DNA from: an uncultured Paenochrobactrum sp. | GTDB taxonomy: Bacteria > Pseudomonadota > Alphaproteobacteria > Rhizobiales > Rhizobiaceae | Assembly (NCBI GenBank): GCA_947627865.1 | Contig: CANQXU010000002.1 | Span: forward strand, 1-59,424 | Direction: 5' to 3' | DNA length: 59,424 bases | Shown here: piece by piece, positions 1-59,424 of the stretch | Layout: each line of letters begins with the position of its first letter | Numbering within the stretch: position 1 is the stretch's first letter | The notes under the pieces: generated by a model | The model's input: only the letters and a program-made list of their open reading frames with translations | What the model was told of the DNA's origin: nothing | Database searches by the model: none | Made by a program: the position numbers and the translations under genes

Positions 1-191
1 ATGAGGCGCGCTCCTTACATGAGATACCCCATTGTTATCCTTATAAGTAGCACTGCAATCTAGAGCCGACCCGCACAAAGGGCTCTTGTTGCGAAATCTA
101 TGTTATGGAACTTATTGGGTGGGGTTAGACTTTTATCATGCTAAGTAAAGCATGACTTTTAGTTTAAAGTCTAAGTATGAAGGCAAGGTAA

Positions 192-1505
192 TTAAACCTT
201 GCCTTGTTTAAGAATACGATCAAGCAACTCTGTATAAATCGGTTTTCCGCCAATCCATTGTGCTGTCAAATTTGCAGTCAGACAGGTGGCAATAAGCGGC
301 ATCATCATTGTGTATGAGCCTGTGAGTTCTAATGTCAGCGCGACACCGACAATGGGGGAACGCACAGATGCAGCAAAAAGGCCGCCCATCGCTGCAATAC
401 CAAACGCCAGTGGTACTGTGCCGGCATCAGGCGCTATGATGTCTATGAGCGTTCCAAAGACCAGCCCGATACAAATAGCCAGTGAAAGCATGGGGGCGAA
501 AATACCACCAGGAGTGCCGGCTGAGTAACTGCCGACCATGGTAAAATAGCGAAGCACTGCAAGAGCGAGCAATAAGAGCAGGCTCGCTTTATGATGCCCC
601 ATCCAGATAATGAGATTTTCACCGCCTGTTACTGAAAAGGGCATGAGAATGAATAATGCACCGACGACCAAGCCAATAACAGCGGGATAAAGATAGGGTA
701 TTTTCTTTTGCATCTTCGCCGAAAAGCCTGTTGCCCACATGATGCAAGCATTGAGGCTGACACCAATAAAGCCGAGCATACAGCCCATAATAACAAATAA
801 TGGCAGCAGCATCAGCTCTGGTTTTGCAACGGCCATTGAAAAGTCCGGTGCTTGCCCGCCAATAATTTGGGTCATGACAGTTGCAAAAAATACGGCTGCG
901 ATAACGCCCATATATGTGCTGAATGTATAGGGAAACTCATCATGCGTTTCTTCTACCACAAAGAAGATTGATGCTAGAGGCGCGTTGAAGGCGCAAGACA
1001 GTCCGGCCGCCGCCCCTGCCCCGAGCAAACCGCGGCGCTCTATGGAGCCGACTTTGAAAAAGCTGGTTAATGCAGCGGAAATTGAGGCGCCGATATGGAT
1101 GGTCGGCCCTTCTCTTCCAAGAACTAATCCTGAGGAAATGGAGCTGATGCCTGTAAAAAACTTTACCGGAAGCACCCGCTTCCATCTCACAGTGCGCAGA
1201 TCCGACATTGCGCCTTCAATTTCCTGAACGCCACTGCCGCCTGCTTCGGGCGCATAGCGCTGGACAATAAAAACAGCAAAGACTGTCAAACACATGGTGA
1301 TCAGGGCTGCCGCGACAACAAGCGGCCAACCGCTGCTGACATAATGACCAAGATAGTTTGGCCATTGAATAACCTTATCAATCGCCAGGTGGAAAAAAGA
1401 ACCGATAGTGCCAGTGAATATGCCGGTTGCTATGGCCAGCAACATAAAACGCATTTGGCTCGCGCGGCTCTCTGTCTGCTTTTCGATGCTGATTTTTTTA
1501 TCCAT
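192..1505 (-). CDS. ClC-family chloride channel / H+-Cl- exchanger
   Basis: 437-aa polytopic ORF with ClC motif GREGPTIHIGASI and GGIFAPMLSLA. Confidence 0.93.
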   Translation of the reverse strand: MDKKISIEKQTESRASQMRFMLLAIATGIFTGTIGSFFHLAIDKVIQWPNYLGHYVSSGWPLVVAAALITMCLTVFAVFIVQRYAPEAGGSGVQEIEGAMSDLRTVRWKRVLPVKFFTGISSISSGLVLGREGPTIHIGASISAALTSFFKVGSIERRGLLGAGAAAGLSCAFNAPLASIFFVVEETHDEFPYTFSTYMGVIAAVFFATVMTQIIGGQAPDFSMAVAKPELMLLPLFVIMGCMLGFIGVSLNACIMWATGFSAKMQKKIPYLYPAVIGLVVGALFILMPFSVTGGENLIIWMGHHKASLLLLLALAVLRYFTMVGSYSAGTPGGIFAPMLSLAICIGLVFGTLIDIIAPDAGTVPLAFGIAAMGGLFAASVRSPIVGVALTLELTGSYTMMMPLIATCLTANLTAQWIGGKPIYTELLDRILKQGKV

Positions 1506-1688
1506 GCCGCACGTTTCTACTCAAATTATCCTATTAAGCACCTATTGTAACCATGTTTTACCAGAAAGTTTCAAATATTAAAGCCTCAGTTGTGAGTAAG
1601 AAAAATTATCTACTGCTCTTTGTTCGATAAATTCTATGTTTTGGTATTTATGCATTGTTGTTAATATTAAAGCCCCCTGCTCGGCTCT

Positions 1689-1707
1689 CCCCTCCCCTCC
1701 CCTCCCC
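1689..1707 (-). repeat. Perfect G4 tract (GGGGA)3GGGG on the minus strand
   Basis: Plus strand reads CCCCTCCCCTCCCCTCCCC: four C4 runs with 1-nt T spacers, 25 nt beyond the lanM stop. Confidence 0.9.
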
Positions 1708-1731
1708 GCTCGAAAATCGCCGGATGAGGGA

Positions 1732-4446
1732 TCAAATGTGATTGAGTAAAAGCGCATCTCCAACAAACAGGCTGGTCATACCATTAACCGCGCCGAGCAT
1801 TTCAAAACCACTAAGTCCAAAATTGGTTTTTATTCCATCAGTTTCGATTTCTTTGCGTAAAGTTTTGAGTATTTTTGAACTATCGGCTCCAATTGCGCGT
1901 GCAAGATAATAATCGCCGATTAAACCATGGCAAAGGCAATGAGAATTTTTAGCTTTACCTAAACTATTGATGACTATTTCTATATCAGTATCGTAAGTTT
2001 CTCTTGGCAGAAAAGCTCGGCAATATAAACGCGATAAACCAATGCCGACTGTGCCGTGACACCAAGATGTTTCACAAGCATCGCCCTTATTCAACCTTGG
2101 CCATCCTCGTGGCTGACGATATCTTGTTTCGCGTTCTGTGTTGCGTCTGATGAGTGCAATTGCATCAGGATTTGATTGCCCAAACAATGACATATAAGCG
2201 CTAAGGCATGCCGAAACACCGCTTGTGCCATGCGCAAATCCAAGGAGAGTTGTATCTTCCTTTAAGAGTTCATCCGATTGTTCGAGAATGCGTGCGAAAA
2301 TAAAATCGGCGAGCTTTTTAATTTTTTCTGCAATCGGATATTCACGATAAAGCAGATTTAGCCGTAGCAGCATATTTAATGTGCCGGATGCGCCGCTGTT
2401 GAAATCAAGGTCTTCGTAGTTCTCCCATTTTTGACACGCCAAATGAAGTGACAGCTTGGCTAAAGTTTTTTCTATCAGCGCCAACATCAAGGTTGGTTGA
2501 TAAGAATGAATAACTGAAACAGCCCATAAAGCTCCGGCAGTACCTGTGAAGGCCCCTAAACTGACTTGCGGTGTTTCATCAAGACTGCGTATGACTTGTT
2601 TGGAAAGGGTGCGAGCAAAATCTGAAAAAGGTGCGTAAGACGTTCTTGTACCGACATTATGATAGGCAAGAGCTAATCCTGCAACGCCTTGATATAAATC
2701 AGTATTACTGAGATCTGCACCTGTCTGCCCTCCCCCCGACACATTAATACAACGCCATGAATAATCTTCGCCATGGCGTATTGCATTTGTCATGATTTTT
2801 GACAGAACGTCATGTGCCAAAGCATCCAACCACTCTTCATCAGAAATATTTGCGATATGTTTAAAATTAAAACCTTGCGAGCGTTCGGCTTGGCTGTTTC
2901 TAAGGTGGTAAACGAGAAAAGCGTGCTCAAGATCCTTCACAGATTGCTTAATAAACGCATTTGTGAGGCGTGAGAATTGATGGCTTAACTTTTGACTTGG
3001 CGCATAATGAATAGCAACAGGAAGTTTATTGTCATTGCCATCTATGAGCTCCGCTTGATCAAAAGGCATCGAGAAGTAAGGTATATCACCTTGATTTAAA
3101 TTGTTAATCTCACTTTGTAATATATACGGATCATGCGTAATATCAGCAATTGAGTGAATGACGCTGGCAGTTAAGTTCAATTTTAATGTGTCAGGATGAA
3201 AAATATTATGAAGTATTTTGGTATATTCTTCGGTTGCTTGGATAATAATTCTGATCGGCGCATTGTTCATAAATTGGAAGATTTTGCGCAGAACCAAATC
3301 ACGATTAATTTGTAAAAACTGGAGCGTTTCTCTTAAGCCCTTTATAATATCTTGGCGATAAAGGCTGAAATTTGCGCCCTGCCCTTCATATATAACTTCG
3401 CTTTTGCAATCGCCGGTAACGAGCTTTGCAGGCTCTAATTTGAGAGTGCTACAGCGCTTTTGCGGATTGATGCGTATATCAATATTGGTCTGCATTTTAG
3501 AGCGCGCAGTCAACGGGCTGATTTCAATCTCATCATGCATAAGCTGCACAGGCAGAAGCAGTGAATTGTAAATATGGTGATGCGCTGAAGCGTTTTTGTC
3601 ACTTTTCAGCAGGGCTGAAAAGAGCGTTTCAATATCTATAATGACCGGATATTCACCTTGTGCAACAATGTTTTCCATATGCAAATCCGTGGCGGCGAAT
3701 ATATGGGTGAGCGCAAGCAGCGATCCGTAGCGCTGATAATAATGAGACACCTGCTCTTTAGTTGTGCAATCTTGCTGCTTTATTTCTTCTGCCCAACCGT
3801 AACCGCCAAAATTTAAAGCACGTGGTGCGCGGTGGCTGATGGAAAAATGATTATTCATCCATGTTATGAAATTATAAAAGCCCTCATCCACTGACAGATT
3901 ACGCGGCTTGTAATAGAGTGATCTGCGGCATCCCTCACGATTAATATAACTTAACCGCGCTGTTTGCTGTGCGCCTCGATGAGGATCACCGATTGGTGTA
4001 ATTTCTGTAATTGCTGCGACTGTTTCATCCTGATAAAATTGTTTGGCTATAAGATTGATATCTGCCGTTGCCCGCGTGATTAAGGTTTCAAGAGCTGCTC
4101 TATATGAGGCTGCCTCTTGCTGCCATCTGGGCAAGAGTGCGGGATATTTATTGCATAAAGCAGTAAAATTATCCGGCTTACAGACTTCAGTGACAAAATA
4201 CTCAAAGCGCTCGGTCGATGTGGTGCCCTGTAACAGCCCGTCTTGATCAGAAAGATTCATTTCTACAATCAGCACCCTCTCCCATATTTTACGCATTACG
4301 GGATTAAAAACACTTTCAAAGCTGCTGAGTAAGGTTGTTTCAGAGATGAGTTCAGATCGAAATTTTTTAAAGTATTCAAACTGATGGATCAGGAGATGGG
4401 TGTAAATTTTAGAGAATATGTCGTTCTGAAATAATATAATTGGCAT
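1732..4446 (-). CDS. lanM: Type II lanthipeptide synthetase LanM (DUF4135 dehydratase + LanC-like cyclase)
   Basis: 904 aa; ATDLHMENIVAQGEYPVIIDIETLF dehydratase motif; LanC-type HGTSG, SWCHGTVGIGLSR and LCHGLIGDYYL with the Cys/Cys-His zinc ligands. Confidence 0.92.
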   Translation of the reverse strand: MPIILFQNDIFSKIYTHLLIHQFEYFKKFRSELISETTLLSSFESVFNPVMRKIWERVLIVEMNLSDQDGLLQGTTSTERFEYFVTEVCKPDNFTALCNKYPALLPRWQQEAASYRAALETLITRATADINLIAKQFYQDETVAAITEITPIGDPHRGAQQTARLSYINREGCRRSLYYKPRNLSVDEGFYNFITWMNNHFSISHRAPRALNFGGYGWAEEIKQQDCTTKEQVSHYYQRYGSLLALTHIFAATDLHMENIVAQGEYPVIIDIETLFSALLKSDKNASAHHHIYNSLLLPVQLMHDEIEISPLTARSKMQTNIDIRINPQKRCSTLKLEPAKLVTGDCKSEVIYEGQGANFSLYRQDIIKGLRETLQFLQINRDLVLRKIFQFMNNAPIRIIIQATEEYTKILHNIFHPDTLKLNLTASVIHSIADITHDPYILQSEINNLNQGDIPYFSMPFDQAELIDGNDNKLPVAIHYAPSQKLSHQFSRLTNAFIKQSVKDLEHAFLVYHLRNSQAERSQGFNFKHIANISDEEWLDALAHDVLSKIMTNAIRHGEDYSWRCINVSGGGQTGADLSNTDLYQGVAGLALAYHNVGTRTSYAPFSDFARTLSKQVIRSLDETPQVSLGAFTGTAGALWAVSVIHSYQPTLMLALIEKTLAKLSLHLACQKWENYEDLDFNSGASGTLNMLLRLNLLYREYPIAEKIKKLADFIFARILEQSDELLKEDTTLLGFAHGTSGVSACLSAYMSLFGQSNPDAIALIRRNTERETRYRQPRGWPRLNKGDACETSWCHGTVGIGLSRLYCRAFLPRETYDTDIEIVINSLGKAKNSHCLCHGLIGDYYLARAIGADSSKILKTLRKEIETDGIKTNFGLSGFEMLGAVNGMTSLFVGDALLLNHI

Positions 4447-4507
4447 TTAATTATATCCAACTGCCAGCCGGATCATATGTGGTCGATTGACTTTAAATGT
4501 AATTATT

Positions 4508-4556
4508 CACCTCAAGTCTATACTGATTTACCAAGCAGACTTGAGGTGGCTTTTTT
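4508..4556. terminator. 12-bp perfect stem-loop between candidate lanA and lanM (T-run on the plus strand only)
   Basis: CACCTCAAGTCT (4508-4519) / AGACTTGAGGTG (4537-4548), then TTTTTT on plus at 4551-4556. Confidence 0.8.
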
Positions 4557-4668
4557 AACAAATATGGATCAGCGAGAAGGTTAGAGTTTTACCAGTATTG
4601 GCGCTTACTTTATAGGTGTCGCCAATGAGCTTGGATGCAAGTTTTGTATCGTATTTGTTGGAAATCAT
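4555..4668 (-). CDS. Candidate lanthipeptide precursor (LanA), 37 aa: MISNKYDTKLASKLIGDTYKVSANTGKTLTFSLIHIC
   Basis: Manual translation; lies directly upstream of lanM on the same strand; Ser/Thr-rich C-terminal half ending in Cys. Below the length cutoff of the ORF track. Confidence 0.68.
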   Translation of the reverse strand: MISNKYDTKLASKLIGDTYKVSANTGKTLTFSLIHIC

Positions 4669-4700
4669 TTTTTACCCATTCATTTGTCTAGAATAACAAC

Positions 4701-4730
4701 AAAATACCCATTCATTCTTGAGGGGTATTT
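4701..4730. terminator. Stem-loop AAAATACCC...GGGTATTTT upstream of candidate lanA
   Basis: 9-bp inverted repeat read directly; T-rich flank on the minus strand. Confidence 0.5.
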
Positions 4731-4928
4731 TGATCAGCGACCATGATGTTGATCGTAATTTCTCACCACCTGCTGACAGGCGCTAATAAGCATTTTGGGA
4801 AAAGGGGTTGTATCCCAATTAATTGCAGTTTTATGAAAATATCTTTGCAATTGGAAAGTTGATTTTCCTGGATATGACTTAAGCCAGCGCTGAAACCCGT
4901 ATTTTTTTATTTGGTAATGCCCTGCTCT

Positions 4929-4960
4929 CCCCAATTGTTCCCAGCTGGGAACAATTGGGG
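4929..4960. promoter_or_regulatory. 32-bp perfect palindrome CCCCAATTGTTCCCAGCTGGGAACAATTGGGG
   Basis: Self reverse-complementary with no loop; shares a 16-bp core with the site at 5005-5022. Confidence 0.8.
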
Positions 4961-5004
4961 CAATGCTCTCTTTTGAGCAAAATTTATGGTGTGAATTATC
5001 TGAT

Positions 5005-5022
5005 AGTTCCCAGCTGGGAACT
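5005..5022. promoter_or_regulatory. 18-bp perfect palindrome AGTTCCCAGCTGGGAACT (second copy of the GTTCCCAGCTGGGAAC core)
   Basis: Centre is 69 bp from the first palindrome; upstream of the siderophore genes. Confidence 0.8.
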
Positions 5023-5209
5023 GTTTTGAAAATAGCTGCAATAGCTTGGGCTGTATAAAGGTGACTAAATATATCAGCTTAGTAGTGAGTGAAAACGATT
5101 TTTTAAACGCTTTACAAAAGAAGAGTTGAGCAGGGTTGCCCTGCCCGCTTGGTGGTATTTTCAAGCCTATGAGTGCCCGCACAGCGCATATTCTAAAGGA
5201 ATTTTGCTA

Positions 5210-6559
5210 ATGAAAAAGCCTGTATATGACTTTATAGGCATTGGATTAGGCCCGTTCAATCTCGGTTTGGCTTGCCTTGCAGAACCTGTCGAAAACTTAT
5301 CGACACTGTTTCTTGAGCAAAAGTCGCATTTCGCATGGCATCCGGGAATTATGCTGGATGACTCTACGCTGCAAACATCATTTTTAAGCGATCTGGTCAC
5401 TATGGCAGATCCGACAAATCGGTTCAGTTTTCTGAATTATCTAATGCAAAAAGGCAGACTATATCCGTTTTACATATCAGAAAACTATTACCCAAGCCGC
5501 AAAGAATATAATGATTATTGCAATTGGGCAGTGGGGTTGTTGAAAAATATTCGCTTTATGCAAGAGGTTCGGCAGATAGAATATGATGAGAAATATCAAG
5601 TCTATTTAGTCAGTGCTCATGATTGCGAGAATGAAACGAGAAAGATTTATCAAGCCAAACATTTGGTTCTTGGTGTTGGAATGCAGCCTTATAAACCAGA
5701 CTGTGCACATGGTTTCAATAAAAATATCGCGCACACATCGCATTATTGTTTTGAGAAGAAAAAGATACAGTGCTGTAAATCAATAACGATCATTGGCAGT
5801 GGTCAGAGTGCTGCAGAAGTTGTTGATGATTTATTGAATGAAAATGAGAAATTTGATTATCAGCTGTATTGGATCACCCGTTCGCCGCGCTTCTTTCCTG
5901 TTGATCTGTCAAAAATCACATTGGAAATGACATCGCCTGCCTATGCAGACTATTTTTATAATCTCGAAGGAGATCAGAAAGCCAAACTTCTGGGCGGGCA
6001 AAAAGCCTTGTATAAAGGCATAAATTATGAATTGATCGAGAAAATATATCGTCGGCTTTATGAAGATAAGATCAAGCGTCGCCATAGCACAAGGCTGATG
6101 AGCAATTGCGAACTGTTATCAATGCATGGCTCGGTTGATAATACCAATATTTATGATCTGCATTTTCGCCAACAGGAGCAGGGGCGTGATTTTAGCCTCA
6201 AGAGTGAGGCAGTCATTTTCGGCACTGGATATGAATATTGTGAGCCAGTTTTTCTGAAACATATTCAAGACAGAATTCATTATTTAGATTCAGGCCAATA
6301 TAATGTTGATCGGTTTTATTCCATTGATGGTGGTCGCCGAGAAATCTTTGTCCAGAATGCCGAGCTGCATAGCCATGGTTTTGTTGCACCTGATTTAGGC
6401 ATGGGCAGTTATCGCAATGCCTGTATCCTAAATCAAATCTGCGGCCGCATTGTCTATCCGATAGAGCAGAAAAGCATTTTTCAAGATTTCTCTGTTCCTG
6501 ATGATTTCAGTCAGGAGATAGCTTCTGATAACTCAAGAATTAAGCGTACAGAAGCTTGA
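5210..6559 (+). CDS. L-lysine/ornithine/diamine N-monooxygenase (IucD/AlcA/RhbE-like), siderophore biosynthesis
   Basis: YDFIGIGLGPFNLGLACL FAD motif; FLSDLVTMADPTNRFSFLNYL; IIGSGQSAAEVVDDLL NADPH motif. ATG at 5210 follows AAGGA; the ORF-track start at 5126 is probably too early. Confidence 0.9.
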   Translation: MKKPVYDFIGIGLGPFNLGLACLAEPVENLSTLFLEQKSHFAWHPGIMLDDSTLQTSFLSDLVTMADPTNRFSFLNYLMQKGRLYPFYISENYYPSRKEYNDYCNWAVGLLKNIRFMQEVRQIEYDEKYQVYLVSAHDCENETRKIYQAKHLVLGVGMQPYKPDCAHGFNKNIAHTSHYCFEKKKIQCCKSITIIGSGQSAAEVVDDLLNENEKFDYQLYWITRSPRFFPVDLSKITLEMTSPAYADYFYNLEGDQKAKLLGGQKALYKGINYELIEKIYRRLYEDKIKRRHSTRLMSNCELLSMHGSVDNTNIYDLHFRQQEQGRDFSLKSEAVIFGTGYEYCEPVFLKHIQDRIHYLDSGQYNVDRFYSIDGGRREIFVQNAELHSHGFVAPDLGMGSYRNACILNQICGRIVYPIEQKSIFQDFSVPDDFSQEIASDNSRIKRTEA

Positions 6560-6610
6560 AATATTATTTTAATCCAATTGATTAGTTAAAATCCTCCCGT
6601 CAGGTTTGAT

Positions 6611-9019
6611 ATGTCATTTTTGATTCAGAAATTTAAGAATAAAGCCCATTTTCACTATGATGATAAGGTGTTGGGACGTTTTTCAGTTCAAACATTAAAT
6701 CCTGAATTGCATGCGGGCTTGCTTTATCAATGGGTCGTGCAGGACTATGCGCGCTATTGGAATATGCGCGATTTTAGCAAGCCAGAATTGGAAGCCTTTT
6801 ACACGCAGCTTTTGGCGCAACCGGATAAGGCCGCTTTCATTGGGCAATATGCTGGTGAGCCAGCATTTTTGTTCGAGCTTTACGCACCTGAAAATACGCC
6901 GCTATCCGATCATTATCAGGGTGAGCAGGGCGATTGTGGCATGCATTTGTTGGTTGCCCCTGCACGTCTGCCGCGCTCCGGCTTTACTCTAGCCGTGATG
7001 CGGACTGTTATGCAGTTTATTTTCAGCGAGCCGGATATAAAGCGTGTTGTGGTCGAGCCGGATATTGAAAATCATAAAATACATCGCCTCAATTGCAGTG
7101 TCGGATTTATGCATATCAAGCCCGTACAATTACCGGATAAATGTGCTTATCTTGGATTGTGTTCGCGGGCGGCATTTTTCAATTCAGCAGAAACAGTTTC
7201 ATCGCCAAATAATGACCAAATGGCTTTTGCGCACACGGCGCATTTGTCACCTTATTATTGGGAGAGGGCCAATCGATTTTTATTGGCCAAAATTATTTCT
7301 GAATTTTCGCATGAACAGATTTTGTATCCGCTTAAACTGAGAAGTGATCAGGGTGCGGCGGGCTATTATGAGCTGCTGCTCACTGATGGGCTTAAATATA
7401 AATTTAGCGCACGCCGTATGCGTGTTGATCATTGGCTGCTCAATGCTGCTAGTCTTACACGCTTTACCAAAGCTGAGAATGGCGATTGGGATCAAAATGG
7501 CGCGCCGGATGTATTGGAATTTCTGGTCGCCAGCCGCCCAAATCTGGATATAGGGGCACAAGATTTTCCGCTTTATCTGGAAGAAATTAGCAGTACGCTT
7601 TTTAGCAGTTGTTACAAGCTCTCGACAGCCGGGCGGTCAGCGGATGAATTATGCCATGCTGATTATCAAGCCGTCGAAAAAGGGATGCGTGAGGGGCATC
7701 CGGTTTTTATTGCCAATAATGGGCGGATTGGTTTTAATATTAGCGATTATAATTTTTATGCGCCTGAAAGCGGAAACAATTTGCAAATTGCATGGGTGGC
7801 GGCAAAGCGCACAAAAGCAGTTTTTACATATATTGACGGATTGGACTATCTAAAACTGATTGAGCAGGAATTGGATGCCGTCACCTTGCAAAAATGGTGT
7901 AATCGATTGATTATGCTTGGTTTAAATCCGATTGATTATTATTTCATGCCAGTTCATCCTTGGCAATGGCAACATAAAATAGCAATTACCTTTGCTGGCG
8001 AGGTAGCAAAACGGGATCTCGTTTATCTTGGCAGTTCGCCTGATTATTATCAGCCACAGCGATCAATTCGCACTTTTTATAATGTGACGTCACCGCACAA
8101 GCATTATGTTAAAACCGCACTTTCAGTGTTGAATATGGGCTTTATGCGTGGCTTGTCGGCTGAATATATGTTGACGACGCCTATGATTAATCAGTGGCTA
8201 TCAAGCCTGTTGGAAACGGACGCGTTTTTACAACGAAATGGCTTTAGAATTCTGCGTGAAAGCGCAGCAGTCGGTTATTGGAACCCGATTTATAATAAGC
8301 AAATCACACAAGGGAGCGGTTATGGTAAGATGCTGAGTGCATTATGGCGGGAAAGTCCCAAGCAATATCTGCGCCCATATGAGCGGCTGATGACAATGGC
8401 GGCATTGCTGCATTTAGACGGGGCAGGTAGAGCCCTGCTTGGCAGTCTGATGAGAGAGGCGAATATCACGGCAAAAGCCTGGATAAAGGGTTATTTGCAG
8501 GCTTATCTTTTGCCTTTGCTGCATTGCTTTTATGCTTATGATCTTGCTTTCATGCCTCATGGTGAAAATGTGATCATGATTTTGAAGGACTACCGGATTG
8601 AACGCATTCTCATGAAAGATATCGGTGAAGAGATTGCGGTGATGAATAGCGGGATTTCTATTCCTGAAGAAATATCCAGAATTCACTTACAAATAGACGA
8701 AGAACTGAAAGCCAATTATATTTTTACCGATGTGTTTGATGGTTTTTTCCGGCATCTCGCAGCTATTTTAGTTGATCATGATTTGATGAAAGAGCATGAT
8801 TTTTGGGCTTTAGTGGCTGATACGATTAGAGAATATCAAAACTCGCATCCCGAATATGCGGCTAAATATCAACAATATGATTTGTTTCAGCCAACCATGT
8901 TGCGAAATTGTTTTAACCGCCTGCAAATGCGCAATAGTCGCCAGATGCTGGACTTGCTCAATCCGCAAAGCAGTTTCCAATTTGGCGATCCAATGGAAAA
9001 TCCAATAGCAAATATGTGA
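6611..9019 (+). CDS. Fused N-acyltransferase + IucA/IucC-type NIS siderophore synthetase
   Basis: 802 aa: about 190-aa GNAT/IucB-like N-terminus (MHLLVAPARLPRSGFTLAVMRTVMQFIF), then the IucA/IucC body (HPVFIANNGRIGF, MPVHPWQWQHKI, MPHGENVIMIL). Confidence 0.9.
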   Translation: MSFLIQKFKNKAHFHYDDKVLGRFSVQTLNPELHAGLLYQWVVQDYARYWNMRDFSKPELEAFYTQLLAQPDKAAFIGQYAGEPAFLFELYAPENTPLSDHYQGEQGDCGMHLLVAPARLPRSGFTLAVMRTVMQFIFSEPDIKRVVVEPDIENHKIHRLNCSVGFMHIKPVQLPDKCAYLGLCSRAAFFNSAETVSSPNNDQMAFAHTAHLSPYYWERANRFLLAKIISEFSHEQILYPLKLRSDQGAAGYYELLLTDGLKYKFSARRMRVDHWLLNAASLTRFTKAENGDWDQNGAPDVLEFLVASRPNLDIGAQDFPLYLEEISSTLFSSCYKLSTAGRSADELCHADYQAVEKGMREGHPVFIANNGRIGFNISDYNFYAPESGNNLQIAWVAAKRTKAVFTYIDGLDYLKLIEQELDAVTLQKWCNRLIMLGLNPIDYYFMPVHPWQWQHKIAITFAGEVAKRDLVYLGSSPDYYQPQRSIRTFYNVTSPHKHYVKTALSVLNMGFMRGLSAEYMLTTPMINQWLSSLLETDAFLQRNGFRILRESAAVGYWNPIYNKQITQGSGYGKMLSALWRESPKQYLRPYERLMTMAALLHLDGAGRALLGSLMREANITAKAWIKGYLQAYLLPLLHCFYAYDLAFMPHGENVIMILKDYRIERILMKDIGEEIAVMNSGISIPEEISRIHLQIDEELKANYIFTDVFDGFFRHLAAILVDHDLMKEHDFWALVADTIREYQNSHPEYAAKYQQYDLFQPTMLRNCFNRLQMRNSRQMLDLLNPQSSFQFGDPMENPIANM

Positions 9020-9211
9020 TATTAATATCACTTTAATGTGTTTTGGTTAGTATTTATAGTTATAAATATTTTTCTATAAAGTTAAGCATATGAATTAATT
9101 TAATTTTTTAAGTTTATATATGTAATAGCGTGCAATTTATAGTGATTGTTGCTTGGTGAAATGAAACTAGACCTCAAAATGTGAAAATTACACATTATTG
9201 GGAGTCGTATT

Positions 9212-12200
9212 TTGAAAATACAACTTAAATCGACCAAGTCTATCTCTGTCATTGATCCGCAAGGAAAAGCTCATTTCACAAAGGCTGGCAAATTAGCGAG
9301 CACCGTATCAGCAATTTCTTTAGCTCTCAGTTTGATGCCAGCTATGGCTTTTCCGTTATTGATGAGTGCAGAGCCTGCTTTGGCAGCCAAATGGGGGCAA
9401 AGCGGTAAAGGTGGTGATGGCGGGTTCTCAGCGGATAAAGAACAAGAGCGCCTACCTGGAAAGCCCAGTGCTCAAGGGCGGGATGGCGATGGTGGCGCAA
9501 GTGGTGCGGCTGTAGATTATCCTGAGCGGGAGAGCGAAGCTGGCGCCGGTGGTGCCGCGGGCTATGTGATGGATGGTGATGATGATCACTTACCACATAT
9601 TGGGCAGTCGGGTACTGATGCTACCATGTGCAACAGCGATACAGCTACTTGCAGAAGTGGCGTGGCAGCTGGCGGGGGCGGGGGCGGAGCTGCGGCCACC
9701 GCTGTAGAGCAAGACACAACCACCACCACCTCATTCATTGGTGGTCAGGGTGGAAATGGCGGTGTTGCTCTTTATCAGGGAAGTGGGGGAGAGGGTGGGG
9801 CTGGTGGCGCCGCCATTGTCGAGAGTGACGGAACACATATCAATACCGATATCATCAAAGGTGGAGCAGGTGGTAATGGTGGTGATTTGTCCGCGCGTGA
9901 TGGATGCACCGCCGATACTTGCATTTCCGGTAAAGGTGGCGATGGTGGTGCAGCGATTGTAGCGCTTAAAAATCAGACCATTAACAATAAAGGCTCACTA
10001 TCGGGCGGTGATGCAGGCCGCAGCGGTCAGGTCAATAATTGGAATAATCTTAATCCGACCAGAGATGGGAATGGTGGTGACGGCGGCAATGCGATTGAAC
10101 TGGGCAGCGGTAACCATTTGGAAAATGAAGGCGCCATAACAGGCGGAAAAGGTGGAATAGGGATAAAAGGCTATGATGCTGAAGGGTCGGTCAGCGGTAA
10201 AGATGGTGCTGACGGGCTTGGCATTTATGCCAGAGGCGATAATAATTCTATCATCAACAAATCTGGCGGCATTATTTCTGCCGGAGGAACCCAGCCGGAA
10301 AGCGGTATTGCGATCAAGCTTGAAGGGGATAATAACAGCCTTGAATTACAAGACAATTCGATCATTAACGGGCAAGTTATAGCACAAGGAAAAAACAATG
10401 CTCTGAGCTTGGGTGGTAAACAGGATCAGACATTTGAGCTGGGGCAGCTTGGCGAAAAATATAAAGGTTTTGATAAATTTTCCAAGCAGGGTGAGAATAC
10501 CGCCTCTGTTTCCGGTACCAGTACGATTGGGGGAGAGGCAGAAATCAACTCCGGCAGACTGAAACTGATTAAAGATGGTAGTTTTGCCAATTTCTACCGT
10601 GTCAAATCACATGGTATTTTCGATATCAGCGAAGTTTCCGGCAAAAATACCAGTATTCAAAGTCTTACGGGTGATAAGGGCGGTCATGTCGATTTAGGCG
10701 ATAAGGAGCTGATCATCACTGATGGCCATGATGATGATTTTGCGGGTCAGTTGGCTGCTTCAGAAAAGGGAAAATTGAGTGTCACGGGTGGGCATCAGAC
10801 ATTATCCGGTGATAATTCTGGCTTCAAAGGTGAGACCAGTGTTCGAAATAATGGTCATTTGACGGTCAATAACCAGCTTGGTGGTACCACATCTGTTTCA
10901 GATAAGGGTATTTTGGATGGTACCGGCAGTCTGGAAAATCTGGTCAATAGCGGAACTATTGTTGCAGGTAATAATGAGACATTTGGTGATCTGCATATCA
11001 ATGGCAATTATGAGGGGCGGGAAGGCAGCAATATTGCCATCAATACGAAGCTCGGCGCGGATGATTCACCAACAAGCCGTCTTTATATAGCAGGAGATGC
11101 CTCTGGTCACAGTGATGTGTCCGTATATAATCGCGGCGGGCTTGGCGATCAGACCAAAAATGGGATTAAAATTATTGATATTGCCGGACAATCAGCGGCT
11201 GATTTTGCACTGAATGGTGATTACACGGCTGATGATGGGCGCAGTGCCGTCATTGGCGGTGCTTATGCTTACTTCCTTTATAAAGGCGAAGCGGGCAATC
11301 CTGAGGATGGTAACTGGTATTTACGAAGCCAGCTTAAAGATAAAAATCCTGACCCCAATCCAAATCCTAAGCCAAAACCGGGGCCGGAGGTTTACCAACC
11401 AGGTGTGCCGCTTTATAGCAGCTATAGTCAGGTTCTAAGAGGGTTAAACTCAGTTTCAAGCCTAAAAACCCGTGTCGGCAACCGTTACTGGAAGGATGCA
11501 AGCACTGGCCAGCTCTCCAATGGCGGAGCCTTGGGAACCCAAGCACAACAGGCTGATCCACAAAGCGACCGCAATGAAATTTTGACGGATTACGGCCTTT
11601 TCTGGAGCCGAATTACTGGCAGTCATGAGCATTATCATCCTAAAGGCAGTGCGAGTGTCGATAGTTTGAGTTTGGACAGCTGGAGCTTTACAGCGGGTGT
11701 TGATCATCAGCTTTATGAAAATGATGCTGGCCGTTTTATCGGCGGCATTTGGCTTCAAAGCGGCACATTGAATGCTGAAATCAACTCAGATTTTGGACGT
11801 GGCAAGATTAAGGGCCACGGCTATGGCGGTGGTGCGTCACTCACATGGTATGGCGAGAACGGGCTCTATATCGACGCTCAGACCAAGCTGAACTGGTATA
11901 AAAATGATTTTGAATCTGACACACTAAAACAAACTGTTGTGAAGGATGCCAAGGGTTTTGGTTATGCATTGAGTCTTGAGACCGGCAAGCGCTTTACACT
12001 GAATGACTATTGGACACTGACACCGCAGGCGCAATTGACTTGGTCGTCACTGGATCTTGATAGTTTTACAGATAGATTTGATGCCGTCGCGCGCTTCAAG
12101 CGTGATAATTATCTGACCGCACGGTTAGGTGTTACGGCTGATTATGCTAATATCTGGCAGGGTGATGATGGTCATGCGCAAGCTGTTCATTTTTACAGCT

Positions 12201-12436
12201 CTGCCAATCTTTATCAAACATTGGTAAATGGTGCCAAAAACATCAATATATCCGGTGTTCAAATTGATACAGGTGAGTTGGAAAAAACTTGGGCAGGTAT
12301 TGGATTGGGTGGCTCTTACAGCTGGAAAGACGATAAATACAGCCTTTTTAGCAATGTTAATACAGCCAGCAGCATCAAAGATTTTGGTAATAATACGGTC
12401 ATTTCGGCCAATATCGGGCTGCGCGTTAAGTGGTAA
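9212..12436 (+). CDS. Autotransporter with Gly-rich passenger and C-terminal beta-barrel (TTG start)
   Basis: Long N-terminal signal region, GGxGGxGG passenger, Pro-rich PDPNPNPKPKPGP linker, ~300-aa barrel ending NIGLRVKW. TTG at 9212 preceded by GGGAG. Confidence 0.9.
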   Translation: MKIQLKSTKSISVIDPQGKAHFTKAGKLASTVSAISLALSLMPAMAFPLLMSAEPALAAKWGQSGKGGDGGFSADKEQERLPGKPSAQGRDGDGGASGAAVDYPERESEAGAGGAAGYVMDGDDDHLPHIGQSGTDATMCNSDTATCRSGVAAGGGGGGAAATAVEQDTTTTTSFIGGQGGNGGVALYQGSGGEGGAGGAAIVESDGTHINTDIIKGGAGGNGGDLSARDGCTADTCISGKGGDGGAAIVALKNQTINNKGSLSGGDAGRSGQVNNWNNLNPTRDGNGGDGGNAIELGSGNHLENEGAITGGKGGIGIKGYDAEGSVSGKDGADGLGIYARGDNNSIINKSGGIISAGGTQPESGIAIKLEGDNNSLELQDNSIINGQVIAQGKNNALSLGGKQDQTFELGQLGEKYKGFDKFSKQGENTASVSGTSTIGGEAEINSGRLKLIKDGSFANFYRVKSHGIFDISEVSGKNTSIQSLTGDKGGHVDLGDKELIITDGHDDDFAGQLAASEKGKLSVTGGHQTLSGDNSGFKGETSVRNNGHLTVNNQLGGTTSVSDKGILDGTGSLENLVNSGTIVAGNNETFGDLHINGNYEGREGSNIAINTKLGADDSPTSRLYIAGDASGHSDVSVYNRGGLGDQTKNGIKIIDIAGQSAADFALNGDYTADDGRSAVIGGAYAYFLYKGEAGNPEDGNWYLRSQLKDKNPDPNPNPKPKPGPEVYQPGVPLYSSYSQVLRGLNSVSSLKTRVGNRYWKDASTGQLSNGGALGTQAQQADPQSDRNEILTDYGLFWSRITGSHEHYHPKGSASVDSLSLDSWSFTAGVDHQLYENDAGRFIGGIWLQSGTLNAEINSDFGRGKIKGHGYGGGASLTWYGENGLYIDAQTKLNWYKNDFESDTLKQTVVKDAKGFGYALSLETGKRFTLNDYWTLTPQAQLTWSSLDLDSFTDRFDAVARFKRDNYLTARLGVTADYANIWQGDDGHAQAVHFYSSANLYQTLVNGAKNINISGVQIDTGELEKTWAGIGLGGSYSWKDDKYSLFSNVNTASSIKDFGNNTVISANIGLRVKW

Positions 12437-12450
12437 TTCCGCATGAACAG

Positions 12451-12484
12451 CAACCGCTCTTGTTTTAAGAGCGGTTGTTATTTT
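12451..12484. terminator. Rho-independent terminator, 11-bp stem
   Basis: CAACCGCTCTT-GTTTT-AAGAGCGGTTG-TTATTTT between convergent genes. Confidence 0.85.
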
Positions 12485-12491
12485 AAAAGAC

Positions 12492-13693
12492 TTAAGCAGT
12501 TTTTGTTATTTTGGCCACAATAGGAAGCACCAGCATTATCAAAATTGCGCCTGATATAAACAGGCTCTGATAGCCAAAAAGCGATGCTATCTTGCCCCCA
12601 AAACACCGATTGTCATGCTGACCGCACTATCCATACATTGAAAAATGGTAAAATCGACCCCTGCTTGTCGAATATCTGCAAGATGCATGAATTGCGCGTA
12701 AAGCGCGACAAATCCAAACGCCATGATGCCGGAAGAGGACATAAGTGCGCAGATCAGAATTAAAATTTGTGATGGTTGCGGCTGTATTGCTATCAAAATA
12801 AAATTGATCAGAAGCACCAATTGCAGCAAAAGTGCCGTGATTAGAATTTTGTGGCTACCGAATTTTTTCACGCAATAACCACCCGTTATGGCACCGGCAA
12901 AGCCAATGATCAAACCACCTATCCCATTGAAAATCCCAAGATAATACAGGCTGATTTTAGCATCAACCATGAAAGGCACGAGCATGGCACCACCCCATTT
13001 TTGCGCCGCAACATAACAGGCGCAAAGCATCATGCCTTGGCGTATTGGCGGGCGGCTGATTGCAGCTTTAAGCGATGGGATATGAGCACGCTCCCTGACT
13101 TCTGAATGTGCCCTTTGGGGGTATATAAACGGAACTGCCAGCAGCAAGATGCTGATGGCCATTATGATGATGCTTATCTTCCAGCCATGATGACCATAAA
13201 TGATAAGAAACAAACCAGACCCGATAGCGGAGCCAAGATAGGCACTGCCGACTTGCGCGGCATTGCCCCAGCCTCGGTTTTTTGCAGACAGGTTTTCAAT
13301 CGCATAACCATCGCAGGCAATATCAACAGTTGCCACCGCAAAAGCTATGAAGATCATACAGATAACAAGCATTGCCAGATGCGATAAGCCAAGATGGGCG
13401 GCAACAATAAGACCGGAAGCCGAGATTATGCCACCCGTCATGACAATCAGGCGGGATCTGTCTGGCCCATAGGCTGGCAAGCGAAAACGCTCGACAAAAG
13501 GCGACCACAGAAATTTAAATGTCCATGGTAATATCGCAAGATAAACCAGTCCTATCTGATCAAGCGGCAAGCCACTTGAACGCAATATGGCCGGCAGTCC
13601 GCTATAAGTTAAACCACCAACGATACTTTGACTGACATAGACACCGCCAATCGCGAAAAAAACCGATAGATTTGAGGGATGTTGCTGCGTCAT
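12492..13693 (-). pseudogene. RhtX/FptX-like MFS siderophore transporter with a C-terminal frameshift
   Basis: ORF stops at 12587 (...TIGVLGAR*); adding one G to the G5 run (12595-12599) restores GVLGGKIASLFGYQSLFISGAILIMLVLPIVAKITKTA* ending at 12492. Confidence 0.8.
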
Positions 13694-15589
13694 TAAAAAC
13701 TGTAACGCATGCTGGCAGTGATTTTTCGCCCTTCACTCCAATAGCAATATCCACTGGTGCAGCTTTGGTAAATCTGATTGAGCAGATTGCTGGCATTGAC
13801 TTGTAGCTGCATATTTTCAAGTTTGGGGTGTAGATTGGCGAGATCATAGCGCAAATTCGCATCTATGAATAATTGCGCTTTATTGTTGAGGCTGGCCGTA
13901 TGCACATTATCGCCAAAGCTTGCGCCGACATAGCGGATACCTGCACCAAGCTTCAAACCGCTGAGCACACCCGTGCCGATATCATAATCCGCCCAGAGCG
14001 AGGCTGTGTGATAGGGTGAAGCATTGAGCGTTTTGCCGGAGGTGGCTTGCGTGAGGTGCAGAATTTTTACATCATTATAGCTATAGGATGCTTGAAGGCT
14101 CAAACCATTATCAAATGTGGTGCCTGCATCAATTTCAAAGCCGCGTGAGCGCATATCCAATTGAATTTGCTCATTAATGCCGGATGATGTTTCATAAACA
14201 CTCGCGTTTTTCTGATCAATATTATAAATGGCAGCATTGATGAATGTCTGTGTTTCGGGGATTAGATATTTTACGCCCAGCTCAAACTGCCTGCCTGTCG
14301 TTGGCGCGGCTTGCTCGCGCGGGCTCCCGTTTTTACTTTGTAATATTCCGGCATTGGCCACAAATGATGTTGCATAGCTAAGATAAGGCATCAGGCCGTT
14401 ATCCATGGCGTAACCGATTGAAGCACGTCCCGTTATCTCGTGATCATTGCGCTTATAGCGGGTGAAGCCGTCGGCAAAACTGCCCGTGGTCAAATGACTT
14501 TGCAGCCAATCATGCCTAAGCCCCAATGTGACGCGCCATGCATCCATTTCCAATTGATCTTGAGCGTAGATGCCTGTTTGTATTTGTGTTTGGCGATCGC
14601 GATTGGTTATTTCCGGCTTATACATATGCTGCGGTGTAAAGGGGATGTTGCCGCTGCCGCTGTCACTCACATAGGCCGTGCGTCCTGCATCCAAGCCAGT
14701 GATGAGCTTGTGATGAATTGCACCTGTATCAAATCCGGCTTCGAGATAGATATCGGTGGCGAGATTGTTGTTTCTTTCTTCCACATATCCGGGAAGACCC
14801 TGAACGGCATATTCATATTTATTGGCTAAAGCAGCATAGCGCAGACGCTGATGCACTATAACAGCATCATTGAGGCGCTGATCCAGTTCATAGCCGATAT
14901 TGCCCTGATGCTGCCGGAAATTATTGAAGCGCGGATCGCCGACATAGTCGTGCGTGGCCCCTGTCGATTTGCGGGTAACGGGATCGTAAAGATTAACATA
15001 AGCGGCGGTGCCGCCCGTAGTTGCATCCATATATGAGCCGAGAACTGTAAATTTGGTGTCGTTATCCGGCTGCCATGTAAAGGCTGGTGCGATATAGAAA
15101 CGATTGTCCTTCATAAAGGGACCGATCGACGTATTGGCATGTCGAAGAACACCGGTCAGTCGATATAGCAGGCTGCTGTCGTCCTTTATGGCACCTGAAA
15201 AATCAAAGGCGGTTTGCAAGCGTTTATAAGACCCAGTTTCTAAAATGACTTCGCGCAAATTTTCCTCTTGCGGACGCTTGGTGATCAGATCAACCAGTCC
15301 ACCCGTGCCGCTGGCACCATAAAGGGCAGAGGAGGGGCCTTTGAGGATACTGATGCCTTCCAATCCATAAGGCTCAAGACGGAAAAGTCCGTTCGGGCTA
15401 TTCGCTTGACGCAATCCATCTTTAAAAACTCCGGTATAAGTAAGGTCAATGCCGCGAATTTTGAATGAATCATAACGCGGGTCAAAACCAAATTGGGTGA
15501 TATTGGTGCCTGACGTATAGCTGAGCGCATCGAGCAAATTCTGCGCATTACGCTCGCTCAATTGTTGGCGTGTGACAGTGCTGACCGAT
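13693..15589 (-). pseudogene. TonB-dependent siderophore receptor lacking signal peptide, TonB box and start of plug
   Basis: [29 protein letters not shown] plug and TonB receptor barrel to ...KITASMRYSF. Residues upstream of SVSTVT are hsdM DNA read in another frame. Confidence 0.85.
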
Positions 15590-16042
15590 CTTGCGGTTGA
15601 AGTTAATCCCTTTGAGAACATCTTCCAACGCATCGGAGTTCGCGTCCTCAATCGCCTCTAGCGCCTTATTCAGTGTAGTGCCGACGTTCTCTTTGACATG
15701 CTTGAGTGCAGGGTGCTGAATAAGATTAGTCTGGCCATTCTCAATAACCTCCTCCTGCCAGCCTTCATTCCAGCGAGCACGTTCAGGCACGAAGAAATAC
15801 TTGCCGGAGTAATTATCTGGATCTTCAAGCGCGATTACAATATCAGCTGGGCTCATCCCCATATTTGTTAACTCAATTTTCAACTCTGCTCGACGTTGAT
15901 CGAACAAGTCACTGGCGCGCTTGAGGAACAGCATACCGAAAATGTATTCCTTGTATTCGCTGGCATCCATGCTACCACGCAAATCATCACAGGCGGTCAG
16001 CAGGAGGCTTTCCAAACGTGCTAGGGTGAGCTTAAATTTCAT
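15581..16042 (-). pseudogene. Type I restriction-modification HsdM N-terminal fragment
   Basis: [32 protein letters not shown]...[10 protein letters not shown] is HsdM-like, then runs into receptor sequence. Confidence 0.85.
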
Positions 16043-16147
16043 GAAATGTAAAACCTTGGATCATCAAAAGTTTGAGCGGCCGAAGTGGGCAGCATTATGG
16101 TCTGAGGACAATGCTGTCATATCCTCACACTGATACGTGAAATATTA

Positions 16148-16495
16148 CTATTGTACTATCTCTTTACCCACAAAAGCACCAGTTTTTTCGGTTATAATAT
16201 AAGGAGATGCTAAAGGGCAAAACTGCTCAAATAAGTCGCTGTCAACTCTTCTGTAGTGCTTAATACTAATATCATTTTTAAAAACATCTAAGATGGGAAC
16301 ACATTGATTGATCCAGAATATGAGCATTGCTGCTGTGCATATGGCAGACATTACCTCGTCAACATCTGCTCGGTTTTTGCAGCTGGTAAAATAGGCGTGA
16401 CCGATTTGGTGGTTGCGGTCATAGAGGTATTCAATGCGTTCATTGATGATCGTCAGAAGGCGAGGCAGGTTACATAAATCGATTTCCACATTCAC
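16148..16495 (-). pseudogene. McrB-type AAA+ restriction protein C-terminal remnant
   Basis: LPRLLTIINERIEYLYDRNHQIGHAYF matches the McrB C-terminal signature; the AAA+ core is absent. Confidence 0.65.
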
Positions 16496-16541
16496 AAAAC
16501 AGCGATAAAAATCTACATATTCGCGCTGTAAGTCAGATTTT

Positions 16542-16796
16542 TTAACGGGGTAAAACTGCTTGGAGATTGGCTGTAATCACCGGAAAAACCTCCCAGCGGC
16601 TAAAAATGGTCTTACCATATTTTAGATTGCGTGTCGTTTTCGGATTTATTAGAATTTCAATCTTATCGGAGGAATAGCTAGTCATTTCCTCACAGTATTG
16701 GCGAATTGCCCGAATATATTCATGAAGTTGAAGAGCAGTCATCTGGTGCCGTTTACTGCGAATTGTTTCGAGTATTTGTGTAATATTCTCTAGCAT
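16542..16796 (-). CDS. Hypothetical protein, possibly a remnant
   Basis: 84-aa open frame; no recognised motif. Confidence 0.3.
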   Translation of the reverse strand: MLENITQILETIRSKRHQMTALQLHEYIRAIRQYCEEMTSYSSDKIEILINPKTTRNLKYGKTIFSRWEVFPVITANLQAVLPR

Positions 16797-16822
16797 TTAT
16801 AAGGTCCCGAATGGAAACGTAA

Positions 16823-17167
16823 TTAAGCTGCCGGATTTTCGTTATGACGATGTACTTGGTAAAGTTGCAAAAAAGTTCCTCCCCAAAAGACACCATCAAT
16901 TAAGGCTGAGACAGAAGCATAAAAGGCACAATATCCGGGATTTGAGGCGAGCTCCGGCTGATGTATCAGCACAATGGAAAGTCCATATTTGCAAAGAAAA
17001 CCAATCGACACCAGAACCAGAGGTACGATTGTTGCTGGACGATGGACAAGGCCGCTTTCAGGGATGAGCCATGCTGGTGACATGCGCAACCCGATAACCC
17101 AGCCAATAAAAGCGCCGACAAAAAGGACGATGCCGAAACATCCAGACCCGATAAAGAGGCATTTCAA
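16823..17167 (-). CDS. Hypothetical membrane protein
   Basis: 114 aa with several hydrophobic helices; possibly a truncated larger gene. Confidence 0.45.
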   Translation of the reverse strand: MKCLFIGSGCFGIVLFVGAFIGWVIGLRMSPAWLIPESGLVHRPATIVPLVLVSIGFLCKYGLSIVLIHQPELASNPGYCAFYASVSALIDGVFWGGTFLQLYQVHRHNENPAA

Positions 17168-17384
17168 CTCTATTGTTATGCCGTAAACTGCCCATATGAA
17201 AAAGATGACAGGTAAAACAGCATCCGTTGCCAGCTCATTTCACGAGGTTTCAACGCTTTGATGCCACGACTGATTAAAAAGACTAGCAGGGCCGAAACCC
17301 AAATGGGTGTATGATAAATTGATAAAATAATAGACAAGGGAGTGACCTCCGTTTTTTAAAAGTGCGAATGCGCCCTTATGGAGT

Positions 17385-17864
17385 TCACATTTTGCAGTAT
17401 TCCTTTAGTTCGAGTTGCCCGCGAACCCTGGTTTCTCCACCCAAGCCCCGCATGAAAAACCGGGCTACCCGCATACATGGCAAGAAATTAACGCTACAAG
17501 TATAGGCAAGATCAGGTATAATTGGATGGGTAAAACGGACATCACTAAAGCTCAGCCTATAATCATCAAGGGCAAGATGTGAACTGATGCAAGAAACTAA
17601 GAAACCAAGTGTCAGTGAAGCAGGCGTGACCGGTAGGTTTGGAAAATGCTCTGCCAGCAAATTATTTTCCTGATTGAGGGTGAAGCCCAGCGAAAGATGA
17701 AAACCTCCGGCGATACAACCTCCAGCTATGATTTTAAAAAGCATGGGCTCTTCATTCATCGCCAAGCCTCTGACCGATGCCATGGATAGTGTTGTTAAGG
17801 ATATAGAAATATTTAAAATATTGAATATTTTAGTGAATATTAAGGTGAGCGGCCGTGGGCGCAT
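17385..17864 (-). CDS. Hypothetical protein
   Basis: 159-aa ORF; no recognised domain. Confidence 0.3.
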   Translation of the reverse strand: MRPRPLTLIFTKIFNILNISISLTTLSMASVRGLAMNEEPMLFKIIAGGCIAGGFHLSLGFTLNQENNLLAEHFPNLPVTPASLTLGFLVSCISSHLALDDYRLSFSDVRFTHPIIPDLAYTCSVNFLPCMRVARFFMRGLGGETRVRGQLELKEYCKM

Positions 17865-17954
17865 TTTTAGCTAGGATGCACAATAAGTATGGTCGTTTAT
17901 ATATATAGGCTATTGGGGATCAGGCTGTTGTTAGGAGATAAAATCAAGCCAATT

Positions 17955-18614
17955 CTAAACTGAGAGGAGAACTTCTTTTGCTATAATGATAGCAGATTTT
18001 GATAATTCTTTATATTTCTCTCTAAGCATTAATGCTTCTATAGTACTATTAACAAACTCAGGATTGAGGCGATCAATAGCCTCAAGCGTTAATTTAACTT
18101 CCTTTGGGTATTCCCTAAGCGCATCGACAATCGCATCTGCGTAATGCTCGGCTCCAGCAGCGATATCAAAGATGTCGCGAGCTTTAATGCTGCGGCCTCG
18201 ATAAAAGACCTTCTTTGTAATGATTTCAGGTATTGTTTCTAATGAGATGTAAACACCATCGATTTGATGCATCGATGTAGGATTATGAGTTAAGCTTTGT
18301 CCAACAATGAAATCGATCTCACCAGTACTAAAAACTAACTTTAGTGAATTAGATCCATCGGAAGCATAACCAGTAGGTGCTAATTCAAAATCAAAGTCAT
18401 GCAAACTTGGGTTTAAATATCCCAAAAGTTGCGGGTCATTTAGAAATATATCAATATCATGACTTTCACGGTGATCAATTTGCAGCATCATCGCAGTGCC
18501 GCCACCAAATGACCAGCTTTCTATATATTTATAGTCTTTATTAGCTTGTTCAATCAACGAACAAGCTATGCGCAACAGTCGCTTCCAATCTGATTGATGT
18601 TTCGGACCAGTCAT
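17955..18614 (-). CDS. AbiEii-type nucleotidyltransferase toxin-like protein
   Basis: FGGGTAMMLQIDHRESHDIDIFLND nucleotidyltransferase signature. Confidence 0.8.
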   Translation of the reverse strand: MTGPKHQSDWKRLLRIACSLIEQANKDYKYIESWSFGGGTAMMLQIDHRESHDIDIFLNDPQLLGYLNPSLHDFDFELAPTGYASDGSNSLKLVFSTGEIDFIVGQSLTHNPTSMHQIDGVYISLETIPEIITKKVFYRGRSIKARDIFDIAAGAEHYADAIVDALREYPKEVKLTLEAIDRLNPEFVNSTIEALMLREKYKELSKSAIIIAKEVLLSV

Positions 18615-18883
18615 GCTGCGAGGGGATAAAATTCGCCGGAATAATCAGCAAAAGCCTTTGCTGCGGATACAAGTTGTGACTTTGGTATGCCGTAGGTTTC
18701 TGCAAAAGCTTGTTGCAGCTCCGGCTTAACTTCGCCAAAAAAAGATGACATATGTCCAGGCATATTTTTAGCTTCTGCTTGATTTACCAAGCAGTTAACA
18801 AGTCCCTCAGCGTCTAGCTGATTGCTATATGGGGCATTAATTGTTGTTAATACTATTGCTGGATTTATCATCTCAATTACCAT
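18611..18883 (-). CDS. Small partner of the AbiEii-like protein (putative antitoxin)
   Basis: 90-aa ORF overlapping the downstream toxin gene by 4 bp (ATGA). Confidence 0.6.
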   Translation of the reverse strand: MVIEMINPAIVLTTINAPYSNQLDAEGLVNCLVNQAEAKNMPGHMSSFFGEVKPELQQAFAETYGIPKSQLVSAAKAFADYSGEFYPLAA

Positions 18884-19429
18884 CCTAATAGTGTGAATAT
18901 ATGGTATTTTAGGCGTATAATCAACAATCAGTTGGTTTTAAGTTTTATACCCATGCTAAATGTTAAAGACATGAATGTTGTAGAAGCGAAATCAAATACT
19001 CATTATAAATTTAAGCCACATCTGAATGGTGAAACAATCTGCGAGTTCCAATTGCGCAATTAAAAACACATGGCTATGCTGATAGCTTGGACTTGGCAAA
19101 AATCGGATCGTAGAAAACCTCAAACAGCTTTCTTTTTTCAAGATACAGGATCACATCAAGCGTGGTGTAAAGAATGAGCTTGATCATCTCCAAGTCGAGC
19201 TGACGGCAATTCTTGATTTTTTAATCAGCGTTACCACACGTTCAAAGGTCTGCACGGTGCTATTGGTGGGCGTGTCGCAACGTTTTTGAATTAGCAATTG
19301 CTTAATTATAATGATGGATGCTGGTCTCGCGATACAGGAGAACTGCATACTGTTAAATGCTATTGTTGAGAAGCTCTAACACCACTCCAAAAATGACTTT
19401 AAAGGCCGTCAGTTATAGACTTGCTTCAT

Positions 19430-19870
19430 CCTTCACGCGGTAAGCTGGTACTTGCGTTACCCTTTCAGCTACCGGGATCTCGAAGAAATGTTTATGGAAC
19501 GTGGGTTTGAAGTCGACCACTCAACAGTCAATCGCTGGGTTTTAGCCTATACACCATTGCTGGAAAAGCGCTTAAGACAATTTCAGCGTCCTTATTGCGG
19601 CTCTATCCGTATTGATGAATACCTACCTTAAAATACGTGGCCAATGGCGTTATCTCTATCGAGCTATTGATAACACGGCAATCCGGTTGATTTCTCGCTG
19701 ACGGCCAAACGAGACTTACCCGCAGCCAAGCGGTTCTTCAGGAAAATGCTGAAAAGTGAGCCTTTGTTAGCCCCGGATCGCATACGGACGGATGGAGCGG
19801 GAACGTTTCCACCAGCCATTAAGACAGCCACACAAGATTTTCTCCTCCCAAAAGATCCTGCCCAGCATTG
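19430..19870 (+). mobile_element. Degenerate IS6-family transposase remnant
   Basis: Frame-broken pieces: LRYPFSYRDLEEMFMERGFEVDHSTVNRWVLAYTPLLEKRLRQF, DE(T)Y-IRGQWRYLYRAIDN, LTAKRDLPAAKRFFRKMLKSE, RIRTDGAGTFPPAIK. Confidence 0.8.
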
Positions 19871-20319
19871 GATGTTTCCAATCATCGAATATAATCCTTA
19901 TTTGAGCGAAATTAGATCTTTCGGCTTCGCGTGAAGCGATGCAGCTGCAATATGAATATTAGCGTGGGAAGTCGCCAAATCCTATTCCAATAAAATGATA
20001 ATAGGATTCTGTAGCAATGGCGTGCAGGCCAAATTGAGGTGTGAACTCATAGCACTATCGGTCATAAATCACTATTTTGCTTATGCATGGTGCATACAGG
20101 CTTGGTGCGCCCAATAATCTGGTATCAGAAATGACCCTAACATGTGTAGGGTGGCACAGGTGCGAAAAGAAAGAGCATGACAAATGAGCCTGTAATAAGC
20201 TTAAAGACGGTAGCTCTTATTGGGGCATGTTATAAAACAGGGTGCTTGGCCTAACTATTTGCACTACTCATATTGCAGCTTTGTTGAAGCTATGAAATGC
20301 TTGAAGCAACACAACAAAA

Positions 20320-21600
20320 TTGATTTATGTCTCGTTTTTAATTGCCGCCGGAGTTGTTTTGGTTAAAATTTTACACACTGCAGATATTCATCTCGACTCT
20401 CCCTTAAAATCTCTGGCCTTGCGTGATGAGACTTTGCGCGACACAGTGCATACAGCAACGCGGACCGCCTTTACACGCATTATTGATACAGCGCTGCGTG
20501 AAAATGTTGCTGCTTTGCTGATTGCTGGCGATCTTTTTGATGGGGCGGAGCGCAGTGCCAAAACGGCAGCATTTTTGATCAGCGAGTTTGATCGGCTTAA
20601 AGTTGCAAATATTCCGGCCTTTTATATTAAAGGCAATCATGATGCAGAAAATCCGATTACGGGTGAGTTGAACCTGCCGGAAAATGTCCATGTTTTTGAT
20701 GGGCGGGGTGGAAAAATTCAACTGGGCGAGCGTGATATCTGGATCCATGGCGTTAGCTTCAGCGGTCGTCAGGCATTGGAAAGCTTGCTGCCAAAATTCC
20801 ATGCGCCTGTTGCTGATGCCATCAATATCGCCATGTTGCACACATCCCTTTCCGGTGCCAAGGGGCATGATACTTATGCGCCTTGTACTATCAATGAGCT
20901 TGGCGAAATGGGATTTGATTATTGGGCGCTAGGCCATATCCATAAGCGGCAGGTGCATAGCCAAACACCATGGATTGTGATGCCGGGCATTCCGCAAGGC
21001 CGCGATATTGGAGAGGCTTCTGCAAAATCAGCAACCCTGTTGCACATTAATGACGGGGAAATCACAATTGAAGAGGTTCCAACCTCGGCAGCAGAATTTA
21101 TCGAGCTTCAAATTGATATCAGTGCTTGCGAAAACGATGATCTCATTCGTGCTGAATTGCGGCAGAATTTGCAAATTATAGCGAAAAATATGCGGTCGGA
21201 TGCGGGTATTTTGCGCCTGACACTGAGCGGAACAAATGCGCGGAAATGGCAGATACAGCGCGATCAGGCATTATGGATTGAAACCTGCGCCGAGCTTGCG
21301 CGGGACACGGATCGGCTATGGCTGGAAAAACTGCATTTTGATTTGAAAACACCAGATCACTTGAATGCAGGTGGCTCCTCTGCTGTGGATGAATTGGCGC
21401 AGATTATGGCTGAAATTCAAGCAGAAGAGGGTTTCCAGTCCGAGTTGAATGCAAATATTGAAATGATTTTGGCCGAATTGCCAGCCCATCGTCGCATAAA
21501 TTTGCTACCCGATGAGGAAACAGCAAAAGCGCTAGGCCAACAGCTTGCAAGTGAGGGTGCAAACCGTGTTCTTGCTGCGATGAAGGGTGCCGTAGAATAA
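20320..21600 (+). CDS. DNA repair metallophosphoesterase, SbcD/Mre11 type (YhaO-like)
   Basis: LHTADIHLDSP, AGDLFDG, KGNHDAENP, GHIHKRQ motifs. Likely true start is TTG at 20359 after CCGGAG. Confidence 0.88.
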   Translation: MIYVSFLIAAGVVLVKILHTADIHLDSPLKSLALRDETLRDTVHTATRTAFTRIIDTALRENVAALLIAGDLFDGAERSAKTAAFLISEFDRLKVANIPAFYIKGNHDAENPITGELNLPENVHVFDGRGGKIQLGERDIWIHGVSFSGRQALESLLPKFHAPVADAINIAMLHTSLSGAKGHDTYAPCTINELGEMGFDYWALGHIHKRQVHSQTPWIVMPGIPQGRDIGEASAKSATLLHINDGEITIEEVPTSAAEFIELQIDISACENDDLIRAELRQNLQIIAKNMRSDAGILRLTLSGTNARKWQIQRDQALWIETCAELARDTDRLWLEKLHFDLKTPDHLNAGGSSAVDELAQIMAEIQAEEGFQSELNANIEMILAELPAHRRINLLPDEETAKALGQQLASEGANRVLAAMKGAVE

Positions 21601-24600
21601 TGCGTTTACGTCAATTATCATTGGATTTATTCGGGCATTTTTCAGGAAAATCATATGATTTTGGTGAAAAACAAACGGATTTTGCCGATTTCCATGTGAT
21701 TTATGGGCCGAATGAAGCAGGAAAAACCACAACAATGGAGGCCTTTCTCCGTTTAATTTTTGGTTTTCCGCATCGCGATGCTTATGATTTTCTGCATCAG
21801 CGTAAAAATCTGACCGTTTCCGGCACACTGGAAATTGGCGGTCATGAACGCTTTTTAAAACGTGTTTCGAGCCGTAATAATTCACTGATTGACGAGAATG
21901 GCAAAGCATTGCCTGAGGCGCTGCTTCAAGCACATTTGGGTGGATTGTCGGAAGAGGATTACCGGCATTTATTATGCCTCGATGATGAGACGATCGAGCG
22001 TGGTGGTGAGGAGATTGCCAGCAGCAAGGGTGATATCGGTCGCTTGCTATTTTCTGCCGCAGCCGGTGTTAGTGATCTGACCAATGTTCTTGATCATATT
22101 CGGGGGCAGGCGGATGAGCTTTATCGCAAACGTGCCAGCACGACTGAAATGGCACGGCTTAAAAAAGAATTGGCTGATATTGAGCGGAAGATTAAAGAGC
22201 AGGATGTGCCCGCAAGCCAATATCGCAAGCTGAAACAATCCTATGAGCAAGCGCTTGCCGAAGAGGCAGCCTTTGAAAATGAGCGCAAAGAAAAGCGGCT
22301 TGATCTGGCTAAGACCAAAGCGCGACTGGCGGCTTTGCCGCTATTGTTGGATATTGACAGGCTTGCAGCGGCGATAGCACCCTTTGCGGAATATCCGCAG
22401 CAGCTTGATTTCAATGCAGAGGATTTGGTGGAGCTTTTGACCCGCCAAACGCGATTGACATCAGATACCGAGCGGCTTGAAAAAGAGCTTGATCAACTGA
22501 GTATTGATTTAAATGAAATTCAACGTGAGCCGCAGCATTTAAATCTGGGTGCCGAGCTTGAAAATCTGGATGAATTGCGCAGCCGCTATTTGACCGCTGA
22601 GCGCGATTTACCGCGCCGCCGCAAGTCGCTTGATGATGTGCTTTTGGATATGCATGCACAAATGCGAGCACTTGGAGCGGATGAAGAAGAGCCGGAAAAA
22701 CTTGCTTTAAGTCAGGGGCAATTGAGCGAAATGGCGCAAGCGCGAGAAGAAAAACGCGATGCGTATCATATGCAGCTTGCCGAGCAGGAAGAGATTGAAA
22801 CACTCAATATCCGTCTGGAAGCGGCACAAAAAGATATTCTGAATCTTAAAAATGCTGAAAATACACCCTCTGGCGTGAAGGATATTCTCACGCGTTTTTC
22901 GGCTCAACGCTTTCTGCCGCAACATGCTAAAGCACAACAAGCGATCACGGATGCAAAGCGAAGATTTCGTAATGCGTTGGATGGATTGGCGATTAAAGAT
23001 CTGGTTTTTGATCAGGTGCCTGCCTGTCATGTAAGCGGCGAAGAAGCTGCCGGGCTTGCAGAAAATCATCGGGATTTATCTGAAAAGCTGGCGCATATTA
23101 TACAATCTTTGTCAGATCATCAAAAAGATGCGGATATTGTTCAAAGTGAAATTGATGCGATTAAATTATCGCAAGGTTTGAGCGATGATACAGAGACAGA
23201 ATTGCGGATGAAAAACCGCAATCAGCTGTGGCTTGAGCACAAAGAGCTTTTAAGCCAAGTGAGTGCGAACAAATTTGAACAGGCAATGTTTGCCGTTGAT
23301 GAAAGCGCGGATAAAAGATTGGCGCAAGCCGAAATTGTTGGCCAAATGCGTGTTTTGACACAGCGCCTGCATAGATTGACCATTGAGATTGATGCGCTTG
23401 GCAAGCAAAAGAGTGAGCTTGAAGCAGCATTGGGCAATTTGGATGCAGAATTTAAAAAACTAATTGAAACTATTGGGTTTCCTGCTTCAACGCCACCGAT
23501 GAGCTTTGCCAATTGGGCAAAAAAGCGGGATGAAGCAGCACTGATTGAACGTCAGATGCAGCATGTGCTTGATGAGCATCAAGATATCATAGCTAAGGCT
23601 GAGCGGTTGTATGATGCTTTATTACCGTTAATTGATCTTGATGCTCCAGATTTCGATTCCTTGATTGATGCAGCTTTGGATTTACAAACGCGAGAACAAG
23701 AGCAGGCAGACAAAGCACTGGCTTTAGAAAAAAACCATGCTGAATTGCAAGCAGATTATGAGCGGCGTGAGAGCCGGTTAGTGCAATTTGAGAAACAGGC
23801 TGAAGCCGCCAATCTGCAATGGCAAAGTCTCATCGAGCAAAATCTTGGATATGCAGTTTCACCAGATGATGTTGAACGTGGTTTTGAGCAATTGCGTGAG
23901 ATCGCACATTTGAACAATCAACGCAGCGGCTTTGCGCGTCAGGTTGAAGGGATGGAAGCTGATCAGGCAGAATTTGCCGAGAAAATAGCTGAAACCGCTC
24001 ATTTCAAAGGGCTTGATAGTGATCTGCCACCTTTGGAAACCTTTATGGCACTGGAGAAGATTTCGCAGACTGCACAAGCAATCGAGGCACGTTGGCAGCA
24101 GTTGGATAGCCGTAAAATTGCGGTTCTCGAAGAGCGCGAAGCTGTCAAAATCTCTTCCAAAGAGATTGACAATCAGGTGACCCAATTGGCGCAAATATTC
24201 CCCGTTCATGTCGCGACGGATACATTGCCACAATTGCGTATCGCGGTCGCCGATGCTGCCAATGCGATTGAACAAAGCAAACAAATGGAGCTATCGGCAA
24301 CCAAAATTTGTGCTGACTTGTCACTCCCCGATATTGAAAGCGTCAGGCAAGAACTGAGTGGTTTGAGTGCGCATGAGCTTTCCGTTGAGGTCGATAATCT
24401 TGAGGATGCGCTTTCTGACATCGAGGAAAAGCATAAAAAAGCGATTGAGCTACGCAGCGATGCAGCTGGTTTATTGGCACGGGTGACGGGGGAGGGGGAT
24501 ATTGCGGCCCTCACCGAGATGAAGGTTACATTGGAAGCGCAGATTGAAGATGCAGCCTTGCGCTATCTGGAATTTGATCTGGGGCATCGCTTGGCGGAAG

Positions 24601-25049
24601 AAGCCATCCGGCGTTACCGCGATAAACACCGCAGCGGCATGATGGATGCAACCGAGAAGATCTTTTTTGAACTGACCAATGGTGCTTATTCCAAACTTTA
24701 TACGCAGCCTGAAGGTAATAATGAGATACTAAAGGCACTTGATGCAGGAGGTACAGCCAAGCAGGCGGGCGATATGTCAAAGGGTACAAGATTTCAGCTT
24801 TATCTTGCATTACGCGCTGCGGCTTATGAGCAATTGGTTAGTCAGGGCGTATGTCTGCCATTTTTCTGTGATGATATATTTGAAACATTCGATGAAGAAC
24901 GCACCCGTGCAGCATGCCGTGTTATGGCGCGCATCGGCCATTCAGGACAAGCAATCTATCTGACGCATCATCGCCATGTGGTTGATATCGCGCTGAAAGA
25001 ATGCGGCTCGAATGTAAAAATCCATGAAATCGATGAAATCCATGCGTAA
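21600..25049 (+). CDS. SbcC/Rad50-like AAA ATPase (YhaN-like)
   Basis: VIYGPNEAGKTTTMEAFLRLIFGFP Walker A, coiled-coil middle, C-terminal LYLALRAAAYEQL...PFFCDDIFETFDEERT. Confidence 0.88.
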   Translation: MRLRQLSLDLFGHFSGKSYDFGEKQTDFADFHVIYGPNEAGKTTTMEAFLRLIFGFPHRDAYDFLHQRKNLTVSGTLEIGGHERFLKRVSSRNNSLIDENGKALPEALLQAHLGGLSEEDYRHLLCLDDETIERGGEEIASSKGDIGRLLFSAAAGVSDLTNVLDHIRGQADELYRKRASTTEMARLKKELADIERKIKEQDVPASQYRKLKQSYEQALAEEAAFENERKEKRLDLAKTKARLAALPLLLDIDRLAAAIAPFAEYPQQLDFNAEDLVELLTRQTRLTSDTERLEKELDQLSIDLNEIQREPQHLNLGAELENLDELRSRYLTAERDLPRRRKSLDDVLLDMHAQMRALGADEEEPEKLALSQGQLSEMAQAREEKRDAYHMQLAEQEEIETLNIRLEAAQKDILNLKNAENTPSGVKDILTRFSAQRFLPQHAKAQQAITDAKRRFRNALDGLAIKDLVFDQVPACHVSGEEAAGLAENHRDLSEKLAHIIQSLSDHQKDADIVQSEIDAIKLSQGLSDDTETELRMKNRNQLWLEHKELLSQVSANKFEQAMFAVDESADKRLAQAEIVGQMRVLTQRLHRLTIEIDALGKQKSELEAALGNLDAEFKKLIETIGFPASTPPMSFANWAKKRDEAALIERQMQHVLDEHQDIIAKAERLYDALLPLIDLDAPDFDSLIDAALDLQTREQEQADKALALEKNHAELQADYERRESRLVQFEKQAEAANLQWQSLIEQNLGYAVSPDDVERGFEQLREIAHLNNQRSGFARQVEGMEADQAEFAEKIAETAHFKGLDSDLPPLETFMALEKISQTAQAIEARWQQLDSRKIAVLEEREAVKISSKEIDNQVTQLAQIFPVHVATDTLPQLRIAVADAANAIEQSKQMELSATKICADLSLPDIESVRQELSGLSAHELSVEVDNLEDALSDIEEKHKKAIELRSDAAGLLARVTGEGDIAALTEMKVTLEAQIEDAALRYLEFDLGHRLAEEAIRRYRDKHRSGMMDATEKIFFELTNGAYSKLYTQPEGNNEILKALDAGGTAKQAGDMSKGTRFQLYLALRAAAYEQLVSQGVCLPFFCDDIFETFDEERTRAACRVMARIGHSGQAIYLTHHRHVVDIALKECGSNVKIHEIDEIHA

Positions 25050-25068
25050 ATTCAAGCAAGAAATTTTG

Positions 25069-25977
25069 ATGCCAGAAGCATCAGAACCGACCAGCAAGAC
25101 CAACCGATCATTAGAGGCGAGAATATATTCTACCTATGCTTCATTGTCGCCTGCCGAGCGCACCTTGGCTGATGTGATGCTGCAACATCAAATGGAGATC
25201 GCGCTTTACACTGCGGGAGAGCTCGCCGATAAAGCAGGGGTTTCTACTGCAACGGCTGCACGATTAATTCGTGCGCTTGGATATTCATCATATCCAGCGG
25301 CAAAACGAGAAATAAGAGAGGCCAATCATTGGGGTTCACCCCAAGGGGGAGTTATCGATTCAGCCGAATATGCAGCAGAAGCACCTACACTCAGAAGTGT
25401 GGTGCAAACCAATATCGACAATATCCATGCAACCGCGGATAGCATCCCTCCTAAGGTTTTGGATGCAATATGTGATGCTTGCGTAAAAGCAGAGCGTGTT
25501 TTTGTTATTGGTCTACGCAATGGTTTTGGTCTAGCACATTATGCTGCGCATTATTTTGGGCTGATCAAAGATGATGTGCGCGTATTACCGGCCAATGGCA
25601 CATCCATGACGCATGATTTGTCTACGATCCGCAAAGGTGATTTTGTTATTTGCTTTGCTTTTCGTCGCCGTCCAAAAAAACTGCCGCTATTGCTTAATGA
25701 AATTCGTTCAACGGGCTGTATTACGGCATTGATTACGGATATCAGTGCTTCAGATAGTGCTAAAGCTGCCGATTATGCCATCAGGTGCCGCTGCCATTCT
25801 TTAGCACCTTTTAATTCTTTTACGGCAGCGGTCACTATTGTTGATTATATCGCGTGGACGGTAGCAGCAAAACTTGGCGAACGTAGTATTGAACGCTTCC
25901 GCCAAATTGACCGAATGGTCGATCTCATTGATGATGTCTCAACACCAAAACTAGATAACTCCCGTAAACCCCGATAG
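25069..25977 (+). CDS. MurR/RpiR-family transcriptional regulator
   Basis: N-terminal HTH (LADKAGVSTATAARLIRALGYSSY) and SIS domain (VFVIGLRNGFGLAHYAAHYFGLI). Confidence 0.88.
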   Translation: MPEASEPTSKTNRSLEARIYSTYASLSPAERTLADVMLQHQMEIALYTAGELADKAGVSTATAARLIRALGYSSYPAAKREIREANHWGSPQGGVIDSAEYAAEAPTLRSVVQTNIDNIHATADSIPPKVLDAICDACVKAERVFVIGLRNGFGLAHYAAHYFGLIKDDVRVLPANGTSMTHDLSTIRKGDFVICFAFRRRPKKLPLLLNEIRSTGCITALITDISASDSAKAADYAIRCRCHSLAPFNSFTAAVTIVDYIAWTVAAKLGERSIERFRQIDRMVDLIDDVSTPKLDNSRKPR

Positions 25978-26063
25978 ATTAATCACGACCATTAAACTTC
26001 AAGTTATAAGACTGCAATATTCAGAGTTTTTGTGTAGCAGCACGCGTCTGCTTATAGTTATTC

Positions 26064-26759
26064 TTATGCACGCTGCGGATAAGCCCAACCTCGGATCTTG
26101 GAAGGAGAAAGCTGTGAGGATGCCAGCATTTCTGCCATGCGCACAGCTGCATCTACGCCGTCAATAACAGGGATGCCGAGTTCTTCGCGCAGAGAAGGTG
26201 CAAAATCGGCCATGCCTGCACAGCCAAGAATGGCAGCCTCCGCCCCGTTATTGATTGCCATACGAATGATATCAGCAATTTTTGCCCGCGCATTTGTTTC
26301 CGGAGCGTGCAGTTCTAGAACAGGTATATTGCTTGCAAGGATTTGGGGACACCGCCGCTCGAAACCATAACGAAGAACATTCATTTTCAAGGTTGGAACG
26401 GAGCGTGCAAGGGTGGTGACAATGCAAAACTCCTGCGCCAGCAGACTAGTGAAATGCAGAGCTGCTTCACCAACGCCGATAACAGGTTTTCGGGATAAAG
26501 ATCGTGCGGCATCAAGTCCTGTATCATCAAAACAAGCAATAATATGTGCCATCGCACCTTCGTTTTCGGCATTTTGAAGGGATTGCAACAGCCCCGGCAA
26601 GCACATTGCGCCGTCATAAGGACCTTCGATTGCGGAAGGCCCATGTGTGGATTGCCGGATGAGTAATTCTGTATCGGGCGAGGCTGACCGCTGTGCCGTA
26701 ATGCCGATTTGCTTGGTCATTGTTTCGGTTGTATTGGGATTGATAACTGAAATCTTCAT
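26064..26759 (-). CDS. Asp/Glu/hydantoin racemase family protein
   Basis: MKISVINPNTTETMTKQIG; AAILGCAGMADF; IPVIDGVDAAVRMAE. Confidence 0.88.
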   Translation of the reverse strand: MKISVINPNTTETMTKQIGITAQRSASPDTELLIRQSTHGPSAIEGPYDGAMCLPGLLQSLQNAENEGAMAHIIACFDDTGLDAARSLSRKPVIGVGEAALHFTSLLAQEFCIVTTLARSVPTLKMNVLRYGFERRCPQILASNIPVLELHAPETNARAKIADIIRMAINNGAEAAILGCAGMADFAPSLREELGIPVIDGVDAAVRMAEMLASSQLSPSKIRGWAYPQRA

Positions 26760-26762
26760 TTT

Positions 26763-27680
26763 CTATGCCTGTAGTCCGGCTTTTGCTAGTGATTGTGTTG
26801 GAACAGGATCAACAAGCTGATCATAAGGGATTGGTGATGATGTGAGGTGACCATCAGAAATGCCTTTTTGCCAACGTGCATAGGCTGCTTCATCAATATG
26901 GGGTGTTGTCCACATTCCATTTGCAATATAAGTTCTGGTGACCGACAGTAGCAGATCAACGGATTGATTAGGAAAGGTTTTTTCTAAAAATGCAGCGTAA
27001 TCATCAGGGTCATTGGCGCAAATCCATCCCATGCCCGCATGGATTGCCCGCGCAAATCTTTGCTGTATCTCTTGTCGTTCGGCATTGCTTTCACCCATCG
27101 CGTAGTAAACGCTCCAAGGCACATTGCCACCGGTTATTGGTAGTTGCTTCACCACTTGTGCTTTGCCTTCAGCCTGCATTTTAAGACCACTTAGATAATC
27201 AACGACAAGATAATCGCCCATGCCGCCATGAAATAGTTCGGACAGCATGGCACCGTCTAAATCTTGGATAAAGCCAACCTCATCAGGGTTAATGCCATTT
27301 TCACGCAAGCATAATTTGAAGAATAGCCCGACACTCGCACCATTGCTGCCTTTCATCAATACGACTTTACCGGGCATGTTTTTCCATTCAAAACTGTCCG
27401 GTTTTTCACGCCCGACCAGTGCCAGAGGTGCGCGCAAGGATATTTGGGCAAAAGGCGTGAAACGTGTACTACGCCCTAAATACATCGAAGGAACCCAGAT
27501 ACCACCAAGAGCCGCTTGCGCCGAACCGTCACGCAAGGCTTCGAGTACCAAATCCCAAGGTTTTGGAACGCTTGCGGTAACGTTAAGTGATTGTTCCTCG
27601 AAAAAACCCTCTCGCACAGCAATATATTCTGGCAAGTAATTCAGGCTATGTCCGGTTGCAGAGACATGAAAGTCAAGCAT
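26763..27680 (-). CDS. NMT1/THI5-like substrate-binding-fold protein without a signal peptide
   Basis: YLPEYIAVREGFFEEQSLNVTA; begins directly MLDFHVSATGHSLNY. Confidence 0.7.
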   Translation of the reverse strand: MLDFHVSATGHSLNYLPEYIAVREGFFEEQSLNVTASVPKPWDLVLEALRDGSAQAALGGIWVPSMYLGRSTRFTPFAQISLRAPLALVGREKPDSFEWKNMPGKVVLMKGSNGASVGLFFKLCLRENGINPDEVGFIQDLDGAMLSELFHGGMGDYLVVDYLSGLKMQAEGKAQVVKQLPITGGNVPWSVYYAMGESNAERQEIQQRFARAIHAGMGWICANDPDDYAAFLEKTFPNQSVDLLLSVTRTYIANGMWTTPHIDEAAYARWQKGISDGHLTSSPIPYDQLVDPVPTQSLAKAGLQA

Positions 27681-27733
27681 ATCAGTATCCTATTCGTGAA
27701 GTAAAAATGAACATGCAGTTGCATATGATCTGA

Positions 27734-28906
27734 TCAGGCTGCTTTTGCTGTGTCGGGCACAGTAATTGCCCTGCCGGTTTCAGCCGAGTACCAATTGACC
27801 ATCTCTGGTTCGTAGCCAAGTGCAGCTCTTGTCCCGATGGGTATATGCGGATTGCCTGAAATGCGAACAAAGACCAGATCTTGTCGTAGCAGATCATTGG
27901 AAGGTTTGTTGGTAGAGCCCAAAATATGGCAACCAAGAATGACCTCGGCTCCAAGCTTCTCAATCATGACGATTTCAACAGGTATGCCCGTTTGGCCCTC
28001 GGGCTTTAGATGTAAGCGCTCTGGCCTGATGCCGAATATGAGCCGGTCACTTTCAGGCATATTAGCATTATGCGTCCAACTGGTACCTCCTGCCAATACC
28101 AGTTGTTGGCCATGCCGTTGAACATCGAGAAGGTTCATAGGAGGGGCGCCCACAAAGCGGGCAACAAATATGTTGGCAGGTGACTGATAAATTTCATCAG
28201 GTGTGCCAATTTGCTGTATTTCACCATGGTTCATGACGATAATTTTTGTCGCCATTGTCATGGCTTCCACTTGATCATGCGTCACATATATGAAAGTTTT
28301 TTTGACACGATTATGGAGAGCAGAAATCTCGGCGCGCATTTGGGTGCGGAGCTTCGCATCAAGATTGGAAAGCGGCTCATCAAGCAGATAGAGTGACGGA
28401 TCGCGCACCAAAGCACGCGCCAATGCCACGCGTTGACGCTGCCCACCGGATAGGTTTGCCGGCCTCCTGTCCATCAGCTGACTGAGTTCAAGCTGCTCTG
28501 CAAGTTGGCTCGTACGCTCGACAATATCGGGTCTGCGCATCATCTTCCAGCGCATGAAATTGCTGATTAACGGGATATGGTGCCATTTGCGAAAAGCATT
28601 CATCAATAGCGGAAATGCAATATTCTCCTTAACGGTCATATGCGGGTAAAGTGCATATGACTGAAAGACAAATGCAATGCCTCGCAGGCTGGGTGACCAG
28701 TCATTTACCGCTTGACCGTCAAAACACAGGCTACCAGTGGTGATATCGGTCAGACCTGCAATCATACGTAGTAATGTTGATTTGCCGCAGCCCGATGGTC
28801 CAAGCAGAACAAGGAATTCGCCCTCGTCAATCGTAGCATCAAACTGCGGAATGACATTTATATTTCCGAAGCATTTTGATATGGAGTTTAACTGGATCTG
28901 GGGCAT
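27734..28906 (-). CDS. ABC transporter ATP-binding protein (UgpC/MalK type)
   Basis: GPSGCGKSTLLRMIAGL, LSGGQRQRVALARAL, C-terminal TOBE-like region. Confidence 0.93.
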   Translation of the reverse strand: MPQIQLNSISKCFGNINVIPQFDATIDEGEFLVLLGPSGCGKSTLLRMIAGLTDITTGSLCFDGQAVNDWSPSLRGIAFVFQSYALYPHMTVKENIAFPLLMNAFRKWHHIPLISNFMRWKMMRRPDIVERTSQLAEQLELSQLMDRRPANLSGGQRQRVALARALVRDPSLYLLDEPLSNLDAKLRTQMRAEISALHNRVKKTFIYVTHDQVEAMTMATKIIVMNHGEIQQIGTPDEIYQSPANIFVARFVGAPPMNLLDVQRHGQQLVLAGGTSWTHNANMPESDRLIFGIRPERLHLKPEGQTGIPVEIVMIEKLGAEVILGCHILGSTNKPSNDLLRQDLVFVRISGNPHIPIGTRAALGYEPEMVNWYSAETGRAITVPDTAKAA

Positions 28907-28909
28907 GGA

Positions 28910-29746
28910 TTATCCCTTTACTGCGCCAGCGGTAATCCCCGCGACGATTTTTCTTTGAATGAGCAAGAAGAACACAACGGCTGGAATACTGAATATCAAT
29001 GCCGAACCCATGACTGCCGACATCGGTGTTTCATATTGACCGATAAATGAAGCCAGTCCGACACTTGCTGGCCACAACGTATTGTCCATCAGAAATGTTG
29101 CCGCGAACAAATACTCATTCCAACCTGCGAAGAATGAAATGACTGCAGCCGCCGCGAGTGACGGGGCAATAACAGGCAGGATAATCATGGTGAGAACACT
29201 GATGCGCGGACAATTGTCGACGGCTGCTGCTTCCTCTATCTCATAGGGGACTGAATCAATTGCGCCCTTGATGATAAAGGCGGCAACCGGCAAGGAAAAT
29301 CCGACATTAGCAAGTACCAGCCCTGTCAGGCTGTCGAGCAGTCCTAAGGTAATGAACATGGCATAGAGCGGAACGAGAATGAGTGCTTCCGGAACCACTT
29401 GTGTCATGAACATAAAGAAGCCGAGGATACCTTTGCCGTAAAAGCGGAAACGGCTTAATGCATAGCCTGCAAGAGAGCCAAGAATGAGGCTCAGCAGCGT
29501 TGTTCCGACGGCAATGAAACTTGTATTTAAAAGCCAGCGAAACAGGGGGAGCTGCTGAAGCTCACCAAGGATATTGGACAGGTTGGATAGCTGCGGCCAC
29601 GGTACCTGACCAGTATTATAAAGTTCGGAGTTTAGTGAAAGGGCCGTTGTTGCCATCCAGTAAATCGGAAAACCACCAAAAACGACCAACAGAGAAATCA
29701 GGGCGAGATAAGGAATGCGTGAAGAGATTGCGAGTAAACGGCTCAT
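28910..29746 (-). CDS. Carbohydrate-type ABC transporter permease (MalG type)
   Basis: EAAAVDNCPRISVLTMIILPVIAPSLAAAAVISFFAGWNEY. Confidence 0.93.
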   Translation of the reverse strand: MSRLLAISSRIPYLALISLLVVFGGFPIYWMATTALSLNSELYNTGQVPWPQLSNLSNILGELQQLPLFRWLLNTSFIAVGTTLLSLILGSLAGYALSRFRFYGKGILGFFMFMTQVVPEALILVPLYAMFITLGLLDSLTGLVLANVGFSLPVAAFIIKGAIDSVPYEIEEAAAVDNCPRISVLTMIILPVIAPSLAAAAVISFFAGWNEYLFAATFLMDNTLWPASVGLASFIGQYETPMSAVMGSALIFSIPAVVFFLLIQRKIVAGITAGAVKG

Positions 29747-30693
29747 TGCGAACTCACTTTCTGGCGCCGACGGTTGAAAAGCGCATGAATAATTGCAACG
29801 GATAGCGCGAGGAGAAGCCCGACAACACCATAGGCACTGGCCATGCCAAGGTCGTGATTTTCAAAAGCGACTTGGCGCAGTTTGACGATTAATGTGCTGG
29901 TGCTGCCAACGGGGCCGCCACCGGTGAGAAGATAGATGATATCAAACCGGCGGATTGACCAAACCATAACAAGAAGCGAGACAAGCTGGAGGAGAGGCAT
30001 GATATGGGGCAACGTCACAGCGCGGAAAATACTGAGCTTGTCGGCGCCGTCAACCAATGCGGCTTCTTTGACCTCTTCCGGTACAGATTGTAATGCAGCC
30101 AGCATAACAAGCATGACAAAGGGTGCAACCTGCCACACGGTGACTAATAAAATTGACGGCAGTGCCATTTCGGTGCTTGTCAGCCAGGAAATGCGATCAA
30201 AGCCAAGGGCTGTCACGATTGTATTCAAAACGCCTGAGCGCTCATTGAAAATCCACAGCCAGATCAATGCCGCCGCAACATTGGGAACGGCCCAACCAAA
30301 GAGGAGAATGCCGCGAATGAGTGTTCTACCGGGGAAGGGGCGATTGAGAGCAAGTGCTGCAATAAGCCCGACAGCCACGCCGATAACCACTGCTGATACA
30401 GAATAGATCAGTGTGATTTTTATAGTACTGTAGAAATCGGCGTTGTTAAGCAAGCGCTCATAATTGTCGACCCCAATAAAACTGCTGCGATTAGGATTAG
30501 CCAACCGCGTTTTAGTGAAGCTTAAATAAATTTGCCGTCCCAATGGCCAGAACATGAATACCAACAGATAAAGCGCCGGTGGTATGACGAACATATATGG
30601 CACGAGCGCTTTCGGCTTGAACTTATATGCCGAGCTGCTCTTTTGCGTTGCTGGAACGGTTTCCCGTCGTTCCAGCAAAAATTGATCTGTCAT
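29743..30693 (-). CDS. Carbohydrate-type ABC transporter permease (MalF type)
   Basis: EVKEAALVDGADKLSIFRAVTLPHIMPLL EAA motif. Confidence 0.93.
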   Translation of the reverse strand: MTDQFLLERRETVPATQKSSSAYKFKPKALVPYMFVIPPALYLLVFMFWPLGRQIYLSFTKTRLANPNRSSFIGVDNYERLLNNADFYSTIKITLIYSVSAVVIGVAVGLIAALALNRPFPGRTLIRGILLFGWAVPNVAAALIWLWIFNERSGVLNTIVTALGFDRISWLTSTEMALPSILLVTVWQVAPFVMLVMLAALQSVPEEVKEAALVDGADKLSIFRAVTLPHIMPLLQLVSLLVMVWSIRRFDIIYLLTGGGPVGSTSTLIVKLRQVAFENHDLGMASAYGVVGLLLALSVAIIHALFNRRRQKVSSQ

Positions 30694-30721
30694 CGATCAT
30701 TCCCTTTTGATTTCAGCTGTT

Positions 30722-31951
30722 TTAGAACATGCTGTCAACGCGGCTCTGGGCTTGCGACAGTGCTGTTTCAGGATCGGTTCCGTTAATCAGAACACTTTCT
30801 ACGGCTTCCATAACAGGGCGCATTATCTGAGTTGTTTCTACTTCATAGCCAGGTATCAGAACACTGCGTGTTTTCTCGGCAGCTTCGGCGAAGGTGGGAC
30901 CCCAAGGGTTGGCGGCGATAAATTCACTGGTTAAGGGAATGTCGGTTGCCAACATATCGGGGCCTGAAGCACCGCGCAGTCTTGTTTGTCCTTCAGGGCT
31001 GACCAGCCAGCTTAGAAAATCAATAGCTTCAGCCTGATGCGCACTATTTGAATTAACAACAACGTAAATTTGTTGATGGGCTCCAGGATGAGGAAATGGT
31101 AAAGGGGCGGCATGCATATCAGTACTTGAGAGTGTCCCGCCGGAGCCGATATTCAGTGTTCCGCCGGAATTATCGATGCTGAAGCCAACTTGACCTTCTT
31201 TAAAACGGGTTCTTTGTGTTGGCATATCATCACCAATAGGAATGATTTTTGCATCATACATTTTTTTAAATGCAGTGACAGCCTCAACCGCCTCGGGTGT
31301 ATTGATCGTCAGCTTACCATTATCATCCACCCAATCAACACCGTAACCATTTGCCCAGACCTGAAAATCCATATAGAAGCCGGAAAAGTCGCTGATCTGA
31401 TGGCGCGATGTAAAACCAATGCCGTTGGTTTTGTCCTGCACGTCTTTGGCACTCTGGATAAGCTCATCAAGCGTTGCAGGAACTTTGGCGCCGGCCTCAT
31501 CAATAAGTTTACCATTATAAATCAATGCATAAGCCGCACGCTGCCATGGTACCCCATAAACAACCCCATCTATCACACCGCCGTCTTTGGTCGTGTTCAT
31601 GGTAACGCCTTCAGCCGCAGCACCTACATCGACCAGCAATTCTGCGTCAGCCAGAGCGAAGAACACGCCTTCCTGAATGATTGCAATATCAGGTCCTTTT
31701 CCGGCACCAAACTCGGTCATTAGTCTGTCGCCGTAGTCTTTTGACGGAATTCCTAAAGCCTTCAGTTCAACATTGGGGGCTTGTTCTTCATAGGCTTTAA
31801 TAGCATCCCACAATGCTTCACCACGAAGGGCATCAAGCCATTGAGAATTAGAAACGACCAATGTTGTTTTATCCTGAGCATATACTGGCAGTGCTGCTGC
31901 GCAGGTCAATGTGATAGCGCTGATACAAGATAACAGAGATATTCTAGACAT
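30722..31951 (-). CDS. Extracellular solute-binding protein (family 1 type)
   Basis: Signal peptide; AHQAEAIDFLSWLVSPEGQ; adjacent permeases. Confidence 0.9.
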   Translation of the reverse strand: MSRISLLSCISAITLTCAAALPVYAQDKTTLVVSNSQWLDALRGEALWDAIKAYEEQAPNVELKALGIPSKDYGDRLMTEFGAGKGPDIAIIQEGVFFALADAELLVDVGAAAEGVTMNTTKDGGVIDGVVYGVPWQRAAYALIYNGKLIDEAGAKVPATLDELIQSAKDVQDKTNGIGFTSRHQISDFSGFYMDFQVWANGYGVDWVDDNGKLTINTPEAVEAVTAFKKMYDAKIIPIGDDMPTQRTRFKEGQVGFSIDNSGGTLNIGSGGTLSSTDMHAAPLPFPHPGAHQQIYVVVNSNSAHQAEAIDFLSWLVSPEGQTRLRGASGPDMLATDIPLTSEFIAANPWGPTFAEAAEKTRSVLIPGYEVETTQIMRPVMEAVESVLINGTDPETALSQAQSRVDSMF

Positions 31952-31985
31952 AGGTTCCTCCTCATTTTTTAACTTTTTATTTTGA

Positions 31986-33401
31986 TTATACTTTGATCCG
32001 ATGCGGCTCCAATGGTGTATGGCAACTCATATTTTCATACCCGTCATCGGTTACCAGATAGCAATTGCCAATATTGCAGCCTGCAATCTGTGGCTCAAGC
32101 CATTGAGAATGCAAGACAAATGTCATGCCCTCATCAAGCAGGTCATGATTGTTGGACGCGATGTTGTAAGGCACAAACTTTGCCATCGAGACTGAGTGCC
32201 CGACATTGGGATTGTGCGGCCCGTTGGTTGCAGGATAGACATGCATGAGTTTTCGCCCCTGACGTTCCCAATCAGCATCAGGCACATATTGATAAGGTAT
32301 CAAGCGAGGACTGCCATCCTCATTGGCATTCCAGTTATATGGCATGGTTCTGCTGTCATCAGACGTCAAATAGCCGCGCTTTATATAAGGCTCGAAGGAT
32401 GCGTTGGCTATATCTGATACAAGAGCGCCCGGACGTATCAGGGCAGCTGCGGCCTCTACACCTTCGACACACATCTGAAGAACCTCTTCCTGTTTGTCGG
32501 TGATGTCGCCTACTGCAACCATACGTGCAATTTGTGATGAGTAACCATGATAGCTGACACTTGAAATATAAAGGTTGATAAGATCTCCGGGCTTTACAAT
32601 GTGACCATAAGGTTTACCGCAATGGGTGCCGGAGTTATTGATGCCGATTTGATAACCATCACCCCATTCACCGCCCCTTGCCATTTGTGCGAAGGTGAAA
32701 GCAGCATAGATTTCATGATCCGTAACACCCGGTTTAATCACATGATAAGCAGCTTGCATCCCGATATCAGCCAATTGAGTGGCTGCTCTGACAATGTCTT
32801 GTTCGCGCTTGGTGCGTCGGCGTTGCATTCGCTCAATAATTCCGGCATCTGCAACAAAGAGAGAGCGGTTCAGACGTTTTTTTAATCCGTCCCAATAAGG
32901 TGCGGAGGTTGAATCGCCAAACAAACCAATCTGGCTTGCAGAAAAACCACGCTCTTCTAAATGGGCTGCAACAGCTTCAACTACACGATCAACAGTGCGG
33001 CCTGGGCGGTTATAGGTCTCGCGACCCCAAGTTCCAACTTGCCAAATGTCCTCGACAATAACTGGCTCGCCTGCTGGCGGCAGCAGAACAGAGCTGCTGA
33101 AAAATGAAAATAAGGTCAGCGGCATATCATCGGTTGGTATGACGAGTACGCCTTCACGCATCCAGTCACAAATATAGCGAAGATAAGAGTTTGAAACACG
33201 ATAGGAGCCAATTGAATCTGCATGAACGAGTATTACATCATGACCGGCAATAGTTGCTTCACGCCGGATATGACGCAGACGATTTATAAACTCTTCTTCC
33301 GGCAGAGGATTGACGGGCACGAATTCAAAGCTCGGTTCAAAGCCGTCTAATAATTTTTCCGGATAATTAATTTGCATTTTTTTTGCAGTATTCTTCAGCA
33401 T
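31986..33401 (-). CDS. M24-fold peptidase/creatinase superfamily protein
   Basis: Creatinase-like N-terminal domain; KREQDIVRAATQLADIGMQAA...GVTDHEIYAAF; GHSVSMAKFV. Confidence 0.85.
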   Translation of the reverse strand: MLKNTAKKMQINYPEKLLDGFEPSFEFVPVNPLPEEEFINRLRHIRREATIAGHDVILVHADSIGSYRVSNSYLRYICDWMREGVLVIPTDDMPLTLFSFFSSSVLLPPAGEPVIVEDIWQVGTWGRETYNRPGRTVDRVVEAVAAHLEERGFSASQIGLFGDSTSAPYWDGLKKRLNRSLFVADAGIIERMQRRRTKREQDIVRAATQLADIGMQAAYHVIKPGVTDHEIYAAFTFAQMARGGEWGDGYQIGINNSGTHCGKPYGHIVKPGDLINLYISSVSYHGYSSQIARMVAVGDITDKQEEVLQMCVEGVEAAAALIRPGALVSDIANASFEPYIKRGYLTSDDSRTMPYNWNANEDGSPRLIPYQYVPDADWERQGRKLMHVYPATNGPHNPNVGHSVSMAKFVPYNIASNNHDLLDEGMTFVLHSQWLEPQIAGCNIGNCYLVTDDGYENMSCHTPLEPHRIKV

Positions 33402-33829
33402 TCGCTTGCTCCCTTTTTAGTGAGTTAAGGGTTAAAGAAGAATATTTGCAATAAATATTTCAGTGGTTTTTTAAGGTGTAGAAAGTGGATTTGTAAAATT
33501 TATCTTGAATTTATCTAATTAATTACAAGTGATTAGAGTAATTTTAATGACAAGATCATGAATTGATTGAAGATACAGTTGGTTTAAAATATGCAATATG
33601 AAAGAAAATTCAATTTTTCGTATTATTTTTTACAAGAAATTATTTTGCTGAAAACAGTTTTTTCCGTCTGAGCGGATGATATGCTGACACTTCTGGCAAC
33701 GGTGAAAAGAGGGCGGGGTGGTTGGTGGTGTTTTTGTAACCAGTTTGGTTTGTAAATTTGCTATGACTGTGAAGTGTTTTACAACTGATTCACCTTCTGA
33801 AAAGGCGTTGATAAAAAGCACAAAAAAGG

Positions 33830-33846
33830 GGCGCTATTTATGGCGC
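33830..33846. repeat. 17-bp direct repeat, left copy (GGCGCTATTTATGGCGC, terminator stem)
   Basis: Identical to 34100-34116. Confidence 0.9.
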
Positions 33847-34099
33847 TTCAGACTACCGACAAACCCCGTCATTTTTGGCGGGGTTTTATTTTATACGAAT
33901 ATTTTAGACTGGAACGTTCGACTATTTTGATGCCCAAAAGTTTCCAGATATCAGGCGATGCCTGATTGCGGTGATCCTTCGGCACCAGACTGTCGAGGGT
34001 CACCATCTCGAGAGCTGTCTGTTCGGGGGCTGGTTTCTTCAACATAGCACAATGAATCACAAAACCTCCGGCTAAGCCAGAGGTTTGTCAGCAGTCTGA
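33847..34099 (-). mobile_element. MITE-like IS1182-family derivative (about 0.25 kb)
   Basis: Terminal inverted repeats TCAGACTACCGACAAACCCC / TCAGACTGCTGACAAACCTC; flanked by a 17-bp direct repeat; internal ORF begins MLKKPAPEQTALEMVTLDSLVPKDH then jumps to unrelated residues. Confidence 0.72.
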
Positions 34100-34125
34100 G
34101 GCGCTATTTATGGCGCCTCTTTTTG
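34100..34125 (+). terminator. Right copy of the duplicated terminator stem (GAGGCGC...GCGCCTCTTTTT)
   Basis: Hairpin followed by a T-run on plus; second copy of the 17-bp repeat. Confidence 0.75.
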
Positions 34126-34138
34126 CTTTTATGAAGTT

Positions 34139-35716
34139 TTATTCGACAGGCTTGATATTCATCGCCAGTGTATCTTCATCTGCGCGTGGGGTCAGTTTGA
34201 CCTTGTCCTTTTTGACAGCCCATGCACTCAGCTGAATAGCAAGCGGCAGATCAGGACGGTCTGTTGCAACCAGATCATTGGCTTTTTGCAGCAGTTCACG
34301 GCGCTCATCAGTATCCATTGCCGCGGCTGCATCTTCAATGAGCTTATCCATTTCAGGATTTTTATAACCACGGACGTTAAACGCACCCAGTGATTTTTCC
34401 GGCTCATTAGAATGCATCAATGATGACAGCATATAGTTGGATTCACCGGTCAAAGTGCCCCAGCTGGCCATATACATTGAATATTCGCCGCGTGTTTTGG
34501 CAGGATTGAAGACTGCTGAAGGCACACCATTAACCTCGGCAGTGACACCGATACTTGCAAGCATCTGGGCAATGGTCGGTCCAAGCTCGGTTGGGTTGCG
34601 GTCATTAGAGTAGCTCAAAACCACCTTGAAACCATCCGGATAGCCTGCTTCTGTCAGTAGCTCTTTGGCGCGCTTTACATCATAGACTGGCTCTTTGAGA
34701 TTTTCGTCATAGCCAAATATATTGGATGTCACGAGCTGGGTAGGCACAGCTGCCATACCTTCGAGCGCAAATTCCACAATGGTTTCACGATCCAAGGCCA
34801 GATCAAATGCTTCACGCACGCGCGGATCGAGGAAAGGGTTCTTGTCGAGTTTTTTGCCGGATTTATCAAAAACCTGCGGGCTGTCTTCACGGAAGTCAAA
34901 TTCGAGATAGTTGATATAGATGCTTTCGTTTTTCACAACTTCAAGAGATGAATCTTGCTCAAGCACGGAAACATCGGAAGCCGGAACTTTGGAGATGACA
35001 TCAACCTGACCAGCTTTGAGCTGGGCAACACGTGCTGCATCATTTGGAATTTCCTTGCGGATGACGCGATCCCAAGGCTGTGCACCATCCCAGTAATCAT
35101 CAAAACGCTCGACAACCATGTCTTGTGTCGGCGCCCATGAAACAAATTTATAAGGGCCGGTTCCAATTGTTGCTTTACCGCTATTAAAGCCTTCCGCTGC
35201 TGTTTCCTGTGTTGAGAAATCAGCTGCTGCTTTGTGGGAAACAACAAATAAGCGAATGAAATCATTTGGCAAAGTTGGTGCAGCGCCATTGGTTTTTACA
35301 CGCACTGTGAGCGGATCAACAACTTCTACCGATTCAACACGGCGGACAAAAATAGTTGCCGGATTTGGTCCTGTTACATGCGGAATACGTTCAATGGAAA
35401 ATTTAACGTCTTCCGCAGTGAAATCCGAGCCATCATGGAATTTTACGCCGTCTCGCAATTTAAATTCCCATGTTGTTTCATCCAGTGGTTCCCAGCTGAG
35501 CGCCAGTGAAGGCTCAAGCTCGAGATTGTCGCCGGATCGGATCAGCGTGTCGAACACATGCTTAGTCGCTTCAGCATTGGCGGCAGTTGCCGTAAAATGC
35601 GGATCCATGGATGCAGGGCCACCTTTAATGGCCATAGTCAAATCTGCAGCCGTGGCGTAGCCAGCGGTAAACAGTAAAGTCGAGCTCAGCAGGAGAGCAT
35701 TTAAGGTCTTTTTCAT
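34139..35716 (-). CDS. Peptide/nickel-type ABC substrate-binding protein (SBP_bac_5)
   Basis: Signal peptide; LRDGVKFHDGSDFTAEDVKFSIERI; ATIGTGPYKFVSW. Confidence 0.93.
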   Translation of the reverse strand: MKKTLNALLLSSTLLFTAGYATAADLTMAIKGGPASMDPHFTATAANAEATKHVFDTLIRSGDNLELEPSLALSWEPLDETTWEFKLRDGVKFHDGSDFTAEDVKFSIERIPHVTGPNPATIFVRRVESVEVVDPLTVRVKTNGAAPTLPNDFIRLFVVSHKAAADFSTQETAAEGFNSGKATIGTGPYKFVSWAPTQDMVVERFDDYWDGAQPWDRVIRKEIPNDAARVAQLKAGQVDVISKVPASDVSVLEQDSSLEVVKNESIYINYLEFDFREDSPQVFDKSGKKLDKNPFLDPRVREAFDLALDRETIVEFALEGMAAVPTQLVTSNIFGYDENLKEPVYDVKRAKELLTEAGYPDGFKVVLSYSNDRNPTELGPTIAQMLASIGVTAEVNGVPSAVFNPAKTRGEYSMYMASWGTLTGESNYMLSSLMHSNEPEKSLGAFNVRGYKNPEMDKLIEDAAAAMDTDERRELLQKANDLVATDRPDLPLAIQLSAWAVKKDKVKLTPRADEDTLAMNIKPVE

Positions 35717-36300
35717 TTATCAGTTCCCTTTGGTTGATAAAGAACACCCTCGCCATCAAATGATGGATCGGTAACAGTTTCGGGCCATTCGCGGGATGCG
35801 ATAACCAATTTTGCCAATATGTCCGAGATCATCATGCGCTCAGCGGGGCTGAGTTTTTCGAGCATCATCCGCTCGCGTTCGATCATCGGACTGATTTTTG
35901 ATTCTACAATTGCCCTGCCTTTATCGGTGAGGCAAAGGACGATGCGGCGCAAATCTTCATCATCTTTTTCGCGTCGGATCAGCTTCAGCTGTGTCAGTTT
36001 TGAGCTGGCGCGGCTAAGCGTGTTTTTGGGGAAGCCTGATCCGGCAACCACTTCCGAAAGTGTCGTTTTATTGCGCAGGAAAAGCGAATACAGCACGACA
36101 AATTCCGGCCTCAACAATCCATGATCTGCGCCGATCATGGAGTAAATCGGGTTGTTGTAATGCAGAGCTAAATAGTTAATGCGGAACGAAAGCCAGCAGG
36201 GATTTGACCATAATTTTGCATAGAGAATATCATCTTTATCGATAGAATCCTCTTGCCCTTTTTCACGTCCTGCCCGCCCTTCAAAAAGAGCGACTTTCAT
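35713..36300 (-). CDS. MarR-family transcriptional regulator
   Basis: TTLSEVVAGSGFPKNTLSRASSKLTQLKLIRREKDDEDLRRIVLCLTDKGRAIV wHTH. ATG at 36300 preceded by GGAGG; overlaps the SBP start by 4 bp. Confidence 0.9.
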   Translation of the reverse strand: MKVALFEGRAGREKGQEDSIDKDDILYAKLWSNPCWLSFRINYLALHYNNPIYSMIGADHGLLRPEFVVLYSLFLRNKTTLSEVVAGSGFPKNTLSRASSKLTQLKLIRREKDDEDLRRIVLCLTDKGRAIVESKISPMIERERMMLEKLSPAERMMISDILAKLVIASREWPETVTDPSFDGEGVLYQPKGTDK

Positions 36301-36330
36301 TCTGTCCTCCACAAGGACCTCCTCCATAAA

Positions 36331-36397
36331 GTTCCACCTAGTACAAAATATATGATATTTTATGGGTGTCAAATGCAAATATTGTTCCAAATGGAAC
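36331..36397. promoter_or_regulatory. Two related candidate operators: GTTCCACCTAGTAC (36331) and GTTCCAAATGGAAC (36384)
   Basis: Dyad-like GTTCC...GGAAC sites between divergent marR and the creatininase gene. Confidence 0.5.
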
Positions 36398-36480
36398 TTG
36401 TATTTTGTAATAATTACTTGTTAAGTGGTTTTTAGAAGGAAATTGGACTCGTGTTAAAACGAGATAAGGAGTGAAAAATC

Positions 36481-37188
36481 ATGCATATTAATGCTATGAA
36501 CTGGTTGCAGGTTGAGGAGCGTGTCAAGCAGGATGATCGTTGCATTTTACCGATCGGCAGTGTGGAGCAGCACGCACGTTTGAGCCTTGGCACAGACATG
36601 ATTTTGGCTGAGAAAGTTGCACTTGATGCAGCTGAGCCTTTGGGCGTTCCTGTCTTTCCGGTTCTGCCCTATGGGCTTGCTTCGAGCTTTGCAGATTTTC
36701 CCGGAACCGTATCCTTATCACTGCGCACTTATATCAGTGTGATCGAGGATTTGCTGGACAGTGTTTATCACTCCGGTTTTCGCCGTATCCTGATTGTTAA
36801 CGGTCATGGCGGCAATGCGCCAGCGGGCACCGTGGTTTCCGAGTGGCTCAATCGTAACCGTGATGCCAGTGTCAAAATGCATGATTGGTGGCGTGCGCCT
36901 AAAACCATGGGTAAGGTGCTGGAAATCGATGAGCGCGCTTCACATGCTTCATGGATGGAAAACTTCCCTTGGACACGTTTGCCAGGTGTAGAGCAGCCGG
37001 AAACTCCGCAAGAGCGGGTCGATTTTGGTGCAATGGCGCGAGTTGATGCGGGCCGTAAACGCACAATTCTTGGTGCAAGTGAAGGCAATTATCACGGTCT
37101 TTATGAGCGCCCTGATGCCGATATGTTGGCGATTTGGGATGTGGCGGTGAAAGAAACCCGCGCTGAGCTTGAAAGTGATTGGCACTAA
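36481..37188 (+). CDS. Creatininase-family amidohydrolase
   Basis: GSVEQHARLSLGTDMILAEKVA and IVNGHGGNAPAG. Confidence 0.92.
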   Translation: MHINAMNWLQVEERVKQDDRCILPIGSVEQHARLSLGTDMILAEKVALDAAEPLGVPVFPVLPYGLASSFADFPGTVSLSLRTYISVIEDLLDSVYHSGFRRILIVNGHGGNAPAGTVVSEWLNRNRDASVKMHDWWRAPKTMGKVLEIDERASHASWMENFPWTRLPGVEQPETPQERVDFGAMARVDAGRKRTILGASEGNYHGLYERPDADMLAIWDVAVKETRAELESDWH

Positions 37189-37227
37189 TTGTCTGCCGCT
37201 TGAGAAAATATGCCTTTTTAAAAAATA

Positions 37228-37256
37228 TATGTGACCGAATATTTGGCGGTCACATA
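37228..37256. terminator. 10-bp hairpin TATGTGACCG/CGGTCACATA after the creatininase gene
   Basis: Perfect inverted repeat in the intergenic region; no strong T-run. Confidence 0.5.
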
Positions 37257-37295
37257 GGCGTTTAACTCTATAATTCTCAACCTGTCATATGGCTG

Positions 37296-37345
37296 CCCCG
37301 TTAGAGCCGAGGGTGGCTACCCGGTGAGAACCGAGGGGAACGGGA
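37296..37345 (+). ncRNA. Candidate compact structured leader RNA (three-way junction) before the first permease
   Basis: Outer stem CCCGTT (37297-37302)/AACGGG (37339-37344); inner hairpins GGGT-GGCT-ACCC and GGT-GAGA-ACC; ends 4 nt before the ATG at 37349. Confidence 0.5.
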
Positions 37346-37348
37346 CAA

Positions 37349-38323
37349 ATGGTTGCTTTTATTATTCAAAGATTGTGGCAGGCAGTACTTGTGATGCTTG
37401 TCATGTCGCTTCTGGTTTTCATGGGCGTTTTTGTGATCGGTAATCCGGTTGACGTTCTGATTGCTCCGGATGCCACACAAGAAATCCGCGATCGCGTGAT
37501 TGCTCAATACGGTCTTGATCTGCCCGTATGGGAGCAATATTTGCGCTTTATGGGCAATTTGCTGCAAGGTGATTTCGGGCGTTCATTCGTCTATAATATG
37601 CCTGTGGCAGAGCTGATATTGTCGCGGCTTCCAGCCACTGCTGAGCTTGCATTGACGGCTGTGTTTTTTGCCAGTCTTATCGGTATTCCGCTTGGAATTT
37701 ATGCCGGATACAAGCCGGATAGCAAGATTGCGAAAGCCATTATGGCTATTTCGATTTTAGGCTTTTCAGTCCCGACTTTCTGGATCGGCCTGATGTTGAT
37801 CATGGTTTTTGCGGTGCAATTTGGTATTTTACCAGCAGGCGGACGGGGTTCGACCGTTGATATTGCCGGTGTTCCGCTCAGCATTTTGACCCCGAATGGT
37901 TGGCATCATTTGCTTTTGCCGGTGCTTAATTTGTCCCTGTTTAAAATGGCGATGATGACGCGTCTTGCAGCTTCGGGCACGCGTGAAGTCATGTTGACTG
38001 ATACGATTAAATTTGCCCGTGCTGCCGGTATCAGCGAAATGACAATTCTGCGTCGCCACGTTCTGCGACTGATTTCCATACCATTGGTGACAGTTTTCGG
38101 GCTTGAACTCGGTTCGACATTGGCATTTGCGGTGGTGACAGAGACGATTTATTCCTGGCCTGGCCTTGGTAAGCTGATTATTGACAGCATCTCATCGCTC
38201 GATCGTCCGGTTATGGTCGCCTATCTTATGCTCGTGTCCTTCCTCTTTATTGTTATTAATCTGGTGGTTGATCTCTCTTATGTTTTGCTTGACCCACGCA
38301 TGCGCCAGAAGGGAGGTAAATAA
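37349..38323 (+). CDS. Peptide/nickel-type ABC permease (DppB type)
   Basis: MVAFIIQRLWQAVLVMLVMSLLVF...; typical DppB topology and EAA region. Confidence 0.93.
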   Translation: MVAFIIQRLWQAVLVMLVMSLLVFMGVFVIGNPVDVLIAPDATQEIRDRVIAQYGLDLPVWEQYLRFMGNLLQGDFGRSFVYNMPVAELILSRLPATAELALTAVFFASLIGIPLGIYAGYKPDSKIAKAIMAISILGFSVPTFWIGLMLIMVFAVQFGILPAGGRGSTVDIAGVPLSILTPNGWHHLLLPVLNLSLFKMAMMTRLAASGTREVMLTDTIKFARAAGISEMTILRRHVLRLISIPLVTVFGLELGSTLAFAVVTETIYSWPGLGKLIIDSISSLDRPVMVAYLMLVSFLFIVINLVVDLSYVLLDPRMRQKGGK

Positions 38324-39210
38324 TGTCGTTCATTCGTAATTATTTGAAAAACAACGGGTTTATCGCAGATTATATGCGCAGCCCAATGGCTGTAATCGCT
38401 GCCATAGTTGTTCTGTTGATTATTGTGCTGGCGGTATTTGCACCCTTATTTGCACCGCAAGATCCCTATGATCTTTCCTCACTGGTGTTGCGCGATTCCA
38501 GACGTGCACCAGGCTATATCGGGCAGGGCGGCTACATACATTTGCTTGGTACGGATGGTCAGGGACGTGATGTCTTCTCCGCGATCCTTTATGGTTTGCG
38601 CATATCGCTGCAAATGGGATTAATTGCAGGTGCTGTTGCATTTGCTATTGGTGCTTTTGTTGGCTCAACCGCTGCTTATGTTGGTGGCCGTTGGGAAGCA
38701 TTCGTCATGCGCGTGGTGGATTTGCAGCTGTCATTTCCGGCAATTTTGTTAGCCTTTGTGGTTGCGGCATTGCTGGGTCAAGGCAAGTGGCAGCTCATTA
38801 TCGCATTGGTGTTTTCTCAATATGCCTATTTTGTTCGCACCGCACATGGTGCGGCTTCAGCAGAGCGTAACAAAGATTATGTCGAGGCCGCCTTATCGGT
38901 GCCAATGAGCGGTTGGTTTGTGGTAACACGCCACATATTGCCGAACTCGCTGCCACCTTTGATTGTTGTTGCAACAGTGCAGGTCGCAAGTGCGATTTCT
39001 CTTGAAGCAACATTATCGTTTTTGGGCGTTGGCCTGCCGCCGACCGAGCCATCGCTGGGCATGCTGATCGCCAATGGTTTTCAGTATCTTTTATCTGGCC
39101 GTTACTGGATTTCTATCTATCCGGGTGTGGCTTTGATTTTGCTGATTGTCGCGATCAATGTGATGGGTGACCAGATCCGTGACCAGCTTAACCCGAGGTT
39201 GAAAAGATGA
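38323..39210 (+). CDS. Peptide/nickel-type ABC permease (DppC type)
   Basis: LLGTDGQGRDVFSAILYGLRISLQMGL; EATLSFLGVGLPPTEPSLGMLI. Confidence 0.93.
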   Translation: MSFIRNYLKNNGFIADYMRSPMAVIAAIVVLLIIVLAVFAPLFAPQDPYDLSSLVLRDSRRAPGYIGQGGYIHLLGTDGQGRDVFSAILYGLRISLQMGLIAGAVAFAIGAFVGSTAAYVGGRWEAFVMRVVDLQLSFPAILLAFVVAALLGQGKWQLIIALVFSQYAYFVRTAHGAASAERNKDYVEAALSVPMSGWFVVTRHILPNSLPPLIVVATVQVASAISLEATLSFLGVGLPPTEPSLGMLIANGFQYLLSGRYWISIYPGVALILLIVAINVMGDQIRDQLNPRLKR

Positions 39211-40886
39211 CGACAGCTTTGCTTCAGGTTACTGATTTACATACATATTTTGATACACGAAACGGTGTTGTCAAATCCGTTGATGGTGTTTCATTCTATT
39301 TGAACAAAGGCGAGATTTTAGGCTTGGTCGGTGAATCCGGTTCGGGTAAATCCATTACAGGATTTTCTCTGATTGGTCTTATCGACAAGCCGGGCCGTAT
39401 TGTTGAGGGTTCTATCAAACTTGACGGGCGCGAATTGGTTGGTCTGCCGGAAGCAGATTTGCGGAAAATTCGTGGCCGTGAAATTGCAATGATCTTTCAA
39501 GATCCGATGATGACACTCAATCCGGTACTGACAGTGCTGGATCAGATGAGCATGGCTTTGCGTGCGCATGAGAAGGTGTCTGATGCAGAAGCGCGTCAGC
39601 GCTGCGTTGATGCTCTTGCCAAAGTGCGCATTGTCGATCCGGAGCAGAAAGTTGATTTTTATCCGCATCAATTCTCCGGTGGTATGCGTCAGCGTGTTGC
39701 CATCGCCATTGCGCTTTTGCATAAGCCGAAAGTTGTTATCGCGGATGAACCGACAACCGCACTTGATGTTTCTGTTCAAGCCGAAATTCTGGTGGAAGTG
39801 AAAGCACTGGTTGCAGAGCTTGGCATTTCAATGATCTGGATCAGTCATGATCTGGCAACTGTTGCCTCGATATCGCAACGTATTGCGGTTATGAAATCCG
39901 GAAAAATTGTCGAAACAGGTCTTGCGCATGATGTGCTGAGCGCACCAAAACATGCCTATACACAAGGCTTGTTGGATTCACTGCCTTCGCGCTCCCAACC
40001 AGGTGAATTGCTGGGGGATGTGAGTGCTCAAGAACAGAAACAATTTGAAGAGCTGAAAGAAAAGAAACTTGATGAAATGCCCGATTTTGTCACTGTACAA
40101 AATGCGGTGAAGAGATTTGAGTGGAAAAATGGCTTTTGGGCAAGACTTGGCCAGAAAGTCGGCATTGTTGCTGAGCGTAAGCCGGTTTTGGCGGTTAATG
40201 GTGCCAATATCTCCATTACTCGTGGCGAAGCTTTGGGCTTAGTTGGTGAATCCGGCTCCGGAAAATCAACATTAGGACGCATGATCTGCGGGATTTATCA
40301 TCCGACGAGCGGTAAAATTCGGGTGGATGGCAAGCCAGTCATGGGCGAGCAGCCGGGTGGCCGCAAGCTTACGACTAATATACAGATGATCTTTCAGGAT
40401 CCTTATGCTTCGCTTGATCCGCGTCGCACAGTCGGGCAATCCATTGCTGAAGGGCCGATTTCTTATGGTCTGACAACAAAAGCCAAAGCTTCTGAATATG
40501 TTGCAAAATGGCTGAAAGCGGTTAGTCTCGACCCATCCTTTGCCGATCGCTATCCGCATCAGTTTTCTGGCGGGCAGCGCCAGCGTATTGCTATTGCCCG
40601 TGCATTGGCCATGCAGCCTGAAGTCATTATTTGTGACGAACCTGTGGCATCGCTGGATGTGTCCATTCAAGCTCAAATCCTCAATCTTCTTTTGATTTTG
40701 AGAAAAGAGCTGAATTTGACATTGCTCTTCATCAGCCATGATCTTTCTGTCGTGCGTCACTTATGCGACCGCATAATTGTTATGCATCACGGAAATATTG
40801 TTGAAGAGGGCGAGACAGAAAGCATTTTTACCAATCCGCAAAAAGATTATACAAAAATGCTATTGGCCGCGATCCCGCAATTATAA
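39207..40886 (+). CDS. Fused dual ABC ATPase (DppD-DppF / GsiA type)
   Basis: Two Walker A (GESGSGKS) and two LSGG-like (FSGGMRQR, FSGGQRQR) motifs. Confidence 0.94.
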   Translation: MTTALLQVTDLHTYFDTRNGVVKSVDGVSFYLNKGEILGLVGESGSGKSITGFSLIGLIDKPGRIVEGSIKLDGRELVGLPEADLRKIRGREIAMIFQDPMMTLNPVLTVLDQMSMALRAHEKVSDAEARQRCVDALAKVRIVDPEQKVDFYPHQFSGGMRQRVAIAIALLHKPKVVIADEPTTALDVSVQAEILVEVKALVAELGISMIWISHDLATVASISQRIAVMKSGKIVETGLAHDVLSAPKHAYTQGLLDSLPSRSQPGELLGDVSAQEQKQFEELKEKKLDEMPDFVTVQNAVKRFEWKNGFWARLGQKVGIVAERKPVLAVNGANISITRGEALGLVGESGSGKSTLGRMICGIYHPTSGKIRVDGKPVMGEQPGGRKLTTNIQMIFQDPYASLDPRRTVGQSIAEGPISYGLTTKAKASEYVAKWLKAVSLDPSFADRYPHQFSGGQRQRIAIARALAMQPEVIICDEPVASLDVSIQAQILNLLLILRKELNLTLLFISHDLSVVRHLCDRIIVMHHGNIVEEGETESIFTNPQKDYTKMLLAAIPQL

Positions 40887-40896
40887 AACAAGCATG

Positions 40897-40920
40897 AGTA
40901 AGCGCAATTTTGCGCTTACT
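40897..40920. terminator. Hairpin AGTAAGCGCA-ATTT-TGCGCTTACT
   Basis: Perfect 10-bp stem between convergent genes. Confidence 0.7.
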
Positions 40921-40974
40921 CTTCACCTCATTAATATACTAAAAACTGGCCAATTTGTGCGGGTAGTTTTACCC

Positions 40975-41502
40975 TTATTCCTCTGGTGATTTTCTGGCTG
41001 TTTGGGACAGGCACCATTCAACGACTTCCTCAATATCAGGTGTAAGCGCGACTGCTAAGCCTTCTGTAAAATCTAGAAAAGCTTGCAAGTTCAGTGTATT
41101 AACGCCAACCAAAACGGGCAGTCCTCGTTCGAGCGCTTGCGCGATCACCGGGGCAAAACCTTTCGATTCAGCTTCGCGTTTGCCAAATTTATTGATAATA
41201 AGCATTTGCATATCACTACGCTGAACGGCTTGACTGGCCCATAATACACTTTGCTCCAAAGCGCCCGCATCAAGGCGGCACCCACGGGCCTGCGGCCCGC
41301 GATCCAGACTAATACGGACAATGGGACCATCTGGTAAAAGCCGTAAATCCATATCACAGAGTATGCGATCTTCGCGCTCTATATTGAATTGAACGGTTCC
41401 GGCAATCAGCAGTCCTTCAGCCTCCAGCCGTTTGGCAATCTGCGCCAGAAACTGGTCGGTTTTACCTTTGCCGTGGCATGTTACATATCCTAATTGCATC
41501 AT
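40975..41502 (-). CDS. DUF2478-like protein
   Basis: GKGKTDQFLAQIAKRLEAEGLLIAGTVQ, CDMDLRLLPDG, LIINKFGKREAESKGF. Confidence 0.75.
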   Translation of the reverse strand: MMQLGYVTCHGKGKTDQFLAQIAKRLEAEGLLIAGTVQFNIEREDRILCDMDLRLLPDGPIVRISLDRGPQARGCRLDAGALEQSVLWASQAVQRSDMQMLIINKFGKREAESKGFAPVIAQALERGLPVLVGVNTLNLQAFLDFTEGLAVALTPDIEEVVEWCLSQTARKSPEE

Positions 41503-41537
41503 GCCACTCTCATGGGGGGGAAAACATAGGCTTATTG

Positions 41538-42041
41538 TCAGGCTTTATTATAGCCATGACGGATTTTTATAAGATGGGGGAGCAGATGTTTTTGCAATGC
41601 GTCAAAGCCTTCAACGACAGCTTTGGGATTGCCGGGGAGGGCGACGACAAGCGTGTTTTTGATAAAGCCGCCCAGACTTCGGCTGGCATAGGCAAGTGGT
41701 GTGAATTGCGCGCCATCGGAGCGTAGCAACTCGCCGATACCAGGCACTTCTTGATTCAAGAGCGGACGAATAGCCTCAGGTGTTACATCGCGCAATGAAA
41801 CACCGGTTCCGCCACTGGTGATAATGAGATGCGGGGCATGTGCATCGACTAGGCTCAGCACAGCATTTTGAATGGCAGCCATATCATCTGCGATGATTTG
41901 ATAGGAAACAACATCATAGCCGGATTCTTTTAGTTTTTCTTGTGCGATAGGGCCTGATCTGTCTTCATAAACACCCTGCGAAGCGCGATCACTAAGTGTT
42001 AAAATAGCTGCCGAGTAATTATTCATATTCATAAGTCCCAA
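41538..42041 (-). CDS. moaB: MoaB/Mog-family molybdenum cofactor biosynthesis protein
   Basis: TLSDRASQGVYEDRSGP; LIITSGGTGVSLRDVTPEA; VVALPGNPKAV. Confidence 0.9.
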   Translation of the reverse strand: MGLMNMNNYSAAILTLSDRASQGVYEDRSGPIAQEKLKESGYDVVSYQIIADDMAAIQNAVLSLVDAHAPHLIITSGGTGVSLRDVTPEAIRPLLNQEVPGIGELLRSDGAQFTPLAYASRSLGGFIKNTLVVALPGNPKAVVEGFDALQKHLLPHLIKIRHGYNKA

Positions 42042-42222
42042 TCAGAGAAAGCATAACCAATTCATCTAAGCCAGTGCGAAGTTTAATGATAGCATTCATA
42101 TCATGGTGATGGTGACGATATTTTATAATCTTGTTAAGTTCAATTGGTCAGCCACTTGATAAGATGGCGTATAAGGCGTAGCAAAACCAGACTGACTGGT
42201 TTATTCAGCCTTTAAGCAGATC

Positions 42223-43260
42223 ATGAAGACAAGGAGTGTGGTTGTGGCTTCCGGTACGGCAGATTTAAATTCCTCACACCATATTCACGAAGAACCAGCA
42301 ATTGCGGTCCGCAATCTCTCCCATAGCTATGGTGAGAAAAAAGTTCTCGACAATATCAATTTACAGGTACGAAAAGGCACCAGCTTTGCACTTTTGGGGC
42401 CCAATGGTGCGGGAAAAACAACCCTTCTGAATATTTTATGCACATTGCTGAAATTTGACAGCGGTCAGGCATTGATGGACGGTGCTGATGTTGTCAAGCA
42501 ATCGGTTAAGGCACGTCAATCTATTGGCGTTGTTTTTCAGACATCCAGCCTTGATGATCGTTTGAGCGCCGATGAAAATCTTGAATTCCACGGACTTGTC
42601 TACGGAATGGGTAAAAAAGAACGTCGTGCTGCAATGGATAATGTGCTGGCACTGGTTGAGCTGAGCGAATTTCGCGATCAGATTGTTCGCAGTTTTTCTG
42701 GTGGTATGCGCCGGCGTTTGGAAATTGCCCGCGCATTGATGCATAAACCGGCAATCCTCTTGCTTGACGAGCCGACAGTCGGTTTGGACGCACAAACCCG
42801 TCAGCGTATCTGGCGCTATTTGCAGGAGATGCAGATTAATGAAGGACTGACTGTCCTGACCACGACCCATTATATTGAAGAAGTGGAGAGTGCCGATCAA
42901 ATCTGCATCATTGATCATGGACGCATTTTGGCTGAAGGAACGCCAGAAGAGCTGAAGCTGCAATATGGCAAAAGCTGGTTGCATGTCACGCCGACTGGTG
43001 CGGAAGTTGTCGAGGAAATTAAAACGCGCTTTCCTGTGGTGCAGGCCTTGACCCATAATCGTTATGCGATCGAAATTTCAGATACTGGCGATATGAACAA
43101 GTTTTTGGAAGATTGCAGCGAGCAGATTGAAGAAGCCCGCCTTGATGCGCCATCGCTTGAAAGCGTTTTTCTGTCTTTGACGGGGCGTGAGTTGCGCGAC
43201 AAGGCATCTGGGGTGCGTATTTCTGAGCAACAAGCGGGAAGGCGGGCAGGTCGCCGATGA
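42223..43260 (+). CDS. ABC-2-type (exporter) ATP-binding protein of the PQQ dehydrogenase locus
   Basis: GPNGAGKTTLLNILCTLL, FSGGMRRRLEIARAL, LLDEPTVGLDAQTRQRIW. Confidence 0.9.
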   Translation: MKTRSVVVASGTADLNSSHHIHEEPAIAVRNLSHSYGEKKVLDNINLQVRKGTSFALLGPNGAGKTTLLNILCTLLKFDSGQALMDGADVVKQSVKARQSIGVVFQTSSLDDRLSADENLEFHGLVYGMGKKERRAAMDNVLALVELSEFRDQIVRSFSGGMRRRLEIARALMHKPAILLLDEPTVGLDAQTRQRIWRYLQEMQINEGLTVLTTTHYIEEVESADQICIIDHGRILAEGTPEELKLQYGKSWLHVTPTGAEVVEEIKTRFPVVQALTHNRYAIEISDTGDMNKFLEDCSEQIEEARLDAPSLESVFLSLTGRELRDKASGVRISEQQAGRRAGRR

Positions 43261-43997
43261 TTGTTGCACTACGCCTTTGCTTTCTGGCATTATTTTTATT
43301 CATCTGGTGGGCGGTGTCTTTGCGGGTGCCGCAAGGATTATTTGCGTCTCCCTATGAAACATTGATTGCAGCAGAACATATGCTGGTTGAAAAACGCTTA
43401 TGGACGGCACTTGGCGATAGTATGCGGGTCTATTTTTCCGGAACCGTGATTGCGGCTTTGATCGGCATTTTTATCGGCGGCATGATGGGCAGTTTGCGGG
43501 TGTTTGGCCGCGCATTGGATATTTATGTCTATGCCTTAGCCGCGACACCGCGTGTGGCTTTCATCCCGATGATTATCGTGCTGTTGGGGCTTGGTGTATC
43601 GGCTAAAGTCTTTATCGTATTTTTAGGCGCTGTGATGCCGGTGATCATCAATACTTATAAAGGTGTGCAGCAAGCGGATGAAAATCTGATTGAAATGGCA
43701 CGCTCGACAGGTGCTGGCAAAGCTCGCATTGCGTGGCATATTGTGATACCTGGTGCCATGCCGTTCATTTTGGCGGGGCTGCGTTTAAGTGCGACTTTGG
43801 GCTTGATCAATACGATTGTCGCGGAGCTTTACACAGCCGTTTCCGGCCTTGGCGGTTTGCTGAATATTTATGGCAGCAGCTTCCGCATGGCTGAATATTT
43901 TGTGGTTGTCATCATTCTTGCTTTGCTTGGGGTCGCGGTCAATGAGGGCCTGCGATTGCTGGAAGCGCGCATGACGCGCTGGCAGGTGGCCAAATGA
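43257..43997 (+). CDS. SsuC/TauC-like ABC permease
   Basis: YVYALAATPRVAFIPMIIVLLGLGVSAKV; 4-bp overlap with the previous gene. Confidence 0.9.
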   Translation: MIVALRLCFLALFLFIWWAVSLRVPQGLFASPYETLIAAEHMLVEKRLWTALGDSMRVYFSGTVIAALIGIFIGGMMGSLRVFGRALDIYVYALAATPRVAFIPMIIVLLGLGVSAKVFIVFLGAVMPVIINTYKGVQQADENLIEMARSTGAGKARIAWHIVIPGAMPFILAGLRLSATLGLINTIVAELYTAVSGLGGLLNIYGSSFRMAEYFVVVIILALLGVAVNEGLRLLEARMTRWQVAK

Positions 43998-44072
43998 ATG
44001 ATGGTTTGTTTTTAAAATGTCCGGACTTAGCATCAAGCGTCCAGACTATGAGCAGTATTTAACGGAGCTACT

Positions 44073-45098
44073 ATGCGTTTTACCAAGTTACTCGGTGTAA
44101 CAGCTTTGACTGTTGTTTCCTTTGTTGGTTTGAACAGCCATGCATTGGCTGAGCCTTTCCGTATGATCATCACGGATATGGAAACGCCTTTGGTTCCAAA
44201 TTCCGTTGTCGATCTTGCACTCAAAGGCGGATATTTTGATCGTGCGGGCGTTGATGTCGAGCTCATTCGGGTTCAGCAGACCCCGATGGCCTTGGCAGCT
44301 TTGCAGGCTAATGAAGGTGATATGGCCAATGTTGCCACAGAAGCCTTGGTGCAGCTGGCGGCGCGCGGCAATACAAATTTGCGTGCCGTTATGTCACCCA
44401 ATAAAGCGCTGCCTTATCTTATCGCAGGTAAAGAAGGCATTGGCTCCATCGATGATATTCAAGGAAAAAGCTTTGGCATTGGCCGTATTGGCAGCCTTGA
44501 TCATTCATTGAGCAGCAAGGTGCTTGAAGCAAAAGGCATTGATGCAGAAAATTTAAGCTTTGTTGCATTGGGCCAGCCGAATATTCGCGCACAAGCGCTC
44601 AAAGCCGGCCAGATTGATGCCACAACCATGTCGATTGGTGCTTTAACGGCATTGCCTGGTCATGAAACTTTGCCGGTGCTCGTTGATGTGGATGAATATT
44701 TTGCAACCGCGCCTGTGACGAGCAAGGTTAATGCTGTAACCGTCGAGACACTTGAAAACCGCCGTGATGATGTTGAAAAAGTGATTGAAGCACTCTCGCT
44801 TGCTGCACGTGACTTTGCAAATTCACCAGAAAGCTGGGCCGTTGCTATGGAAAAAGAACGCCCTGATATTGCAAAAGAAGATCTCCAAAACCTGGCAAAA
44901 GCATTTGCAAAAAGCTGGACAGTCAATGGTGGTTTGCAAAAATCAGAATTGGAATTCACGCAGGACTGGCTCTATCAGACTAAAGAATTTGAAGGTTTGC
45001 GTCAGGTCGAGCTCAATGAGTGGGTTGATTTTTCACCAGCCGATGCTGTGTTGAGCAAAATCGGTATCGTTGACAATCTCGACACTGTTTCCCGATAA
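44073..45098 (+). CDS. NMT1/SsuA-like ABC substrate-binding protein
   Basis: Signal peptide; NSVVDLALKGGYFDRAGVDVELIRVQQTPMALAALQANEGDMANV. Confidence 0.88.
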   Translation: MRFTKLLGVTALTVVSFVGLNSHALAEPFRMIITDMETPLVPNSVVDLALKGGYFDRAGVDVELIRVQQTPMALAALQANEGDMANVATEALVQLAARGNTNLRAVMSPNKALPYLIAGKEGIGSIDDIQGKSFGIGRIGSLDHSLSSKVLEAKGIDAENLSFVALGQPNIRAQALKAGQIDATTMSIGALTALPGHETLPVLVDVDEYFATAPVTSKVNAVTVETLENRRDDVEKVIEALSLAARDFANSPESWAVAMEKERPDIAKEDLQNLAKAFAKSWTVNGGLQKSELEFTQDWLYQTKEFEGLRQVELNEWVDFSPADAVLSKIGIVDNLDTVSR

Positions 45099-45122
45099 TT
45101 TCGGTCAATCGCAGGTAATCAG

Positions 45123-46007
45123 ATGCTGTTAACCCCGCCGCATATTCTCATTGAAAATCTTTCGCATAGTTTTTTAGCTGGCAGAAAGACGCGTGAGCGC
45201 AATGGCAATGTGGCCAAGCCGGTCTTGCAGGATATCAATCTGAAAGTCGAGCGTGGAGAAACTGTTGTTTTGTTGGGGCCGTCCGGCTGTGGCAAAACAA
45301 CATTATTGCGGCTGATTGCAGGACTTATCGAGCCGGATGAGGGGACTGTTCTGGTCAATGGCGCGCTTCCGCAACCAGGTATGGGGAGCGCGATGATGTT
45401 TCAGTCTTTCAGGCTATTGCCGTGGAAGACTGTGCGGGACAATATAGCTTTTGCATTGCCGCATTTGAGCGCGGATGAGCGTGTGGCTCCGGTTAATAAA
45501 GCAATTGCGCAAGTGGGTTTGCGCCGTTTTGCGGATTATTATCCGGCGCAGCTTTCGGGTGGCATGTGCCAGCGTGTGGCTTTGGCGCGCGCGCTTGTGG
45601 TGGAGCCAGAATTGCTTTTGATGGATGAACCATTTGCCAGTCTTGATGCACAATCACGCGAGTTGATGCAGGCGGAAACCTTGCTGCTGACAGAAATGCA
45701 GGAGGAGGGGGCCCAAGATGCAAATGGCGCAACGCATGGAAAAGCAACTTTGCTGTTTGTGACCCATAGTGTTGATGAAGCTATCATTATGGGGGACCGC
45801 ATTGTTTTGATGGCGCCGCGCCCGGGACGTATCCACGAGATCATCGATGTACCTTTTCCGCGCCCGCGCTTTTCAAATGATCCGCGCGATGTGCCGGATT
45901 TTATACAATTGCGTCAGCATTTGTGGGAATCATTGCGTGAAATGGTATTGTCGGATCCTGAATCAGACTTTTATGGCCGTGGTGGCGGAAGCTTTGCCAC
46001 ATGGTAG
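45123..46007 (+). CDS. SsuB/TauB-like ABC ATP-binding protein
   Basis: GPSGCGKTTLLRLIAGL, LSGGMCQRVALARAL, FVTHSVDEAI. Confidence 0.92.
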   Translation: MLLTPPHILIENLSHSFLAGRKTRERNGNVAKPVLQDINLKVERGETVVLLGPSGCGKTTLLRLIAGLIEPDEGTVLVNGALPQPGMGSAMMFQSFRLLPWKTVRDNIAFALPHLSADERVAPVNKAIAQVGLRRFADYYPAQLSGGMCQRVALARALVVEPELLLMDEPFASLDAQSRELMQAETLLLTEMQEEGAQDANGATHGKATLLFVTHSVDEAIIMGDRIVLMAPRPGRIHEIIDVPFPRPRFSNDPRDVPDFIQLRQHLWESLREMVLSDPESDFYGRGGGSFATW

Positions 46008-46065
46008 AATTTCTAAATACTAAATATGTGAGAGCGCCAGCTGACTGGCTCGAAACGGATTTGAG

Positions 46066-46878
46066 ATGAAACAGATACTGCCTTTGATGCGCGGCGTTTA
46101 TGGTATTTGGCTGCGTGAAGTCATGCGGGCCACGCGGGACCGTGGCCAAATGATTGGTGGCGTTTCCCGTCCGATCATCTGGCTTTTGGTGCTTGGTATC
46201 GGGCTTAATCCGTATTTCCGCGGCGAGATCTATGGCGAGGTGCGCTATGTCGTACCCTATACTTATTTGCAGTTCTTATTTCCTGCAGTGATCGTGCTCA
46301 ACATCATGTATACCTCAATCCAGTTTGCCGTTTCGGTTATCTGGGATAGAGAATTCGGTTTTTTGCGTGAGGTGTTGGTGTCACCCATGCCGCGCTGGCT
46401 GATTTTGCTGGGCAAGGTTCTGGGCGGGAGCACAGTGGCAACAGGGCATGGCATTCTTGTGCTGATTTTAGCACGGTTTGCTGATGTCAATTTAACCTAT
46501 GAGCAAGTTTTTCTTGCCATCGTCCTGATGTTCTTTACTTCTTTCGCACTTACCTGTTTTGGGGTGTTGCTGGCCGCGCGCGTGCGCAGTTTTGAAGGTT
46601 TCGGGGTCTTCTCAAACACGATTATTCTGCCGCTTTATTTTACATCATCATCGATTTTTCCGCTGGATCCATCATTGAGCCGTACACAAGCGGTCAGCAT
46701 GTATCCGGAATGGCTGGTGATGGTGGTGCGCGCGAATCCGATTACTTATGTGGTGGATGCACTGCGTGGTGTGCTGATTAATTTTCATCAGTTTACACCA
46801 TGGCTCGGGCCTGTGATCATCGCAGCCATGGCAGTTATTTTCTTTACATTGGCTCTCATCGATTTCCGGCGGGCTTAG
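46066..46878 (+). CDS. ABC-2-type exporter permease
   Basis: VYGIWLREVMRATRDRGQMIGGVSRPIIWLLVLG; hydrophobic C-terminal region. Confidence 0.9.
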   Translation: MKQILPLMRGVYGIWLREVMRATRDRGQMIGGVSRPIIWLLVLGIGLNPYFRGEIYGEVRYVVPYTYLQFLFPAVIVLNIMYTSIQFAVSVIWDREFGFLREVLVSPMPRWLILLGKVLGGSTVATGHGILVLILARFADVNLTYEQVFLAIVLMFFTSFALTCFGVLLAARVRSFEGFGVFSNTIILPLYFTSSSIFPLDPSLSRTQAVSMYPEWLVMVVRANPITYVVDALRGVLINFHQFTPWLGPVIIAAMAVIFFTLALIDFRRA

Positions 46879-46879
46879 G

Positions 46880-47770
46880 ATGGCAAAGAAATACGGACTA
46901 TGGCTGCATTGGCGCAGCACGATTATAAATCTGGGTGTGATTTTCGGCCTGCTGGTTGCTATCAGCTTTTTACCAGCAGATACATCACTCTCTCAAATCA
47001 GAGAGCGCGGTGTTCTCAAACTTTGTGTACCGGCTTCCTATCCGCCTTTTGTGACAGGAAATCCGGAAAATCCGGGGTTTGATATCGAGCTGGTTCAGGC
47101 GATTGCCGATGAAATTGGCGTGCGTTTGACGGTGAATACACTCCAATCAATCGGGCGCGATTTCAACCCGCGCAACTGGATGTTGACACGTGGCCAATGT
47201 GATATGCTCGCGGGTGGTGTTGCTGATACGGTGCGCACGCGCAATTTTATGCAAACTATACCTACAGATATAAAACTTGGCTGGATGTTGCTCTCGCCTG
47301 AGGGTGTCGTTCCATCACAAGGCGATCAAGTTATCGTTATCCCAGGCAATACTGGCCTAAATCGTCTTGAATTATCTGCATGGTTGCGTAATCAGGGGTT
47401 AAGCGCAACGACCTTGTCTATGCAGGCAGGAGAGGAGCGTGTTGCCAACCAGTTTTTTGCAGCTTTGCAAAATGGCAGCGCAAAGGGTTTGGTCGCAGAA
47501 AACTTTACGGCTTGTTCATTGTTGAACCGGTTGGACGCAAATGAGAATGTTAAAGCATCTTGGGTTTTCTCTCCTGCTGATGCGTTATCGGATGAGAAAG
47601 GCGATAACAGCTCTGTTGGCGAGACTTATTCTATGGCGCTGAGTCTGTGGAAAGGTGACGTTACCTTGAAGCGTGCCGTTGAAAAAGCGATCGCTGGGTT
47701 GGAAGATAACGGTAAGATGACATATTTGCGCAATTTATATATGGATGATAGTAGTATTTGCGAAGATTGA
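46880..47770 (+). CDS. Quinoprotein dehydrogenase-associated periplasmic binding protein (SBP_bac_3/MoxJ-like)
   Basis: IRERGVLKLCVPASYPPFVTGNPENPGFDIELVQAIADEIGV. Confidence 0.8.
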   Translation: MAKKYGLWLHWRSTIINLGVIFGLLVAISFLPADTSLSQIRERGVLKLCVPASYPPFVTGNPENPGFDIELVQAIADEIGVRLTVNTLQSIGRDFNPRNWMLTRGQCDMLAGGVADTVRTRNFMQTIPTDIKLGWMLLSPEGVVPSQGDQVIVIPGNTGLNRLELSAWLRNQGLSATTLSMQAGEERVANQFFAALQNGSAKGLVAENFTACSLLNRLDANENVKASWVFSPADALSDEKGDNSSVGETYSMALSLWKGDVTLKRAVEKAIAGLEDNGKMTYLRNLYMDDSSICED

Positions 47771-48168
47771 GCCTATAATTTGAAACTTTAAGATTGAACT
47801 AATTGAAATTATCGGCCATTCAATGGCTGGGTCACCAGAATATAAGATGCTATAGTTTTATATAAAATCTGGTGGACACCCACAAAGATTTGGCGTGAGC
47901 TCATATTCTGAATGAGTATGTGATTACGCTTTAAAAGAGCATATTCAACAGTTCCTGAAATTTCGCAGCGGAAAATTCAGGTTTTGTAGAACCAGAGAGA
48001 GCCTGAGCATTATTCAAGACAATGTTCTAAATATGTCAGCTTTCTAAATTAAGAGCATTGAGCGTCGGTAAAATTTTGTACTAACGCCCAATGCTGAGAA
48101 CAAGTGGCGGATAACAAACTGTTGTTCAAGGATATATCGCTTAAAGCACCCAGGTGCGGGAGGGTATT

Positions 48169-48756
48169 TTGATAAGACAAAAAATAGTCGGCATAACCGC
48201 AGCGCTGGCTGTAGGTTTTGGACTTGCTGCCATAGCACCGGCTTCAGCAGCTGGTTTTACGGAAGAGCAGGCAGTTGCTGGCAAAAAGTCCTATGATGCA
48301 AACTGTGCTCAGTGTCATGGTTTCAAGCTTGAAGGTCCGGATGCTCCGGGTCTTGTTGGCCAGGATATTATGGCTAACTGGGATACTGCTGGTGGTCTTT
48401 ATGACTTCATCTCTGTTGCGATGCCTCCATCGGCACCGGGCAAATTGGGTGAAGACGCTTACTTGAACATCATTGCTTATATCATGGCTTATAATGGCGC
48501 AACGCCAGGTGACGAGCCAATGGTATTTGATGAAGACAAACTTGCAGAAATCAGCTTGGTTGATGAAACTGCAGGCGGCGTCGTCATGGGCTCAACTGCA
48601 GATGCAGCGCCAAGCGGTGACACCAATGTTCCGCAGGCCTTCACATGGGGCAAGCAGCTTCCTGGTGGTCCAACCCCGGCAGCACAAAATGCATCAGCCA
48701 CCCCTGCAGTGCCGCAAGCATTCACATGGGGCAAAGAGCTTCCGGTCGCTAACTAA
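48169..48756 (+). CDS. Secreted c-type cytochrome with duplicated C-terminal PQAFTWGK motif (TTG start)
   Basis: Signal peptide; CAQCHG haem motif; GGGAGGG upstream of TTG at 48169; adjacent to the PQQ dehydrogenase. Confidence 0.9.
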   Translation: MIRQKIVGITAALAVGFGLAAIAPASAAGFTEEQAVAGKKSYDANCAQCHGFKLEGPDAPGLVGQDIMANWDTAGGLYDFISVAMPPSAPGKLGEDAYLNIIAYIMAYNGATPGDEPMVFDEDKLAEISLVDETAGGVVMGSTADAAPSGDTNVPQAFTWGKQLPGGPTPAAQNASATPAVPQAFTWGKELPVAN

Positions 48757-48810
48757 TCATTTCGACCAAAAGCTTTGTCTACCCTAATTTATTCGGACAG
48801 GAGAATTCCT

Positions 48811-50568
48811 TTGAAAATCAATCTGAGAACCTCGCTTCTTGCTGCAGGCACCATGTTGATGGCGCTGACTGGCGCAGCAATTGCACAGGACGCACGTCCA
48901 TATAAGCCTGTTACAGAAGAAATGTTGTTGAACCCACCAGCTGAAGAATGGCTGATGTGGCGTGGTACTTATGACAACCACGGCTACAGCCCGCTGGACA
49001 AAATCAACAAAGAAACTGTTGGCAACATGCAGCTTGCATGGGCATGGCCAATGGCTGAAGCCGGTATTCAGGAAACTGTTCCGCTGATCCATGACGGCAT
49101 CATGTTCCTGCAGACCAGCAATGGTGTTGTTGAAGCTCTTGATGCTAAAACCGGTGACCTGCTTTGGCAGTACCGCCACGTTTCAGCTGAAATTCCACAG
49201 AGCTGGAGCTACCAGGCTAACCAGGCACGCCGCCAGAAAAACTCGATTGCATTGGTTGAAGACAAGGTTGTCTTGACTGCTCCTGATGCTAAAATCGTTG
49301 TTCTGAGCGCAGCCGATGGTAAAGTCGTCTGGGAAAAAGAAGTTCTCGACAACACATTGGGCTATACTTACACAGTTGGACCATTGATCGTTAAAGACAA
49401 GATCATTTCAGCGATCTCCGGTTGTTCCATTGCCGGTACTGCTGGTGGTTGCTACATCATGGCTCATGACCTGAATTCAGGTGAAGAACTGTGGCGCTTC
49501 AACACCATTGATGACCCGAACAACCCTGCTCAGCAGGAAAGCTGGGGCGTAGTTCCACCAGAAAACCGTTGGGGTGGTACACCTTGGGCAACTGGTTCAT
49601 ATGACCCACGCACCAACATGACCTTCTGGGGCGTTGGTATGCCTGGTCCATATGCTGAGCTGATCCGTGGTTCAGGTGATGGCGATGTGCTTTACACCAA
49701 CTCCACAGTTGCTCTTGACGTTGATACAGGTGAATTGAAGTGGTACTTCTCGCATCTGCCACGCGATAACTGGGATCTGGACAGCCCGTTTGAGCGCGTC
49801 CTGGTTGACCAGGAAATTGACGGCAAAATGCACCACATGATGATTTCTATCCCAGGTAAAAACGGTATTGCTTTCGCTCTCGATCGCGACACTGGTAAAT
49901 ATCTCTGGTCAAAAGAAACCATCGTTCAGAACGTGGTCGAATCCATTGATAAAGATGGTAAGATCAAGCTGAATGAAAGCCTTATCCCAAGTGCTGTTGG
50001 CGAAGGCGCAATGATTTGCTCATCCGTTTCGGGTGGTAAATTGTGGCAGGCTGGTTCTTATAGCCCGCTGACCAAAGCTTTCTACGTTCCACTGACAGAA
50101 GCTTGTAACACTGTAACACCGACCCAGTCAGAATTTACTGCTGGTAACGCGGTTGGTTCAGTTAAGTTCGGCCCACGCGTTCTGCCAGAAGGCATCACCG
50201 ATGCTGGTCTGATGCAGGCTCTTGATATCAACCCGACACAGGGTGAATCCAAGTGGCAGCACCGTGAGCGTCCTTCAATGACCTCTTCAGTGCTTGCAAC
50301 TGGCGGTGGCTTGGTATTTGGTGGTGATGCTGCACGTTTCGTGAAAGCATGGGATCAGGAAACTGGTGAAGTTCTTTGGGAACAGCGCTTGAACGCCCCA
50401 ATTGGTGGTTCACCTGTTACTTATGAAATCGACGGCGAACAGTATCTGGTTGTTCCAACTGGTTACTCCAACGCTGCAAGCTCGATTTCTTCAGCTTTCC
50501 CAGAAATTCCACTGCCATCAGGTGCTGGTAACTCAATCTTCGTTTACAAGCTGCCAGCAGCTAAATAA
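48811..50568 (+). CDS. PQQ-dependent methanol/ethanol-type dehydrogenase, predicted lanthanide-dependent
   Basis: Signal peptide; beta-propeller tryptophan-docking repeats (VEALDAKTGDLLWQY, VKAWDQETGEVLWEQ); RDNWDLD at the catalytic Asp. TTG start at 48811. Confidence 0.92.
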   Translation: MKINLRTSLLAAGTMLMALTGAAIAQDARPYKPVTEEMLLNPPAEEWLMWRGTYDNHGYSPLDKINKETVGNMQLAWAWPMAEAGIQETVPLIHDGIMFLQTSNGVVEALDAKTGDLLWQYRHVSAEIPQSWSYQANQARRQKNSIALVEDKVVLTAPDAKIVVLSAADGKVVWEKEVLDNTLGYTYTVGPLIVKDKIISAISGCSIAGTAGGCYIMAHDLNSGEELWRFNTIDDPNNPAQQESWGVVPPENRWGGTPWATGSYDPRTNMTFWGVGMPGPYAELIRGSGDGDVLYTNSTVALDVDTGELKWYFSHLPRDNWDLDSPFERVLVDQEIDGKMHHMMISIPGKNGIAFALDRDTGKYLWSKETIVQNVVESIDKDGKIKLNESLIPSAVGEGAMICSSVSGGKLWQAGSYSPLTKAFYVPLTEACNTVTPTQSEFTAGNAVGSVKFGPRVLPEGITDAGLMQALDINPTQGESKWQHRERPSMTSSVLATGGGLVFGGDAARFVKAWDQETGEVLWEQRLNAPIGGSPVTYEIDGEQYLVVPTGYSNAASSISSAFPEIPLPSGAGNSIFVYKLPAAK

Positions 50569-50592
50569 TCGTCGATTAGTAATTTAAAAATG

Positions 50593-50614
50593 GAAAAGGG
50601 CTTCGGCCCTTTTC
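50593..50614 (+). terminator. Terminator with UUCG tetraloop (GAAAAGGGC-TTCG-GCCCTTTTC)
   Basis: Perfect stem directly after the PQQ dehydrogenase stop. Confidence 0.85.
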
Positions 50615-50645
50615 TTGTTTCTCTGTCAAAATCAGGATTTAGAAT

Positions 50646-51497
50646 ATGCGCCAGCTTATGAAATCACTCCTTAACGGCTTATATGGTCTGGTGATTGTTT
50701 CCGCGATGGCAATGCCGGCTTTAGCTCAAACTTCTGGCGTTCCTGAAGAGCTGTTAAAAAATAATCGTCGCCAGCAAGGTGACGGACTGACATTTTGTAA
50801 TGATGCACATAGCCGTATGCGTGATTTTGATCGCGATATTGCAAACGCTATCGGTGATGCGCTGTTTCTTAAAGTGAATTTTGAAGAAGGTTTTGGCGGT
50901 TTTCCGCTTAGTGGCGACGGCTTTTTGCAAGAACTGCAAGTGGCGATGACCAATACTTGTGATGTGATGATGGGGCTCTCGGTTCAAGAAGAGTCGGCAT
51001 TCCCCGAATGGGCTGCCATGACCCGTCCTTATGCATCGCTGCCTTATGTTGTCGCTGTCGTGGAGCCTGACTGGCAGAGCCTTTCAGATGTGCCTTATGA
51101 CCGTATGATCGGCACCGCTATGCAGAGCATGGGCGAGATGGTTTATATCACATGGTCACTGCAGCAACCTGAGGCCAAACGCTGGGTGCGTTTGCCTTAT
51201 GCCAATATGGATTTGATGGTTAAACGCGTTAATGACGGTCGCCTTGGCGCTATCCTTTTATGGCAGCCGACCTATGCGCAGTTGAAAAGAAACAATCCAG
51301 AGGCTGCAAATTTGCGCCTTATCAGCAATAAGCCAGTGCCTGAAACATTCACAAAAGTGGGTGCGCTCGTGGCTGCAAGAGACAGTTTTTTAAGAACTGA
51401 AATTGATCAGGCGATTGACGCATTGGTCGCCGATGGCACAATTGCTAAAATCATGGAAAAGCATGGCTTTGAAGGCGTTGCCGGCGATAGCCATTAA
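50646..51497 (+). CDS. Quinoprotein dehydrogenase-associated periplasmic protein (MoxJ/XoxJ-like)
   Basis: Signal peptide; LTFCNDAHSRMRDFDRDIANAIGDALFLKV; follows the PQQ dehydrogenase. Confidence 0.8.
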   Translation: MRQLMKSLLNGLYGLVIVSAMAMPALAQTSGVPEELLKNNRRQQGDGLTFCNDAHSRMRDFDRDIANAIGDALFLKVNFEEGFGGFPLSGDGFLQELQVAMTNTCDVMMGLSVQEESAFPEWAAMTRPYASLPYVVAVVEPDWQSLSDVPYDRMIGTAMQSMGEMVYITWSLQQPEAKRWVRLPYANMDLMVKRVNDGRLGAILLWQPTYAQLKRNNPEAANLRLISNKPVPETFTKVGALVAARDSFLRTEIDQAIDALVADGTIAKIMEKHGFEGVAGDSH

Positions 51498-51525
51498 AAA
51501 CTGACTTTTCACAGATCAAAAAAGA

Positions 51526-51549
51526 AACAGCCCTTTTCAGGGCTGTTTT
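51526..51549. terminator. Terminator AACAGCCC-TTTTCA-GGGCTGTTTTT
   Basis: Stem plus T-run between convergent genes. Confidence 0.85.
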
Positions 51550-51550
51550 T

Positions 51551-52156
51551 CTATATGAGATGCAGCATTTTCAACAGGCCGCTTGTATCCGGCAGCCAGC
51601 CGAGAATAAGTATGATCATCATAAGCGCCAGACAAATCGGCTCATATTTGATCAGGCTTTTATCCTTATGGGGAAGAATTGCCCGCCAGATATTTCCGCC
51701 GAGAAACCCGGGAAGAGGGACAAGGCTGAGAGCAACCAAACCAAGCATTTGTTCTTGAATGACCTGAACACTATACAGCACATAATAACCGCTTGTGCGT
51801 GACAATATCTGATGGATATAGGGGCGGAAAAGATCAAGCAGCGGTATGATCATCAAAGCAGTCGCACTGCCGATCAAGATAATCAGGATTATGCGCAATC
51901 TTTGTGTCGCTATTTCCGATTGAGTCAATCTGATAGGCCTTATCCAGCCATGATTGAACAACACCGCCATAGCCAGCCCACTATAAGAAATATTGGCTGC
52001 AGGATTGAGTGTCAGATGGCCTTCGCGCCATGGGCGTTTATCATCAAACCATTTTGCAAGTTGTGAAATCCAAGCGCCATAAAGCGCGGTCACAACAAGC
52101 ATCATAAGCAGACGTGTAACGAACTGATGCACCGTCAATTCATTGAGTATATTCAC
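51551..52156 (-). CDS. M50 site-2-protease-like membrane protein lacking recognisable catalytic motifs
   Basis: REGHLTLNPAANISYSGLAMAVLFNHGWIRPIRL resembles the M50 GRLTLNPxxHxDxxG...GWAKPV block; no HExxH. Confidence 0.6.
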   Translation of the reverse strand: MNILNELTVHQFVTRLLMMLVVTALYGAWISQLAKWFDDKRPWREGHLTLNPAANISYSGLAMAVLFNHGWIRPIRLTQSEIATQRLRIILIILIGSATALMIIPLLDLFRPYIHQILSRTSGYYVLYSVQVIQEQMLGLVALSLVPLPGFLGGNIWRAILPHKDKSLIKYEPICLALMMIILILGWLPDTSGLLKMLHLI

Positions 52157-52277
52157 TTATTCACCCGAATTCCTGTATTTTAAATGTTTTTCACTTCAAT
52201 CCTTGAGTGTAAAGGACTTTCTTGTAATTATATCCAGACCGAGATTGCGTGTATATATTGACAGAAAATATAGCCCT

Positions 52278-52838
52278 CTACCGATAGAAAACGACATTGC
52301 CTGTAGGGATTAATTGCAAGCAATAATCAAAGTCACTGATGTTGCGGCTGATCAGCAATAGCCCATATTTCAATGCTTGCAAATAAAGCACGCAGTCTTG
52401 CAGGCATTTTCGCTTTTGATCTTGGCTGTAGCCTTGCAAGCGGCATAATACGCCCGACATCACAGCCGCACGACCCAAAATATCGGCATCCGGTGTGAGT
52501 ATGCGATGAACGGGTATGGAGCGAATAACTTCGGCAACGGTTTTTTGCACGGCTGGACTGCGCGGATCTTTCGGATCGAGGACACCAATTGTGTGCGCGA
52601 GCTCCTGAATGCAAACGGTTGAATGATTGTTATGACGCGCTGCCATCATATGCTTTAAAAGAAGCGGGGCTTTACCCTGCAGCCGATCTATATAAACGCA
52701 AGTATCAAGCAACAAAGCCTGCCCGCCAATCGCTGTCTGGTCTATGAATGGCAGTTCATCATCAGAGCGGCGTGCCAATGTTTTTAACGGCAAGCCTTTG
52801 AGCCAGCGGCTAGCACTATCTATATCAAATTTCGACAC
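52278..52838 (-). CDS. PIN-domain toxin (VapC-like)
   Basis: ALLLDTCVYIDRLQG and ISRNISDFDYCLQLIP. Confidence 0.75.
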   Translation of the reverse strand: MSKFDIDSASRWLKGLPLKTLARRSDDELPFIDQTAIGGQALLLDTCVYIDRLQGKAPLLLKHMMAARHNNHSTVCIQELAHTIGVLDPKDPRSPAVQKTVAEVIRSIPVHRILTPDADILGRAAVMSGVLCRLQGYSQDQKRKCLQDCVLYLQALKYGLLLISRNISDFDYCLQLIPTGNVVFYR

Positions 52839-52848
52839 ATTTTACCTG

Positions 52849-53151
52849 TCAGAAACCGAGTTTGATATCTGCATCAACCGACCCGTCCAACTTGGTAATG
52901 GTCTCATTAAACCGATCTTCCAATGCGATATTGGCCAATGCAAATTCAAGCAATTCTGTATCGCCTTGAATTCCTGTGCGTTTTTTTGCTTGCTCAATCA
53001 GTGAATGACTAAGACGAGCAGAAATACGATCGTTCTTATCGCCGATCAGGCCAGTGCGTTCCGCCGCCATGAGCGTGGCCTTGATGCGCGTGGCCTTGAT
53101 GCGCGCAGTGCTGACAGCTTCAATGTCTTTGGGTGTGGCGGTTTTGGGCAT
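52849..53151 (-). CDS. Cognate antitoxin-like protein
   Basis: 100-aa ORF directly upstream of the PIN gene; ISARLSHSLIEQAKKRTGIQGDTELLEFALANIALED. Confidence 0.65.
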   Translation of the reverse strand: MPKTATPKDIEAVSTARIKATRIKATLMAAERTGLIGDKNDRISARLSHSLIEQAKKRTGIQGDTELLEFALANIALEDRFNETITKLDGSVDADIKLGF

Positions 53152-53431
53152 AATTGCACCTCGTGCTTGTCAGACGAAATCCTATTTTGTTCAACATATC
53201 AGAATGAAAGGCTTATGTCACGCATAACTGTAAAGGGAGCAAAGCATGGGTTTTATTCATGGTTACTTTAGGTGAATGCTAGGTCGCAGTATAGTTAGTG
53301 ATATTACATGAGTGGCGTAAGTAAGATGATGTATAGCTTGAAATATTTGCCGCTATGCTGATTGACTTGATGTAATATTCGTTGGATGTTGCATTGTAAA
53401 ACATTTTCAGTGGGCGGCGGGAGTTATCAGG

Positions 53432-55060
53432 ATGACACAAAAAACAATACGTGATGTTACTTATGAATTGTTGCGCGAGTTGGAACTAACTACGGTTTTT
53501 GGTAATCCTGGTTCAACGGAAGAAACTTTTCTAAAAGATTTTCCCGCTGATTTTAAATATGTGCAAGTGCTGCAGGAGGCTTCTGCTGTTGGTGCAGCGG
53601 ACGGTTATGCGCAAGCAACGCGCAAACCTGCCATTGTGAATGTTCATACCTCAGCTGGTTTGAGCAATGCGATGAGCAATATTTTGTCTGCTTATATGAA
53701 CAAAACACCACTTATTATTACAGCTGGCAATCAGACCCGCGAGATGCTTTTGATGGAGCCATGGCTAACCAATATTGAGCCGCAAAACTTGCCGCGTCCA
53801 TGGGTGAAATTTAGCTATGAGCCTGTGCGGGCTGAAGATGTTCCAGCCGCCTTTATGCGCGCATATGCAATGGCAATGCAAGCGCCTCAAGGCCCTGTAT
53901 TCTTGTCAATACCTTTGGATGATTGGGACAAGCCGGCGACAGATGCTGCCGTGGTTCGCAAAATTACGACCAGAGTTGCTCCCGATCCGGAGCGCATCAA
54001 GGAATTTGCAGCAGCTTTATCAAATGCCAAAAATCCGGCTCTTATTTACGGTTCTTCCATTGCCCGTGGTAGTGGTTGGGAGCAGGCTGTCAAACTTGCA
54101 GAAAAATTACAAGCGCATGTTTTTGCGGCACCTTCATCCGAGCGCACGCCGTTTCCTGAAACGCATCCGCTCTATTGCGGCGGGTTGCCTTTCGCTAAAG
54201 GGCCATTATCCGAGCGGCTCAACGGCTATGATGTTGCGATTGTGATTGGCGCTCCGGTATTTCGTTATTACCCATGGGTAGAGGGGTCTTATCTGCCGGA
54301 TGGATTGCAGCTTTTACACATTACCGACGATCCGGAGGAAAGTGCACGCGCTCCTGTTGGCGATAGTCTGATTGGCGAAGCAGTTTTGAGTTTAGAAGCT
54401 TTGGAAAAACTGGTGACGGCTCGTGCAAAACCTGCGACAGCACCTGTTAAGCAGTCTCATAATATGGCTCCGCACCCTGTGGCGGAAGTGGATCCGCATT
54501 GTGAGCAGATAACTGCATTGGAATTGTTTAAAGCTCTGCGCGAAGCGTCTCCGGAAAATACGATTTTGATGGAAGAATCCCCATCTAATCTTGCCGAGCT
54601 TCATACTGCATGGCCGATTGAACACCCAGATTCTTTCTATACGGCTGCGAGCGGTAGCTTAGGCTGGAATTTGCCGGCCAGTGTTGGTGTCGCGCTTGCA
54701 GAAAAAGAGAAGGCCAATCCACGCCCTGTTTTAGTCGCTATAGGGGATGGTTCATTCCAATATGCCATTCAAGGATTGTGGACAGCGGTTCAGCAGCAAT
54801 TACCGATCCTGTTTGTGGTGCCGTGCAACGCCCAATATAGTATTTTGAAGGCCTTTGCCGTACTGGAAGAAACACCCAATGTTCCAGGTTTGGATATTCC
54901 GGGCTTGGACTTTGTATCGCTGGCCAAAGGTTATGGGGCAACGGGTGTGCATGCTGAAACATTGGAAGATGTGAAAGAAGAATGCCGCAAAGCTTTCAAG
55001 CGCAGCGGACCTACAGTCCTTTCGGTTCCAATCTCCCATACCGTGCCGCCATTGCTTTAG
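53432..55060 (+). CDS. Thiamine-diphosphate-dependent benzoylformate decarboxylase-like enzyme
   Basis: FGNPGSTEETFLKDFP, VQVLQEASAVGAADGYAQ, VNVHTSAGLSNAM, IGDGSFQYAIQGLWTA. Confidence 0.9.
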   Translation: MTQKTIRDVTYELLRELELTTVFGNPGSTEETFLKDFPADFKYVQVLQEASAVGAADGYAQATRKPAIVNVHTSAGLSNAMSNILSAYMNKTPLIITAGNQTREMLLMEPWLTNIEPQNLPRPWVKFSYEPVRAEDVPAAFMRAYAMAMQAPQGPVFLSIPLDDWDKPATDAAVVRKITTRVAPDPERIKEFAAALSNAKNPALIYGSSIARGSGWEQAVKLAEKLQAHVFAAPSSERTPFPETHPLYCGGLPFAKGPLSERLNGYDVAIVIGAPVFRYYPWVEGSYLPDGLQLLHITDDPEESARAPVGDSLIGEAVLSLEALEKLVTARAKPATAPVKQSHNMAPHPVAEVDPHCEQITALELFKALREASPENTILMEESPSNLAELHTAWPIEHPDSFYTAASGSLGWNLPASVGVALAEKEKANPRPVLVAIGDGSFQYAIQGLWTAVQQQLPILFVVPCNAQYSILKAFAVLEETPNVPGLDIPGLDFVSLAKGYGATGVHAETLEDVKEECRKAFKRSGPTVLSVPISHTVPPLL

Positions 55061-55159
55061 TAACACATATGACGGGCACTCAGGTGCCCGTTTTTTCTCA
55101 GCTGTAAATACAGACAATCATGCTAAGCTGTATTTGTTATGCTAAGACGGGAAAATATC

Positions 55160-55375
55160 ATGGCTGATACAGAGTTTAAAATTGGTGATCAGGTCAAATG
55201 GAATTCGGAGGCCGGTTGGGTTCGTGGTGTGATTATTGGTGTTCACAGAGCTGAATTCAATTACAAAGGCTACACGCATCATGCTTCCGAAAAAGACCCG
55301 CAATATGAGATTAAAAGCTTAAAAACCGATCATATTGCTGTTCATAAAGCGACAGCCTTGCATCATGACGAATAA
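55160..55375 (+). CDS. DUF2945 (HVA1/TUDOR-like) small protein
   Basis: KIGDQVKWNSEAGWVRGVIIGVHRAEFNYKGYTHHASEKDPQYEIKS. Confidence 0.82.
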   Translation: MADTEFKIGDQVKWNSEAGWVRGVIIGVHRAEFNYKGYTHHASEKDPQYEIKSLKTDHIAVHKATALHHDE

Positions 55376-55901
55376 GCCATTTTTTACGATCGGTCATTCG
55401 ACTTTGCCGATTGAAGAATTTATTGATCATTTGCGCGCACATGAAATAACACAGCTTATCGATGTGCGCAAAATTCCAAAATCAAGACATAATCCGCAAT
55501 ATGATCATGTAGCGCTCAGCCAGTCATTACAGGCGCATCAAATCGCTTATGAGCATATTGCTGCGCTTGGCGGGTTGCGCAGTAAACCGCGTGATGTTCC
55601 GGCAAGTGTGAATTCTTTTTGGACCAATATCAGTTTTCGCAATTACGCAGATTATGCAATGAGTGCAGAATTTCAGCAGGGATTGCAGCGACTACTGATG
55701 ATCGGCCATGAAAAACAAACAGTTATTATGTGTGCTGAAGCTGTCTGGTGGCGCTGTCATCGGCGTATCATAAGTGATTATTTGATCGCTAATGGCGAAA
55801 CGGTCTATCATATTATGAGCAATGGCCGTCTGGAATTGGCAAAACTGACAGAAGCTGCCGTGAAAGAGAAAGACGGGGCACTTTTATATAAGGCTAATTA
55901 G
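55365..55901 (+). CDS. DUF488-domain protein
   Basis: FFTIGHSTLPIEEFIDHLRAHEITQLIDVRKIPKSRHNPQYD; overlaps the DUF2945 gene. Confidence 0.88.
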   Translation: MTNKPFFTIGHSTLPIEEFIDHLRAHEITQLIDVRKIPKSRHNPQYDHVALSQSLQAHQIAYEHIAALGGLRSKPRDVPASVNSFWTNISFRNYADYAMSAEFQQGLQRLLMIGHEKQTVIMCAEAVWWRCHRRIISDYLIANGETVYHIMSNGRLELAKLTEAAVKEKDGALLYKAN

Positions 55902-55973
55902 TCATTGAGGGGCGCAGAACCAGCTCTTTCACATTGGCTATTTTGATACTGCGCCCTGATATTAAAATTTTAA

Positions 55974-57677
55974 TCAGTGAAGCACTTCTGCTATTTCATT
56001 TAATGCGGCTCTGACACGATTGATGGCACGCTGTGCGGCAGGCACGGCGTGTGGTTTGAGCGGTTTTTCGGCTTTTCGCAATTGTGTGAGCAGTGGTATA
56101 AAAGGCGTGGCGCGTGCGGGATCCTGGGCGTAGGGATCACGCTCTGCATAGCTCAATCTGAGCATTAATTGCGCAGCTTTTTTAGCTTTTTTATTGAAAT
56201 TTGCATCATTTTCACGCGATAAAGTGGTTATTTTTGATGAAATTTCATCTAAAACTGCGACTATATCGCCAATATTGACGTTTTTTCCGAGGTTTTCGGT
56301 TCGTTTTTCGATCTCAAACTTCATTTTTTGGAAGAGCGAAAGCAGCTCAATCGGCAGGCGTTCAGCTTGTGCCAGTTGTAAAACGAGCAAGGCATAAAGC
56401 CGGACATCATTCAGTAAAATATCTTTATCCGCGATTTCCAAAGTATCATATTCGCTATGCCATGCAGGGTCGCCACCGCATCCGCCAACATCATACCAGC
56501 CACGGCGCGCACGCTCCTCTTTCGGGATCATGGAGGATGTGAGCATGCAGCCTGAAATGCCTAAATTATAGAAAGAATAATCACCAGCACGCCCTGGATG
56601 TGTGATTTCTGTTTCCTGATTGAATAAGGTGGCAACGCTTTGCTGAACCAGTTTACCAAGGGTCTCATTACTGCGGATGGAGGCATAGCTGGTTGCATCG
56701 CGGCAACCGGGGGAGTCGCAATTGACATGGGCAATACAGTGTTTTTCCAGCTCTATGCCAAAATAATCAGCATACCATGTACTGCCCGCATAACGTCCGG
56801 CGGAGTGGCCCGGCCACCAGCAAATGCGAACGCCGCGCTTTAATTTAAGATCAGGTTGGGATAAAAGTCGTGCAACTTCGAGCAGGATAGCATTGCCTGT
56901 CGCATTATCGCCAACGCCAACTTCCCATGAATCATAGTGTGAATGCAGCAAAACAAAGTCGTTGCTGCCATCTGTTCCGGCAATATCGAGGGTAATAACC
57001 GGCTGTTCAAACCAACCATGCAGGGCTTCCACATTCAGTGTGACATTTTCACTCAATGCAGCGCATTCAATCAGGCGTTGCCCTTCATCATAGCTCACAG
57101 CCACAGAAGCAATTTTGGGTAATTGATCGATTTCCAATTCTTCAGGAGAGCCCCAGATTACAGAATTGGTTCCCCAATGGGATCGGTCGCCAGGGTTGAT
57201 CGCTATAACGCCGACCGCACCCCATCTTTGCAAAAGCTGGGTTCTGGCCGGATTGGAAAGCCCTTCTGTTAAAACAATATGCCCTTTGACAGCAGCGCGT
57301 GCATCTTCCTCATTTTTGAAAGCATTTTCAAAGAGTTGCGAAGGATCATCCGTATGAATTCGGCTTTTTTGCACCTTGGCTTTGAGGTGAATGAGCGGTG
57401 CTTTCAGCATGGAAACGCTTGGAGACAGGGCAGATGCTTTTGCCTTGATGGTCTCTTTTGAAGTCGTAATTTGAGCTGAAACGGGAATGCCAAGATAGAG
57501 CGAAGGCATAAAAATTTGCGGTGTGAGACCAAGTTTTCGCAAGTTTTCTGCGATCTGATTACCGCCTCTGACAACTTCGTCAGGCATGCAGCGATGCATT
57601 TCTGAAAACTTTAAAACCAGATCCCAGCCTGCATCATTTTTTGCATTTTGGATTACATATTCAGCCAAATTTTCCAT
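55974..57677 (-). CDS. M28-family metallopeptidase
   Basis: LLHSHYDSWEVGVGDNATGNAILLEVARLL, WWPGHSAGRYAGSTWYAD, HSEYDTLEIADKD. Confidence 0.9.
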   Translation of the reverse strand: MENLAEYVIQNAKNDAGWDLVLKFSEMHRCMPDEVVRGGNQIAENLRKLGLTPQIFMPSLYLGIPVSAQITTSKETIKAKASALSPSVSMLKAPLIHLKAKVQKSRIHTDDPSQLFENAFKNEEDARAAVKGHIVLTEGLSNPARTQLLQRWGAVGVIAINPGDRSHWGTNSVIWGSPEELEIDQLPKIASVAVSYDEGQRLIECAALSENVTLNVEALHGWFEQPVITLDIAGTDGSNDFVLLHSHYDSWEVGVGDNATGNAILLEVARLLSQPDLKLKRGVRICWWPGHSAGRYAGSTWYADYFGIELEKHCIAHVNCDSPGCRDATSYASIRSNETLGKLVQQSVATLFNQETEITHPGRAGDYSFYNLGISGCMLTSSMIPKEERARRGWYDVGGCGGDPAWHSEYDTLEIADKDILLNDVRLYALLVLQLAQAERLPIELLSLFQKMKFEIEKRTENLGKNVNIGDIVAVLDEISSKITTLSRENDANFNKKAKKAAQLMLRLSYAERDPYAQDPARATPFIPLLTQLRKAEKPLKPHAVPAAQRAINRVRAALNEIAEVLH

Positions 57678-57770
57678 TTCTATCTCCCTATAGAAAAAAA
57701 CTCTTGTACCTTTGCTCAGAAAAATGCAAGAATTAAAACAGTGTTTTACTGAATAAAACGGGAGGTTTTA

Positions 57771-59354
57771 TTGAAACTTAAATCTTTATTGGCAAGTGCT
57801 GCGGTATCCGCCCTGATCATGACCATGCCGGCTATGGCAGAAGAGCTGAAAATCGGTGTGAAAGCTGAGATCAGCGCAGCAGACCCGCATATTCTATTCG
57901 GTCCAAACCGTAATATTGGCGGGCAGGTTTTTGAACCTCTCTTTCATTCGGATGAAAAGCAGCGCCCAGTGCCTGCACTCGTGGAAAGTTATGAGACAGT
58001 TTCACCAACGGAATATGTCTTTAAACTCCGCCCTGATGTAAAATTTCATGATGGCAGTGTATTGACTGCGGAAGATGTGAAATATTCCATCGAGCGTGCG
58101 CGTGATCTGGATGCGCCGCGTACATTCCGCACCTATTTGTCAGGTGTTCAGGATGTTAATGTTGTTGATGATACAACATTCAGTGTCACGCTCAAATCAC
58201 CTGATGCGGTTATCATCAATAACTTGTCCACTTTCGGTATCGTTAAAAAAGATGCGGTTGAGGGTGCAGGTGAAAATGATTTTAACGGCGGTAAAGCTGC
58301 AATTGGTACCGGCCCGTATAAATGGGTGAAATGGTCACCCGGTGACAGCGTTGTTTTGGAAGCATTCCCTGACTATTGGGGTGGTGCACCCGATTATGAC
58401 AAGCTGACCTATAAGTTCATCAAGAACGACAGCACCAGAACCGCAGCACTTATCTCTGGCGATGTGAACATTATTGACGATGTTCCGCCTAATCTGATTA
58501 AGCGTCTGGAAGGCGAAAAGAATGTGCGCCTGTCTTCCGGCACATCCTATATGCTGAATTATCTCTCGCTGGATCAGCATCATGACCAGTCGCTGCATAT
58601 CAAAGGCAATGACGGCCAGCCAATCGGCAATCCTTTGAAGGATGCCCGTGTTCGTCAGGCGATCTCTTTGCTGATCAATCGTGATCTGATTGCACAGCGC
58701 ATTATGGATGGTCTGGCAACACCAGCCAATCAGATGATGCCGGAAGGTATGGATGGTTATGTCGAGGGTCTGGCCCCAGTGGCTTATGATCCGGTTCAGG
58801 CCAAAAAACTATTGGCTGAAGCTGGCTATCCGGAAGGTTTCCAGATGACGATCCATTGCACCAATGATCGTTATATGAATGATGCTAAAGTGTGTGAAGC
58901 ACTTGGTCAGCTGCTGAGTGCCGGTGGTATTAAAACCGATGTCCAGACTTTGCCGGGTTCAATCTTCTTTGAGCGCGCCACAAGTGGCGGCCCGAATAAA
59001 GAACCTGAATTTGCCTTGTTCATGCTGGGCTTTGGCGCAGCCAACGGCGTGGCTGATGCTGCTTTCAACGCACTGGTGCAAACCTATGATAAGGCAGCCG
59101 GACGCGGTGCAAATAACCGTGGACGCTATTCAAATCCGGAAGTTGATCGTCTGGCACAGGCGGCAGCTGTCGAAATTGATCAGGAAAAACGCCAAGCACT
59201 GATTGCTGAAGGTACAAAACTGGTGATGGAAGATGTCGGTATTATTCCGGTGCATCACTTAAACGGTATCTGGGCTTCACAAACTGATTATGAAGTGACA
59301 CCGCGGACCGATCTGTTTACGCGGGAAAGCAACGTGAAACACGTCACACAATAA
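57771..59354 (+). CDS. Peptide/nickel-type ABC substrate-binding protein (SBP_bac_5), TTG start
   Basis: Signal peptide; LRPDVKFHDGSVLTAEDVKYSIERARD; AAIGTGPYKWVKW; GGGAGG before TTG. Confidence 0.93.
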   Translation: MKLKSLLASAAVSALIMTMPAMAEELKIGVKAEISAADPHILFGPNRNIGGQVFEPLFHSDEKQRPVPALVESYETVSPTEYVFKLRPDVKFHDGSVLTAEDVKYSIERARDLDAPRTFRTYLSGVQDVNVVDDTTFSVTLKSPDAVIINNLSTFGIVKKDAVEGAGENDFNGGKAAIGTGPYKWVKWSPGDSVVLEAFPDYWGGAPDYDKLTYKFIKNDSTRTAALISGDVNIIDDVPPNLIKRLEGEKNVRLSSGTSYMLNYLSLDQHHDQSLHIKGNDGQPIGNPLKDARVRQAISLLINRDLIAQRIMDGLATPANQMMPEGMDGYVEGLAPVAYDPVQAKKLLAEAGYPEGFQMTIHCTNDRYMNDAKVCEALGQLLSAGGIKTDVQTLPGSIFFERATSGGPNKEPEFALFMLGFGAANGVADAAFNALVQTYDKAAGRGANNRGRYSNPEVDRLAQAAAVEIDQEKRQALIAEGTKLVMEDVGIIPVHHLNGIWASQTDYEVTPRTDLFTRESNVKHVTQ

Positions 59355-59424
59355 GGTTTGCGCGTCTAAGGCTTAGTCCTGATCAAGCATCATGAAACGA
59401 GGCCGGTTTTTCTGCGGGAGGTAG

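Follow-up and report, generated by a model that had tools for sequence, protein, structure and literature searches.

Lichenicidin and cytolysin, made by the class II synthetases LicM2 and CylM, are the closest described systems to the locus reported here, which resembles them in having a bifunctional LanM that combines a DUF4135 with a LanC-like domain and whose catalytic motifs align with theirs, a short precursor adjoining lanM, a Ser/Thr-rich core with Cys, and a hairpin after the precursor. Unlike these systems, the locus has a leader of another type without a double-Gly site, one Cys in its core, no LanT/C39 protease nearby or in the searched genome (89% complete), and no conserved immunity or transporter genes. 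Prochlorosins and other lanthipeptides with Nif11 or nitrile-hydratase leaders also combine a conserved leader with diversified cores, as this family does, but the leader found here differs from theirs in matching no Pfam or NCBIfam model, in being only about 24 aa long and in lacking a GG site. For single-cysteine lanthipeptides, a 2024 survey gives 179 predicted precursors, enriched in histidine (PMC11251773), and describes the single-Cys pattern as absent from known lanthipeptides, except for the labionin-type lipolanthines (PMC11251773). Such precursors are predicted in numbers and scarcely seen experimentally.

The window (the whole stretch of 59,424 nucleotides that was analysed, from an uncultured Paenochrobactrum sp.) belongs to a draft genome of 3.1 Mb that is 89% complete. 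A sequence-only reading of it had proposed that an unannotated minus-strand ORF of 37 aa (4555-4668), ending about 110 bp before lanM and carrying a single C-terminal Cys, encodes the LanM substrate. The exact translation of this ORF was reproduced (MISNKYDTKLASKLIGDTYKVSANTGKTLTFSLIHIC, then a stop), and the lanM start codon was measured 108 bp beyond its end. In the sequence around the start, GGG TAA AAA ATG, an in-frame stop precedes the ATG by two codons and so fixes it as the start codon. The only Cys of the peptide is Cys37, the last residue, which lies in the C-terminal third as in single-cysteine lanthipeptides, and the same position is also Cys in the closest homologue, from Phyllobacterium salinisoli. 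We infer a leader of approximately residues 1-24 (MISNKYDTKLASKLIGDTYKVSAN) and a core of approximately residues 25-37 (TGKTLTFSLIHIC) that carries Cys37, a single His and, as expected of a class II core, Ser/Thr residues N-terminal to the Cys (T25, T28, T30 and S32). The peptide is the shortest of its family, its Shine-Dalgarno sequence (GGGTAAAAA) is weaker than that of the homologues (GGAG), and this peptide type is single-copy in the source genome, as searched at 89% completeness. In a 2020 survey, 17% of class II precursors were not annotated as genes (PMC7268733), which fits the ORF having been missed.

The adjacent lanM gene (1732-4446, minus strand) encodes a 904-aa class II lanthipeptide synthetase that scores 513 bits against the NCBIfam model TIGR03897 (cut-off 304) and contains both Pfam domains expected of a class II locus, namely a DUF4135 dehydratase (E=5e-76) and a LanC-like cyclase (LANC_like, E=5e-38). 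The closest solved structures are those of LicM2 (6st5) and CylM (5dzt), and the motifs YKPR, DxHxxN, DxE, RxxxxxT, HG, WCHG and LCHG align with LicM2. Candidate catalytic residues K180, D254, H256, N259, D271, E273, R399, T405, H739, C796, C839 and H840 are invariant in six relatives; their roles, which we take from general knowledge of CylM, would cover the catalytic residues of the dehydratase and the Zn-binding residues of the cyclase. As judged from its sequence, the enzyme is a genuine, intact and canonical class II synthetase. With the ORF as its precursor gene it would form a two-gene class II cassette, lanA-lanM.

Relatives of this LanM were searched in 398 genomes of the window's GTDB family, to which Phyllobacterium also belongs, using E below 1e-200 to define a close full-length LanM. 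Only four genomes qualified: that of the window and those of P. salinisoli (52% identical), Phyllobacterium leguminum (47%) and Rhizobiales bacterium AFS058694 (41%). A search of GTDB contigs with the LanM alignment as query (a single LanM sequence gave no matches) added Falsochrobactrum shanghaiense (52%) and Ochrobactrum sp. RH2CCR150 (49%). Each of these five other intact close relatives (LanM 41-52% identical to that of the window) carries, upstream of lanM, a small homologous ORF whose peptide begins in the same way, so that a precursor ORF with a conserved leader is linked to lanM, and the co-conservation which the sequence-only reading had named as a check was found at all five loci. 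The peptides are MISKKYDADIASKLVGGSLHVSAGSGRSLSLLTVRVCCDDESVRPV in P. salinisoli, MISEKYDNNTALKVIGNRLNVNISNGKTLSIACSIYYSPVCG in F. shanghaiense, MISKKFHSDKVDKIVGTTTKVNPTKSNHYTSFCTCCYQVCI in Ochrobactrum sp. RH2CCR150, MVVSKLYDKKISKSVVGERKEITTELSLCTQVSVCQTMWIEGCNITEWAEGGCK in AFS058694, and, as a tandem pair, MISNTFNRQLAASVIGRRMQIETNNALCSDGCSTGCTEAGRCHQARIGEANKASS with MISTKFNDKLAEAVIGRRQRVAANNPLCTGDHTYCWNACLQSRRN in P. leguminum. Their putative cores contain two to five Cys, against one in the window; since both number and spacing vary among members, a shared product structure is not indicated. In P. leguminum and AFS058694, that is at two of the six loci and not in the window, a gene of 149-166 aa lies between precursor and lanM (L022 8195-8695 and L023 7829-8278, both plus strand); its product is hotdog-fold-like and weakly FabA-like, below the Pfam cut-off.

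A profile of the full peptide matched the four genomes with a close LanM (E from 4.7e-16 to 3.9e-11 among the 398 family genomes) and one further genome, G445 (E=3.9e-7), which has no LanM. Weaker profile matches in family genomes (E of 5e-5 and above; near 1e-3 for the leader profile) appear to be false positives; among three that were inspected, two lay within guanylate kinase genes and one had no precursor-like ORF, its frame being non-homologous. The leader was not found in the retrieved flanks of distant LanMs (25-27% identity; same order or family) or of Piscirickettsia LanMs.

Two incomplete loci were also recorded. Plasmid pOAAA2 of Brucella pituitosa carries a decayed lanM of the same clade (L002 5941-7823; 42% identity in the cyclase half) that has lost its N-terminal part; upstream of it are genes of lasso-peptide type (for an asparagine synthase-like and a B2 protein), and no identifiable precursor was found alongside it. 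The autotransporter neighbouring this gene is 38% identical to one in the window, and this linkage of autotransporter and lanM is absent from the intact relatives among the genes examined. Genome G445, from the genus Phyllobacterium, contains an orphan precursor whose leader is of this family (MISTKFNINLAESTIGRRNQIAANNLLCSHNCNTSNTSSCMCGGISQTAGV; L035 1465-1632, minus strand) and a decayed second copy. The end of the orphan gene abuts an operon (L051 2290-8265) with deoxyhypusine-synthase-like, apparent CoA-ligase-like and 2-hydroxyacid dehydrogenase genes, ABC transporter genes, and genes for an apparent amidinotransferase and for a fusion of AdoMet decarboxylase and spermidine synthase. Among the other 397 genomes of the family, none has a close match to the deoxyhypusine-synthase-like gene. 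The arrangement possibly reflects a different tailoring route, or a junction made by an IS.

Conservation of the window peptide was measured with a leader profile of 24 columns built from the six other leaders, the window peptide being left out. Against the 960 window ORFs of at least 20 aa, the precursor ranked first (38.0 bits, E=5.5e-11), the second-best ORF reaching 6.9 bits (E=0.38), and 10,000 shuffles of the peptide gave a maximum of 11.0 bits. The profile matched only these precursors over all loci retrieved by then; a different conserved precursor near lanM had been looked for, and no other ORF of the window matches. The window and P. salinisoli peptides align gap-free from M1 to C37 with 17 of 37 residues identical, and identity at codon positions 1, 2 and 3 is 62, 76 and 30% (pN 0.33; pS 0.79, saturated). 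The two other same-strand frames give only 7-8 identities; the 16 in one antisense frame are to be expected where its codon positions are the mirror of those in the coding frame. Most of the homology signal sits in the leader and not in the core. The match of the core alone (TGKTLTFSLIHIC vs SGRSLSLLTVRVC in P. salinisoli) was equalled by only 17 of 100,000 shuffles. The string GKTLS recurs in the F. shanghaiense peptide, and positions 28 and 30 are Ser/Thr in all three species; S32 is not kept at its exact position, P. salinisoli having T33. The codon-position pattern and the core match together indicate that the coding frame, and not the DNA alone, is constrained through Cys37. Since the reading frame agrees with that of P. 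salinisoli up to the final residue, it is unlikely that the window core has been frameshifted or truncated.

The leader signature of the family is approximately MISxK[YF]xxKxAxKVIGxxxxV, with [VIL][IV]G conserved at residues 14-16, and none of the seven peptides matches a Pfam or NCBIfam model, including those for Nif11 and nitrile hydratase leaders. The residue after Gly16 is D, G, N, T, R, R or E, and no GG, GA or GS site is found at the leader end of any member in the alignment; the lack of a double-Gly motif reported for the window by the sequence-only reading therefore extends to the whole precursor family. The same reading had noted no LanT protease or exporter nearby. This also holds more widely, as no C39 peptidase or ABC exporter was detected among the profile-scanned neighbour genes, and Peptidase_C39 (PF03412) has no match in the source genome, while 8 of 14 control genomes were positive. 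Because that genome is 89% complete, absence of C39 is probable and not proven. Both hallmarks of LanT-processed lanthipeptides, the double-Gly site and the C39 peptidase/exporter, are thus missing from what was searched.

Directly after the precursor stop and before lanM lies a stem-loop (4508-4548, minus strand) with a stem of 12-14 bp and a folding energy of -21.5 kcal/mol. Its U-tail is weak on the lanM strand and a T-run stands on the plus strand, so a canonical terminator toward lanM is not shown; an attenuator, a stabiliser or a bidirectional terminator is possible. Most loci have a hairpin behind the precursor: P. salinisoli has two there, F. shanghaiense and Ochrobactrum sp. share the feature, and in P. 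leguminum a hairpin separates the two precursors. Their sequences are unrelated among loci, which means that position and form recur and not the sequence. Upstream of the precursor, a further hairpin (CAAAATACCC...GGGTATTTTG) followed by a T-rich tract (4700-4732, minus strand) was read from the sequence and is not listed by the terminator scan; it is a weak candidate for a terminator or attenuator.

These data were weighed against three other explanations. The ORF is short, and 17 of the 443 window ORFs of 30-60 aa share its crude composition (Cys in the last 3 residues and at least 3 Ser/Thr in the last 16), so that composition is unremarkable and would not single it out; the case for a precursor rests on homology. 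A chance ORF without function would have to coexist with the leader homology, the codon-position bias and the synteny, which leaves it a negligible probability. The hairpin between ORF and lanM would also suit a regulatory uORF that controls lanM, the true substrate being encoded elsewhere in the genome, and LanMs of the prochlorosin type are known to have precursors encoded far from them (PMC7268733). Such a role is nevertheless very improbable: amino-acid conservation goes well beyond what a uORF needs, the Cys pattern of the cores varies in the manner of precursors, P. leguminum has a tandem duplication of the gene, and the source genome, as searched at 89% completeness, holds the leader once.

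More weight, though still a small probability, is given to a precursor in decay, whose ancestral core had more Cys and whose product is non-functional or whose locus is being lost, even if LanM may still dehydrate the peptide. The two to five Cys of the other members, the weak Shine-Dalgarno sequence and short length of the window peptide, and the decayed lanM known in Brucella pituitosa all point that way. They are offset by an intact LanM with all its motifs and by a core that aligns gap-free with that of P. salinisoli through C37, with Ser/Thr conserved. The P. salinisoli peptide has one further Cys only, directly after this position, so that the window core seems to lack little or nothing, and the stop codon of the window gene falls just before the hairpin.

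The preferred reading is that the 37-aa peptide is the substrate (LanA) of the adjacent LanM, as had been proposed, and we give it a probability of about 0.9: since the peptide-lanM pair recurs in five related bacteria, the assignment is very probable, and conservation beside LanM homologues supports it strongly. As substrate, the 37-mer would be translated and its N-terminal half (the leader, approximately residues 1-24) held by LanM, after which the DUF4135 domain would phosphorylate and eliminate some of T25, T28, T30 and S32, and the zinc-bound LanC-like domain would add the Cys37 thiol to one resulting Dha or Dhb. This would yield a single (methyl)lanthionine ring closed by the last residue, the likeliest pairs being S32-C37 (S32 giving the smallest ring) and T30-C37, while further dehydro-residues might stay open; the predicted product has one ring at most. 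Any removal of the leader would depend on a protease from elsewhere in the genome that is of a type other than C39/double-Gly.

Cassette G+C is 5-12 percentage points below that of the flanks in most loci (2.7 to 13 across individual flanks), and the neighbours differ: ClcA and a siderophore operon in the window, a Kdp system and copper genes in P. leguminum, type IV secretion and thiamine genes in AFS058694, an SbmA/BacA-like ABC transporter and a Crp-type regulator in F. shanghaiense, and a ROK-family gene and phosphoglucomutase in Ochrobactrum sp. Low G+C and differing neighbours fit horizontal spread of a minimal lanA-lanM unit, which we infer on this basis. For an empty-site comparison, the only congener genome offered a distant ClC homologue alone.

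Several other features of the window were recorded. Beside the cassette are NIS-type siderophore genes (5126-9019, plus strand; Lys/Orn N-monooxygenase and a GNAT-IucA/IucC-FhuF protein), which together with an RhtX/FptX-like transporter (12587-13693, minus strand) fall below the NCBIfam cut-offs of named siderophores. A FoxA/FhuA-like siderophore receptor (13693-16042, minus strand) starts at its plug domain with no evident signal peptide and overlaps the end of a 164-aa N-terminal HsdM fragment, in what looks like a rearrangement junction. Further along are an AbiEii-like nucleotidyltransferase gene (17955-18614, minus strand) and, at 20320-25049 (plus strand), a calcineurin-like phosphoesterase followed by an AAA_27/SMC-like ATPase, a pair that is SbcDC-like with a weak PADLOC match to LmuB.

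A literature search on lanthipeptides with Ochrobactrum, Brucella or Phyllobacterium returned nothing on these loci outside supplementary precursor lists, which may already contain the peptides as predictions. Single-Cys types mostly cluster with single-Cys types in the 2024 survey (PMC11251773), whereas the relatives of the window peptide have 2-5 Cys.

On sequence evidence, the family is best read as a LanT-less branch of class II lanthipeptides, with the window member a single-Cys precursor that has comparative support. A more specific proposal is possible, though we think it unlikely as a whole: that a family of bare lanA-lanM cassettes, travelling among Brucella/Phyllobacterium-like bacteria, works without LanT-type cleavage or dedicated export, the window product being a single-ring peptide closed at its last residue, possibly intracellular or leaving by a general exporter, and not a secreted antibiotic. 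For the single-Cys precursors, the window provides a case that has independent comparative support and whose leader family also includes multi-Cys members, and the leader signature given here supplies one that annotation pipelines currently miss. One LanM clade may thus serve to study the formation of single-ring products, the evolution of ring number and the processing of class II leaders without LanT.
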